64,000 bases of DNA from Hesseltinella vesiculosa (taxonomy: Eukaryota; Mucoromycota; Mucoromycetes; Mucorales; Cunninghamellaceae): contig MCGT01000003.1 in assembly GCA_002104935.1 (NCBI GenBank), forward strand, positions 558,001-622,000, written 5' to 3'. The translations under genes and the position numbers were made by a program. Positions within the stretch are counted from its first letter, which is position 1, and each line of letters begins with the position of its first letter. This document shows positions 1-64,000 of the stretch, piece after piece. The notes beneath the pieces are model-generated. The model saw only the letters and a program-made list of their open reading frames with translations, did no database searches and was not told the DNA's origin.

Positions 1-50
1 CATAGTGAAATATAAAATACACTCATTGACCCATGCATTTTGCTTGGTAG

Positions 51-2612
51 TTACGCAAAAATAGCCAATCTGGAACCCCAATATGGTCTATAGTAAGTCG
101 GTCTTTATTTTTTTTCGTGCATGATCTGATTTCATATTGTTTCAGCACTGCATTTGTTGGTTTGATTGTTTACTGCCTATTTGCCACATCCAAAGATATT
201 TCCATTGGTCCCACAGGTAAGTGTTCACCCCTGAAAAAAAAAATGGAAAGCCTCAACGGTTTTTTATTAATAGCGGTCATGTCATTACTGCTGGGCCAGG
301 CCATCACACACGTTCAGGCGACTTATCCTCAAATCACTGGGCAAGAAATCGCCGTGACGCTGTCTTTTCTAACTGGCTGCATTGCTATGGCCATCGGTCT
401 TATCCGATTTGGCATTCTCGTGGATTTCATTCCTGGTCCAGTCATTGCTGGGTTTATGACAGGCTCTGCCATCACCATCTCCATTAGCCAGGTACGAAAA
501 ATAAATCACGGGACCATGCAAAGACTGTAATTTTGTCTTTTTTTTTTTTTCCTAGTGGCCCAAGCTGTTTGGCATCCGATCTGTCGCAACCAGTGATCCT
601 ACGTACTTGGTCCTCGGCCATTTTTTCCAGGCGCTGCCAGAAACCAAAGTCGATGTCGCCTTTGGTCTTGGTGCGCTTGTGTGGCTGTACGGCATCCGCT
701 TCCTTTGCAACTGGCTAACGAAAAAATACCCTCAACACCGGAACCTTCTGTTCTACATCAGCATCAGTCGCAATGGTGTGGCTGTCATTGTCGGCACCTT
801 GATCGCCTACTTACTCAACATTGGCCGAGACACATCGCCTATCTACATCCTCAAAACCGTGCCGTCAGGCTTCCAAGCAATGGGCGTACCAGATATCAGC
901 CTCGACACCGTCCGCGCCGTTGCCCCAGCTCTACCCTCAGCCGTCCTCATCCTCATCTTGGAGCACGTTGCCATTGCTAAATCTTTTGGCCGCATCAATG
1001 ATTACTCCATCAATCCAAATCAAGAAATTGTCGCCATCGGCTTCACAAACATTTGGTCCTCATTCTTTGGGTATGAAACTCTATAAAAAACCCCCCGCAG
1101 CTAACGTCCTTCTATTCCCTTTTAAAGCGCTTATCCCTCCACTGGCTCCTTCTCACGAACAGGTGTGTAAAAGAAAAAACACTTTTTTTTAAAAAAAAAA
1201 AACTCACCACTCATCGCCCTCTCCCGCTTGTCGATAGCCATTAAAGCCAGATCCGGTGTAAAAACACCTATTGCTGGTGTGTTCTCGGCCATTGTGGTGC
1301 TTCTGTCCTTGTATGTTTTAACCCCGGCATTCTACTACATCCCGGATGCATTGCTGGCAGCCGTCGTCATCCACGCTGTGACCGATTTGGTGGCCGGCTG
1401 GTCTTATCTCAAGCGCGTGGTCAGCGTCAGCCTGCTGGAATTTCTGGTGTTTGCGGTCGCCGTCCTGGTGACATTTTTCACGGCATTGGAATATGGCACG
1501 TATGCGTCGGTTGGCTTGGCCATCTTTGTCTTGCTTGTCAAGCTCGCGCGGCCTAAACTGTACACCATCGGCCGCATCCCCCTGACGAAGGATTGGCTCA
1601 ACCCCGTCCAGCAAGGTTTCCACGATCACAAACCCGCCGCTTTGCTCCAAGACCAACCTCAGCACCTTTATATTCCTCAGAACGATCCAATCCTCGGTTA
1701 CCTTGCTCAGCCGTTGCCCGATGGTGTGCTCATGTTCCGCATCGATGGCGCCTGGATCTACCCCAACGCAAGCTACATTGCTGATTTTGTCATTTCCCAT
1801 AGCAAGAAATTCACTCGCCGCGCCCAAAGCGTCATCAGCAATGGTGACAGGTAAACCCAACCTATATAAAAAAAAAAAAAATCAATGCTGACGTTTTCCA
1901 ACGTAGACAATGGAACGAAGAATTTAACGTGCTTCGGGACGCTGCGCGCGCGCAGCTACCAATGCTGCACGCGCTGATCTTTGATTTTGGCCGGGTGAGC
2001 CGCCTGGATTCCAGTGGCCTGCAGGCACTGGGCGACATTCAAAACTCGCTCCGTCGGTACAGTGGCCATCGCATCGACTTTCACTTTGTGAACATTCCGG
2101 ACCCATTGACCCGCATGACGCTTTTGATCGGTGGCTATGGAACCCAAGGCGACGATGAAAGCACCGTCTGCGATATCCCCACCGACGCAAGCACCGGCGC
2201 ACATCTGCATCCTCAAAAAACGGCATCCACCTCTCGCCACCCTGGCGGTGGCCATTTTGCCAGTGACCAAGGTTTTGATCATGGCATCCATAGCACACAC
2301 TCTGGCCAAACCCGGGTATCATTTGAGGCTGAGAAGAATGCCATCCAACTGGATCAATACCATTACCAACAACAACAACAACAACAACATCCCCGCCTCA
2401 GCAACCAGTCCTCGTATTATTCCCACGATCCATTGAACCCAGTCACCGATTTTGCTCGACGGGTCTCCATCGAATCGCTCTCGTCTTCGGCCATTCCCAT
2501 GCCCAGAGACCTTTACCCTTATTTCCATTGGAGCCCTGATCTTGCTGTCCAAGCCGTCGTGACGACCATGGAGAAAAACCAGCAACTCTATGACTTTTCG
2601 CATGCCATTTAA
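51..2612 (+). CDS. SulP-family sulfate permease (5' partial)
   Basis: Proton-coupled sulfate uptake at the plasma membrane (SLC26/SulP family, yeast Sul1/Sul2). Exons are placed at 51-92, 146-216, 274-491, 556-1070, 1128-1162, 1238-1850 and 1907-2612, which keep one frame. The first visible exon encodes the SulP signature (YAKIANLEPQYGLY), so the N terminus and first membrane helices lie left of the window. Then come DISIGPT, several hydrophobic helices, and GAYPSTGSFSRTAI, all typical of the transmembrane core. The last two exons carry a STAS domain (from VLMFRIDGAWIYPNA through IFDFGRVSRLDSSGLQ). The C-terminal tail is hydrophilic, with a short glutamine run near 2370-2390. The gene converges on the WASP gene, about 200 bp away. 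Family assignment is firm; sulfate over another anion is inferred. Confidence 0.9.
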
Positions 2613-2809
2613 TCTTTCATTCTCATTTTCATTTATGCCCTCTCTTGTAATAAAACTCATGCCCATGTTGTACCCTGCTATACACCTCTTGCATCGTCAA
2701 TAAGAGACTATATTTTGGAAGTACAAGTACAAAAGAAGAAGAACAATAAAAAAAGAAGGATAAAATACAGAGATGGCGCCACAACAGTGTGCATGTGAGA
2801 TCGAGGCTA

Positions 2810-4926
2810 TCATTCCCATTCGCTTCCGTCGCTATCGTCTTCTTCCTCTTCGTCGGCGAGGATGGATTTCTTGCGGTTTTGCAGAGCACTGAAGAGACTG
2901 GCGGTGAGGTCGTCGCCACCGGCAGGCGAGGCTGAGGCTGACGAGGTGCCAGCGGAGCCACCAGGCTGGGCGTTGCTCCGGTCCCGTTGGGAATCCTTGG
3001 GCACCTTTTTCAATGCACCAATGCCACCGGCTTGACGAATAGAATCCAATAAAGCGCCACGTCCGCCAGAGGCTGCGGAAGGCGACGCCGCTGAGCCATT
3101 TGTTGCTGGAGGAGGAGGAGGCTGTGGGACACCGCTGCCTGGAGGAGGAGGAGGAGGAGGAATGCCGCCGGTTGTTGGAGGAAGAGGAGGTGGGGGCGGG
3201 ATAGCGCCGTCTGCTAGTGGAGGAGGAACAGCTGATGAAGGAGGTCGTGGTCTTGGAGCACTTGGGACAGGAGGTGGTCCGCGGCCTTCTCGAGATGGCA
3301 TGGGAGGAGGGGGTGGTGCAGGACCCCTTCGATCACGACCAGGCAAGGGAGGGGGCATGGGCGGTGAAGGCCGGATGGAAGACGCAGCCGAGGTATACTC
3401 TTCGTCATCAGGCTCATCGTAAGCATCTTCAAAGGAAGGCACAATGGGCACAGGAGGTACTTGAGGAGGAGGAGGGGCGGGCACAGAGCGTGCGGGAGGA
3501 AGCCCAGGAGGGGCTGCCGTGATGCCGTGGGAAGCTCGGTAAGGGTTGTTTGATTTCACAGGAGAAGCGACAGCGGGGGTTTCATAGGCCCGGTCATCCT
3601 CATCGCTTTCGTCGTAGGTTTCTGTAGCGGGCGAAAAGACAGGAGGTGGAGGTACATGTCGCTGAGGCACTGGGGCGGCCATGGGAGGACTTGGCGTGGC
3701 CCGGGGACTGGGTGCAGGAGGAACGGATGGCCTTGGCAGAGGAGCACGGGCAGCTGGTGGAGGCGGTGCTGCTCTTCGAGAGGGAGGTGGCGGTGGAGGT
3801 GGGCGTCGACCTTAAAAAAAATAAAAGTCCATAAGAACGATATATATATATATATATATTTGTTGCTGCTCATTTACCTCCTACGGCAGGAGGTGGTCGT
3901 GGAGCTTGGCTACGTCGAGTGGGAGGAGGAGGAGGCACACGAGAGGCTGGTCGTTTTGGTACAGGAGGGCCACCACGTTGATTGACAAAGTCTTTGATAA
4001 AGTCTTGATTTTGGCTGATTTCTTCGGCCGAGATGCCCAACGACTGCAGTTGATCGAAGATAGCATTCCATTCTGAGCCTGTTTTTTCTACGCTAAAGCC
4101 TTTGCCTGGTGTGTAGCCAATGTGACCAACGTGTCTGTTAAAAGAATGAGCAATCTATATCAAGAACATTATGGCAGAGATGGTTACCTGAATTCCGAAG
4201 GCAATCCGATTTGAGACTTGTCGAGTTTACCACGGTTTGGTTTCTTGCCACTTGTTTCTATTTCAAAGGTGAGCACTTTTTAAAAGGAAACAAGCAGCGT
4301 GTCACGTTACCTTTTTTCTTCTTCTTTTTCACAGGAGCTTCGGTTTCCCTTGTTTTGACTTTGTTGTAAAAGACAGCTGCATCCTGTTCATTGCAAAACG
4401 ACAGCCCGGCCATGAATTCCTGGCGAAAAGTAAAAAGGAAGAATGAGCAGGGACTAGGCTTCAACGATGCTCACTTACATCCGAAGCAAAGGTGAAAAAG
4501 TAAGGTGTCTTTTGGTCGAGTTGGAAATCATCGTATATTTCTTGTTCCCAAATGACACCGGTGTGATTCTAATAAACAGAGGTGAGTCGCCAAGACTTTT
4601 TTTTTAATTTAATTATCAACTTCTTTACAATCAAGTCAATGATACGCATGTAAAGCGAATGCTTCTTCTTGTCCTTGAGAAAAGCAATAGCTCCCCAGAC
4701 ATTGGCATAGGCCCATTTGTTTGGATTCGGGTAGGCGACATAGAGACGAGCAACAGTTGCTGCGTATATTTTCTACGAGATGACGCAGAAAAGAAACGAC
4801 GTGAGGGACGAGCAAGGCGAAATGATTTCTGTTGAAAGAAAAATAGATGAGAGGACTTACAGCGGTTGGTAAAGCTCTTCTGACTTTATTCTTATCCTCA
4901 GCAGTAGTCAATGCTACGGAAGGCAT
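2810..4926 (-). CDS. WASP (Wiskott-Aldrich syndrome protein) homologue with CRIB box
   Basis: Activates the Arp2/3 complex to nucleate branched actin, for example at endocytic sites. Minus-strand exons: 4926-4861, 4772-4629, 4568-4479, 4419-4311, 4257-4188, 4134-3878, 3810-2810 (578 aa). Domain order is WH1/EVH1 (about residues 1-120, with KIYAATVARLYVAY), a CRIB/GTPase-binding box (IGLPSEFRHVGHIGY, near residue 155), a long proline-rich region, one WH2 motif (GRGALLDSIRQAGGIGALKK, near 500), and an acidic tail ending in EWE. The CRIB matches I-x-x-P-x(4)-H-x2-H-x-G, as in animal WASP; budding-yeast Las17 lacks a canonical one. Regulation by Cdc42/Rac is therefore likely. It is divergent from the Doa1 gene and shares a 222-bp spacer with it. 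Confidence 0.93.
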
Positions 4927-5148
4927 GGCGAATAAATCGTGCTAAGCAACGCAAAAAAAAAAAAAAAAAAAAAAGGGAGAGGAGAAGAAAAGGAAATCAA
5001 CTGAGCAAGGTTCATTCAGGCTGCCTTTCCAACTCCGACTTATTTTTCTTGGTTCAAGCTTGCACCGCGCGTCGCCTTGTTTCTTTTTCTTTCCGTCCTT
5101 TTGTGCCTCATACAACTCTGCCTTTTTTTTTTTTTTTTTTTTTTTTCA
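4927..5148. promoter_or_regulatory. Shared divergent promoter, WASP / Doa1
   Basis: This 222-bp spacer lies between the two divergent start codons. It holds a run of about 22 A near 4951-4974 and a run of over 20 T just before the Doa1 start (about 5123-5146). Rigid poly(dA:dT) tracts commonly exclude nucleosomes in fungal promoters. No TATA box is obvious. Confidence 0.5.
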
Positions 5149-8100
5149 ATGGCTGATTACTATAAACTTGAAGCGACGTTGGAAGGTCACGAGCAAGATG
5201 TAATGCATCACTCTTTAAACGATGGTGACTTTTTAATGGTTCTCATAATTTTAGGTTCGAGCCGTGGCCGTCCTCTCCAATGATATTATCTTGTCAGCAG
5301 CTAGAGATAAAACTGTTCGCTCATGGCAACGCACTGGTCCTAACCGGTTCTCTCCTCATAATGTCTTTTATGGTTTTGAACAATCAGTCAATGCTCTTGC
5401 GACCATCCCTCCTGCAGATGGTCACCCACATGGTAAAATAAAAAATAATAAAAAAATGAGGTGACGAAAGCCTCTGACGCCAATCCATCTGCTCACCTTG
5501 TTCATTCTCGATCAGGCTTGTTTGCTTCTGGTGGCTTCGACAAACTGATCCATATCTATGAGCCTTTCACACCAAGCGCTCCAGTGTACAGCTTGGTGGG
5601 CCATACAGAAAATGTCTGCACTCTAGCCGTGTCTCCCAATGGGGACATTGTCTCTGGGTCTTGGGACAAGTAAGTGATTTTTTTTTCTTTTGTTGTTGTT
5701 GGCTTGAAACAAGCTCTCATCGCCTCCTTGTTTATTTTTTTTCTTTTGACTTTGTTGTTGTTGTCGTTGTTTCACTAGTACGGCCATAGTCTGGAAAAAC
5801 TATCAGCAGGCGTATTCGTTGACGGGTCACACGCAAACGGTTTGGGCTGTGTTGCCCTTGGAAGATGACCTTATTTTGACAGGGTCTGCTGATAAGTCCA
5901 TCCGTTTGTGGAAAGATGGGAAACAAATCAAAACCTTCAATGGACACACAGACGTGGTTCGAGATTTGGCCATTCTCCCTGGTGTCGGCTTTGTGTCATG
6001 TGCAAATGATGCGTAAGTAAAGAAAAAAAAAAGTGTATAGTATATATGGTAACAACCGAAGATGCTTCCATTCTGATTGGTATGTTTTTATAGAACCGTG
6101 CGTATTTGGTCAATGGAGGGTGAATGTTTACAGGTACTCTATGGCCACACGTCCTATGTTTACTCTGTTGCCGTCCTGTCCACAGGTGAAATTGTGTCCT
6201 CAGGTGAAGACCGTACGGTTCGTATTTGGCAAGGTAAGAAAACAAATCACTGCATGTTGTTTGAAAATAGAAAATGATCACGCTCACACATGCTTTACTA
6301 CATGTACGACTTCCGATAGATAACGAGTGTATCCAAACACTGCAGCAACCTTGCGTGTCTGCTTGGACTGTCGCTGCATTGAACAATGACGATATCGTGG
6401 TGGGTGGAAGTGATGCCCTTGTCCGAGTCTATACACGCTCGCCCGAACGTTTTGCTGATCCTGAAGACATCAAGCTCTTGGACGATTTACTTGCCAATCA
6501 AGCTATCCCTTCGTAAGTCAGAAGTGGATGTCCTCTGCAAAATTCCACTCACGTGCTTCAATTCATTCAGAGCTCAAGTGAGCGGGATCGACATGAGCAG
6601 TTTGCCTGGACCCGAGGCTCTCGAAAAACCAGGAACAAAAGAAAGTCAGAACATCATGGTGAATATCAACGGCGTGGTTGAAGCCTATCAGTGGGACTCC
6701 GCCTCGAGCACTTGGATCAAGCACGGAACCGTGGTCGGTGGCATTGGCTCGGGTCAAAAGCAAATGTATCAAGGACGTGAATATGATTTTGTCTTTGATG
6801 TGGACATTGGCGCAGGTCCTGAAGGCAGTTTGAAATTACCCTACAACCTCAACCGTAGGTTACGAATTTTTTTATATGTCGCTCATTCAACTGACCCCGA
6901 CGTTCCACCATAGAAAATTCATATGAAGCTGCTCAGAAGTTCTTGTTGGATAATGAATTGTCGCCCATGTACGTGGACCAGATTGTGGATTTCATCACCA
7001 AGAACACCCAGGGCCAATCCCTTGGTGAAACCACCAGCCAATACCAAGACCCGTTTACTGGCAGCAGTCGCTACACCCCTTCCGGCGCAACCTCGTCCCC
7101 GGGCTTTTCAAGTGGCTACATGGACCCTTTCACAGGTAAACGACTCTCTCTTTGCCTCCCTCCATAAATGACCATTTCTTGATTTTTTTTATTTATTTAT
7201 TTATCAAGGTGCTGGCGGGTATCATGGTGGAGCTACCCCAGCTGCGCCTGCCAAGCCTGCACCCCAATCAACTCACACCAAGAAAGTCCTCCCATTGGTA
7301 AGTTTCAGCATACCAGGCTAGGATAAACGTAATTCCATCCCACCCTCTGACCTTTTTCTTGGCCCCTTATCAGGTCAGCTACTTGTCATTGAGACAAACC
7401 AATCTGGAAGCACTGGCTGGCAAGCTCAAGGCATTGAATGATGAGCAGCTGCCAGACATCCAGTTCACTCCCGAAGAGTGGACCATGATGCAACGATTGG
7501 TGGATTATCTTCAAGAACCAAGCACCGGATCCCTTCCTGAGGATGGACTGCTGCTGTTGGTCAAGGCGTGCCAGACCTGGGCCGCGGCCACACGTTTCCC
7601 CTTGCTGGATCTACTCCGACTCGTTGCGCTTTATGCCACGGAAGCGTTTTTGTCAGCCATCCCCAATAGCAAAGTAGTTGACTTTGTTGCCATCAGCAGT
7701 GGGATTCTTGACGCTGCTATTCATACCCAAGTGGACAAGACAATGGAAACCAACAGCATGCTGGGCTATCGAGCCCTGGCCAACCTGTTCAACCACGATG
7801 CTGGCCGAAAAGCCATTGCAACCCAGCTACCTCAGCTCTTGTCAGCCCTGCAAACTGATGTCGTGCTCAAGTACAAGGGCAAAGCTACCAAACTGGCCAT
7901 TAGTACCCTGTCCTTAAAGTAAGCGCCTCCTATCTCCTTTCTTTCTATTTTATCCGATCGCTCCTCATGCTCACTGACCATCACTTTTTCGCACCTCCTT
8001 TTTTTTGTTCATGTGAATGACTAGTCTGGCTGTGTACTTGACAACCGAAAACCGAGATGAAGATAGTGAAATCAGCTTGACGGGATCGATATTGGAACTG

Positions 8101-8474
8101 ATCAAACAAGAACAAGATGAGGAAAACCAATACCGCCTGCTGTCTGCTTTGGGCACATTGGTAAACTAAAAAAAAAAAAAAAAAAGGAAAGCCATGTCGA
8201 TCACTGTGGCTGATGCACTTTTTTTCAATTTCCAGCTGACCTATTCCAGCCCAAGCATCCATCTGGCGAACATGCTGGAAGTCAAGATGCAATTGAACCG
8301 ACTGCAGGAACAAACCGCTGATCGTGAGCGCATGCAAATCATCATATGTAAGTGCGAATGGAAAAAGAAAAAACATCGAGGCATTTCTCCCTCTATGGCG
8401 TTACTCCTTTTCTCGGATCATTTACGCTTTATTTTGCATTGTTCTTACCAGACGAACTGAATTCCCTCTTGTAA
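5149..8474 (+). CDS. DOA1: Doa1/Ufd3 (PLAA): WD40-PFU-PUL ubiquitin-binding Cdc48 cofactor
   Basis: Doa1 binds ubiquitin and Cdc48/p97 and acts in ubiquitin recycling, ER- and mitochondria-associated degradation and membrane-protein sorting. Thirteen exons: 5149-5199, 5255-5432, 5516-5669, 5779-6012, 6094-6233, 6320-6512, 6571-6854, 6914-7135, 7209-7297, 7374-7918, 8025-8160, 8236-8347, 8452-8474 (786 aa). Residues 1-300 form a WD40 propeller with repeated GHT...V...W blades. A PFU domain follows at about 320-430 (VNINGVVEAYQW, YDFVFDVDIGAG). The C-terminal armadillo-like PUL domain spans about 515-786. The last exon supplies only the final eight residues and the stop. Every splice joins in frame with GT-AG borders. 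All three diagnostic domains are present in the family order. Confidence 0.95.
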
Positions 8475-10085
8475 ACCACGCCCAGCTCAAAGCTTCGTTA
8501 TTTCATTCTGGTGGTCGGCCTGCTCTCGCCGTTGAAGTTGTTTTTTGTTCTTTTTTTTTTTTTTTTTCCTTTTTTCTCCTTGCACCCTTAATCTCAAAGT
8601 AAACATTGAACACATTATCCAGCCTACATTATCCAGTCTTCTCATATGTAGAGGATGCATTGAGTGTTTAAAATGACATTGGATGGTCTGTGGAAAAAAT
8701 CACCCCTCTTTTTTTTTCGAGGTCTGTGATCGAGGCGATCACACAATTCCAGGTCCGCAGGCTTGCTTGCCTTTCCTATTTCGTCATGGCCGTTGGCTGA
8801 TGGTGTGAGGGAGATCAGCAACATTGCCGAGAAAACTCCCTGCCGCCGTCGAATAGCCACTCTCTTGAACCTTTTCAAGTGAACAATCCCATACGCTATA
8901 TTTTGAACGGCATCTCCGTGATGGCAAAGGAACGCCATGATCCTGTTTTTTTTTCTGCTCCAGGATCCATCGCATCTCAATCTCATCTTGGCTCCAAGGG
9001 GCCACAGCATGACTTGATTCCCTGGCCATTTTTTTTCCCGCAAATGTGAGCTCTCCTTTTTATTTCAACCGAAGACTGGTGCGTGGGTGCTTGGGTGCTA
9101 AAATAAAATCGGGATTATGCAAAATGGATGGGAAGCCTAGCACATGTGCAGATTTGGGAATCTCCTTGTTTTTACACATTGTTTCCCTTTTTCAACGCGT
9201 CAATCTCCTAACCTCTTCCACTTTTACACTGGAGTCTCTGTAATATTAAAAAGCATCGATGCACCCCGAAAAAAAACTTTAAATCTGAGCTTTTTTTTCC
9301 GCCTAGTATTTTCTTTGTCATTGGTATTCACGCCCCCCTTTTTTTTGGCTGATGATGCAAAAAAAGTAAGCTCATGACTTGGTTTATTGTTCGGATAGCC
9401 GAGAGCTTAAATTTCATTTCATCCTATTGTCGAAACCCCTGCTATTGAGTTAAAAAGGTTTGGTCAGAGCCTTGTGAAATTAGGAGCTGAGCTGCTTCCT
9501 GCCATTGGCAGAGTGCATGGTTACTATGGAGACGTAATGAAGCTCCACCTGTCCCGTGTCGGGTGACTTTAATCAAAGACATCTCATTGTCTTTGCACGA
9601 AATAGACTATCCCTGCTTTTGAGGGTATTTTATTTCCTTGGGTGATTGAGTTGGCCATCTCCTTTCGACTGTCCCCGTAAAACTGGATGAGAAGGGAAAA
9701 AAAACGGATCTCCCTGCACCAATGTGGAAGTTTGGCGTGGCCATTGCTACCAGGAGCTTATTCGACAGTCCCTTGGAGAAAGTGTTTTACCAAACCTATC
9801 TCAAGCTTCCTTGATGGAAACGGTTGTAGACAGGAACAGCTGGAAACGCAATCGATGCGTGAGTGCTGGGTTTAAACATCGCCTTTGAGCAATGCCGCTT
9901 TCCCCTTCCTGGGCAAAAGAGGAGACGAGGCCTTGGAACTTCTCCGTTCCCCTCATATCCCTTCCCCTCTCTCACTCCTGCCATAATCGTGCGCATACTT
10001 AAAAGCTGATCAGTTTCTTTTTTATTCTCGTCTTGATCTTGGACTTCTTAAATATTTTCACTTCCTTTTTCATTCACACGATACC
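8475..10085. other. Intergenic spacer, no gene seen
   Basis: The 1.6 kb between Doa1 and the Galpha gene has several open stretches on both strands, but none shows a family motif, splice pattern or codon bias I can support. The right part presumably holds the Galpha promoter and 5' leader. Pyrimidine-rich sequence precedes the start codon at 10,086. Confidence 0.55.
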
Positions 10086-11267
10086 ATGGGCTGCTGTCAA
10101 TCTGCTGAAGTCATTGAAGAAAAGCAACGCAACAATGCCATTGAACATCAAATAAAAAAGGACCGAGTCAACATGAAGCGTGAAGTCAAGTTGCTGCTGC
10201 TTGGTAAGAAAAAGGGATATACCGTCAAGCTGTAGACTCAGCTTTTTTTTTTCTTAATAGGCGCTGGCGAATCAGGGAAATCAACGATCTTGAAGCAAAT
10301 GAAATTGATCCATGATGGAGGCTACACCCCTGATGAACGTGAAAGCTTCAAAGAAGTCATCTTCTCCAATACCATCCAATCCATGAAAGTAACACTGGAT
10401 GCCATGGAGAAACTCCATCTCGGCTTTGCGGCGCCTGAAAATGAATTCAACGCCAAATTGATAAAAACATATCCTTACCAAGTGGATGAGCTACCCTATG
10501 ACTCTGTCCAAGCTATTTCATGCTTATGGGATGACGACAATGTCAAGAAATGCGTCGCTCGCTCTAATGAATACCAGCTCAACGACTCAGCTGTCTAGTA
10601 AGGGATAAGACAAAAATAGGAAAAATCTCAGCATGGCTGACTTTTCCTTCCCTCCTCTTTCAGCTATTTTGACGCTATCCAGCGCATTGGCCATCCTCAG
10701 TACCTACCCAACGACCAAGATGTCCTGCGATCTCGTGTCAAAACGACAGGCATCACCGAGACTGTGTTTGAAATTGGCGACCGCACATACCGGATGTTTG
10801 ACGTGGGTGGCCAGCGGTCCGAGCGAAAGAAATGGATTCACTGCTTTGAAAACGTCACAGCCATTGTGTTTCTGGTTGCCATTTCCGAATATGATCAACA
10901 GTTGGCCGAGGATTCGAAAATCAATCGCCTGCAGGAAGCTCTGACGTTGTTTGACTCCATATGCAACTCCAAGTGGTTCGTCAAGACATCCATCATTCTG
11001 TTTCTGAACAAAATCGACCTCTTTGCACAGAAACTGAACAAAAGCCCCCTGGCACATTATTTTTCCGACTACATGGGCGGCGACAGCTACGAAAAGGCAT
11101 GCCAGTTCTTGCTCCAGCGCTTTGTTTGTCTGAACAAACGACCTGAAATCAAACAGGTCTACACCCACTTCACATGTGCCACAGACACCAATCAAATCAA
11201 ATTTGTCATGGCTGCTGTCACTGAGATCATCACGCATGACGCTTTGCGGGACGTCGGCTTGTTGTGA
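10086..11267 (+). CDS. Heterotrimeric G-protein alpha subunit
   Basis: GTP-binding switch coupling seven-helix receptors to cAMP or MAP-kinase signalling at the plasma membrane. Exons 10086-10203, 10261-10597, 10664-11267 (352 aa, normal length). It starts MGCC, giving Gly2 for myristoylation and Cys3/4 for palmitoylation. The G boxes are intact: GAGESGKST (P loop, residues 40-48), the arginine-finger segment RVKTTGITE, DVGGQ with the catalytic Gln in switch II, LNKID, and TCATDT. The C terminus reads LRDVGLL and lacks the cysteine four residues from the end that pertussis toxin modifies in Gi-type subunits. The family is certain; which fungal Galpha class it belongs to is not resolved by eye. 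Confidence 0.96.
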
Positions 11268-11547
11268 TCTCACTCGATCCTCTCTTGATCTTGTATTATT
11301 TTTTTCTTCCCGCTTGGTTGCCCGCATCTTCATTCTTTTTCTTTCTTGTACAGGTTTTTCATCTCCAATTGTTTATCACATAATAAATCTTTCCACTACC
11401 AGTCACCATGATAGCATGAAAAAAAAAAAAAATCGAAGGGGTCAGACTGTCACACGTTTTGGATGCCAGGTCACATGCCCTGTCTTTGAATTCCACTAAA
11501 TCCCCTCTCCGTCTTCATTTTCTTTCCTTTTTGAACTTTTTGATTCC

Positions 11548-12307
11548 ATGACTCAAAAACAAAGCAAAATGCATCTCTACGATGTTGCAGATCACAATGT
11601 CCAACAAGCCATGCAGCTGATAGCCTTTTTACCCGAGGCAGCTTATACCCACCCATCCAAAGTCATGCCATACAGCACCATCGGCAAACACGTTCGGTAC
11701 AAAATAAAAAAAAACCACCTTGGCAGCCTGCTATTTTATGACTCACCTCTATTTCTACGAAACCACATTGCCTAGGCATGCCTATGACCACTTTGTCTTG
11801 TTACTTAAGCAAATTGGAAAACCCCATTGGACGATCGACTATGACGTTCGACAGCGAAATGTAAGCTGGATCTAATGTCAGCCCACGGGGTATTTTCCCT
11901 TGCCTGAAGAATGTCGGCTCATTCTAGTTTTTGGTTAGACCCCTATGGAAGTGAATCGATTAGCAGCTATTGAACAGCTGGAGGAGCTTCAGATGCGACT
12001 GAAAGAAATCCGAGAGATACCGTTGGAAACTCCCGTGACCCTGTCAGCCTCCATCGATGCTCATGATCCGACCAAATATCCCTTCTCATCCACATTTGGA
12101 CGTGAACTCTGGTATTGCGTCATGCATGCCGTAAGATAGAACCATTGCACGTCAGCCGCGCCATCCATGTGCCTTTTTGACGCTTTTTTTTTTTTTTTGT
12201 AGGTGCACCATTTCGCGTCCATCAAAGCCATCTGCATTGAGCAAGGCTTGGATTTGCCCCAAGATTTTGGGCTGGCGCCCTCGACTATCCTATCCCACAG
12301 CGCATAA
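11548..12307 (+). CDS. DinB-like fold protein (putative four-helix metal-binding protein)
   Basis: Exons 11548-11696, 11776-11860, 11939-12130, 12203-12307 (176 aa). The protein has three conserved helix segments seen in bacterial DinB/YfiT-type proteins: an early HAYDHFVLLL helix, YDVRQRN, and a late STFGRELWYCVMHAVHHF stretch, ending with LPQDFGLAPSTI. The histidines (HAYDH, MHAVHH) sit where the family coordinates a divalent metal. Biochemical function in fungi is not established, and I infer none beyond the fold. It converges on the phosphoserine phosphatase gene about 160 bp away. A second start (MHLYD) lies seven codons in. Confidence 0.72.
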
Positions 12308-12465
12308 TGAATTGTTTTTTTAGGTATTTTTGCTGTACAATTCTCTCCTTTCGTAATACTGTATCTATGCTTGTTTTTTTTTTAAATTTTCCTTCACACA
12401 TTGAATATATATAAAAAAAGAACAAAATGGTATGTTGTGTAAGGCTGTGTCGAACAATATGCTGA

Positions 12466-14533
12466 TTAAGCTTCAAGAGCCAGTTGCTCCATGTCTTGTT
12501 CAGAGTAACCCAATAGGTTGAGGACGTACTTGAGACTTTTTTGGTTGATTCTTGCACGAGCTTCTTTTTGGACTCGAGGTTTGGCATTAAAGGCAATGCC
12601 CAGACCAGCCTTGTTCAACATCCACAGATCGTTGGCACCGTCGCCCACAGCAATCACCTGATTCAGGGTCACGCCTTCACTTTGTGCAATCACTTCCAGC
12701 AGTTCAGCTTTGCGAATGCCATCCACAATCGGCCCTGTCGTTTCACCTGTCAAGGTCAAGCCATCCGAAGACACTTGCAGCTAACGAAAAAAAAAAGGTG
12801 TGTCAGGTCGTCCTGCCCATCTTTTTTTTGTCCTATTATCCTACCTGATTGGCAAAGGCATAGTCCAAACCCAGCTCCGCCTTGACGTACAACGCCAACG
12901 GCATAAATCCACCACTGATGACGGCCAGTTTGAACCCGAGTTTCTTCAAGGCAGTGCAGAGGAAGCGCGCACCCTCGGTAAACGTCAGCACCTTTTTCAC
13001 ATCGTCGATCACATTCACACTTGTGCCTTTCAAGAGGGACACGCGGCGCTTTAGTGATTCCTTGAAATCCATGCCACCATTCATGGCTTCCTCCGTGATA
13101 GCCTATATCAAAAAAGCGGGAAAATAGCCGTCAGGATTGTATCCTCCTTTCTCTCTGGAACGTACCGCCACTTGGTCCACCACACCGGCATAGCGGGCGA
13201 TTTCATCAATCACTTCTTGCTGGATCAAGGTGGAATCCATGTCAAAGACGACCAGGCGTTTGTTCTTACGGAACACATCGTCGTGTTGGAGAGCCACATC
13301 GGTGCCATAGCTTGCGGAGAGCTCGATCAATTCCGCACGCAGCTGGTTGATATCCACAGACACAGGCACACTGAGACGGAGGTCGGCCGAGGACAAGACA
13401 GAGTGCTTGTCCAGGCGCGCGAGTTTTTCCACAGAGATATGGTGCTTGAGCAAGAGCTGGGTCCAGTCGCTCAAAAAGGCAGGCTGAAGACCGTTCTGGT
13501 TCAGCAGACTGGCAGCGTACTTGATGCGGCCTTTGTAAGGGGCTTCTTCCAGAGACGAGGGCAAGTAGATGTCTTGAGGCTCATCCTTGTCGACGGAAGT
13601 GAGGGGGGAAGAAGGCGTGGTACCACTGGTGTGACGTACTGTAGGCTCTGTTGCTTGGGAATCAGGCACGTCAAAGGTCAGGCTGGCGTCCCAGCGCTGG
13701 GCGGCGTCGGCCAGATCGCGGAACACAGTGACGTTATCGGACTGCAGGGTGATCAGCACACCAAACGTGACGTTGTGGTACAGACGTGACAACATAAAAT
13801 CTTCGATGGTACAGGGGTGGCGGGCCAGGCAAGTGAGCACAGCGCCGATGATGTCGGTGCCGTGCGGACCGGACAGCGACACGAGCACCTTCTGGTTGGG
13901 GGCGACGTAGGCAGGCGGTAGAGCAGCGTGGGGGGTGATCTTGTTTTGTGAGCGGCTGCGATGCTTGGCCACGCTGGTGGGGGAGGCCAAGGGTGACATG
14001 GACACAGGCTCGGGTGAGGCATGGCTGGTGGCCTGGATGGTCTGCATCACCGACAACTTCAACCGGGTCAAGTCTTGGCCCTGGACAAACGGGCGCTGGG
14101 CCACGCGATGCAAGTAAGGATCAGACAATGACAGGCCAGAATGACGATCATTCTTCTTGAGGATCTTGGTGATGCCGGTGTAGTTCAAAAAGACATATCG
14201 CTCCAGGGTCAGGATGCGTTGCAGGAGTGCCAACGGCGAACCATCGTCTGTCATGAGCGAGGCGGATTCGTGCTGGTAAAACTGATCCACCTTATCGACA
14301 TTCTGATCCAGGGTTTCAATGAACTCCACTTCCAACGATTGCAATTGGCCAAGACGACTCGCCACCACTTGTGCAAATGGCAGGGCTTGGTGTTGTGCAG
14401 GATCGATCTTGATAGAATGGCTGTACACGGAGCGTTTGAGAAATGTTTTCAGGTCTGTATAATCGATGCAATTCCCCGCATAGTCGCTGGGCAAATGTTT
14501 CTTTTGCTCATCCAGGTACTTGCCAAATTTCAT
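12466..14533 (-). CDS. SPX-ACT-phosphoserine phosphatase fusion (SerB/Ser2 type)
   Basis: Catalyses the last step of serine synthesis, O-phosphoserine to serine plus phosphate. Minus-strand exons 14533-13166, 13102-12845, 12780-12466 (646 aa). The C-terminal half is a complete HAD phosphatase: motif I VVFDMDSTLI (nucleophile Asp431), ISGGF with Ser519, and GDGANDLWML (588-596). Ahead of it lies an ACT-like region (about 212-265, VLVSLSGPHGTDIIG). The N terminus is an SPX domain: it starts MKFGKYL, continues with YTDLKTFLKR, LEVEFIETLDQNVDKV and ERYVFLNYTGITKILKKND. Yeast Ser2 has none of this. SPX domains sense inositol pyrophosphates and phosphate, so serine output may be phosphate-regulated (inference). 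The fusion is in one uninterrupted exon, so mis-splicing of two genes is unlikely. Confidence 0.93.
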
Positions 14534-15209
14534 GGTTGAACAAAAGCAGTTGTCGCGATGGAAAATGGAGACAGGAAGAAAAAGATAAGATAGAAAAAAA
14601 AAAGTGGAATCGTCCAAAAGAAGCAATCAACCCCCCAAATTGAGTTTCCGCCATGAGTCATTCAAAGCAAGAAGAAAAAAACAGCGCAGCCAATGAAATA
14701 GCCAGTTGCACTAAGCGCACTCAAATGAACCGCCCGCAGAAAAGAATTTGTCGCTTCTTTCTACAAAGCAAGTTTTCACCTTGGATTTATAGACCAAACA
14801 TGACAAGTCATAGGGAGAGGCATGCGTGAAATAGACAGAATGATATGGATAGTCGCAACTTCTCCAATCTGGAGCATTTTTGTTTAACTGAGGATGACTC
14901 GGGGGCTTGAATTTTTTTTCATGGTTTGGTTTGCCAGACAGTGCTAAGTTTTTATCTAAGAGTCATAGTACAATGAGCAATAGAGATAGGCAAAGAGTGT
15001 TACCTGTATTATTGATGGTTCGCTGCTTCATTTTATATTTCAAAAAGAAAGGTACGTAGTAAAAAAAGGGTTAAGGATGTGATTGGCGGTCATGCTCACT
15101 GGCATTGGCATTGGTTTGATCTTCCGCAACACGCGATTCTTTTTGTTTGTTTGTTTATCAAGGTTCTTCTATCTTTTTCTTTATTTCTGCTCATCTTCTA
15201 TCTTTCCCT
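14534..15209. other. Spacer between SPX-SerB and the Fanzor relic
   Basis: This AT-rich stretch has no reading frame I can support. It contains the SerB upstream region on its left. If the Fanzor relic is part of a transposable element, its left end should lie here, but I could not identify a terminal repeat or target-site duplication by eye. Confidence 0.45.
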
Positions 15210-18200
15210 GATGCAATCGCTTCTTCAGTCCGTCTACGTAACTCTGTGCCACATCCCTGAAGAAGATTTCCGCCGGGCGTTGCCTGATCTGTTGGATCAA
15301 GCTTGGATGACCACCGAACAAATCTACACTGTTTGGTCACAAGCAAAAGTCTATCGCAAACGTAAGTCATCCATCGCTTCAATCATGTCTTTTTCTTTAC
15401 CCATCTTCGTAGGACAGGAAACTGGGCCCACGCCACAACGACGTGCCCAACAACAGGAACAAAACGATCGCGCCGAGGGGAGACGGCAGCGCCAAGAAGA
15501 TGAGCGAAATCCTGATGCTGTGGGACCGTGTGCCACATGCGGCCAAATGGGACACTGTTCGTCTGCCAGCCGCCTCTGTCCTTTCCATCGCACGAACAAG
15601 AAGGATTATATCAATGAGATGATGCCAGGTGGTGAGCGCTACACCATAAAAAAAAGCTTTGAAGATGCCGTCCGGCAGCCTTTCAAGCTCGCTTTGAAGC
15701 GCAACATAGAATCGACCAGCACCTGCAACAAGAACATCCTTTTCCGCCTCCAATTGTTTATCAACCATTTCGCTCTTACTCACCCGTCTGACTTTAAAAG
15801 CATCATGATCAGCCAGAACGGTCTCCTGTCCATCTCGCAGCTCATCTATCCCCGCAACCCGCGGCGACCGGGGATCACCAGCGCTCACATCCTGCGAAGC
15901 CTTCCTCCCACCTTCCTGCCTCACTGGAACTAGTTTGTCCGCGACCACCCAAACATCGTGTACAACCCCAACGACCACCACGGCATGGATCCGCTCGACA
16001 ATGCAGCCCTACTCATTCCTGCTGATGACCGCAGCCTTCACTTCCATCACCCGCATAAATTCTATGGAGGTACTTTTGGGCCATGTTTGTCAACGCTTGC
16101 CACCGCTTACTCCAATTGCTTGGTGATCAACTTTGAGAAAAAGGTCAAGAAGTTTATTCGATTCTCCTTTGCCATCACGGATGTCCAAGTAAGTTTTTTA
16201 AAAGGGCGGTACCAAAAAAGGGAATGTGTTCTGACTTTTTTTTATCTCTTTCAGATCCCTCATATTGACCAGCAGGTGGATGACATCTACACAAACTTCG
16301 CAGAAAGACCCTCCCACCCTCAATCAGAGGTCACATCTGGATCGGCCACAAACAGTGTCCCTGGCGTGTCTGCCGAAGAAGCGGCGATTGCCGATGTGAA
16401 GGCGAAAACACCGGTAAATTTTGTTCCGAAATCCTAGCAGTGCCTTGCTTGTCTACACCAACATCAACAAGCAATACGAGCAGTACAAGTCCCAGCCCAA
16501 TGCTAGCCCCAAAAAATGCCCAAAGCTTACCATCCTTCCTGAGCCCCACTTTGGACGCCGATTCATCCCCATCCTACCCGACACGATCAAATACCTAGCC
16601 GAATGCGATGCTCCTGGTCACGCTGTGGCTACCGCAGGTGGTGAAGCAAGCAACAATGATATGGCTGGTGAACCCGACACCGCATTCATCCGTGCCTTGC
16701 CCATGTTTTTCAAGGTGTTCCACATGGAGAAGTTCAACTTTGGCGGCCCTGGGTACGGGAGGCAAGTTTTGCAGACACCAAAAAAAAAAAAAGAGAGAGC
16801 AATTTCTGATTTTTTCTTCTTCTTCTCGCCTAGTGTCCGGGACATGCTTGCGGGAGTACTATACAACTGTCCATTGTTTGCTTGCCACATTTGGTGCGAT
16901 GGCGTTTCGTGCTGCTTTGAATTTATTCGTTTTCCAACCACGCATCGCTCAACGATGAAGCTGCCCAGCCTGGATCACTGGGATACAGAACTGGTAGAAC
17001 GCTTCGACATGGTCGCCGTGCCATCGTTACTGGCAGCTATGGCACGCCTTATCCACTTTCCATGCTCCGTGAAACCCAGGATGACGAAGATTCTGTTGAT
17101 GAAGAACCTGATGACGATTATGACGAGGAAAAGGTGGATGCAGATGCACCATGCCCTGTACGTGCTTCCCTGCCTTTACACCAACAACAGGACTTTGACA
17201 ACGCCACTGACAGCGCTGATTTGGAACAAACAAGCCTCATCAGCATGCCTTTGATTGGCAGTGCTGTACCTACCACCCCAGACCCCCCGTCTCGCCATCT
17301 GCCTTACCGAGTCATCAAGGTATCAGCAAAGGAATATCGCTCGCAATGTGGAACGCAGCGACGAATTCAACAATTGGAACGACGCAAGGTTTCCACGACA
17401 TACTCTTTCCGAGGTCAGCAATTACCGTTCCATCAGCTGGAGGCTGCCATCCCTTCCCACCGAAGCACCAGCGCCTCCGAATATGCCATCCGAATCCAAT
17501 ACCTGCTCGATCGTCTCCCGCTCTTCTTCGACTTTTACGGCCTTCAGCATTCCATCGACCGCTTCAATGCTTACAGAGGGCGCCAGCGGGGTGTTGCATA
17601 CGTTGCCAGTGTTCCTGCTGGCCTGTCCAAGAAGTATGTCAAGTCCCAGCGCAATGTGCGTGGCCACCGCAAACGTACCCACCGCAATCGGCGCAAGCAT
17701 CAGAAGAAAGCTCGGAAGAAAATGGCCTTCAAGATCAGCAAGGCCAAGAAGGCGATGGTGGAACACCTTGCCGCGCTGGATGTTTCTATCGTGAAGACCG
17801 AAAATCTGCTAAAATGCTCTGCTGGCTCGATGCTACCTGGGACGATGGATCTATGGGAAGCAACATTACATACCATGCGCACCCAATGCGACCTCGACCG
17901 TGACCACCGCATTGATCTGATCAATGAAATGGAAGAAAAGAGGCAAGTTGTCGTAGTATTCAGGAGGTCCAGGTGGGCTTATTTTTCTATTGTAGACCTG
18001 CACCGCAAATGAAGCCAAACACACGCATTTGTCACGGTGTGACAAAGTTTCCCAGCGAAAGAGTTCCATTAATACTCTTTGGTGATGGCCTCAAGGGCCG
18101 GAAGGTCGCCGCCCCGCTCAAAAAGCAACCTCCTGGCTCGTCTTCCCTGGTGTTTGACCAATTGGAAAACCTACAACGATAGGGCAAGCTTGCTGTTATC

Positions 18201-18491
18201 TCACTGAATGAGTTCAAAACAAGCAAGGTGGGTAAAAAAAAAAAAGGCATGTCAGCAACGAGGTGGCTCATTCTTCTCTGCTCTATCTGCCATGGCACAA
18301 CCAAAAACCTAGTCGTGAATGGTGGCAAGATTTATGGACTTCTGCGCTGCAGCTCCTGTGCGGTCATCTTTGACCGGGATGTCATGGCGGCCTGCAATAT
18401 GGTGTCCATTGGTCAACACTTTTTCCAACACAAGCAACACCCCCTGGCCTTTTGCCCACGCCGACGCCCTCCAACCTCTCGTATCGCTTAG
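15210..18491 (+). pseudogene. Degenerate Fanzor (eukaryotic TnpB-like RNA-guided nuclease)
   Basis: The reading frame passes through introns at 15362-15412, 16189-16254, 16762-16833 and 17943-17995; the last two are GC-AG. An N-terminal zinc knuckle (CATCGQMGH...LCPFH) comes first. Then WCDGVSCCFEF (about 16,890-16,930), an acidic linker, and the RuvC region: IKVSAKEYR, EAAIPSHRSTS, YRGRQRG, LILFGDG, LNEFKTSK with the likely catalytic Glu in the position used by Fanzors, and a CSIC...CSSC zinc finger leading to DRDVMAACN (RuvC-III). RuvC-I is unclear; a PDPPSRH segment may be its decayed remnant. Two in-frame TAG codons (15931-15933, 18180-18182) and unexplained frame shifts near 16,420 and 16,950-17,060 mark it as broken. 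Fanzors are known as OMEGA-type RNA-guided DNA endonucleases carried by transposons. The start at 15,210 is my choice. Confidence 0.87.
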
Positions 18492-18515
18492 TTTTCATAT
18501 TTATTCACCAAAGCA

Positions 18516-18612
18516 ACCCTGCAAAAGGGGTTACCGTCTGCTCTGGCAAGAACGTGTTTAATGCTTTTATCCGGTTGCTGGTGCTTTAGCCAACACTTAA
18601 CACACGTTCTGA
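18516..18612 (+). ncRNA. Candidate Fanzor guide-RNA (omega-RNA) scaffold / element right end
   Basis: It begins about 25 nt after the Fanzor stop. A 13-14 bp stem pairs 18549-18561 with 18597-18610, with one bulge; the arms read AGAACGTGTTTAA and TTAACACACGTTCT. Inside its loop GGTTGCT (near 18573) can pair with AGCCAAC. A small hairpin (AACCC...GGGTT) lies just upstream near 18517-18535. Known Fanzor guide RNAs are transcribed from the 3' end of the element and are structured, so position and fold fit. No expression evidence exists here, so this is a candidate only. Confidence 0.4.
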
Positions 18613-20450
18613 TTGGTAACGGAGTTTTCTTTTTTTCCATAGTGGAACCTTGTCACCTGGATCGCGTAGGTTGAAACCCTTTTTTTTTATCCTTTTTGGT
18701 CGGTGCAGTGTTGCTTCCTTGAAATGTTCTTGAAAGACGAAAATAGCAGTTTATTTTGAAAAGGCAAACACATGATAGTTTATTGACATTATTTGGAAGG
18801 ACGCCAGTAACGCGCGATAGGGATGGCGTGGTGATGAAAAAAGGATGTGGGATAAACCAAAAAAAAAAAAAATGGAGGATGTGCCGTTTTAGCAAACGGC
18901 AGCGAAAAGATGATCGATGGAGCAATAGCGGGCTGAATTTGCTTACAACCAAGCCTACTCACGCGCACACATGAAAAAAAAAAAAGGAAAAAAAGCACGG
19001 TGACAAGGAACACGTTAACCAGCTTCTTGCTAGCTCTGGTTCTGATGATTGTTGCTTTTGAAGGGGAAGATTAGATAAAACAACATTTTTTTGCCTCTCA
19101 TTAATTAAAAAAGAAGTCAGTGTTGAATTGTTCTTTTTCTTTAAAAAAAAGTCACTGTCAAAAACCATAGCTGAAAGATGCAAAAGCTCGCTAACTTGCA
19201 TAGGCACATCCCGCCAAAAACCTATATATTCCCTTGCACACTCTTGCCCGCTTCACGATATGCTTCTGTCACAAACGGTCAAAGAATCATTGGACTGTCC
19301 TGCTTTAACATCAAGCCTTGGCCGACATTGCTTCTCATTTGTTCATATATACAGTAGCCATCCTCTGAAAAAAAAAATTAGTCTTTTCGTTTTATGAACA
19401 TGCTTGGTTATTTCACAATTTATAACCAGGCCTATTCACACGTTTGTCAAAGCAAGAAAAGCAATAAAACGAGCAGAGGAACTTGCTTTAGAATATTATA
19501 TCTTATATCAATCATATCTGGCAAAAAAAAATATATATATATATATATATACGGGCTTTTTTTATTTGGACTTTGGCTTGCTCCATTCTCATCTTTCCCT
19601 ACCATAAGGATGTTGGAAATGAGAAGTAACTTCTTTTTCCCAGTCACTCACTTTTCTTTTTTTAATCTACTGCTACAGCGTTTGCAGTATGTAGCAATCA
19701 AGTAAACAAAAAAAAACTAGTCATTACCGCCACCATTCTCTTTCATCGTTTTATTTCTTAAAATTTTAACTGTCTAAAGAAACTAGAAAGAATGCCAACT
19801 CCTAGCCCATTTTCATGGTTGCCCAGGTGTGACTACGTGGAAGTGGTTGGCTTACACACCCTTATGACTTCTGTTTTGAAGCGGAAGAGAAGCATAACCC
19901 GCTTGGGGAAGACGAAGAAAACCATTTATGATTTTTCCTTTTCGCGTTTCATAACCGGTAAGGACATAAAGCTCCTCGAGCAAAGACAAAAACCGTGCCA
20001 TCCTACCATCCTGTCCATCCTTCCTCCTTCCAGCCAACGGTCAACGGGAAAAATCACCCTGGAATACGAGCCGAGAGCCGGGCCTGGGGTTTCCCGCCAT
20101 AAGTTCGTCAAGCTTATGACTTGTTTCCCCAGGTCTTGAGTTTGCTAGGCCATTCAAACCATAAATTAGGTTCCCACCGCAAAAATGTTAGTAAACTTTG
20201 TTATACTTTTTGTTTTGTGTTTACCTGCTTCTTTTGTCCTTTCCTTGTGATGTCTAACAGGAATGGAAAACATACGAGTGAGAGTAGCTGTGCTCAAAGC
20301 AGTTTTTTTTTTTTTTTTTTTGTGGGGTATTTGGGATTCCGCACCAAATAATCACGTGATCAAAAAGCTTCGCTCTAATGATATTTACCAACGCTGCATC
20401 TTTGTTTTTAAACAAAAATGCCAGGTTTAGCCCAACTTAAAAAAGATGGT
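18613..20450. repeat. AT-rich repeat-bearing spacer; copy of the 18.8/25.0-kb dispersed repeat
   Basis: There is no supportable gene. The segment 18,805-19,040 recurs in the same orientation at 25,045-25,360. The copies share an anchor near CGCGATAGG.ATGGCGTG, then GATGAAAAAAGGATGTGG, then GCTGAATTTGCTT.CAACCAAG, and diverge by point changes and homopolymer length. The remainder shows nothing I recognise apart from T and A runs and a short AT microsatellite near 19,530-19,550. Confidence 0.6.
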
Positions 20451-20452
20451 TA

Positions 20453-21240
20453 CCCAGGTATGACCACGTGGAGGTACTGACATGCATACCCATCAATGAC
20501 ATGACTTTTTTTCTTGTAGGAAAAGTTTCTTGGCATTATTTGGTTCTTATGGACCTTGTTCTTATGGACCTTGCTTGGCCTGGTTCCAGCGGGTTCTTGA
20601 GTGAAGAAAAAAAAAGGAAAAATCAAAAAACATGCCTTTTGACCCTGAAAAAAAAAGAACTGAGGAGGCAGTCAGCTGGTCATAAAAAGGTGCCAAACTA
20701 AAAAGGGTAAAGAGAGGGTTTCAAATGGAAACTCAATTTTCGGTTTAATTTCCAAACAGAGCTAAATTAACTATGTTTGACATAATAGAGATCTACATTC
20801 TCCTGGTCTGTGCTTGACATCTTTCATTTCAAAAAGATAGCCTTCTTTTTTTTTGAACAGTAGCAAGCTCCCGCTTCCATTTTGCTTGTTTTTGGTCGTT
20901 TTGACAAAAAAACAGCAGAGGAATTCTGGTTACACAACTACTTGAGAGCATGTTTCTCGGCTAGTTTCATTGCTTTTCCAACGTTATGCTTCCCTACGGA
21001 TAGCCTTGGTTCGTAGCTTTAAAATGAATCTAAACACGCCTAGGCAATACCACCCCATTGTGGAGTAATCGCAATAAACAGTAAAGGACAACCAAAAAAT
21101 CATCAAGAAATTGGTGGGAAAAAAAGGTGACTGAAACCAAGAATGTTCTATTGTTGTACCAATAGGAAATCACTTTGTCCCCAGAATGGGCAACGATCGA
21201 TCTGCTGATCGATCTTGATTGCGTCGTTTCAAATCCCCTT
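20453..21240. repeat. Dispersed repeat family R1, copy 1
   Basis: Matches 31,566-32,250 in the same orientation over most of its length. Shared anchors are GTTACCCAGG, GACCAC.TGGAGGTA, TGCATACCCATCAATGACA, TTTCTTGTAGGAAAAGT and CTACATTCTCCTGGTCTGTG. The copies differ by indels in homopolymers and scattered substitutions. No coding capacity is evident. Confidence 0.75.
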
Positions 21241-21309
21241 TTTTTCCCCATTTTTTTTTTGGTTGTCCCATTTCTGTTTACTACGATAAATCGACAGTGC
21301 TGTGGCATT

Positions 21310-21890
21310 GAAAAGGCGTTCTTGGTTTCATTTTAAAGATTATAACCTAGAGCATCCATAGGCACATAGAGGGTAAGAAAAGTATTAAGCTGACAGAGTA
21401 AAGGGCTCTCACGTTATTTTTACCAAAATTCTTTAGCTATTTTGAAGAAAAAAAAAACCGCAAACGCTCTCAATAGAGATCTGCTCTTTGCCAGTTATCG
21501 AGACAAGGCACCTCTTTTATCATCAAATAAATTTAATGATGATGCTTCTTGAAAGACATTCTTCAATGACAAACAAGGAAAAGCCGGCAAAGCATTGCAG
21601 AATTGAAAATAAGGCACTCGTTTCTCAAGAGGTCGTTTTTTTTTTTTTTGCTCCCAACGAGGAAACTTCCCTTTAGTCTTTTTCATTTCATGCAGTTTAA
21701 AAAAAGTGCCAGTAACTAGCCCAACTAATAAGTTGGTTGCCCAGCTATGACCACGTGGAGGTAGCTGGCGTACATACCCTTTTTGATTTCTGCCCAAGCG
21801 AAGGGAGGTGCAGGATGAAAAAAAATGGCAATCACCGCTTTTTCGTGTTCTAAGAAGCAATTTTTTGGTTGGTTGACAACGACTTAACAT
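21310..21890. repeat. Dispersed repeat family R2, copy 1
   Basis: Its reverse complement is found at about 31,030-31,510. Anchors are GACAGAGTAAAGGGCTCTCA here against TGAGAGCCCTTTACTCTGTC there, and a GCAGAAATCAAAAAGGGTATGTACG motif mirrored near 21,770-21,795. A more diverged partial copy lies at 25,555-25,690 in the same orientation as this one. It lies directly beside an R1 copy in both places. Confidence 0.72.
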
Positions 21891-22864
21891 CGGTTGTGAT
21901 CGACGCGTTGCGCACAGACCAATGGCAACCCAATTGCTCGTTGAATTTCCAAGCAGAGCTAAATTAAATATCCAATCCTGCTTCGCTCTTCCCTTATTTT
22001 TCAGCCTCCTCTTCGTTCGGCGTTTTTTTTTTGAACCTTTTTTTCATGGAGCTGTTTGTTTCTTTCGTTATTTTTTTATCCTCATTTTAATGGTGTCCAA
22101 TGTGTTTGACAATAGCAGCGGATAAACTGTCAAAAGGGCAACGGCAGCGAATATTTAGCCATAATGAGAAATTATCTTGCCAATTAATCAACATGGCTCG
22201 GTGTCAGCTTTTTTTCGACCTTTCTAGTGCCACTTTGAATTCATGTCGAAATTAATGAATATTCTATTTTTTTTATTTTACAAAACCCTTAACGGTTCTA
22301 GCAGACGTAGAAACAAGAAAGCCCCTGCCATTGAACATGAGCATCTATGCCCTTAACATGGACCTATAACCCGTTCTGTACATCGGTTGCCATGGTGTGG
22401 TGATGTGCACATCACTGGACTTTTGGATTCGATGAGCACCTGATTTTACTCAAATTTGATGTAAATATTAACATAAACACCCTTTCAGTAGACATGAAAA
22501 AAGGGACGGACTACGCGATTGCTCAAGCCAGGCAGGCAGGGTAGAGGAAGCCACGGTGGTTCTCCACCATTTGAAGACAGCATGGGCGTTCATCGCTGAC
22601 TTGTGTCTGTCATGATTTCTAGTTCATGTTTTCGTGCGTGGTCTGCTGCCACTTCTCCTAGAATAGAGGGGCCGTCTAGGCAGGGATTTTGGCATTGCAT
22701 TTTTCGGCGTCCTCATCATTGCGATCTTTGTGAGACCGTGTGCTTGCACGTATGAATGTTTTTTTTTTTTTTGCTGGCGTCTATGGGCAAAACAGACAAA
22801 AGGAGCCGATACCCTCTAGCCCTTCCTTCTGATGTGTAAGATAGATGCAGTTTAAACTAAGGTC

Positions 22865-23200
22865 ATTTCTGAACATTTTTTATTGGTATGCAAAATTTGG
22901 CGTGAATAATATATAGTGATTTTGTACTGCGATCGTCTGGGGGTTCCCTGGTGAAAATGGCCGATTTTTCAACTTTTTTAGCTGATGAGTCGGAGGTGCC
23001 AAAACGAAATCGACCAAAAGTTGGCTGGGCGACCTTGACGAATCGACCTGGTATTTGCAGGATTGTCTTTACTCATACATCTCAGCGCCCATACAAAATA
23101 TCAAATCGATCCAATCACTCCAAAGTGCTGTTCATCATACTGCTTTTTTTTTTCAAAATGAAAAAGAATTTGGATGGCCATATTTAACCTCCGCACCGCC
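22865..23200. repeat. MITE-like repeat family A, copy 1
   Basis: Shares a roughly 300-bp order of anchors with 36,580-36,890, 49,420-49,755 and, inverted, 49,930-50,175. The anchors are GATCGTCTGGGGGT, TGGTGAAAATGGCCGATTTT, GTCGGAGGTGCCAAAACGAA, AGTTGGCTGGGCG, then a T-run and AAATGAAAAA. It has no coding potential. Non-autonomous element status is inferred from copy number and size. Confidence 0.7.
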
Positions 23201-25044
23201 CTTTCGATTCCTGATCGAGCACAGAAGCCTGGTGCTTGTCCGTGGATACTGCCCTGCCTATCAAAATGTGATCCAGATGTCGAAAGCGTAACCAATTGTC
23301 TACAAACTATTCCTATGTATCCGTTTCCTCTTCCCGTGTCGTACCTAGTCCAGTGACGACCGTTTCCTCGTCCAGAGCAGCTCCAAAACATTGACGATTT
23401 GAACTGGTGCCACCTTTTTCTGGAGACTGCACGAACGGTTGATCTGCAAGCCGATCTTCTGAATACATCAGATTTTCCTTTTCCAGGCACACAACAGTCA
23501 TGTCGTGGTTTTCCCAATTGACGTGCCTGCTTTTAAAAACATTTCTGAGGCTGAAAAAAAAAGCAATGCTCACGCCAGATGATTGAGTAAATCCATTCAT
23601 GAAGTAAACGTCTATAAGATCATGCGAGTGCCAGATTTAGCGATAAAAATGGACTTGATGACAATGATTTGCTGCCTTGGTGTGAGCTGATAAAAAACTG
23701 CAGAGGCGCTGCAATTTCGGAACAAACACGCGTGGATGATCTGAAAATTTTCCAAGCATCTTACATTCTTATTTTTCCATCCTCTTACACGCCATCCCTG
23801 TCAAAAGAACGATATTATCCTTTTATGTTCAGATTCATAATAACTCTTGCAAATAGCACTATTGCCTTGCTCCAATGCAGAAAGGATGCAAGTCGGTCGT
23901 TGACGGAATGAAGAAAGATTAGCATCGAGCTCTGCAGATCATGGCGAGAGCAAAAGGCATGATTGCTTGACATTACGATTAAAGATGTGATACTGTTACA
24001 GTTCTTGTCTTTTCTCTATTATTTTCAACGGCGGAAAGGAACAAGGACGTTCAGAGAAAAAAAGAAAAAAAGGTGATCGCTGAAGAAAAAAATGAAGGAA
24101 GGCGAAACGCGATTGGCTAAATTAATTTATCTCTGTTTGGATGTGAACCGACAGTTTGGTGCTACTGGTCTGTGCACTGCACGTCTATCATCATCAATGT
24201 TCGTGTCATCATTGTCATATTTCCAGAAAATAGCTTTTTGAACAAGAACAAGCGACAGCCATGGCTTTGCTTGGTTTGGACATACACTCGGTGTCACCTC
24301 AATTGCCTGAACCTCCTTGGTTCTCACTGGTTCCCACACAGAAGTCTAAAAAAAAAAAAGATAAAGAGTATACCCTGTCAATTATATAAAATCATAAAGT
24401 TTATTCCTACCTATCGTGTTGAAAAAGTAGCTGGGATGCATAATGGCAAGAAAAAATGAGGCTACTTTAGAAGCCATCTCTTTCACGGTTAGCAAACATT
24501 GGGGAATAAAAGAGAAAAATGGGATTTGAAACTACGCTATGGTAAGTTGATCCTGGTGACGAAGAGCTTTCCTCAAGAAAGCATTCCTTCACCCCTCCCC
24601 CCATTCTTTTCTTTTTCCCACATCATTTATTTTTGGTCTTTTCGTAACATTTTCACATGAAACGATAATGGAAAGCTTTTCGTAAAAAGCCCTGATTTCA
24701 TTTCAAAGACTGAGAAGATCAATAAACCTGACTAGCAATCTACATCTAAATATTTCGGCAGCAGTGTTTTTTCGAGCCAATGACTTCACCTATTTACATA
24801 GGTTGTATGAATGGAAATAAGGCAGTCTGTTAATGACTAAACACAGTTGCATTTCTTGTTTACTTGAAGTCATGCATTCGACCTGTTGAGAAAAAAAAAT
24901 AGAGAGGTGAGGCGTAGCAGAAAATGGACTAGATGGCCTGGGGCTTTTTTTCCTGATACTTTTTGCTGTCAATTCTGGTAACACAATCCTTTTGACCATT
25001 CTCCTTTCTAAATGTTTCAGTTCGACGTTTTCGTAAAGATATGA
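23201..25044. repeat. Repeat R4 copy 1 and unassigned AT-rich sequence
   Basis: The segment from about 24,130 to 25,030 resembles 26,165-27,245 in the same orientation. Shared blocks include CTTCACCCCTCCCCCCATT, CCCACATCA.TTATTTTT.GTCTTTT, TTTTCACATGA and GAGGTGAGGCGTAGCA. A shorter related piece is at about 30,700-30,880 (ACTGGTCTGT...CCAGAAAAT). Positions 23,201-24,130 show no gene. Confidence 0.6.
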
Positions 25045-25700
25045 GCAACGCGCGATAGGAATGGCGTGATGATGAAAAAAGGATGTGGGATAAAGCCAAA
25101 AAAAAGGGGGGTTGCGTTGGTTTGCCGTTTTAGCAGCGAATGATTATCGATGCAATGGTGGGCTGAATTTGCTTGCAACCAAGTCTACTCACACGCACAT
25201 ATGAAGCTAGAGTAGAGCCGAATTTGGTGAAGGAGTAGGGTTGAAAAGGATTGTGTCACCAAGTTTGAAAGGGCATGAAAAAAAAAAAAAGCTTGGTGTC
25301 ACATCTTAAAACTCGTGAGCAAACAAAAAAAAGCAAGGTGGCAACCCCTTAACCAGCTTCTTCTTGCAAGCTAAAAAAATGTCTCCATTGTTCTTCAATC
25401 ATGTGAAAATAAAAATAATGGGGGGACTCGCTTGTCCATGGCCATAAAAACGGAAATCAACATGTCACCGGGACTACACTGTCACTGCATTGTTTCAATC
25501 CCCTTTTTTTCCCATCGCTTTATTCATGATTTTTTTGGCTCTGTTGCTCTTCTCATTTTAAAGTTTAGACCAAGGCTATCTACGGACATGCATAGATAGA
25601 GTAAAAAAAAGGCGTTAAAACCGACAGAGTAAAAGGCTGTCAAGTTACTGTGTTACCAAGTTTCTTCACCTATTTTGAAAAAAAAAAAAACTTGAAACAT
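25045..25700. repeat. Copies of the 18.8-kb repeat and of R2
   Basis: 25,045-25,360 repeats 18,805-19,040 directly. 25,555-25,690 is a diverged direct copy of R2 (21,340-21,475), sharing AAGGCG/GTATTAA..CGACAGAGTAAA.GGCT and CACCTATTTTGAA. The two are separated by unique sequence. Confidence 0.6.
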
Positions 25701-25789
25701 TCTTCAAATAAACCAAATCATGATTTTACTTCAAAAAGTATAAAAAAGAGGCCATTCTGTCGACTTTCTCGTTTTTTTTTTTTTTTTCA

Positions 25790-26115
25790 CCGGTGGATAC
25801 GAGGGTGGCGAGACCCCTTGTTTCCACCAAACGCTGCTTTTTCTCGTTGTAAGGGTAACCTTCTGCGGCTCCGAGTGGGGTGATTCCTACGCGATCACTC
25901 TTTGGTGCTAGGGCCGGCTAGCACCTTCACATCTTGGAGTGAACATTCGATATCCTAATGGCCGAGGGGTTGCGCCCTTGGAGCTAGGACGTCTGTTCTT
26001 TTAGCTTGGCGTACTGGTAGGCAAGTATCCCCCGCTTACCCTCCAGGTGGAGGGGCCTCCGTAGGGAGGCGGCCAAGGGAACATGCCACCCGTTGGCTGG
26101 CAGGCTATCGGGAAT
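25790..26115. other. GC-rich, hairpin-rich island of unknown identity
   Basis: This block of about 320 bp is clearly richer in GC than its AT-rich surroundings. It contains several clean hairpins: GGTGGA...TCCACC (25,791-25,826), GGTGCTAG...CTAGCACC (about 25,905-25,926), CCTCCAGGTGGAGG and CCTCCGTAGGGAGG (about 26,040-26,070). No reading frame of note crosses it. It could be a fragment of a retrotransposon 5' leader or a structured RNA; neither is shown. Confidence 0.45.
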
Positions 26116-26164
26116 CCGACAACAAGGAAAAAAAATACAGTGAAATGAAAAAGGTCTTCAATTG

Positions 26165-27245
26165 AGATTTCCCTTGAGATTCACCTGTTCCCACAGAGCA
26201 GTCTGAAAAACAAAAGATAAGGAGAAAGTCCTGTCAATAATAAAAATATTGAGTCTAGGATATTTCTTCCTATTATGTTGAATAACGAGTTGGAATGCAG
26301 AGACTCTTGTTCACTGGATGGCAACAAAAAAGAGGCTGCTTTGAGAAATGTATGCATTTTTTTCTGCTATCTCTTTCATTCTTTGCAAATGAGAAATGCT
26401 TAACTGAAAGCATGGTGATGGTTATTTATTTGGAGATAACGAGATATCATTGCAAAATCAAATGTGTATTGTGCGAGAGCTTGCGCGAATGCTCTTTGTC
26501 AAAACAGCTGAGGCATGATGGTAACACCGCAAATTGAAGGCTTGCTAGTTGGTCAGTGTTAATGCTTTACAAGCTTTATGCATGCCTATGGGAACCGTTA
26601 GTTATAAGCCTGAAAATGAATCCGAGAACGACCAGTCAAGACCATTTCATTGTCGTGCAAACGTACGAAGCAGTGAAAAAAAAAAACGATGGGAAAAAAA
26701 AAAAGAGAAAAAGATGGATTCAAACTACGCTATGCAACGCGATCCCGCTGACAAAGTGCTTACCATTTATGAATGCGTCGACAGTCGATCGCAGTAGAAT
26801 ACACTTCTTCACCCCTCCCCCCATTTTTTTCTTTTTCTCACTTTCCCACATCAATTATTTTTAGTCTTTTTGTTTCATTTTCACATGATTGAACTACAAA
26901 TGCCTCGTAAAAAGTCCCTGATTTTTATTTTAAAGAGCGAGAAAACCATTAAACTGGCTGGGCAAATTGCCACCAAGCATTGTAATCGATGTTTGCTCAA
27001 GTCTATGGCTTCATGCTTTTTTAAGGTCTTATGAATGGAGATAAGACATGATGCTAGTGGCGAAACTTTGTTGCTTTTCTTGTTTATCTGCAAACCATGC
27101 ATTGGAGCTGTTGCGACAAAAAAAAAAAAAAAGAGGTGAGGCGTAGCACAAAATGGATGGAAGGCCTCGAAGAGCAGCCGCCAACTTTTTCCTGACACTC
27201 AAAGTCGGTAACACAATCGTCCATTCTCCTTTACCAAATTTGGTT
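26165..27245. repeat. Repeat R4, copy 2
   Basis: Direct counterpart of 24,130-25,030. The TTCACCCCTCCCCCCATTTT block falls near 26,810 and the GAGGTGAGGCGTAGCA block near 27,135. Short open frames inside are shadows without family resemblance. Confidence 0.6.
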
Positions 27246-27982
27246 CAGTTCAAACTATTATTCGTTGCCGTTTAAGCAAAGGGAGAAGAAGTATCCCCCC
27301 CCCTGCTTTTCAATTTTTTTCCCACATCCTACTGTATTTCGTCAAGGCATTCCTATACCCTTTTGTTAAGTGATAACTACAGATGCTTGTTGTAAGCCTT
27401 TGATTACTTGGTAATTGGTTCGTTCATGGCTGTCTACAGGCAAGTTGAACATGTGAAAAGAATTGAAACTGACGAAGGAGCATGTTGGTTGCACTCTTCA
27501 TTTTGTTGGCGGAAAAAGTTAAAAAGCCAAAAAAAAAAAAAAAACGGCCGCGAGCCCTTGGGCAACATGACTTTTTTTTGTATTGTCTTGCAGCTCCGCC
27601 GCTGGTACTAAGGAGGTAAAGAAAAGGAAGCTACAATGGATGGCCAACAATGCTTTGTAGCCCGTTATAGATTGGTATTGGACCTTGGGAATCAAGACGC
27701 AGGCAAGAGTGAAGTCCTATCAAGAATGGCGAAGTTCCCAGCAAGAGGTCAATGGTCAGCAAAAGCCCCAGACACCAGCCATTATGTGGTCGCTGAATGG
27801 CACTTGATTTTTCGAGGGCATCTGGGGAGTAATGTACACAGCAGTGGCGGATTGACGATAATTGGAAATGAACAAAGTGTGGTTGCCATCACGAACATAG
27901 TGGGAGTACCTGTCAATGACATCATCACTGTTGAAGAAAAAAAAGTGTATCACGATGGCTGGTCTGCTTTTTTTTTTAAGCA

Positions 27983-28890
27983 TACACTGATGTCACTGAT
28001 AGGTGACAATCCTTTGCGATATAAGCCAGTGGGATGGCATGGTTGGTGTAGCTCATCTTCGACAATATGGGTGGAACATCCGCAACGTAGACACCAGAAG
28101 CTGCGCGCCTCATCAACGACAGGATCATGGCGATCCCCAAGACAAAGCGAGAGCGCCAGTTGTAAAGTAGATATTCATCCGTCGCAGCAGGGTAGGTGAT
28201 GATAGTGTTGCCCATAAAATCAAGCTTTTGCGAAACAAGAACCACAGCAAGATTGTGCACAAGTTCTGGCATTCCCCTTCACTGGCACACATATTTTGCT
28301 CTTTCTTCCGCTTACATGCCTACAGCTTTTTCTACCTATATCTCCTCAACGAGTCATTGAACAACCCTCGTAAAACTAGGAATTTACTCATCCACCATGC
28401 CTCTACATCGACCATCCATACATTCGTTTTTGCCTCCGTCATTCGCTCACTCTGCCATTTTTTGTAGTGATCTTTTTCTTCCAAATCGGGAACCGTAGTC
28501 TTTCACCCGTTGTCATGGGTAAAACCTCGCAATTGTTATTCAATCCTTCTGAAAATTGGGCTGTCACCTATAAAATATATCTTTTAGTTGTGGTTTCAAA
28601 GAAAAGTCTTTAGCTCTCCTAGACCAAAAAATCGATGTTTTTACAATCCTAGGCTTGTATCAGTCAAGGCAGAGCAAAGCAGTCTACGAATAAAAAAGCC
28701 TGCCCTGCGATTTTTTTTTTTTTTGTCTTGGAGATCGTCATGATCCTGTCGTTGAAGAGGAGCCGTGCAGCTTTTGGTGCCAAAGTTGCGGATGTTCCAG
28801 TCATTTGCTTGAAGATGAAGTACATGTGCCATGTCATTACCCTCGTTTCGATCGCTGAGGATTGACGCCTGAGAATGACACCTGTGCAAA
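27983..28890. pseudogene. Two inverted coding-like fragments of an unrecognised gene
   Basis: On the minus strand near 28,160-27,980 a frame reads VLGIAMILSLMRR, VADVPPILSKMSYT and IAKDCHLS. On the plus strand at 28,722-28,870 a related frame reads VLEIVMILSLKRS, VADVPVICLKMKYM and IAED. The resemblance persists at protein level across about 50 residues, which suggests once-coding sequence. I do not recognise the family. The fragments sit next to pieces of the long terminal repeat seen at 37.5 kb. Confidence 0.4.
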
Positions 28891-29030
28891 TTAAATTAAA
28901 AAAAAACCACGACCCTTTCTTCTGCTTACAAGCCCACAGTCTTTCCTACCCATATCTCTTCAACCAGCCATTGCATAACCCTTGTAAAACCATGTCTTTA
29001 CTCATTCACCCTGCCTCTACGTTGGCCACC
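28285..29030. repeat. Fragments of the 4-kb element's long inverted repeat
   Basis: 28,390-28,660 is the reverse complement of 37,485-37,740: shared CCTAGGATTGTAAAAACATCGA, GGTGACAGCC, CACCCATGACGACGGGTGAAAG when read on the other strand. 28,905-29,030 repeats 28,290-28,430 directly (TTCTGCTTACA.GCC.ACAG, ACCCATATCTCTTCAACCAG). These look like remains of a second, broken element of the 36.9-40.9 kb type. Confidence 0.6.
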
Positions 29031-29036
29031 CATATA

Positions 29037-30466
29037 CCGTGCCCCAAAAAATTGTTACAATTTTCGGAGTTTTTGTCTTTGCATCAACCTCTCTCGTTAT
29101 CAACAGTATCATAATCACTATCTTTTATATATTTGATAGTGTTGTTAAATAGCTTTCTATACATATAAAAATATCTTCACTCAGTTGGATAGATCTCGAG
29201 TAATGCTGGTTTGAAAAAAAACAGACATTGTAACAATTTTTTGGCTGAGCTAAAGCCCAACTGTTTTTTTTTATTCAATACTTGGTGACATCACCTTTGG
29301 CATCAAGAACCGCTTGTAGACAGCGGGGCATGCTGTGAACAACCTTTTTGCAAAGGTCAGAAACTTCAGGGAGCTCCCACACGTCTTGAAGACGGTCCAA
29401 AAGGTCATGCGTACCAGTGGGGGGCTTGTCGTAGGCAGCAAGCAGTTGTTTGACCTTTGCCCATACGTTTTCAATAGGATTGAGGTCAGGAGAGTTGGTG
29501 GGTCAGTCAAGGACCTTGACACCTTTCTTCTTGTACCATTCTTGGGAGGCCTTGGCGGTGTGCTTGGGGTCAGAGTCCTGCAACAAGAAGGTCCGCTCGA
29601 TGTCCATCTCGTACCACTCCAAGGTTTCAGGTAGTCGACCTCTATGATGGTCAGGAAGAGCTCGGTGTTCATGTTCCCTTCAATCCAGGCAAGGAACCCA
29701 ACGCCATGGCCAGTTATGGCGCCCTACACCATGACACTGCCGCCACCAAACTTCTTTCTTCGGATCTTGCCATGTTTACGCGTAGGCTGGTCAACCTGCT
29801 TCCAGAACCGTTGCTTCCCATCAGAGCCAAGGAGGTTCACCTTGGACTCGTCAGTGAAGACAACGTTCTCCCAGTCGGCTTCAGCCCACTCCAGATACTT
29901 CTTCGTAAACTCAAAGCGCTTGCGTTTGATCAATGGTGAGACTACGGGAGTGATCTCCTTGCGTTTGGAGATCATGTCATTGGTGCGCATTAAGTTGCGA
30001 ATCATCTGCGGATGGACTTTGGCGTCATAGTTGGCATTGACTACCTTGGAAGCAGCTGTGGCAGTGGTGTGCTTGCCAGTTTCGACCTCACAGAACAAAA
30101 GCCGAGCAGTGCCATCACTGATCTTGCTTGGGTGGCCAGCCTTCAGGTCAATGCAATGCTTAATTACGAGGCAATGCGACTGATGGTGGCGGTTGACACG
30201 CCTGCGCGAGCAGCCATAGCACGTACAGACAGGTTGTTGTCGTAGCTTCGTAATAAAGACTCGATATCCTTGGTTTTTTGAACGCTGATTGATCGCATGA
30301 TGTCTAATGTAATGGAGCATTAGTTACGAACAAGACAGACATTAGATTAACATGCATTGACCTTTCAGTAGAATAATATAAAATGGTAAGAGAAAAAAAA
30401 AGGAAAAAAACAAAAAAAAAGACCTTTTTTTGCAAGCCACAGCACAGCCCAAAAAATTGTTACAAT
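29037..30466 (-). mobile_element. Tc1/mariner element, decayed
   Basis: A Tc1-like end motif with the core CCCAAAAAATTGTTACAAT occurs three times. At 29,037-29,061 it is preceded by TA, the usual target dinucleotide, and reads outward-in as an element end. At 29,227-29,246 it is inverted. At 30,445-30,466 it is in the first orientation. The last two flank the transposase pseudogene as an inverted pair. The outer right end is not recognisable, so the true boundaries are uncertain. Confidence 0.7.
29275..30298 (-). pseudogene. Tc1/mariner DD34E transposase pseudogene
   Basis: Read from 30,298 leftward: N-terminal helix-turn-helix (MRSISVQKTKDIESLLRSYD ... AARAGVSTATISRI), then after a frame change the catalytic core. 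Catalytic Asp 1 is in VFTDESKVNLL, Asp 2 in LLQDSDPKHTA, Glu in SPDLNPIENVWA, with 34 residues between the last two. The C terminus is AKGDVTKY, typical of the superfamily. Two conserved Trp codons have become stops: in VMV*GAITGHG (TAG) and in VLD*PTNSPDL (TGA). At least two frame changes add to the damage, so it is not functional. Confidence 0.9.
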
Positions 30467-33400
30467 CACTGCTTTTTTCATGTAGAATAACTCGACACAT
30501 ACACATGAGAACGACATACATTATATATCATTTGGAAGCTCTTATATAGGAGTATCATTGACATCAAAATGGATGATATTGAATAATGAGATTCATGCAG
30601 CTACCGGTACGTAAAAGTCCGAACATGTCGCAATTGCATCGTTGAGCTTTTTTTTTTCTTGACCAATGCACTGTCTGACTTTGAGCTTTGACTTTTTTTT
30701 TTTGGTTATACTGGTCTGTCACAACAAAGTGATCATAATCAACGTTCTAGGTTGCCATCCATCCAGAAAATCACTTCTTAGAACAAGAGCAAACGCCGGC
30801 CGACGCTTTAATAGTTCCGCAATATTCCCAGGCTTCTGAACGTCCTCGTTCTCATCGGTTCCTACGTAAAGCAGCCCTATGAACAATGAAAATCAAAAAT
30901 ACAAGTTCCTTCCTTCGTTTCTTCTCTTTTTTTTTCTTATCTTGGTGTACCTTCCCTTCGCTTGAACTGGTTTCCCTTCGCTTGGTTCGCTGTGTTCTTT
31001 TTTTTTCCCTCTCCCCCGAGGCTTATGTTTCTGCCGCACGCTTGAGCAGAAATCAAAAAGGGTATGTACGCCAGTTACTGTACCTTCACGTAGTCATACC
31101 TGGGTAACCAACTTTTTTGTTGGGCTAGACACTGGCACTTTTTTAAACTGTATTAATGAAAAAGACCTTTTAACAAGTAATAAAAAAAACGATATCTTGA
31201 GAAACGAGTGCTTTTTTTCAATGCTGGAATGCTATGCCGGCTTTTCATTGTTTGCAATTGAAGAATGTCTTACAAGATGCAGAATCATTAAGTTTATTTG
31301 ATGAAGAAAAAAAGAGACACAAACGCTCGCACAATAGGCGTCTCTTTTATCAAAAAAGCTGAAGAATTTCGGTAACACAATAACTTGAGAGCCCTTTACT
31401 CTGTCAGTTTTAACGCTTTTCTTACCCTCTGTGTGCCTATGGAAGGTCTAGGTTCCAATCTTTAAAATGAATCCAAGAACGCCTTTTCAATGTCATTTCA
31501 TTGTCGATTTATCGTAGGAAACAGAAATGGGGCACCAAAAAACATGGCCATTCAAACCAAAAATGAAGTTACCCAGGCTTGACCACATGGAGGTACCGGT
31601 ATTTGACATGCATACCCATCAATGACAAGACTTTTTTCTTGTAGGAAAAGTCTCTTGGCATCATTTGGTTCTTATGGGTTATGGCACCTTGCTTGGCCTG
31701 GTTCCAGTGGGTTCTTGAGTGAAGAAAAAAAAATGGAAAATCAAAAAAAAGAACTACGGCAGTCAGCTGGTCAAAAAAAGGCACCAAACTAAAAAGGGAA
31801 AAGTGGGGATTTTTTTTTTCAAATGGAAAATGGATTTGCGGTTTAATTTCCAAACAGAGCTAAATTAACTATGTTTGACATAATCGTGATCTACATTCTC
31901 CTGGTCTGTGCTTGATATCTTTCATTTAAAAAAGATAGTCTTTTTTTTTTTGAACAGTAGCAAGCGCCTGCTTCCATTTTGCTAGTTTTTAGTCGTTTTA
32001 ACAAAAAAAAACAGCAGGGGAATTTTGGTAACACAACAACTTGAGAGCATGTTTCTCGGCCAGATTCATTGCTTTTCTAATTTTATGCTTCCCTACGGAT
32101 AGCCCTGGTTCGTAGCTTTGAAATGAATCTAAACACGCCTAGGCATTATCATCCCATTGTTGTGTAATCGCAATAACAGTAACGAGACACCTAAAAAAAA
32201 CATCGAGAAACTCGTGGGAAAAAAGGGGGACTGAAACCGAGAATGTTCTATTGTTCCATCATGTGCACACGGACCAATGGGAACCAACGAAGCAGGGCAT
32301 GTGCCTTTTTCACGTGAAAACGTAAAAAAAGTATAAATACAAGCTCTTTTTTCCCTTTTTTTTTTGTTTTTTTCTTCGTGGGTGCTCAAGTCTCAAGTCT
32401 TATGGTCCGTGGCAAGGCCTACTGCACGTTGTATTCGTGTGCCAGGGAGGAGGAACGGAAAAATCGAAGGATTTTTCCCGAACGGATGCCCCTACGTTGA
32501 GGCGGGATGTGTGAGCACAACCCTGCAGTTTCTGCGTGTAGGATGGTCTTGTCATGGAGGTGCTTTGGTGTTCTGGACGTGCATTGATTTTGCGTCAACC
32601 TCGGTGGAATAGGTTGGCGGGTGGTGGCGGGCCTTTTTTTTTTATAATAAAACACTTAAACTATAAATCAGTTTTTCTTGTACCGGGATCTTTGGCTGAA
32701 AATTTACAAATAAAACACTTGAATTATACCATGATATTTGGCTGATAAGTATTGGGAGATAAAACAGTAAACGTGGGCATGCGTTGGGCACTTTTTTTCA
32801 ATGAAGAACTGTTGCAGTAAACAGGCTAAATGGTGTTAAATGCACTGAGGGTGTTTGATGCAAGGTACCGTAAGATGTTGCTGGCATACTTTGTTTAATC
32901 GTAATCCTCGAAAAGAGTATACTAAAGACATCTTGATTTGTTTCTCGATTGATATTTTTACTTCAAGAACTTACCGGTATGTGTGCTTCTCATTGGGAAC
33001 AAGTTTGTTAGTTCGATACTTTGCCTACGGATGATCTAGAAAAAAAAAGTAGAGGTTAATACAGCTATGTCAAGTGTGATACTGGGTTTGCAAGTTTCCT
33101 CGCAAATAAAGCAAGCATTCATCTGTGGGATGTTTCCCCAAGGCATCAAGTAACATGTCCTGAGCAGCATCGTTCACGTTCTCGTTTTCTTTCTAGCTCG
33201 ATGGCTAATTGTCGTATCTGAAGTAAAAATCAGGCCCAAACTTAAGACACGGAGAGTCAGAGACCATGCCACCACAGCATTAAATCCATGCTGCACCTTT
33301 CCTACTCCCATGCTCAACTCACTGAAACACAACTATTTCAACATGTCAACATGATCTCCCATGAACAGAAGACAAAACATGTCAAAAGGTACCCACATTA

Positions 33401-33840
33401 AAAGCTATGACCAGGCATAAATGCAACGTAACCAAGCAGAATAAACAGCAGCTAGTGCAACGGTTTCTACAGGAAACATTATAACAAGATAGACCTTCAC
33501 ATTAATAAAAAACCATAACTCAATTCTCACTTACTTTTACAACTTTTTTTTTGTTTTATTTTTTTACCCAAACCAAACACTAATACACGAAGGGTTGCAC
33601 CATAATACAAAGCGTTGCTGTTTGATAGGAAGATGGTGAAGGTTGTCAAGTATATCTCTGATGTGTCCTGCGCCTGTAGAGATACTAGGAAGGGGTAGAT
33701 TCCCAGATGGGTAGTTGGCATCAAGCAAAGTTGTTTGAAGAGAAAAAAAAATAATGCAGGACCAGCGGAAGGAAAGGCGTCGCGCTTTTTTTTTTTCTCT
33801 TTTTCGTTATTCTTTTATTTCTTCATTGCTGCCCTGTTAT
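30467..33840. repeat. R2 and R1 second copies plus unassigned spacer
   Basis: 31,030-31,510 is the inverted copy of R2 and 31,566-32,250 the direct copy of R1, abutting each other. A 30,700-30,880 piece resembles part of R4. From 32,250 to 33,840 I see no gene, RNA or repeat I can name. Open frames near 32,364-32,612 lack motifs. Confidence 0.6.
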
Positions 33841-33847
33841 TGTATTC

Positions 33848-35660
33848 ATGGAACAACAACATCCACCTAGAGGAGCCAACAAAAAGATCATACAGTGCTG
33901 GTTTTTGATCCTTATCGATGTACTGACAGCATCGCTGAATGTCTTGACCAGAGATGAAGACCGCTTCGCTACAGCTAATTTACTGACACACGAGCAAGCC
34001 ATGATCCTGCTAACGTGTGTGCGGAAGCACCGGGGTGGTAATATGCAATGAGAGCACAAGGTTGGCATTGACATTGACTTGGTTTTTATAACTAGGATTA
34101 CGTATTTGTGAGGCTTGTGGCTCGCCGCATCATCAAACCAGCCGATTTCGACAACGTCAGCTTTTGCATGGCTATCTGCCTTTCATCAACGCCAACTCTT
34201 ATCATTTCTAAAATTACCTGCAATGGTGAGTGTCAATGTGATCTTTCAAGGTTTCCAATATATCAAAGGCAACATCACAAAGTCCGATCATCTGCTACAA
34301 CTTTTCCTGCTGGATTATGCTGATCAAGTCCCGTCTTTTTTTTATTTTTATTTTTACTAGAACGGCCTTTACTTGATGACTCAATTGACACTTAGTCACT
34401 TGAATGCATTCTTGGAACGGTCCGATGAACGTGTGGCAGTTACTGCGCTAACTTTGACGGTGAGGTAGGAAACAGACAAAAAAAAAACGACTCCCAAACT
34501 TGGCTGACATCCAATACTCTTTTTTTCATTTCTTTGTAGGCACCTCCTTCCAGAATCCTTGGTATCATCAAGGATTACGTCTACCAAAACTTTGCCATAA
34601 TTACCCGAACTTTGGAAAGCCTGCCTTTGGAAATACCAGAACGACATAGATCTCTTACAGTGCTGGTTTTGAACGAACTATAGGCGATGACACCTCTGCA
34701 GTTACCAACGATTACGCTGACCCAGGCTGACATCTGCCGGTTTTAGGAGCAATACTCGATGTGTATGATCATTACCGTGGACATGCGAAAGACAATGCAA
34801 AATCGGAAGCTAAGAAAGCGACAGACATAACGAAGAAGGCATGCTCGTTTGTTGCAAATCAAGGACGAGTACAGCAACACGAAGTCTCCTATGGATAATC
34901 TTGGGCGCTTGCGCGAACAGATGACGTGCTGAGGGACCACATGATGCTTACTTTGGACAATCCACTTGGTATGCAGCCTGAAACTCGTCCCGAAGTAGAC
35001 CAATATCGCTTTGAACAGCAGATGAACTAGGCTTAGGACGGACATGCAACAGATCATGTGATAGTCGCCATTGACGTGGAAATTAGAGCCTTGGAACAAC
35101 ATCTCGTGTCATTCCAACAAAAATGCCTCGACCCCCCTCAGGAAGCAACGTAATACAAAAAAAGGGCTATTCACGTTATTTCATGTTCCTTTTTTATGTA
35201 TATTCCAGCTGCATATGAGCCAGCAAGTTGCCATATCACGGCTCCCAAGAGGCAGTGGATGGCCTGCAACTGATCTCATTCGGTGATGCCATGGCTAGTC
35301 GAGATACCCAACACTTTTATGGGCACGCAGTGGGCAGAACGAAAGACAGCACTTATCGAACGACAGCACCGAGCGTTTTTTGTGCTTGGGTGCCCACACC
35401 AACGAGTTCCGGACCAGCTAGGTAAGAAGGTCAAAAAAAAAAAGAGCGTAGTGCGCATATTCTAATTTGCTTATCCAAACTAATATAGGAAGTATTTAGT
35501 GCCAAAGACAGAAATATAAGCGATGCCAGAGTGATTCTTTAGCTCGTGAATTAGGTGCCATGTTGTCTTTCTGGCGTGGCCACTTTTTGAAAGGGGTTCA
35601 GACTAAAAAATTAGTTCGATATGCTGAATCTACGCACCCCATGCACGTAGATAGCACATG
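33848..35660 (+). pseudogene. Unrecognised, broken coding sequence
   Basis: Several plus-strand fragments have amphipathic, protein-like composition but are broken by stops and frame changes. Examples are LTASLNVLTRDEDRFATANL (33,924 onward), LTLSHLNAFLERSDERVAVT (34,385-34,450), AIDVEIRALEQHLVSFQQKC (35,070-35,135), and LARELGAMLSFWRGHFLKGV (about 35,540-35,605). Their order and spacing suggest one decayed gene with introns, perhaps a transposase. I cannot assign a family. Confidence 0.35.
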
Positions 35661-35925
35661 ATGAGTGGGGACTATAATTAAGAGCAATGTATTTCTAAAC
35701 ATGCTGATGAGAAGGTGGATAGTCAAGAAAATGCAGTTCCAGGCACATGAAATGTCTCAGCTAGATGACTTTCCCACATTTTTGTGAGGCTCTAATATTG
35801 GATCTAATAAATATTAGAACTGCTACCGGTATATAAGTTGCATTTTTTTGGAGACAGTGCTTTCACCCTTTCTTCCCTTACTTTTGCTTTTTTTTATTAC
35901 TTTATTTTACAACCAACATTTGAAA

Positions 35926-36380
35926 ATGAACATCGATGACAACGCTCTTAATGACGAAACCCTCGTCACTGCCGTGGCTGCCGCTTCCCCTGTCAGCAAA
36001 TAGTGCTGAACAGTCGTCTGATAGGGAGCGGCGAAATGACTTTACAAGATTGGTGGGATGCCCTCTTGCTGGTGGTGCCGCCAATCACTTGACTGGCCCA
36101 TGTTCGCCAAGTTGGCGATTATCCCAGTGTGCACTTTTTAAGCCCACAAAGTGCACACTCCTTCATCACCAATCCGGCTCGCTGGCACACCCTCATGTCA
36201 ATGCGTGAGGGTGTCGATACGATCATTAGCCCTGCCCGGGTTGATGGTCGTATGGTCCAATACCATAGCGAGGCTCACCACCTCCAAACGTGCCATCTGG
36301 CACAAAACCGCCACCTCCGTCGCCGCCGCCAAAGCCGAGCCAACCCTCCACCATGGGACCATCCCATCCGCCGCCTCCGC
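35926..36380 (+). other. Short coding-like stretch with strong hairpins
   Basis: After TATA-like sequence near 35,830, an ATG at 35,926 opens MNIDDNALNDETLVTAVAAA and stops after 25 codons. Downstream frames stay open in pieces (FLSPQSAHSFITNPARWHTL). Two hairpins stand out: AGTGTGCACTTT with AAAGTGCACACT (36,126-36,159) and ACCCTCA with TGAGGGT near 36,190-36,215. I cannot tell whether this is a gene relic or part of an element. Confidence 0.3.
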
Positions 36381-36579
36381 CGCAACTAGGCGTGATTTTT
36401 TTTGTTGTCTATGTTGTTTTTATGTCTTTTTTTCTGGTGTTGTTTTTTGTAAAGTAAAAGTGTTTTTTAAGCCCTGTACAATCGAGGTGTTAGCAACCTT
36501 TCAGCAAAGTCAGTGGAGATCTAGCTCTTCGCCCGGCTGTGTGAGAGGGTTGCAATTTTAATCATAGTTATTTAACGTC

Positions 36580-36890
36580 ATTTTATACTCACATGCAAAG
36601 TTTGGGATGAATTGATGGAACAAGTTGCGCTGTAATTTTTTGATCAGATGGCCTGGGGGTCCCTGATGAAAATGGCCAATTTTTTCTTTTTTTAACTGAT
36701 GGATCGGAGATGTCAAAACGAAAGTGATCATAAGCTAGCTGAGCAACCTTCGTCAATGAGCGTGATTTTTTCAGAATCATCATTATTTATTGGTTTGTGC
36801 ACTTTTGCATAATTTCACATCGATCTGATCACCCAACAGTGCTGTGCGTTTTTTTTTTTTTTTTTTCGAAATGAAGAGGATCAACACAAT
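36580..36890. repeat. MITE-like repeat family A, copy 2
   Basis: Carries the family anchors (CTGGGGGTCCCTGATGAAAA, GGATCGGAG.TGTCAAAACGAA, a long T-run then GAAATGAAGA) and ends immediately beside the left end of the 4-kb inverted-repeat element. Confidence 0.65.
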
Positions 36891-37872
36891 TGAACTTCCG
36901 CGCAGTCGTTTCTATTTTTTTGTCTTTTCCCATGGGCACTTAATCTACTGCTTTTTGTCTTTGTCTTCCAGCGATCAGTAACATCCAACCATCTGTGAAG
37001 AGGCACATGAAAAGTCTCACTTATGACTCTCATCATTACTCACGAGCTGCAATGACACTAGCACCAAACGCAAGGACACAGTGCAACCTTGGCTAAAGGC
37101 TTTAGTGTCGACTTTATGCATAACTGCGTCCTTGACAAGTCAATGGCCTAACCTCCTACTCTCCATCACTTAGAAAACAGAGCATTGAACCTGTGCTTAC
37201 AATGCAGGCCCTAAGCTTACTTCTTTTAACCAGCATGTTGCTTCAAGGAATCTTAATGCGCTGCTGCTAGTTTATTAAAGATTTATTTTCAAAAATCAAT
37301 ATGACGCCATACATTGTTGTAATCTCTAGACTCAGCTCTTAAATCCCTGTCGAATGCCCTTGGAGCGAGACCTTGGAGACCAATGTTGAAGGAGAAGTGA
37401 GAAGAGAAAAAGGTACACAGGTTTTTGAAGTAGCGAAAAAAAAATGTGAGGCGGGTTTTTATTTGCTGACACTTAGTAGTTGAAAGCCTAGGATTGTAAA
37501 AACATCGACTTTTTGATCTAGGAGAGATATGATGCTTTGATCGAAACCACCAATAGATGATATATTTTGTAGGTGACAGCCCGATTTTGAGAAGGATTGA
37601 ATAGTTATTGCAAGATTTCACCCATGACGACGGGTGAAAGACACCATTCCCGATTTGGAAAGAAAAAGTCATCAGAAAAAATGGCAGAGTGAGCGAATGA
37701 CGAGAGATAAAAAGGAGTGTATGGCTGGTCAACGTACAGTCAATATCATTTAAACTTATAAAAATGGATTTGGGATTTTCGAAAAAATAAAAGTTATTAG
37801 TTTTGACTTAATGCTTTGTATGGTATTTCCGTGTAACATTCATAACCAAAAAAGAGTGACACAGTGCCGTTT

Positions 37873-38830
37873 TTATTTTGGCTCGGAAGAGTAGAAAAAA
37901 TCTGAAACTTTTTTTTGCTTCGATCTGCTTCTGATGTTTGACTCTAGTTCTGAGGCAACTTTGCCCAATATAATAGACAGTTCCATTTCAGTTTCAGTGT
38001 TGAATGGAATTGCATTCATTGTGTTGTTGACAAGCATGGCAAAGTGATGAAGGTCCTTGATTGATGTCTCATCGTCCGTGCCAGCGACTTCTTCCAATTG
38101 CTTATTTTCTGTGTTCATGTCAAAACCATGGCTGATACCATCAGCATTGTCGTTCTCCAAGTTGAATAAGAACATCAAATCGTTAACTGTAACATCTTTG
38201 CCAGTATCCCAGTGCACTGGGAAGGCTAAGCTGTCATGGTCAATTTCACTGGCAGAGGCAATATCGTCCATGATGCCTTTCGGGAGACCGGCACTTCTGA
38301 GTCTTGCGATAGTGGCATCCGTTGACTGAGTCATGCTTTCAGTGCTGGCCATTTCTTCGCGTTCTAGTGATCTTAGCACTGTCGGAGGAGGTTTCAAAAA
38401 TTCCCGTTTTTACGAAGCAGTCCTTAATGGCCGCGGACGTGTCATCGTTCCACGCCATTATTGCAATGAAAATTGCTGTCTTTGCATTGATTTTTTATAC
38501 GGTAGGTCACTCCCTTTCATATTCTTGCTGAGAGGGCTTTCTGCAGCGCGAAGGACATGCTAGTACTGACTGGCCGTGTTACTCTAAGAGGTAAAAATAT
38601 TTATTTCTACATTTCCAAGACACTTTTTCAGCTCATCATCGATTTTTTGAGTTGGAGCATTGTCCAAGACGAGGAAGCATTTTTGACCACGGTGTCTTCT
38701 GTCAATTTTTGAACATATTTCCACAATGCAGTGCCGGAACACATCACTAGTAATCCAGGCTTTTTGTTTTCCGTAAACCCAGTTACCAGTATGTCTATAG
38801 GGCTGACGGTAGCAATTTTAACATCGGTGT
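37873..38830 (-). pseudogene. Pogo/Tigger-like (CENP-B type, DDE_1) transposase pseudogene
   Basis: From 38,830 leftward on the minus strand: HTGNWVYGKQKAWITSDVF, then FLVLDNAPTQ (second catalytic Asp), then after in-frame stops AWNDDTSAAIKDCFVKTGIF, and finally an open frame of 174 codons ending KQKKVSDFFYSSEPK. The KAWITSDVF...DNAP...W-KT order and the tail resembling KQ-K-(T/S)DFF are typical of fungal pogo-like transposases. Stops and a frame change before the last block make it a relic. The N-terminal DNA-binding part is missing or lost in the adjoining palindrome. Confidence 0.72.
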
Positions 38831-39805
38831 TTAAAAGCCAAAATTGATGTCAGATCGTATGAACCATCTAGTCAACCACTGTACCTGCGCGCAGAAAATA
38901 AAAAACATGGCGATGGTATAAAAAGGTACAGAAGATTTTGAAAGGTGTAAATACTCTCCTAGAAAAAATCTGAAAGGAAAAACGATGCACAAAAAAAAAC
39001 TGCTCTACTTCACTTGGATTAAGCTTGTGAATGTTGTTTTAAGAACAGAGTGCGCTCATCTCGAAAAAAAAAATTGGTCTCCAGGACACGCGTGAAAACC
39101 GTCAAAGTCTGAAAAAGCAATTGCGGGGACGGGAACCAAGTCATCCCGGGTTCGAAAAAAACCCATATTTAGACATGGCAAGAAAAGTGTAATGTTTAAG
39201 CAAATACTTGCCTTCAAAGGGAATGAAAATAATTGTGAGCGATATATTTTTCTTTATATGGGTGATGGATTTTTTGAAAATATACTTTCCTAAAATGTAT
39301 AATTGCTACTTTTTTAGAAAGTATATTTTCAAAAAATCCATCACCCATATAAAGAAAAATATATCGCTCACAATTATTTTCATTCCCTTTGAAGGCAAGT
39401 ATTTGCTTAAACATTACACTTTTCTTGCCATGTCTAAATATGGGTTTTTTTCGAACCCGGGATGACTTGGTTCCCGTCCCCGCAATTGCTTTTTCAGACT
39501 TTGACGGTTTTCACGCGTGTCCTGGAGACCAATTTTTTTTTTCGAGATGAGCGCACTCTATCCTCAAAACAATATTCACAAGCTTAATCCAAGTGAACTA
39601 GAACAGTTTTTTTTTTTGTATATCATTTTTCCATTCAGATTTTTTCTGGGAGAGTACAGTATATTTTGCGCCTTCAATTTTTTTTTCGAAACCTTCTGTA
39701 CCTTTGTATACCATCGCCATGTTTTTTTTTCTGCGCGCGGGTAGTTCATAGATCTGGCATCTTTTTTTTGGGGGGGGGTTTAAACACCGATGTTAAAATT
39801 GTCAC
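38812..39805. repeat. Long hairpin (palindrome) with short spacer
   Basis: Two arms of roughly 480-490 bp face each other around a spacer of about 20 bp near 39,300. The inner 225 bp of each arm (about 39,065-39,290 and 39,312-39,540) look identical by eye. Farther out the arms match with many substitutions and indels. Outer anchors are TTTTAACATCGGTGTTTAAA at 38,818 and TTTAAACACCGATGTTAAAA at 39,779. Each inner arm contains CCCGGGTTCGAA, resembling a pol III B box, but no tRNA. Confidence 0.85.
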
Positions 39806-40905
39806 CGCAGCCAATTCTGCCTGCGGATATTTGCAACGCTCTTTTTTGTAACATGGCCCCGAGCTCTGTTTTATTACTATAAAAACCACAAGAAATGAAA
39901 AAAGGGGCAAAAGAAAGCCACGACTCTAAAAAAAAATTATATTAGGAAATCGGAGATTTAATTATCCATCACAGAAAACTAAAAGTTACAAGTTTTTTTC
40001 ACTATCGGCTGAGCGTAACCATGTTTATGCCCTGTGCAACGTCTCAGTGTCAGCAAAAATACAAGTTATAACTTTATCAAACTATAAGTTTAAATGATAT
40101 TGACTGTAGAGACAGGGTGAATGAGAAAAAGTAAAGTTTTACAAGGGTTTAATAATGACAAGTTAAGGAGTTATGGGTAGGAAAGGCTGTGGGCTTGGAA
40201 GCGGAGGAAAGGGCAAAATAGGTCGGTCAGAGAAGGGGAATGCCAGAACTCGGACACGACCATGATGTGGCTCTGCTTTGAGGTTATCAGCAACAACATC
40301 GGCACCAACCCTGCTGACAGGGATGATTATCTGCCTTACAACCGCCCTTGGTTTTTTTTGCTTCTTCTTCTTCTCACAACTCCCTGAACATTGGTCTCCA
40401 AGGCCACGCTCCGAGTGCATTCGTCAGGGATTCCAGAACTGGGTCTAGTGATTACAACGATGCATGGCGTCATATCGATTTTTAAAAGTAGGCTATTAAT
40501 AAACTAGCAGTAGCACATTAAGATTCCTTGATGCAACATGTTGGTTAAAATCAGGTAGGCATAGAGATTGAATTGTAAGTACAGGTTCAATGTTCAGTTT
40601 TCTATGTGATGGAGAGTAGGAGGCTAGACCATTGACTTATCAACGAAGACGCTGTTACGCAAAAAAAAAATCGACACCAGCTTTAAGCCAATGTTGGACG
40701 TACCCTTGCGCTTTGCGCTGGTGTCGTTGCGGCTCCGTGAATAGTAATGAGATATGACTCGTAAATGAGGCTTTTCATGTACCATTTCACAGATCTTTGG
40801 AAGTCGCTGGTGGCTGAATGACAAAGACGCAAAGCAGTAGATTAGGTGCACATAGGAAAAGACCAGGCTAGAAAAAAAAAAGATAGCTTCTGCGCGGAAG
40901 CTGCA

Positions 40906-41239
40906 ATCCCCGATTCTGCCCTCTTATCCAGGAGCTCGGATGCTGTAAACGCAGTTGGATGACACCTATACTAATCTGCTTGAGCTCCTAGGCGTCGGTT
41001 AAGTTTACAGCAAGGATCATAACCGGTTGTACTCTGCCGTCGACCAAAGTTAGCCAGTGTACCTGTGGTGATGGCATGAAGTGTCCGTTTTTTACAAGGC
41101 GAAAAGCATGGTTACGCATGCACAGGGTGCGTCATTCAAAAAATACAAATGGTCTAAGTCGGGTTTATGGACGGAGAGTGAGCAAGAGAGGGGGGGGGGG
41201 AATCATCTGGAATCTATGCAAAAATACAATGTGTGTGTC
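40906..41239. other. Spacer and MRS2 3' flank, no gene seen
   Basis: Mixed-composition sequence between the right end of the 4-kb element and the MRS2 stop codon. It contains a short G run at about 41,190-41,200. No motif is recognised. Confidence 0.5.
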
Positions 41240-42527
41240 TCAAGATCGGATGCGAGCGAGCACGCGCAACCGCCGAAGGGAGCCTAGGAAAGCAGCGGCG
41301 CCTGTCAACAAGGCTGCGCCAGAGACAAGGCCAAATGCAAATGGGTCGTCTTCAAAGTAATTGCGCAAGTTCATGCCAAACAAGGCCCCATAGGCACCAA
41401 TGATGCTCGTGGAAAGCGTGATCATCGTCAGCCGAATATCAAACCACATCAGGGCGTTTCGAGACAAATCCAAATGTAATTGCACTACATCCTCGGTCGA
41501 TCGCAAATTGGAGATCAAGCGTGTCGCCACATTCACGATTTCCTCGGTTTGCTTCAAATAGGACTCCAGCAGCAGCTCCACTTCTTCATGGTCGTCGGCT
41601 TCTCTCGGATTTCCTGATTTCTTGGCGGTCAAATACATCGCTGCAAGGTCTTCATCTAACAGAGAGGAAGAAACGGGTGAGCTTGTGGCAACCTGTCGAC
41701 AAAGCCTTACCATGCTCTAGCACATCTTCGATGGCATCCCGAACGGATATCACGTCGTATTCAAATTTGGACAGTTTCTTGGAGAGCTGCAGTAGATCAC
41801 GAAGTCGGTCTCGGTTCACGCCTTCTTCCAAATCCACCAGACCTTCCAAATCGCTGAGGAGTCGATTGACGGGTATTTCCAAGGCTTCCAGTTCAGACTG
41901 CAAAGAGGTTGTGACGGCAATGAAGATGGCTTCCAAGGCTCTAATGAGAGAGAGAAGAGAAAGTTGAGCATCAAGAGCCAGAGCTGACAAAGAATAGGGC
42001 ATACTTGAACTCGTAGGGCAGCTGGTCGTTTTGAGACCGAAGGCGCTCTTGAAGGTCGTGCATAAACATGCTCTGGTTGTAACTGTCTGTGGTGCCAAAG
42101 GAGTCAAATACGACCACCATGTCGCTTTTGAGCAGGGCGCGCATATAACCCATGTTGATCAGGATGGCTTCCGGACGCACCAGCAAGGATGGCTTTTGAT
42201 TACAAGATCGGGTATCGATAGTGCGCAAATCTCGGGGCATCAGCGAGTGGTGCTGGCAAAACTCTGACTTTAAGATTTCGCCAGATGAGCGTTTGATATG
42301 GCCAGTCTGATCAAACTCGGTGCCTAGTCAGATAGATCAATCGTAAGTTTTCCTTTCTGTTTCTTTACAAGTTGATCATTACATCGCAAACGCAGATCGA
42401 CGGGTGCTGCGGGAAGAGATATCGGCCGGCAGAATATCGTTGGCTGTTTGAAACGAAGAAAGAGTCGTGGAGTTGTGTGGATCAAAGGGCGGCACCTTTG
42501 CGGCACACGTAAAAAGGATGCATTCAT
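41240..42527 (-). CDS. MRS2: MRS2-type mitochondrial magnesium channel
   Basis: Mg2+ influx channel of the mitochondrial inner membrane (CorA superfamily). Minus-strand exons 42527-42383, 42323-42005, 41940-41711, 41655-41240 (369 aa). The N terminus is arginine-rich and lacks acidic residues (MNASFLRVPQRCRPLI), as expected for an import signal. The matrix domain contains LMPRDLRTID and RPEAILINMGYMRALL, both typical of Mrs2/Lpe10. Two C-terminal membrane helices follow, the first ending in YGALFGMN, the diagnostic Gly-Met-Asn selectivity motif near residue 326. The second helix is followed by a basic tail. It diverges from the APSES gene. Mrs2 versus its paralogue Lpe10 cannot be separated by eye. 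Confidence 0.93.
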
Positions 42528-43207
42528 GTCTTTGACTATCAATCTCTTCTAAAAGGGCACTGCAATTAAAAGAAAGAGGTAAATGCAAAAGGAAAGCAGG
42601 AAAAAAAGAAAGGTCAAGGGTTGACACTGGGCAAGCGGGTAGTTCGGGAAAGACAAGGGTGCCTCCACGGCGAGCCCGAACTGACTTTTTTTGGGCACTG
42701 TGGTGCATGTTTGCGTTTATTTTATTTTATTTATTTTTGTATGCTTATTTTAGAGTCCTTGACAACACTCTATTCATTTATGAGTACTGCTGATATGGAA
42801 AGCGTGGAGCATAGGAAGCACGCCTTCCAAACGACATTTGAATGCAGGTGTGCTGTGATTGGCTGTTTCCGGGGGTTTGAAGCTCACGCGCTATTGAATT
42901 TTTTTGTTGGTTATTTTTCTTCTCGTTGCTCCCGTTTTTTTTTTTTTCCTTCCACCTCCTTCTGCTCCATCATCACGTGTTTTGTATTCATCCCAACTTT
43001 GGCTCTACTGCTCTATTGTAATTCTTATTGTATGTGCATGACGTAAAAAAATAGAAGAATAGAAAAGCATGGTCGATTCCTTTCTGTGTCGTGTTTGCGC
43101 CACGTTTTTTTTTTCCTGTTGGCGATTCTCACCCGATTCATTTATTGTTGAACAATTGTTGGCATTGGGCAATACGTAGATTCCATTCGATTCACTCCCA
43201 GTATAAA

Positions 43208-44639
43208 ATGTCAGGACCACAACATCGCATATATACCGCGGTCTATTCAGGCGTTCCCGTGTTTGAAATGATAATCAACGATGTGGCTATCATGCGGCGA
43301 AGGATTGACTCGTACATGAATGCTACGCAGGTCCTCAAAGTGGCTGGGCTCGACAAAGCAAAACGGACAAAAGTGTTGGAGAAAGAAATTTTACCAGGTG
43401 TTCATGAAAAGGTGCAAGGCGGCTATGGCAAATTCCAAGGCACTTGGTAAAGCACCAAACAAAGAAAAAAAAAATGTGCGAATGTTTTTTTTATTTCCAC
43501 ATAGGATTCCTCTTGAAACGTGTATAGCTTTATCGCAACGTTACCAAGTGTACGAATTGATCCGAGATATGATTGAATTTGATCCGGACAACGCTGGCCA
43601 TATCGAAGAAAAAGGATTCTACGGCAAAGACGCTGCTGAATACCGTGCCCAAGCAAGAAAACGACGGGAAATCGCCAACGGCACCATGACGGTCAGCATG
43701 AAAAAACAGCGTCTCTCCTCATCATCCGCCTCTTCGTCAACACAGCAGCAATCTCCACATTTGGCGCAACAGCCCTACTTGGGCCCGTCCCCCAACGACC
43801 ACCCCACGGAAGGCCCCAACCGTACGCTGCTGATGTCCATCTTTTTATCGGACGACACCAGCAATCTAAATGACATCCTGCGTCAAGGCAGCAATCTAAA
43901 TCTGGACATGATCCTTGACGAACAAGGCAACACAGCCCTGCACTGGGCAGCGTCCTTGGCTCGTATTGACACAATCGAGCAGCTGATCCTCCATGGTGCG
44001 AATGTCTCGCAATGCAACTATGCAGGCGAAACACCGCTGATGCGCACTGTCGCGGCCACCAACAGTTTTGATCGCGACTGCTTCCGCAAGATTGCAAAGC
44101 TGCTGGAACCCTCTCTCTGTGTCAAAGATAAGAACCAGCGCTCGGTCCTGCATCATACCAGCTTAACCGCCGGTATTCAAGGCCGTATCAATGCCGCCCT
44201 CTATTACATGCACAATCTGCTTCACGCTGTCCAAACTGCCTCTCCTTCCATCAATACCAAGGCCCTGCTGGACGCTCAGGATGTGCAGGGAGACACTGCA
44301 TTAAATATCGCTGCTCGCCTGAATTGCGATCGAATGACGGAACTCTTGGTGGAGGCCGGTGCCGATCCCAATCTGGACAACAACCTTGGTCTCAATTCAA
44401 AGTCATACGTGTCTGAAAATGAGGCAAGTTGGCTTCCTCCACTGCCTCAACTGCTGGGTGGCTGACCCCTCGCGCTTTTTTTTTTTTTCTTAGGATGGCT
44501 CACAAACGCCTATGGACGTTGATGTCAAACCGGATGTCTCATCATCCTCTACGGCAAACGATACGACCACACAGCTCAACAAACACATCCCACTCACCAG
44601 CCCAAGTCAGCGAGGGAAAGAGATTGTCGCCAGTAAGTG

Positions 44640-44687
<48 letters not shown>

Positions 44688-45587
44688 CCTGATCACCCTT
44701 TTATCTTTCCCTTCTTAGCCGTTCAGAAGATTGTGGACGCCCTAGATCAAGAGTACGGTGGCCAGCTGCAGGACCGAGAGAAGCAGCTGAAAGAAGTACA
44801 AGAAACCCTGAACAAGACCAACGCCGAACTTGAGAGCACACGAAAGGATCTCGAAAAACGTCAAGAAGAATCCCAGCTGCTTGCTGAAGGCCAACAAAAA
44901 GTGCGCAACTTGCACCAGGCCATTGAGGCTGGCTGGGTCGATTTGGAGCAACTGGTGACCAAGAACAACGACTCGTTTGATAAGCAAGCTGTGCTTGACT
45001 TTGATGTGGACAAGGATATTGACGCAGCTCTGGACGTCCTGCCCCCTACAACCGACGACACCGATGCCAACGGCAAGTACCTGACGGACCTCAAAGCCCG
45101 CGTTCTCGCCTACTCTGTCAATAATGACTCCCTCAAGAAATACCTGAATGAGTTGCGCGCCGAAACAGCAGAAAAAGAACTACAATGCAAACGCCTCATT
45201 GCCGCCTGTTGCAACCTCAGTATCGATAAGATCGACGACCTGGTTGAGCCTCTGACCCTTGCCATCGAGAGCGACCCTCCCGATCTTGACCTTGCGCGTG
45301 TCATTGGCTTCATGGAGAAAATCCGTCGGCAAGGTGCCTTCCCTGAAAGCCCTCTGCCTCCCACCTCTTCATCGGCCGCACCGCTCTCTAGCCTAGTCGA
45401 CCACTCTTCTGCATCCATCATGTCTCCAACCCAAATGCATTCGCAACCAGCCCTCTCTACCAATGGACCATCCACTCCTCGCTCCATGGCTGCTACCTCG
45501 TCTACCATGCCTGCCACCATCACCTCTCCTGCCATGAGTCATATCCGCACGTCCTCTGCCTACACTCCTCCTCCTAGTGCTCAGTAA
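43208..45587 (+). CDS. APSES/ankyrin transcription factor (Mbp1/Swi4/Res family)
   Basis: DNA-binding subunit of an MBF/SBF-like complex that drives G1/S genes. Exons 43208-43446, 43505-44423, 44494-44632, 44719-45587 (721 aa). The APSES (KilA-N) DNA-binding domain occupies about residues 5-105 ([26 protein letters not shown]-like [15 protein letters not shown], then KFQGTWIPLE). Ankyrin repeats span about 190-390 ([40 protein letters not shown]). A coiled coil follows (about 435-500), then a Ser/Thr/Pro-rich tail. Intron 2 begins GAG|GCAAGT, a GC-AG intron; splicing it joins ENE to DGSQ in frame. TATAAA sits directly against the chosen ATG, so the true start could be different, though the next methionine would damage the domain. 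Confidence 0.93.
44643..44680. repeat. (CT)n microsatellite in an intron
   Basis: About 19 uninterrupted CT units lie ten bases after the donor of the third intron of the APSES gene. They make an extended pyrimidine tract on the sense strand. Confidence 0.95.
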
Positions 45588-45891
45588 TGCTTATAAATAT
45601 CTGCCCAAGGTGTTGATCCTGGAAAATAAACAGACAAATCATATTTATGGTTCTTGGTGTTCAGCAGTCCCCGTTTCTCGTAGAGTATCTCGAAAGCTTC
45701 GCAGATGAGATGTCATGGATGTGGCAGAGGCGGATGGCCACCAGTTGCCCCCGACTCATGCCTGCCTTTGCTGGTAGTCGCCCGGCGTCAAACCGGCAAT
45801 CTAGTTTTTTTTTTTTTTTTTTTTTTTTTGGCATCACCATTGAGTTCTAAATCTATGAATTTATTTGATATTGTACAAGTGATGACGTGCA

Positions 45892-48321
45892 TTAGAACTT
45901 CTCCTTCACATCCATCTCCACATGGCGGTCAATATGGATTTCTTCCGAGTTCTTGAGAAGCTGCTTCAAGCGGAATTCTTCGTCGAGATCATCGTAGTGG
46001 CGGAAGGTCAGGTAATACAGGATACCAAACACAAAGGCTGCGATAGCGATGCCACTGTAGGTCCAAACCATCTTGGGGTCTTCACTGACAGGAGCCAAAG
46101 CCATGCCCAGCAAGGCAGCAACACAGTTGGGGAACAGGCTGCATGCAGACACCAAACTTTTGCAAGATTTGGGAGCGTGAGTATAAGCGTATTCGATACT
46201 GGTGATACTAGCGAAGATCTGAAAAAAAAATGTTAGTACACGCCTTGGTCAAAGTAGAAAAAAGCTTACTTCACTAAAGGCAATGAGACAGTAGGCAGGA
46301 ACTTGCAAAAAGACAGAGATGCTGGCAACACCGGTTTCAATATAGGCAGCGTCCTTGTAAATGTAGTATTGGAGAACGGCGGCATAGACCATGGAAAGAC
46401 TGCCGAGGAAGAAGCCCACAGTGATGCGTTGTTGAGGGAAGAAGTTGATCTTCATCTTGCGCAAGGCAGGGTAAAAGAACAAATCGACAATGGGGCTATC
46501 ATCATGGAGATCAACGGTGAGCTTTTTTTTTCCTAGCTTCCTTTTCCTGGAAGGCTTCCATCGCTTCCATTGACACCTGTGCATCCCAGCCAGAACTTAC
46601 ATGAAAATCACCAATAAGATAGGGTCAAACACCAAAAGCACATTGTTAGGAAGGCCGTTGGGGCGGTTCATTTGAGCGGCTTGAGAGATCAAGTTATCTT
46701 TTGGAGAGAGCGAAAAAAACATTAGTCGATCGGGAGCGGTGGCGCTGGGTGACAGGCTTACTGTTCAAGTTGTTGTAACACAGCCAGTAAATGGAAAGGG
46801 GAAGGAAAATGCGGCAGGCCATGACAGCTTGCTTGAGTTCATCCACAAAGGTGTCGGTCCAAAGGGCAGCGTGCTCTTCTTGCTCGGCCGTCCAAGGCAC
46901 AACCGCCTCGCCAATGTCAGAGGTGTCACGCTTGGCGAATTCCAAAAAGTCTCGGCACTTCTTCCGAGCCATCTCGTTACCACTGACACGAGCTTGCTTC
47001 CAGGCAAACACGAACACCTTCCAAGCAGTCACAATAATCGAGCCATTTGGCTTGGGCTTGACGTAGAAGGGACTGCCGGCAAGGAAAGCGAGGATGGCAG
47101 CGACGAAGAAACATGTAGGCAAAAGGTAGGCAGCCCAGAATCCAACATAGAGTTGGAGATACTGGAAGAAAAAACTCAGGGTGAGTCATATTGGCCAATT
47201 AGGGGGGAAGAGGGCTTACAGGACAAGCAAGGCCACCAATGATGCTGCCAACTGTCGGAGAAAGAAAAGTGAGACTTTAGGTTCCGACCGCCAAGACTAA
47301 GATTGTTACCGTTGATGGCAAAATAAAACCAGTTGTAAAGACTTTGGATGGACAAGGTATAGTCAACCAAGACCAGTTCACCGTTGGGAAGCTCCTTGAC
47401 ATAATCACGATCATGCTTGTATTGGTCAGCGCACATAGGGGACACAATGCCCTTGATACCACCAGTTCCCACTATTGAAAAAAAAAAAAAAAAAAAAAAG
47501 GACGTGAGCATACCATTATTTTGTTTTCTGGCACGTCCGGCAGCTTGCTCTCCACTTACAACCGAGAATGATCAATGACACGATGTAGCCAGGGAAGGCA
47601 GACGAGACAGGCACAGAGTCCAAGGAAGTGGTAGTCAGGACCACCCAGCCGACCAAGTAAATGATGGAGAAGAAGATGATGGTCCAGTAACGGCCGAGGT
47701 ATTGATCAGCAACAATGGCACCCAGCATAGGTGTCACATAACTATGGGGGGGGGGTGAATATGTTGGCTGTATATATGTGTTACTGCAGAGCGGTCTATG
47801 ATTACCAAAAAAAGGTGAAGAAGTTTTGCAGGGCAGTAGCCATGGATTGGCCACGGGCCAATTTGCCTTGGGGGTCATCGCTCATGCTGAACTAATAAAA
47901 AAAATTGGTCTTAGTGATCTGATCTATTGTTACAGTTGTTCTCCCAAATGCTTACTTGGACATAGTTCTGAAACAGGGCAGAGCCACCATAATAAGACAG
48001 TCTAAATAGAATGGCAGGAAATGAGAAAGGGGGGTGAATTTGAAGGGTCGATTAGACCAATTGACTCTTGGCGGGATGACTACCTTTCACTGTTAAAAGA
48101 GAGAAAAAAGAGGCCGTAAGCATAATGAACAGACATGAGAGAGGCTTGTGAGGCAATTACCAAAGCTCATTGATCAAAATAAACCAAGCAGCCACTGGAA
48201 TGGATTCGGTCACTCTACGCAGGGAAGTGACGTCGTTGACGTTCACAGAGGATTCATCATTGATCACAGTGGTGACTTCGACATTGGTGGGGTCGATATC
48301 CGTCTTGCTTTCTTTGCTCAT
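45892..48321 (-). CDS. PTR2: POT/PTR2-family proton-coupled peptide transporter
   Basis: Imports di- and tripeptides with protons at the plasma membrane. Eleven minus-strand exons: 48321-48161, 48089-48084, 48001-47956, 47891-47806, 47741-47560, 47471-47310, 47251-47220, 47161-46762, 46697-46601, 46495-46270, 46218-45892 (574 aa). Hallmarks are ELCERLSYYG in the first helix, PMLGAIVADQYLGRYWTI, the LGTGGIKGIVSP signature, SLYNWFYFAIN, and a C-terminal group of helices with FFPQQRITVGFFLG. Exon 2 would be only six nucleotides (TGAAAG), needed to complete CER-LSYYGG. The substrate class follows from the family. It converges on the APSES gene with about 300 bp between stops. Confidence 0.92.
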
Positions 48322-49419
48322 AAGAAAAGATGGACAGTGAAAGAAAAGAGAGAAGAATCAAGATTTAAAAATAAATTCATGATTTAAAACTCTCGGCACC
48401 CTTTCCTTCATTTTTCAAATTTGGGCGTCAAATCACCTTAACCTGGCGAATGCTTTCCATAAATGATCCCAATGAGCTCAGATCCAAAAACCTAATCTTG
48501 TAGAATATGCAACATGGGCTATTTCTAGGACATTAAGGTTCAAGGGCAAACAAGCTGCAAGCACTTCAATGACAAGAAACTAAAACAGCCAGAAAAAACC
48601 TGCGAGGTGTTTGGTCTGAATCACAGGCGTGTTCAAGAGCAAAACCACATACAACGTTCCTTTTTTTCCAGAGCACAAGCCACCATGGCCATGGAAGGCC
48701 TGGCATCATTCTCAGCTTTCCCCAGCTTTCTCTGCCAAATCAGGTCAGGTTCCAGGGTCAGCATACCGCAAAACAAAAAACTTCGGCTTGCTCCGCTGCC
48801 ATTGGATAGCCGTGGGAAAGTAAAAAAAATAGAAGCCTCATCATCGGGTAAAATTTAAAGAGATGGCAAATCAAATCCATGCAAAAGACATTCATTAACA
48901 AGTGAGTCATGAAAAATAGCCTGTCTAAATGCAGAGTCACCCGAGAAAAGAAGTAAAAAAAAAGGGCCTTGCCTCTTCACCAAAGCTTAATTTACCAACG
49001 ATGGCCATTGCTCAAAAAAAAAAAAAACGGTTTATATTGGTTTAGGTTAGAAGCTAGTTTATTGAACATGTTTCTCGGTTAAACTTGAATAAGAATCTAC
49101 CAAACGGACCCACCGGTCCAGAAACGGAGAAGGGAAAAGCACTGGATAGAAAAAAAGAAAGTGGAAGGCAGGCTTCCACTCGCGCCCATAGTTTCCTTGA
49201 GCCAAACTTTTAAACAGCCCCTTCCATGCTTTGTGCGTGACCGACTCTTACCCAGATGCATAATAAAGAAGGGAGACTCTTCCTAAATCATTAAATCATT
49301 CTCAAGCGCGCGAGAAAAATAGCAAGTGCATGCAAAATCATTTTTAGCGCCTGTTTGCCAGCGTTCTAGCTCCCTCTGGTGTCTATGAGAGCTGTAATTT
49401 TTAAGCAGGTCAAGTCTCA
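48322..49419. other. Spacer upstream of PTR2, no gene seen
   Basis: About 1.1 kb holding the PTR2 promoter and leader on its left. Short open frames around 48,600-48,860 show no motif. No RNA gene or terminator signal is recognised. Confidence 0.5.
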
Positions 49420-50175
49420 TCATATTGTACTAGTATGTATGCAATTATGGGGTGAATTTATTTAGAGCAATTTTACACTGTGGGTTTCGATCAGATCGTC
49501 TGGGGGTCCTCTGGTGAAAATGACCGATTTTTAAGCTGGAGAATCAGAGGTGCCATAATGAAACTGATCAAAAGTTGGCTGGGCGGCGTTTACCAATCGT
49601 CCTGATTTTTTCAGCACAACCATCACTTATGCATTTGTCCATCCATCCATAGTTTCACATCGATCCTATCACTCAAACATGCTGTGCAGCATTGGTTTTT
49701 TTTTTTTCAAATGAAAAAAAAAGGGATGGCCATACCCAGCCTCCGCTCAGAAGCCTTCGATTCCTGGCCACTGCGCACAACAGTCAGTAACAGTCAAGTG
49801 CGACACGATCAAGGGACTTTGTATTTTTGGATTGCTATGGATAAGGTTGAACATTGGACCTTTGAATTTATTTGAAATTGCCTGCGTTCACAAGCCAGGC
49901 TGGGCATGGCAGTCCAATTTTGCTTTTCTACATTTTGAAAAAAAAAATGCTCACACTGAACGGCACGTTTGGGTGATTCGATCGATGTGAGATTTTTAAC
50001 GAGCATACCAATGCATGAAGGATGATGATGCTGAAAAAACAAGGTCGATTGCTGGAGGTTGCTCAGCCAACGTTTGATCAGTTTCGTTTGGACACCTCTG
50101 ATTGTCCAGCTTAGAAAAATGAAAATCGACTATTTTCGCCAGGGAGTGACTGATCAATATCGCAGTTGCTTCCAA
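49420..50175. repeat. Inverted pair of MITE-like repeat family A
   Basis: Copy 3 (about 49,420-49,755) runs forward with GATCGTCTGGGGGTCC.CTGGTGAAAAT and AAAAGTTGGCTGGGCG. Copy 4 (about 49,930-50,175) runs in reverse, with TGGCGAAAATAGTCGATTTT when complemented and GCTCAGCCAACGTTTGATCA as written. Between them lies about 180 bp of other sequence. The pair could be a fold-back element or two independent insertions. Confidence 0.68.
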
Positions 50176-50641
50176 TTTTGCATACCAGTAGAAAATGAGG
50201 AGGCATGACTTTGATTAGAATTACAGCTCTCTAGACACCCAGGGAGGAGCTCGAAGGCTGGCAAGCATGCAGAAAATGATTTAGCATCTCGTCCGCTGGA
50301 TTCACCCGCCAAATGATGGCGGATATCCAGTATCATTAATAAAGCAAAAAGAAAAGGAAGAGTCTCCCCTCTTTATTTTGCAAGAAGAATTCCAATAACA
50401 GTTCGATTGTTTTCGACATCGGCCCCGCCTATGATTAACGAGAGCCCGTCACTTCAAGCTATGCTATCATAGAGGAAAATTGGGGCTGGTACGCTGATGG
50501 GCAGCTAACACACGCACCCACCGCTCCGGATGATTCTTTTCTGGATGGAGGATAGTCTGTCATCAATTGAACAAAGCCAGAAGCAGGGCATACGCATGCC
50601 AGCTTGTTGCTTTTTCTTTATTTCTCCTATACATACATGAA
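50176..50641. other. Spacer downstream of COX6A, no gene seen
   Basis: Between the inverted repeat pair and the COX6A stop codon. It includes the likely COX6A 3' untranslated region, read leftward. No motif is recognised. Confidence 0.5.
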
Positions 50642-51254
50642 CTATTCGTCTTCATTCGCGTCATGGTTGACCTTTGGGTTGAAGAAGAGCGAGTTGTTGC
50701 CCCAGAAGAATGGCTACATTAAAAAAAGTCTAACGTCAGCGATAGACTTCCACACCCCTGCAAAGGTGTCGTCCCCCGTTCTCTTCAGCTTACTCTAGCT
50801 CTCCAGTTCATGTATTCATAATGAACCCAGTGTGGAGGGTGATGTTCCAAATGCTCCAAATGCTTTTTGTAAAGGTTGTATGCGTTTACACCAGCAGCAA
50901 GCAAACTAAAAAAAAAAAATAATGGCGTGAGTGTCGTCGTCGTCGTACAACCTGCGCGTGGGAACCAAGACAAAGGGAGGGCAAGGAAATAAAAATAAAA
51001 GCCTTACCAAGGAGTAGCTACAAAGATGCAAATGTTTTTCCAGGTAGCAGCAGCCTCTGTTAGAGAAGATGACACCAAGATGAAGTGTGTCAGTTTGAGG
51101 TTTCAACGTAAGAACGGCTATAGCAAAACTTACTACCAGCATGCTCACGGTCATGCTCCATACGAGTCTTGTATTTAGCAACAGCAGCCGATTCATGACG
51201 GAGTCCCACTCGACGGACAGCAACAGTACGCAAAGGTTGTAAAGCACGATTCAT
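50642..51254 (-). CDS. COX13: Cytochrome c oxidase subunit VIa (COX6A; yeast Cox13)
   Basis: Nuclear-encoded accessory subunit of respiratory complex IV in the mitochondrial inner membrane. Minus-strand exons 51254-51134, 51056-51008, 50905-50794, 50713-50642 (117 aa). The N terminus MNRALQPLRTVAVRRVG is a basic import signal. AAATWKNICIFVATP leads into the single membrane helix, followed by GVNAYNLYKKHLEHLEHHPP, YEYMNWR, and PFFWGNNSLFFNPKVN near the end, all family hallmarks. The length is normal. It is head to head with NDUFB7. Confidence 0.95.
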
Positions 51255-51501
51255 TTCTAGACGATAAAAAAAAGTTTTTCAAAAAAGAAGAGAAACAAAA
51301 AAGAAGGAGGAAAAAACAAATTTAAGCTGAGAAAAAAAATGCGATGCAGGAATTGCTGGTGGATTGACTGCCCCAATAGCCGGCAGCTGATTGGCCATGG
51401 CAGCCCCCGCCAAATTCAAAGGTTTTTGTTTTTGTTTGTTGCCCTCGCCAGCTTTTTTTTTTCTTCTTCTTTTCATAGATTTAGTTTGTTGTGTATATAT
51501 C
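51255..51501. promoter_or_regulatory. Bidirectional promoter COX6A / NDUFB7 with two CCAAT boxes
   Basis: 247 bp separates the two divergent start codons. It contains CCAAT at 51373-51377 on the plus strand and ATTGG (CCAAT on the minus strand) at 51390-51394, 12 bp apart, in the only GC-rich part of the spacer. CCAAT is the binding site of the HAP2/3/5 (NF-Y) complex, which controls respiratory genes in yeast. Joint control of both respiratory subunits is inferred. Confidence 0.6.
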
Positions 51502-52044
51502 ATGTCTATTCCTGGTAAGTAGTAACACTGATAAACCACACGATCCCGTTGTACCGACAGGCATGGCGCTCATGATCCCCATCATGATGCCCTGCCTTGG
51601 TCCAAGCCATCACCGGGTTTCTTTTCAGAACGTTTGTAACGGCAACTCCTACTCACGCTGCCATTATTTATTGCGACATAGCCACTCAAGCTACCGAAAG
51701 TGAAATGGCCAGCGCTCGCTTGGTAAAGAACAACATTTAAGAGAACTTATCATGATCTTATCCACTCCCTCTTTTTTTTTTTTTGTGTGTATGTGTGTGT
51801 GCTGTAGCCCATTGAATACCGAGATATCTGCTCCAAAATGTTGATCTCTCTCAACAAGTGCCGTGGCGAAACATACTATCTTCCCTGGAAGTGCGAAAAC
51901 GAACGTCACGCTTATGAAAAGTGCCAATATGACGAGTAAGTGCTGGTCACCCTAGATGCCATCCACAAAGGAAAACTCACCTCCTTTCTGCCCATTCTCA
52001 GCTTCAAGCGACGTGCTGCTGCCAAGAAGGAACAAGACGAATAG
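51502..52044 (+). CDS. NADH:ubiquinone oxidoreductase subunit NDUFB7 (complex I, CHCH protein)
   Basis: Accessory subunit of respiratory complex I on the intermembrane-space side. Proposed exons 51502-51514, 51561-51635, 51682-51722, 51808-51935, 52002-52044 (99 aa). The core is unmistakable: ARLPIEYRDICSKMLISLNK, RGETYYLPWKCENERHAYEK, then YDEFKRR. It contains twin CX9C pairs (C-SKMLISLNK-C and C-ENERHAYEK-C), substrates of Mia40 oxidative folding. The N-terminal exons are less certain; they keep one frame with GT-AG borders, but the sequence MSIPGMALMIPIMMP is not a family feature. The gene is divergent from COX6A. Confidence 0.85.
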
Positions 52045-52291
52045 ATTCTCACCTCCACCAACTACCTCCTCAATATCGTTGTTTATCTTTGACAACCAAC
52101 ACATATCCACCCTTTCCGTTGTACTCGCTATGAAAAAAATAAATAAATCAAAACTCGCAACACCATCAACAAAACATGGCATCATGGATCATCACATCAC
52201 AATTGCTTTTTTTTTTAGTTTATTTATTTGAAAACTGTGTCGAGGAGAGGGTGAGGGGGATCTGGACAAGAAAAAGGGAGGAGAGATCACT

Positions 52292-55200
52292 CTAAGACAG
52301 GAGGTCGGGTTTGGTGGCAAGTGGGGTGGAGGAAGGCGAGAGGTGGGGCAAAAGTCGAAGCATGTAGACTTCCGCAAAGGAGGAAAAGTAAAATTCATGC
52401 TCAGAGCTGTGCTCGGCCACAAAGTTATGGGCCAGTTCATGGCAGACGGTCATGAACCAGTAGATCAGCGCATCAGCCACCTTGGCAGGGTCTTGGGCAC
52501 CTTGGCTGCCTTGGGTATGCAGGGCGAGGTAGAATCGCAGATTCAGGAACAAACTGCCGCTTCGGTTAAAGGCGATTGTCGAGCCTTCAGCATCATAGAA
52601 CAGGTGCAGTGTGTTCAGCTTGAGGTCAAACACCTGAGCCAGGGTCGTCACCAGCGAAGCAAAGTCACACAGGCCCTGTCGATACTGCACCACAACCATG
52701 TCAGGGTGGACATCACGATGGGCATAGCACTCAATGTCCTTGACTTTGCCGATGTGTCGCAGGTTCTGGCCAGGGGTGGCGTCACAGTATTGTGTTGATT
52801 CGACCACATTGTTGATCGTCGGTGGCGAGAACATTTGCTGGCCAGTGTAAGGCTTGCACGAATGAATGGCACGCTTGAGGTTTTGCTTGATGCTAGAGGT
52901 ATAGTTTGGTGTGATGGTGGCAGTGGGTGACGGCTGGCCGGCTGGCGCAGAGGTGCCACTGCGGTCGTCCTGGGTAGCTACTGGCTCAGGAAGTGGCAGG
53001 GTCGGCTGCTTGGCCTTGCCCCACGACCAGAGGCGGTCCAGCAATCGACCAGAGTCTGACGCGTTAGCTTCGGGCTGAGGGTCGCTCTGCGATTTTTGCT
53101 GGACTTGCTGCTGCTTGGGAAAGTCCTCGTGTAGCAGGCGCTCGATCACACGCTCGGCATGGTTGTCGGGCTGCTGGGCAAGAAGCTGTCGAATGTAGCC
53201 CCGGTCACAATCACCAAACACGTCCTGGACTCGCTTTGCCAAAGCATCCATCTGCGATGACGACAGAGCATCCTTCGGCAAAGGTGGCGGCGTGGCTGGG
53301 GTGGCGGTGCCGCTGGACGGAGCTGGTGTCGACTGACCCGAAGCCGTGAGGGAAGGAGGGGCGGCGGTGGCAGTTGGATCGACCTGCTTCTTGATGCTGA
53401 GGATGCGATCGACAGGCACACCCTTTCGGCGCAGGTTGGTCAGGGAAGCGGTCAGGTAGCGCTCGGCAATGATGGCATCGTTGAACCGCACTCGGGAGAA
53501 CAACAGATAGCAGAGAGCATTGGCCACGTCGTAGTAGTCGATATCGCCTGCATGCGACACGTAGATGATGAATTTGCTCTTCTCGGCGCAGGCTGTGACC
53601 GGCTGGACATTGGATTCGCCCGTGTGCTTGAATACGCGGTTGATGCGAAGGTCTTGGGCCTGGATCACTTTGAGATTGCGCCGTACGTAGGTGGCGTCGT
53701 AGCGCTGCTCATGGGATCGTTGGGGATAGTCATGTTTCATCTGGTACAGGATAATGGGCGTGCGTTGCAATATCATGTTCATGATATTTTTCGATCGGTC
53801 GGTTGCATCCACCACGCCACGGTAGCTGTATGACTCCTTGATTTGGCTGGAAGGGCGGAGAGAGGAAGTGGTGAGCACAACATTTCCACTTTTTTTTTTT
53901 TTTTTTTTGAAAATCACATACTTGGACAGGCGGTCGCTACCGAGGGCAGCATAGAATTCTTCAAGGAGGGGTTCCATAGGAGCGGAAAAGGGGGAAAAGA
54001 TGTGCTGGCCCATGGTGTCGTCGTTGATAAAAATATCCGACGCAACGGCAAGCTGATATTGGACAAACTCGTCGTCTTGGCGGTCTTCTGAGGCCCCGGG
54101 TGCATGATCCTTCCCATCGGCATCGTCTGGGTGGTTGATATTGGACGGGTGACTTCGCTTGGTCCCTACAAGACAGGCAGTCGTGCGAAGTGCCCGGAAG
54201 AGTGCCGCATTACTCTTCAGTTGATGCAGCTGTGCTGCCATTTGTCGTAGGATAGATAGATAGCCTTCGCCGCCGCCACATAGATCCCAAAACCGCTGAG
54301 GGTCTTTCACAAGCATGGAGGCCAATTCCAGGGTTGTCGGCTCATTCTTCACACCACATGAGCGCAAAAAGGCATTGGCCACTTGACCAAAATCGACGTA
54401 CAAAAAGAGCTCCTTGTGCAGAGTGGACTCGGTGGAGGATTCAAAGTAGCAGTCTGAGGGGGTGACCAGAGTCATGGACGATGCCGACTTGCTGCCTTGG
54501 GATTTTGCTGCAGCAGGAATACACTTGAGTTCACGAAGACGGTTCCAAATGGCCTGATCGAACCGGCCCATCTGGGTGGCCATGAATTCAAAAATCGGAC
54601 GCATGGCCGTAGCATCCGTTGAAAGATGCTGCTGGAAAGCGATCAGCAGCCGCTCGGTGCTTGGGTTTTCAGCGACACAAAGGCGATCCTTGATCCCCAG
54701 CAAGTCGTCGTGTAGCACTTGGAAGCCGAGAAGAGCGACGTCGCGGTTGGTGAAGCAATCTTTGGGGGCGACAAACGTCTTGCCGTCGCGGCACGGCAAG
54801 AAGGCATGCTGAATGCTGGACAGACTGGCGCTGTAGGCAGAGTGGTAATGCTCATGCTGGTCAATCAAATAGGTGAGGGCCCGCTGGCGCAGGGCAGTGT
54901 TCTGATTGGAGGCAGGCGTGGCAATAACGAGCAGATCTTCAAAGGCAGGGTGCGATTTTAGTCCGAGACTTCTCATGAACTGAGCCTCGTCGCTGGAAGC
55001 ACGCCATCGGAGGGACTTCCAATCCAGTAGGGGGAGTTGCAATTGACGGAGGGTATCGGTGGGTATATACAAATCGCTAGCCTTGTAACGCACATACACC
55101 TGTTTGGTGACGGATTCCATGATGGGCTTGCCTTGATCGTCGAGCTTGCCACTTGGGCGCTTGCCGGTCTTTGTCTTTGGCTCCTCGCCTTCCTTGGTGA

Positions 55201-58160
55201 AGATGGCTGTCTGCTGGAGCCGGCGAACTTCCAATTTGCTGAGGGTGTCTTTTACGGTTGTCAAGTATTTGATCAGCTCCACATGCGACCAGCTGCCATC
55301 TGACAGCAGTCGGTCAAAGATCATCTGCAAATCCACATGCTACGGTTGGGCACGGAATAGAAAGAGTGAGTGGCTGCTGGGTTTCTCTACTTTCTCTCTA
55401 CCTTGCGCACACCAAGAGCAGTCAACATGGACTCATGGATATGTTTTGGTTGTTGGAAGTGGGTGGTGGGCAAGTCATCAAAGAGGTTGACGGAGGCAAA
55501 GTATGCCTCGCCTGGGAGTTTCATGCCGTAGCGGGTTGGGATGCAGGTCTTGGAGCTGAACACCGTGACCAGCTCTTGCTGAGCAGACAATGACAGATGC
55601 TGGTAACCACGTGAGACGATGCTGAGCACCTTTTCGGCGAATCCTGGTGATATTTGCAATTGCGAGTCGTTCGCTATAAACTTGCTCCAGGTCAAGATGG
55701 ATAATTCCGACAGCCTGAAGAACGAAAAAAAAAAAAAAAAAAAAGAGTGAGAAGAGCCGCGTTGACGTGTGATCGTCTTACCCAAAGAATTGGGCCAAGT
55801 CTTGGGGGAGAAAAGCTTTGCTGACGGCAAAGGGCAAGGTGGTGTCGGGAACAGCCATGTCCAAGGCGATGACTTTGGGATTGACCCACCACTGTGCACT
55901 GGAGAGCTGGAGGAGGCGGTCATCGGAGCAGGTCATGACGGCGGCACTGAAGAATTTAGAACGGGTGGAGCCAAGCTGCTGCAGCGTGGACTGAGGGATC
56001 AGAGGGTTCTGCCTGTTGCATTCAATCCACCATTTTAGACAAGCGACCATTTCAGCACTGGTGAGGGAGCGTGTGTCAAGCTCCTTGAGCACATCGGCCA
56101 TGCCCAGAGGTTCGAGCAAGCCGGCAGTTTGCAATTTGCGAATGGAGTCTTTGCATTTGAGCTCGATCACTGCGCTCAGGGTGGGAATGGACTTGACAAA
56201 CGTATTGATCAACTCGGAGAGGCGAGGACTAGCCAGGGTGAAGCCGTCGTCAGGCAGGGTGCGGGTCACGGTGGCAGGCTGGACCCCGTGGGACGTCATG
56301 ATACGTAGAGGTATGCGACTCGACTGGAAGAAGCGTTCTTGCTGAACGGCGCTGACAATGGGGCTAGGTGTGGACGGGTGGAAGGTGAAGGACAGGAGAG
56401 TGTGGGCAGCCCGCTGTTCGAGCATTTCCTTGGCTTCGCTGAGCGGCTTGGTCTTGTCGACAAGTTGCTCGTCACCCACAAGGCCCTGATAGAGCGACTC
56501 GACCTGATCCATGTCGTCATTGTACACGATGCGACACAGTAGGCCACCAACGGATAGGAGATCCTTGTTCCAGATACTCAGGTACCGGTCGGCAAAGTCG
56601 ATGCTTTCACGCTCGACGGTGGGGATAAAGCGGGCAGCCATGTGACAACAGCAGCCGGTGGTCTGATGGGTTGGAAAGCCAATGAAGACGCGGCCTTGCT
56701 TGGGGAACGGTACAAGGTCCCTGAAGACATCCATGGTGTTTTCCGATGCATCGAGCTCTTCCTTGTTCGTGTAGACGAGCTGGAATTTGGTTTGCTTGGG
56801 TGGTTTTTTCTTGGTCGAGCGTTCCATTTCACGCACGATGTTGGCTGACACCTGGACATTCAGATCGGCACTGACGACACGCAGGAACATGCTTCCGCGC
56901 TCCATGGGGAGATCATTGTCGCCGGTGATGGTTGGCTTGGGACGCGACGACAGCAGGCCAGCCAAGGGAGCAAAGATGGAGGGTGGCTGGAAAATCTCGG
57001 CGTTGAGTTGGATCTTGCGCATGTCGGCGCCAGCGATGGTGAACATTTTCGATGGTGACGTTGTCTGCACTTTTCGGCTGTCAACAGGCATCGGGCGTGG
57101 ATCTTCGGTTTGCTTGCGTACGCTGAAGATCCGGTGTTGGTCAAAGTAAACCGATATTTCACGCAAATTGGCAGTGAAGCCCTAGAGAAACAACAAGCGT
57201 GATGAGCGATGGATATCGCTGGTTGGCTGGGAGGGGCAGGAGTAAAAAACCGAGCACTTACCATACTTGTCGTAAGGAATTTTGCAAAGTGGTCAAGAGC
57301 TGGCATTTCAAGAGGCTCGCGCATATCCATCAAGAAGACAGTCCAGTCATCCCGTTCGTCTTCAGGCACAGGTGCACGACGAGCAAACAGTTGATCACCC
57401 TTGAAGTAAAAGGCCATGCATTCGGCACCAGAAAACACGCTGTCAGCAAGCAAAAAAATAAAAAATAATAAAGTGGTCAGCTTGCTTGGAGGGGAGAGGG
57501 GTGTAAAGTCAATGGGTCGACTTACAATGGATTTTCGCACACAGAGAACAACGAGTAAAAGCCAACCCCAAAGGCACCAATTTTTTGCTCATCTACAAGA
57601 CGCAGGGAATGGGTGATGAGCAGCTTTCCGCTTTTTTTTTTTACGTTACCTGGATTGCCTTCAGCAATGCGTTTCAATCGTTCCCAGTCTTCAGGACGAA
57701 AAGCAATGCCATTGTTTTTAAAGGTGATCTTGTTGCAGGTGGTAGAAAGATCAGGGTACCTTTTAGACTTTTCAGTTTCAGTTGAATGAAAGTGGATTTC
57801 TATTTTGGTTGATAAAGCATCGTCTGTGGTGAAATAAAAAGGGGAGCGTCAGCAATCTTGGCTGCATATCTCGCTATGATAGTCAACTTGCCTGCATTTT
57901 GCATCAGTTCACGGTACAAGACATATTCAGCAGAGTAACGAGCCAGGATCTTATCGATCAAGTGACGTTGATTGACTAGCAGTAGAAGAGAATGGAAAGC
58001 ATTGGAAAAAAAAAAGGGGGGGAAGCACGGTTAGCCACCAACAATGGCGATGTCGTCCAAGGCTAAGCACTGCTCGTTTGCTGTTACCTTCTACTTTTTC
58101 TTCACGGCCACCACTATCCAATACATTGGACCGTAGCCTTTCTAAATTGAGTTTGCTCAT
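52292..58160 (-). CDS. Giant sacsin-like GHKL ATPase protein (HSP90-type N domain)
   Basis: Nine minus-strand exons: 58160-58088, 57975-57892, 57823-57650, 57592-57526, 57439-57262, 57181-55782, 55714-55402, 55339-53922, 53846-52292 (1753 aa). The N terminus has a GHKL/HSP90-type ATP site: N-box YRELMQNADDA (Asn51), FKNNGIAF in place of the usual DNGxGM, and KIGAFGVGFYSLF. The same trio opens animal sacsin and large fungal proteins of unknown function. The rest has no domain I can name. Near the C terminus, WFMTVCHELAHNFVAEHSSE contains an HExxH-like HELAH motif, as in zinc peptidases, although the usual third ligand is not assured. The intron after exon 2 starts CAG|GCAAGT (GC-AG). A chaperone-like role is only inferred from sacsin. 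Confidence 0.82.
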
Positions 58161-59229
58161 GCAACGTACAAAAAAAAAGTTGGAAGAAGCAAATGCAGGA
58201 AAAAAAAAAAAAAATGTCAGCTTTTTTTTTTTTTGCTTAAAAAAGGGGGACCTGTCATCTGACCAATTATTTTTCTCTCGTTCCTTCTCTTGTTTTCTTT
58301 CATAATTGGCCACACCCATTGACCGTCATTACCAATAGAGCGATCCGCCTGGCTCCAAAATCTCATCCCGTGTAGTAGGTCAGTGACATTGGAAAGATCA
58401 ATCGCAGGGCAATCCTACATGCTAGCCGTTGCCGTTTGTCAAACTGGATGCGTAGCTTCCGAATTCGGAGCTTGCAACATGGCTCGTTCGTCCACGTTAC
58501 TTGCAACTTGGAGGGGAGGGGTTACGTCGTCATAGATGTCGGCACTTATATTACCCTCAGTGTCCACACAGCATGTTGCAAACCCTTCGTTCATCCGTAG
58601 GTAAACACCAGAACAAAATAGGAAAGGCAAGCAATGGCGCAGCAGGCTGCCATGATCTGCCACGTACACCTTTTTATGCTGGCGTAAATTGGAACAACGC
58701 TGTCAACACACAATAAAGCCAGAGAGAGAACGTCGCATTGCAGCCAGTTTGGCCGTTTTTTTTTTCTCTTTGCGAGCATAGGCTTCACTCTGTCAAAGCA
58801 GTTAGCAGTTCTCCAACCATCTTGCTTGCAAAAGTATCCTCCAACTTTCCTCCAGCAACTTTGCCACCCTCTCCGTCATTCATATACTTTGAATACTGTA
58901 AAACAATAGATAGAACTACAGAAGTTAGAAACGCGGGGTCGGCGCTTATACTTTTTTGGGAAGGAAATATGTCGAGGATGTTTTCATGACAACCGAAGAA
59001 TTGGTTTCTTGGATCAAAATGAGATGCTTGATACATTGATAAAATGAAGAAAAATTACCCGGGATGAGAGAGAGAGAGGACGGAAGAAAAAAAAAACAGG
59101 GTGTTCGTCTGCATAGCTCGAACAGACATTGCAAACCTAACCACCTATTTCTTTTTCTTTGACGGTTTCTCATCATGATTTTTATTCGCAATCTCTTTTT
59201 CCCGATTGACAACTTCCACTCGATTCACC
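58161..59229. other. Spacer between the sacsin-like gene and the chitinase
   Basis: This is a divergent promoter region of about 1.07 kb. It has A and T homopolymer runs near 58,200-58,245. No gene or RNA is recognised; open frames on both strands near 58,440-59,040 lack motifs. Confidence 0.5.
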
Positions 59230-60701
59230 ATGTTGGCTAGCGCACTCTTTTTGCTGGCACTCCAAGCCCTGCAGTTGCACGCAAACTCGATTCAACCTAG
59301 AAAATACCACGTACCCCGAATGTCAAATCACACAGGCAGTCACTGACGTTTATTTTTTTTTCCTTGATGGTAGCCTGACCAATTTAATAACCTGGTGTTG
59401 TATTGGGGTCAAGGTGGGGATGAGAAACCGATGGCCAAGTATTGTGACAAAAAAGGCGTGTCGATCATTGTGGTGGGCTTTGTGCATGACTACACTGGCG
59501 GACCCAATGGTACACCTCAAATGGATTTAGCAAGCCACTGCATGGACACGAGCCACTGCCCCGACATTGGCAAGGATATTGCCTACTGCCAAGACAAAGG
59601 CATCAAGGTGACATTGTCTTTGGGTGGAGCGGGAGGGCCTTACCATGATCAGGATTGGAAACCCGACGACCTGGCTTGGAACCTGTGGAACATGTTTTTG
59701 GGTGGGACTGACAAATCCTTCAACCGACCTTTTGGTAAGGGGGTGAAGCTGGATGGCATTGATTTGGATCCTGAAGGTAAGAAAATAGCCTCTTGGGCTA
59801 TTAAAAAAAAAAAGAGAGAGCGAGGCAGCTCAGCTCCATTTTTTTTTTTTTTGTGATAGCCACAAGCCCCAAGGGCTACGACAAATTAATCCATCGTTTG
59901 CGCACGCTGTACCATCTGGATCACAACAAAAAGTATATGATATCTGCTGCGCCTCAATGTGCTGATCTAAAAGACTACGACGGCAATGCAGTCTACAATA
60001 TTTTGCACCCTAAAAAGGATCTGGATGCCTATCCTGACATGGTGTTTGTTCAATTTTACAACAACAAGTGCTCAGCTGCGGCCTTTTCAAAAAAAAGTCG
60101 ATGGGATGCCTCTGATGAGGGCTCATTCAACTTTGATGAATGGGAAAACTGGGCTGCTGGCACGCCAAACACAAAGGTATACCTGGGGTTGATCGGCAAA
60201 GACACCCACTACGACACGGGCTACGTAGAGTTTGATACCCTGACCTCGATTCTGGATGACATCCATGATAAGCATCACTTTGGAGGCGTGATGATCTGGA
60301 ATGCCGAGATTGCCTACACAAACCCAGTGACGGATGGAAGCCAATATGGGGAAGCCGTGGCAAACTACCTTGATTACCTCCAGTCACCAAGCAAGCTTAT
60401 GCGCATTGCCGACACCATCGCGCCAGTGCTCACGCCCATCATCGACCCAACCATCTCACCCTTGCCATGTGAAAGCGGCGTCATGTTCTCGCTGATGAAT
60501 AAGATATCTCTGCGCAATCTGGTGCGCTACTTTGAGCACAGTGTCCAACGTCTGGCTACTTTGGAACAGGCCTATCCTGAAGAAATGGATCAGCCTCTCA
60601 TGATCGGCTCTTCGCTCTGCCTGGGCCCCGTCAAATCCAACCAGATCACTCTTGATTATTTTGGTCTCAAATTCATCCATAACACCACCATCCTTCCATG
60701 A
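59230..60701 (+). CDS. GH18 class III chitinase, secreted
   Basis: Hydrolyses chitin beta-1,4 links with retention, likely in wall remodelling or spore release. Exons 59230-59310, 59374-59776, 59860-60701 (441 aa). Residues 1-20 are a hydrophobic signal peptide (MLASALFLLALQALQLHA). The catalytic barrel starts FNNLVLYWGQGG, has VTLSLGGAGG, and the active-site LDGIDLDPE with all three acids present (Asp157, Asp159, Glu161). MVFVQFYNN and the late GGVMIWNAE strand complete the barrel. After about residue 335 comes a tail of some 105 residues with no carbohydrate-binding module that I recognise. No GPI signal is evident. Family and catalytic competence are clear; the physiological role is inferred. 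Confidence 0.94.
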
Positions 60702-60960
60702 ATTTTTTTTAGTCAAACTTTAATTAAAACGGTGCTGGACCCATCTTCCTAATTGACGACCACAAGTAGCCTTGATGCCTTTTCAATCGCCGACCATCCA
60801 TTTTTGGAAGCTCTTGGGAGCCAATTTTGAGTGTGTGCATGCATGTCACAGTTTCGAATGCGCCCTGACATGTTTCTCCTGAAATGTGCTTCAGGTTTTT
60901 TTTTTCCTTATAAAAATGGAAGAAGAAAATGGAACGCTTTTTATTTCTTTTTCGTTCAAC

Positions 60961-61893
60961 ATGTTCCTTTTCAAAAAGCTAAAAAAGAAGCAAAGCCGAG
61001 ATCCCATGCTTGAAAAAAATGCGAGTCAAATGCTTAGCGGCCTGACGACCATGCCATCCGATGGATCGAGTCCGACGCAGCCGCAGTTGATGGGGTTTGA
61101 CTCGGCTTGCTCCAGTTCACGAGCAGGGTGGATGCCAGCGACACATTTGAACGATCAGCGCCGAGGAACGCTGGTGGACACGAACAACATCACAGCAGCA
61201 GCGGTGATATGCAGAGCATCATCTGACAATTCGTAAGGGGATGGTTTCAAAAGGAGAAAATGAAACAAAGGGAGACGGGGCAAGAAAGAAAAAAGAGGGA
61301 GAGTCAGAAATGGTTTGCATGAAAAAAGATGGTGGCAACTAACTTTTTTTTTTTTTTTTCTTGCGCCTAGCCTGAACCAATCACTGTCGTCTGCATGTAT
61401 CTTGACGACAAATGAAGGTCCAGTCATCAAAAGGGGCGAGGACTCAATGGATGCCACACCCACACCTTCAATCGTTGTGCAGAACAGACAATGGGCCCCT
61501 CGCTTGAAATGGGAACGGCCTCGACATCCACGCAAACACCGCCCGACCAAATGGCTCATTGTAGCCTCTGCTCAGGAAACCGAAGATGAGCAGCCAGCGG
61601 ATACCCCAGTGAAGACAGCCGAGAAATTACAATCACCCCCATCGCCTCCCGCTTCGCCCTTGCCTTGTCATAAACGAGGGCTCTGTGCTTCCAAGACCAA
61701 ACGACCCAAGCCTAGCAAAATTGCCCGCCTGCGACCTTCCACGTCCTACTCGGCATTGTCGCCACCTTTGTCTCCTCGATCATCCCTGAGCCCATCCAAA
61801 ATCCCTCGGCGAAGTCCGCCTGCCATCTATCCAAGCAGAGGTATGGATCCTCCTCCTGGCCATACCAAGCCAATGTCTGAGCTGATATCATGA
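60961..61893 (+). CDS. Hypothetical Pro/Ser-rich basic protein
   Basis: Proposed exons 60961-61232 and 61371-61893 (264 aa); the splice joins RASSDNS to LNQSLSS in frame with GT-AG borders. A TATAAAA box at about 60,909 lies 50 bp upstream of the chosen ATG. The protein starts with a basic stretch (FKKLKKKQSRD). Its second half is rich in Ser, Pro, Lys and Arg, with many Ser-Pro pairs (SPPLSPRSSLSPSKIPRRSP), suggesting phosphorylation by proline-directed kinases. There is no recognisable domain. Support is moderate: a long second exon and coherent composition, but no homology. Confidence 0.55.
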
Positions 61894-62610
61894 AAATAAA
61901 AAGAAAAAGAAAAAAAAACAAGCTGCGCAACACAAATTGGAACAGGAACGTTTTCATTGGTGTCCATCATCATCCGGCGTCGAGGTGGCTCGAGTATCCT
62001 TGTCATTGACCCGAGGGTGGTGGGCATACTAGTCATTTTATATTAGTAGCTGTTCGTCGTCAGTGCCTGTCACGGTGGGGACATACAATTATAAAGCGTG
62101 GACAACAAAGGACGCGCCGGATGAGTGATTGACGACAAATTATGGCTTTGGAAAGGAGCCAATATGTGGAGGTCGTCATTCAGCAAGCTAAATCCTGGTG
62201 CCAAGGAGGCATACCTGAGAGGGGCACGTCAGTGCATGGTTTTTTTTTTTTTTTTTTTACCGCGTTTTACTTTGTGGGCGTTTTCATAGGGGACAAGTCA
62301 AATCTACCTGTTCTTCTTTCTTGCTGGGGACAAGCCGGACAATGGGCTTGTTCCAGGTTTCGTTTGGCCACCTCGTCATGGAATACAAGAGGCTACCACA
62401 GGCACATTGCGAGCTGTAAGCCAGATCCCTATCAGTTTGCCTGGGGGTGCTCTGACTGACCAATCATTCGCAACGGCTTTTCCGTTTTCGGAGATCCAGC
62501 TTGGTAAGCTTGGTAATGAGTTTGTCAAGCACGTTTTTTTTGTTTTTTTTTTTTTTGTTTTTATTCCCTCAGACTTTTTATATTTTTTGTTTTTTGTCTT
62601 TACTAGAACC
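61894..62610. other. Lumazine synthase upstream region
   Basis: There is no independent gene. An ATG at 62,142 opens a short frame (MALERSQYVEVV) that dies in a T run. The lumazine synthase ATG at 62,611 is preceded by TTTACTAGAACC, which looks like a 3' splice site, so a leader intron within the 5' untranslated region is likely. Confidence 0.45.
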
Positions 62611-63277
62611 ATGTCTGAAAAAACATTTGAAAAAGGAGTGTCAGCCCCTCCCAAGAAGCTCGATGGCTCGGGTCTGCGCATTGCCATTGTCCATACCCGT
62701 TGGAACTATACGTTGGTTGGGAAGCTTTACGACTGTGTGTATGAAACTTTGACCAAGAAATATGGCGTGTTGGCCGAGAACATTGTCACGGTAAGCCTTG
62801 GCGGGAATGGGAAAAGCAAAAGAAAAAAAAAAGTAGAAAAGCATGTTACTGATCGTGGGATGGCACTCGCTCTAGGACACTGTGTCTGGCTCGTACGAAT
62901 TGCCTATGGCTGCCAAGCAACTGATCGATTTGTCAAAGGCCCAAGCTACTGCTACTGCCAGCGACTTGCTGGGCTCGCCTGCGTTGCAAAGCAAAACCCT
63001 GGGCACCAAGAACACCGGTCCTTTTGATGCGGTGATCTGTATCGGGATCGTGATCAAGGGTGGCACTGCCCACTTTGAATACATCTGTGACGCTGTGACG
63101 CACGGTATCATGCGTGTGCAATTGGATACTGGCGTGCCTGTCATGTTTGGTGTGTTGACCTGCTACAATGACGAACAAGCCATTGCCCGTTCCAGCACCG
63201 AAGAAGGATTCCATCATGCCGAAGAATGGGCTGCTGGCGCTGTCGAACAAGCTCTTCGCAAGAACCGTGTGCTCTAG
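62611..63277 (+). CDS. RIB4: 6,7-dimethyl-8-ribityllumazine synthase
   Basis: Penultimate step of riboflavin synthesis: condenses the ribityl-aminouracil with dihydroxybutanone phosphate. Exons 62611-62790 and 62876-63277 (193 aa, usual for the fungal enzyme). Conserved sites are LRIAIVHTRWN (substrate-binding Trp-Asn), VSGSYELP, GIVIKGGTAHFEYI with the catalytic His, and VPVMFGVLT. A short insertion (about residues 80-100, TATASDLLGSPAL) sits where fungal enzymes vary. The splice joins VT to DTVSGS in frame. It converges on the ATP synthase beta gene. Confidence 0.96.
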
Positions 63278-63560
63278 TTAGTCATTTTAGTTTGTTTGCT
63301 TTTTTGTAAATACGTTCATTTCCATTTAAAAAAAGTGCTCTGAAACGAGATGTGGGGCATGAAGCGGGCGTGACACAGGTGATCATTCGTTTTTTTGACA
63401 AGAAAAGGCCGACTGTTTTTTTTGAAACAAACACACAATTTTTTAATTACGTTGGTACAACATCAAATCATAAAAGAGATGAGATAGAGAGAAAGAGGGT
63501 GGGGGCATGAAATAAAAATGGATGGAGGGGAAAGGGCATGAAATTTTTTTTTAGCTAGAT

Positions 63561-64000
<440 letters not shown>

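Follow-up and report, generated by a model that had tools for sequence, protein, structure and literature searches.

The window, by which we mean the whole 64,000-nucleotide stretch of the Hesseltinella vesiculosa genome analyzed here, very probably holds an inactivated member of a Fanzor1 transposon family, present in many copies, whose gene encodes a TnpB/Cas12-type RNA-guided nuclease that is ~1,010 amino acids long and has a DPG motif, a displaced glutamate, and a RuvC-III aspartate. The copy in the window is dead. Judging from the sequences of its sisters, the family is probably not, and the term relic, which an earlier note on this DNA had used for the system, fits the window copy only. 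While Fanzor1 elements are already known from Mucoromycota according to the published survey (PMC3627910), the present family is marked by the unusual length of its protein and by an insertion pattern still unexplained.

Structure of the element and its gene

Upon aligning the window copy with 20 sister loci by blastn, we found that the shared sequence runs in each of them from 14670-14693 to 18646-18656, the sister borders lying at most 23 bp from the left border of the window element and at most 10 bp from the right one. Hence, the element is ~4 kb long (~4.05 kb in the sisters) and extends beyond the interval 15210-18491 of the earlier note, which is its Fanzor coding part, from the ATG to the stop codon. 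The features of the window copy are:

14670..18646, + strand, whole mobile element, ~3.98 kb (blastn against 20 sister loci)
15211..15361, + strand, exon 1 of the Fanzor gene, ATG at 15211 (sister alignment)
15362..15412, + strand, intron 1, GT-AG
15413..16188, + strand, exon 2, with a CxxC...H...C cluster and an in-frame TAG at 15931-15933
16189..16254, + strand, intron 2, GT-AG
16255..16761, + strand, exon 3, with a 35-bp deletion at 16415 in the window copy
16762..16833, + strand, intron 3, GC-AG in the window copy and GT-AG in 12 of 20 sisters
16834..17942, + strand, exon 4, with the WED motif (C)DGVSCCFEF, the RuvC-I region, KEYR, and YRGRQRG; DPG lost
17943..17995, + strand, intron 4, GC-AG
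17996..18227, + strand, exon 5, with FGDG, the displaced-Glu motif NEFKTSK, and an in-frame TAG at 18180-18182
18228..18275, + strand, remains of intron 5, acceptor missing in the window copy
18276..18491, + strand, exon 6, with the four-cysteine zinc ribbon, the RuvC-III Asp (DRDVMAACN), and the stop codon at 18489-18491
18492..18646, + strand, right end, terminating in CCATAGTG and followed by GA; expected site of a Fanzor guide RNA

The family protein of ~1,010 amino acids is thus encoded in six exons, and the five short introns between them take identical positions in the alignment of all 21 copies. Their donors are GT or GC, with the exception of an AT in intron 2 of L023 and in intron 1 of L030, and their acceptors are AG throughout, save for intron 5 of the window copy. 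As all five intron sequences were kept in 20/20 sisters, copying by retroposition of a spliced message is ruled out. In the sister L021, the element's open reading frames of at least 100 amino acids are Fanzor frames or overlap them, except for two antisense frames at the ends, and no recombinase gene was recognized among its listed frames, as read from the frame list itself rather than by a family scan. A comparison of left tips among the copies showed that the window copy does not have its own.

On its left, the element adjoins a minus-strand gene (13106-14626) with SPX and ACT matches and, by eye, a phosphoserine-phosphatase motif, and a G-alpha match lies at 10641-11264. The stretch at 21000-29000 is highly repetitive, such that the placement of the copy exactly at the border between a gene-dense and a repeat-rich part, as claimed earlier, is roughly right.

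Identity of the protein

The motifs DGVSCCFEF, KEYR, YRGRQRG, FGDG, NEFKTSK, CSIC/CSSC, and DRDVMAACN, from which a Fanzor had originally been proposed, are all present on the plus strand and in this order. An N-terminal zinc knuckle had been listed with them; a CxxC...H...C cluster does exist in exon 2, but it matched the zf-CCHC family weakly (E 0.22), and its last cysteine has a spacing unlike that of a canonical zinc knuckle.

With PF07282, the Pfam family of the TnpB/Cas12f-type C4 zinc ribbon, a spliced sister protein scored 34.3 bits (E 2.7e-8), which exceeds the curated cut-off of 26.3, and it showed no further Pfam match at E 1 or better. In the unspliced window copy, the last exon alone gave a noteworthy family match: the piece 18183-18491 reached 21.8 bits with PF07282 (E 2.2e-4), under that cut-off, and 21 bits with the NCBIfam model of IS607 TnpB (E 1.3e-4), far under its cut-off of 350. 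A TnpB/Fanzor zinc-ribbon profile, proposed earlier as a check, therefore recognizes the spliced sister, while the window piece taken alone stays below the threshold.

Fanzors carry a published fingerprint, that is, a DPG together with a glutamate that precedes the first CxxC by six residues (PMC10711439), and the NEFKTSK motif with its displaced catalytic glutamate, as the earlier note had it, agrees with this signature. We observed the RuvC-I DPG in 12/12 open sisters and the displaced RuvC-II glutamate, six residues ahead of the first CxxC, in 11/12; the same eleven carry the entire series of DPG, then E-x6-CxxC-...-CxxC-...-D, with L023 failing in both cases. The family likewise displays the motif order D - [TS][TS]xx - C4 finger - RD.

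More distant relatives were sought among protein structures and sequences. Searching the PDB with a five-sequence profile yielded zinc-ribbon matches to LaTranC (1.5e-5), L79 (2.8e-5), Cas12m (8.1e-4), and Cas12g (0.0044), as well as a weak match to the Guillardia Fanzor1 (0.11), and no Parasitella-labelled chain was among the PDB matches. With a single sequence, the TnpB-like protein L79, which we take to be a mimivirus protein, was found at E 0.047, its NEYLTTKTCSNC aligning to the NEFKTSKLCSIC of the family. A protein database search with residues 400-1013 gave no relative at E 1e-3 among the 7989 candidates scored.

The genome holds two further Fanzor-like proteins, fragments of which, L061 and L062, align to the family at 46% and 25% identity, the L061 row comprising the exon-4 part only and the L062 row reaching through the zinc ribbon. 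DG, DPG, FYG, and YRG are kept in 5/5 alignment rows including these two, and the WED motif, for which Fanzor1 is described with TDG, is CDG in the family, TDG in the same column of L062, and SDG in that of L061. Compared with L062, the family has extra sequence within RuvC. In the L029 protein, 386 residues separate the RuvC-I aspartate from the TS pair, versus a descriptive range of 125-275 residues given for Fanzor1 (PMC3627910). We did not take this range as defining, because RuvC is interrupted by an insertion of ~100 amino acids in PpFz1 too, a validated Fanzor1 (PMC11423790). Taking the motif fingerprint and the PF07282 match of the spliced sister together, the earlier Fanzor call was correct, and by its sequence the family is assigned to a known kind, type 1.

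Lesions of the window copy

The reading path of the window copy meets three TAG codons, at 15931-15933, 16435-16437, and 18180-18182, of which the outer two lie in frame. The middle one is out of frame and becomes visible because of the 35-bp deletion at 16415. This deletion and another of 16 bp at 17013 break the frame. A deletion also takes the acceptor of intron 5, and the codon of the displaced glutamate is present but followed by an intron without an acceptor. The earlier statement that the copy is broken is therefore borne out by the two in-frame TAGs, the two frame-breaking deletions, and the acceptor loss, while its details require some adjustment: the two TAG codons that it named are joined by the out-of-frame one, and of its frame changes, said to be at least two, most are introns conserved in the sisters rather than mutations, leaving the 35-bp and 16-bp deletions as true ones. 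The 16-bp deletion at 17013 removes the RuvC-I DPG motif, a loss that the earlier note did not contain. The nearest relatives of the window copy, L037 (96%) followed by L030 and L033 (95%), are all three broken too.

Sister copies and selection

We found the protein piece of exon 3 (window 16448-16954) to have 59 matches in the 27.05-Mb, 85-contig genome. Grouping by eye of neighboring matches with at least 60% identity resulted in at least 24 family loci including the window copy, a lower bound for this 27-Mb genome. We fetched 20 of the 23 sisters as 10-kb stretches (L021-L040), two further ones as ends only (L041-L044), and one more as its left stretch only (L045), in which no left end was found. 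The copies are 88-98% identical.

The intact sister copies that the earlier note had proposed to look for do exist, as an open spliced frame of 999-1013 amino acids is present in 12/20 sisters (L021, L023, L024, L026, L027, L028, L029, L031, L034, L036, L039, and L040), each with an ATG start and a stop codon. Since L023 has an AT donor at intron 2 and lacks the displaced-Glu fingerprint, at most eleven of these are candidate working genes. Among the 66 open pairs, we obtained a median dN of 0.037, dS of 0.141, and dN/dS of 0.255 (range 0.146-0.457). Relative to the nearest neighbor, dN/dS ranged from 0.16 to 0.46 among open copies and from 0.13 to 0.48 among broken ones, each of these compared with its nearest open copy, the window copy showing the highest ratio of the broken ones (0.48); the contrast between open and broken copies is weak because the two ranges overlap. 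A pairwise dN/dS below 1 can partly come down from a selected ancestor copy.

With 24 family loci, 12/20 sisters open, and dN/dS well below 1, the word relic does not suit the system as a whole, and a relic of one lost gene is ruled out by the loci and open sisters. A family-wide decay, in which the open frames are left over from a recent burst and no copy now yields a working nuclease, appears rather unlikely to us. Such decay would be in line with the 8/20 sisters that are broken in addition to the window copy, with a divergence among copies of up to 12%, with the open L023, which lacks the displaced-Glu fingerprint and has an AT..AG intron 2, and with the overlap of the broken and open ratios; it is opposed by the majority of 12 open frames and by a ratio that is low even in the closest open pairs (0.21 for L021/L029 and 0.26 for L021/L026). 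We retain the reading of a family that is probably not dead and of which the window copy is an inactivated member.

Ends and target sites

Complete copies open with CACTATGGAAAATTTGAGAAG, the right end reads ...TTTTTTTCCATAGTG, followed by GA, and the very ends of the element form an inverted repeat of 12 bp, CACTATGGAAAA. Across copies, the right end is sharply preserved, while the left tip varies. An A follows the terminal G in 33 of the 34 right ends placed by pattern, the G itself being part of the search pattern (L053, L055, L058, and L060 were dropped, as their end was not placeable).

Flanks were compared at 24 loci, namely the window copy, all but one of its 23 sisters, and L047, a relative with an internal deletion that lies outside the 24 family loci. 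Direct repeats of 10-12 bp, all starting with GA, occurred in four of them (L028, L031, L038, and L039), in all of which the left tip is replaced or truncated. Flank repeats in the other 20 loci were 0-5 bp long, and 552 mismatched pairings never gave more than 8 bp. At the left border, GA was found at one fixed offset in 11 of the 18 loci with a readable left end, versus 0-2 for the other counted offsets. A complete or near-complete tip with GA at or next to this offset is seen in L022, L026, L027, L029, L035, L036, L037, and L047, and three of these eight loci have, by eye, a 4-bp GANN common to both borders. L024 and L025, which are complete, have no left GA, and in L032 it is one base off.

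Insertion near CCAAT boxes, seen by eye, was ruled out by count (23 boxes in 6.3 kb near sites versus 243 in 71.4 kb far from them, p 0.40). Insertion inside long open frames was rejected as well: the longest frame joined across the insertion site was 224 amino acids in L038 and 189 in L028, and at most 135 in the other 19 of 21 loci. Internal deletions are frequent among the older relatives reached via the right end (L046-L051), in a sample biased by the query.

The right end, present in 20/20 sisters, gave no sign of a structured RNA. The window piece 18482-18646 folds like its shuffles (z -0.31; 69/200 at least as good), folding 34 right ends to a consensus left almost everything unpaired (-2.6), and Rfam gave no match in the window. 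The mean identity of the right end among 21 close copies, 0.955 versus 0.88-0.985 elsewhere in the element, indicates no extra conservation. The putative guide RNA in our model is therefore carried over from known Fanzors.

Movement of the element

By analogy with known Fanzors, we propose that a transposase acting in trans would recognize the short inverted ends and move the element. Carrying an RNA that is transcribed from the right end into the adjoining host DNA, the Fanzor protein would cut empty target sites, whereupon the element would be copied back by repair. Such cutting and copying back would favor retention of the element, and selection on the Fanzor protein could arise because of it. 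Movement in trans is argued by exclusion, as no transposase with these ends was found: left-end, right-end, and end-pattern searches of the genome did not turn up an autonomous element sharing them. Each of the 19 exact matches to the right-end pattern fell on loci of the right-end search, and one mismatch added 20 more, 10 on these loci and 10 outside, giving 39 in total versus 5 in the control. The left pattern with one mismatch stayed at background level (41 versus 37 in the control), and two loci of the left-end search, C21:241770 and C56:243904, had no adjacent right-end match.

From the insertion pattern, we infer that the element may use a one-ended replicative route (rolling-circle-like or recombinase-like) rather than cut and paste, with the right end set exactly before GA and the left finished variably, a possibility that we hold tentatively. 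It would account for the fixed right end next to a variable left tip, for GA-starting duplications of 10-12 bp in 4/24 loci where mismatched pairings reach 8 at most, for the replaced or truncated tip in all four, and for the GA at a fixed left offset in 11/18. Comparable patterns appear in the survey of Bao and Jurka, where 5'-truncated Fanzor Helitrons have duplications and complete ones none, and where Mucor MCi-2 combines 11-12-bp duplications with fuzzy 5' ends (PMC3627910). However, the 12-bp inverted repeat at both ends resembles that of cut-and-paste elements, the GANN at both borders in 3/8 loci could be an ordinary short duplication, and besides the missing partner with the same ends there is a single Helitron_like_N match in the genome (E 1e-5), which lies elsewhere than the element; a Helitron2-type element would bring a Rep/helicase partner and asymmetric inverted ends, and with its inverted repeats at the very tips the family does not group with this type. 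Less probable, in our view, is that a MULE (MuDR-type) transposase from elsewhere in the genome moves the family. The genome does have seven MULE matches (E 1e-5), and Fanzor elements of Rhizopus, Phycomyces, and Mucor are described with MuDR-like ends and 9-bp duplications (PMC3627910), but among the end-pattern matches listed none lies within 20 kb of these seven, and the duplications here measure 10-12 bp and are absent from most of the 24 loci compared. We regard it as very unlikely that the family uses a hitherto undescribed one-ended copying, with the right end joined exactly before GA, a variable completion of the left end, and a target break made or chosen by the Fanzor nuclease itself. 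If this were true, the family could do without a transposase, and this would be why selection maintains the protein.

Discussion

Bao and Jurka (2013) described 10 Fanzor1 families in Mucor circinelloides, 4 in Rhizopus oryzae, and 3 in Phycomyces blakesleeanus (PMC3627910), which resemble the present one in motif order, in their carriage by transposons, and in the occurrence of several families per genome. In its flanks, the family is reminiscent of Mucor MCi-2, whose 11-12-bp duplications have a fixed starting motif (PMC3627910). As far as these descriptions go, the ends CACTATGG...CCATAGTG, the GA target, the ~1,010-amino acid protein, and the six exons set the Hesseltinella family apart. 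Spizellomyces SpuFz1 / SPu-1, likewise a Fanzor1 from a fungus, also has a D-E-D site and inverted repeats and occurs in many copies, but its 633 amino acids are encoded in a single open reading frame of ~2.1 kb, with 33-bp inverted repeats and a putative TA duplication (PMC10432273, PMC3627910). The Fanzor Helitrons CRe-1/2/3 of Chlamydomonas share with the family a well-kept 3' end, a variable 5' end, a multi-exon gene, and duplications mostly in truncated copies, while differing by Helitron2 ends and a TTTT target (PMC3627910), where the present family has its inverted repeats at the extreme ends and GA as its target. The zinc ribbon is similar in IS607 TnpB and Fanzor2, and the DPG and displaced glutamate also occur in pro-Fanzors and Fanzor2 according to PMC10711439. 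Yet, the present protein is much longer than the IS607 TnpB model (431 positions), and it is carried by a discrete eukaryotic transposon with inverted ends, not by IS607. No description of the family was found in the largely open-access literature searched.

As the discovery of a system, the finding is ordinary, given that Fanzor1 families of Mucor, Rhizopus, and Phycomyces have been known since 2013 (PMC3627910); less usual are the fixed right end, the variable left one, and target duplications confined to 4/24 loci. The long protein has extra sequence in RuvC, and the same domain holds a cyclophilin-binding insertion in another fungal Fanzor (PMC11423790). Parasitella PpFz1 is a Fanzor1 with a RuvC insertion termed the FRI domain, which its authors report from Parasitella and Rhizopus only (PMC11423790); the present family shares with it the presence of extra RuvC sequence, as measured against L062. 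Fanzors are tools in the making. With 24 loci, 12/20 open genes, readable ends, and a partial duplication pattern, the Hesseltinella family offers a good natural series, suited to tests of how Fanzor elements move and of how their nuclease is kept up.

Differences between Fanzor copies

Across the close copies, the untranslated leader and first exons (window 14691-15520) belong to the best-conserved portions of the Fanzor1 element, with a mean identity of 0.96-0.985. From the end of exon 4 to exon 6, four of the sister loci (L024, L034, L035 and L036) carry a block that is diverged from the other copies, and their intron 4 measures 63 nt, compared to 51-53 nt elsewhere. The L024 and L036 proteins read IKKIEDLV at a site where those of the sister loci L029 and L039 have IVKTENLL or IMKTENLL. 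The diverged block could reflect either a distinct subfamily or an exchange between copies. In the L029 protein, residues at about 570-650 form an acidic stretch with proline inside RuvC, with PTTPIPQ close to its end, which may or may not be the counterpart of the cyclophilin-binding FRI insertion in the Parasitella Fanzor1 PpFz1 (PMC11423790).

Element ends and deleted relatives

Target duplications of 10-12 bp, with GA at their start, flank the ends of L028, L031, L038 and L039, and duplications of this length occurred only where the left tip was replaced or truncated. The older relatives L046-L051 have kept the right end and lost large internal parts, as in L047, where element positions near 562 and 3750 are joined; these loci are possibly short non-autonomous derivatives. 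Allowing one mismatch, the right-end pattern matched the genome at ten places outside the loci of the right-end search, with a control expectation of about five.

Sites beyond the right-end-search loci that match the right-end pattern with one mismatch (contig:position)
C2:488323
C3:719203
C7:234502
C8:94989
C12:1118269
C12:1414203
C25:181364
C25:239801
C39:34798
C56:949749

Genomic surroundings

The element sits just upstream of a gene with SPX and ACT matches. Window 21000-29000 is highly repetitive: 6.4 kb of it recurs at C1:161403-167805 with 96% identity, and other parts recur in many places of the genome.

Neighboring features
13106-14626, minus strand, gene with SPX and ACT family matches; phosphoserine-phosphatase motif recognized by eye
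29727-30323, minus strand, Tc3-type transposase helix-turn-helix; family match below the curated cut-off

Elsewhere, the sole genome match to Helitron_like_N at E 1e-5 lies at C9:517097-517381.

Fanzor-like families across the genome

Scoring 125 candidates in a profile search of the whole genome for the TnpB/Cas12f zinc ribbon, we obtained 89 matches at a threshold of E 0.01. Grouped by eye, these matches and their sequence identities suggest that perhaps half a dozen Fanzor-like families reside in a single 27-Mb genome.
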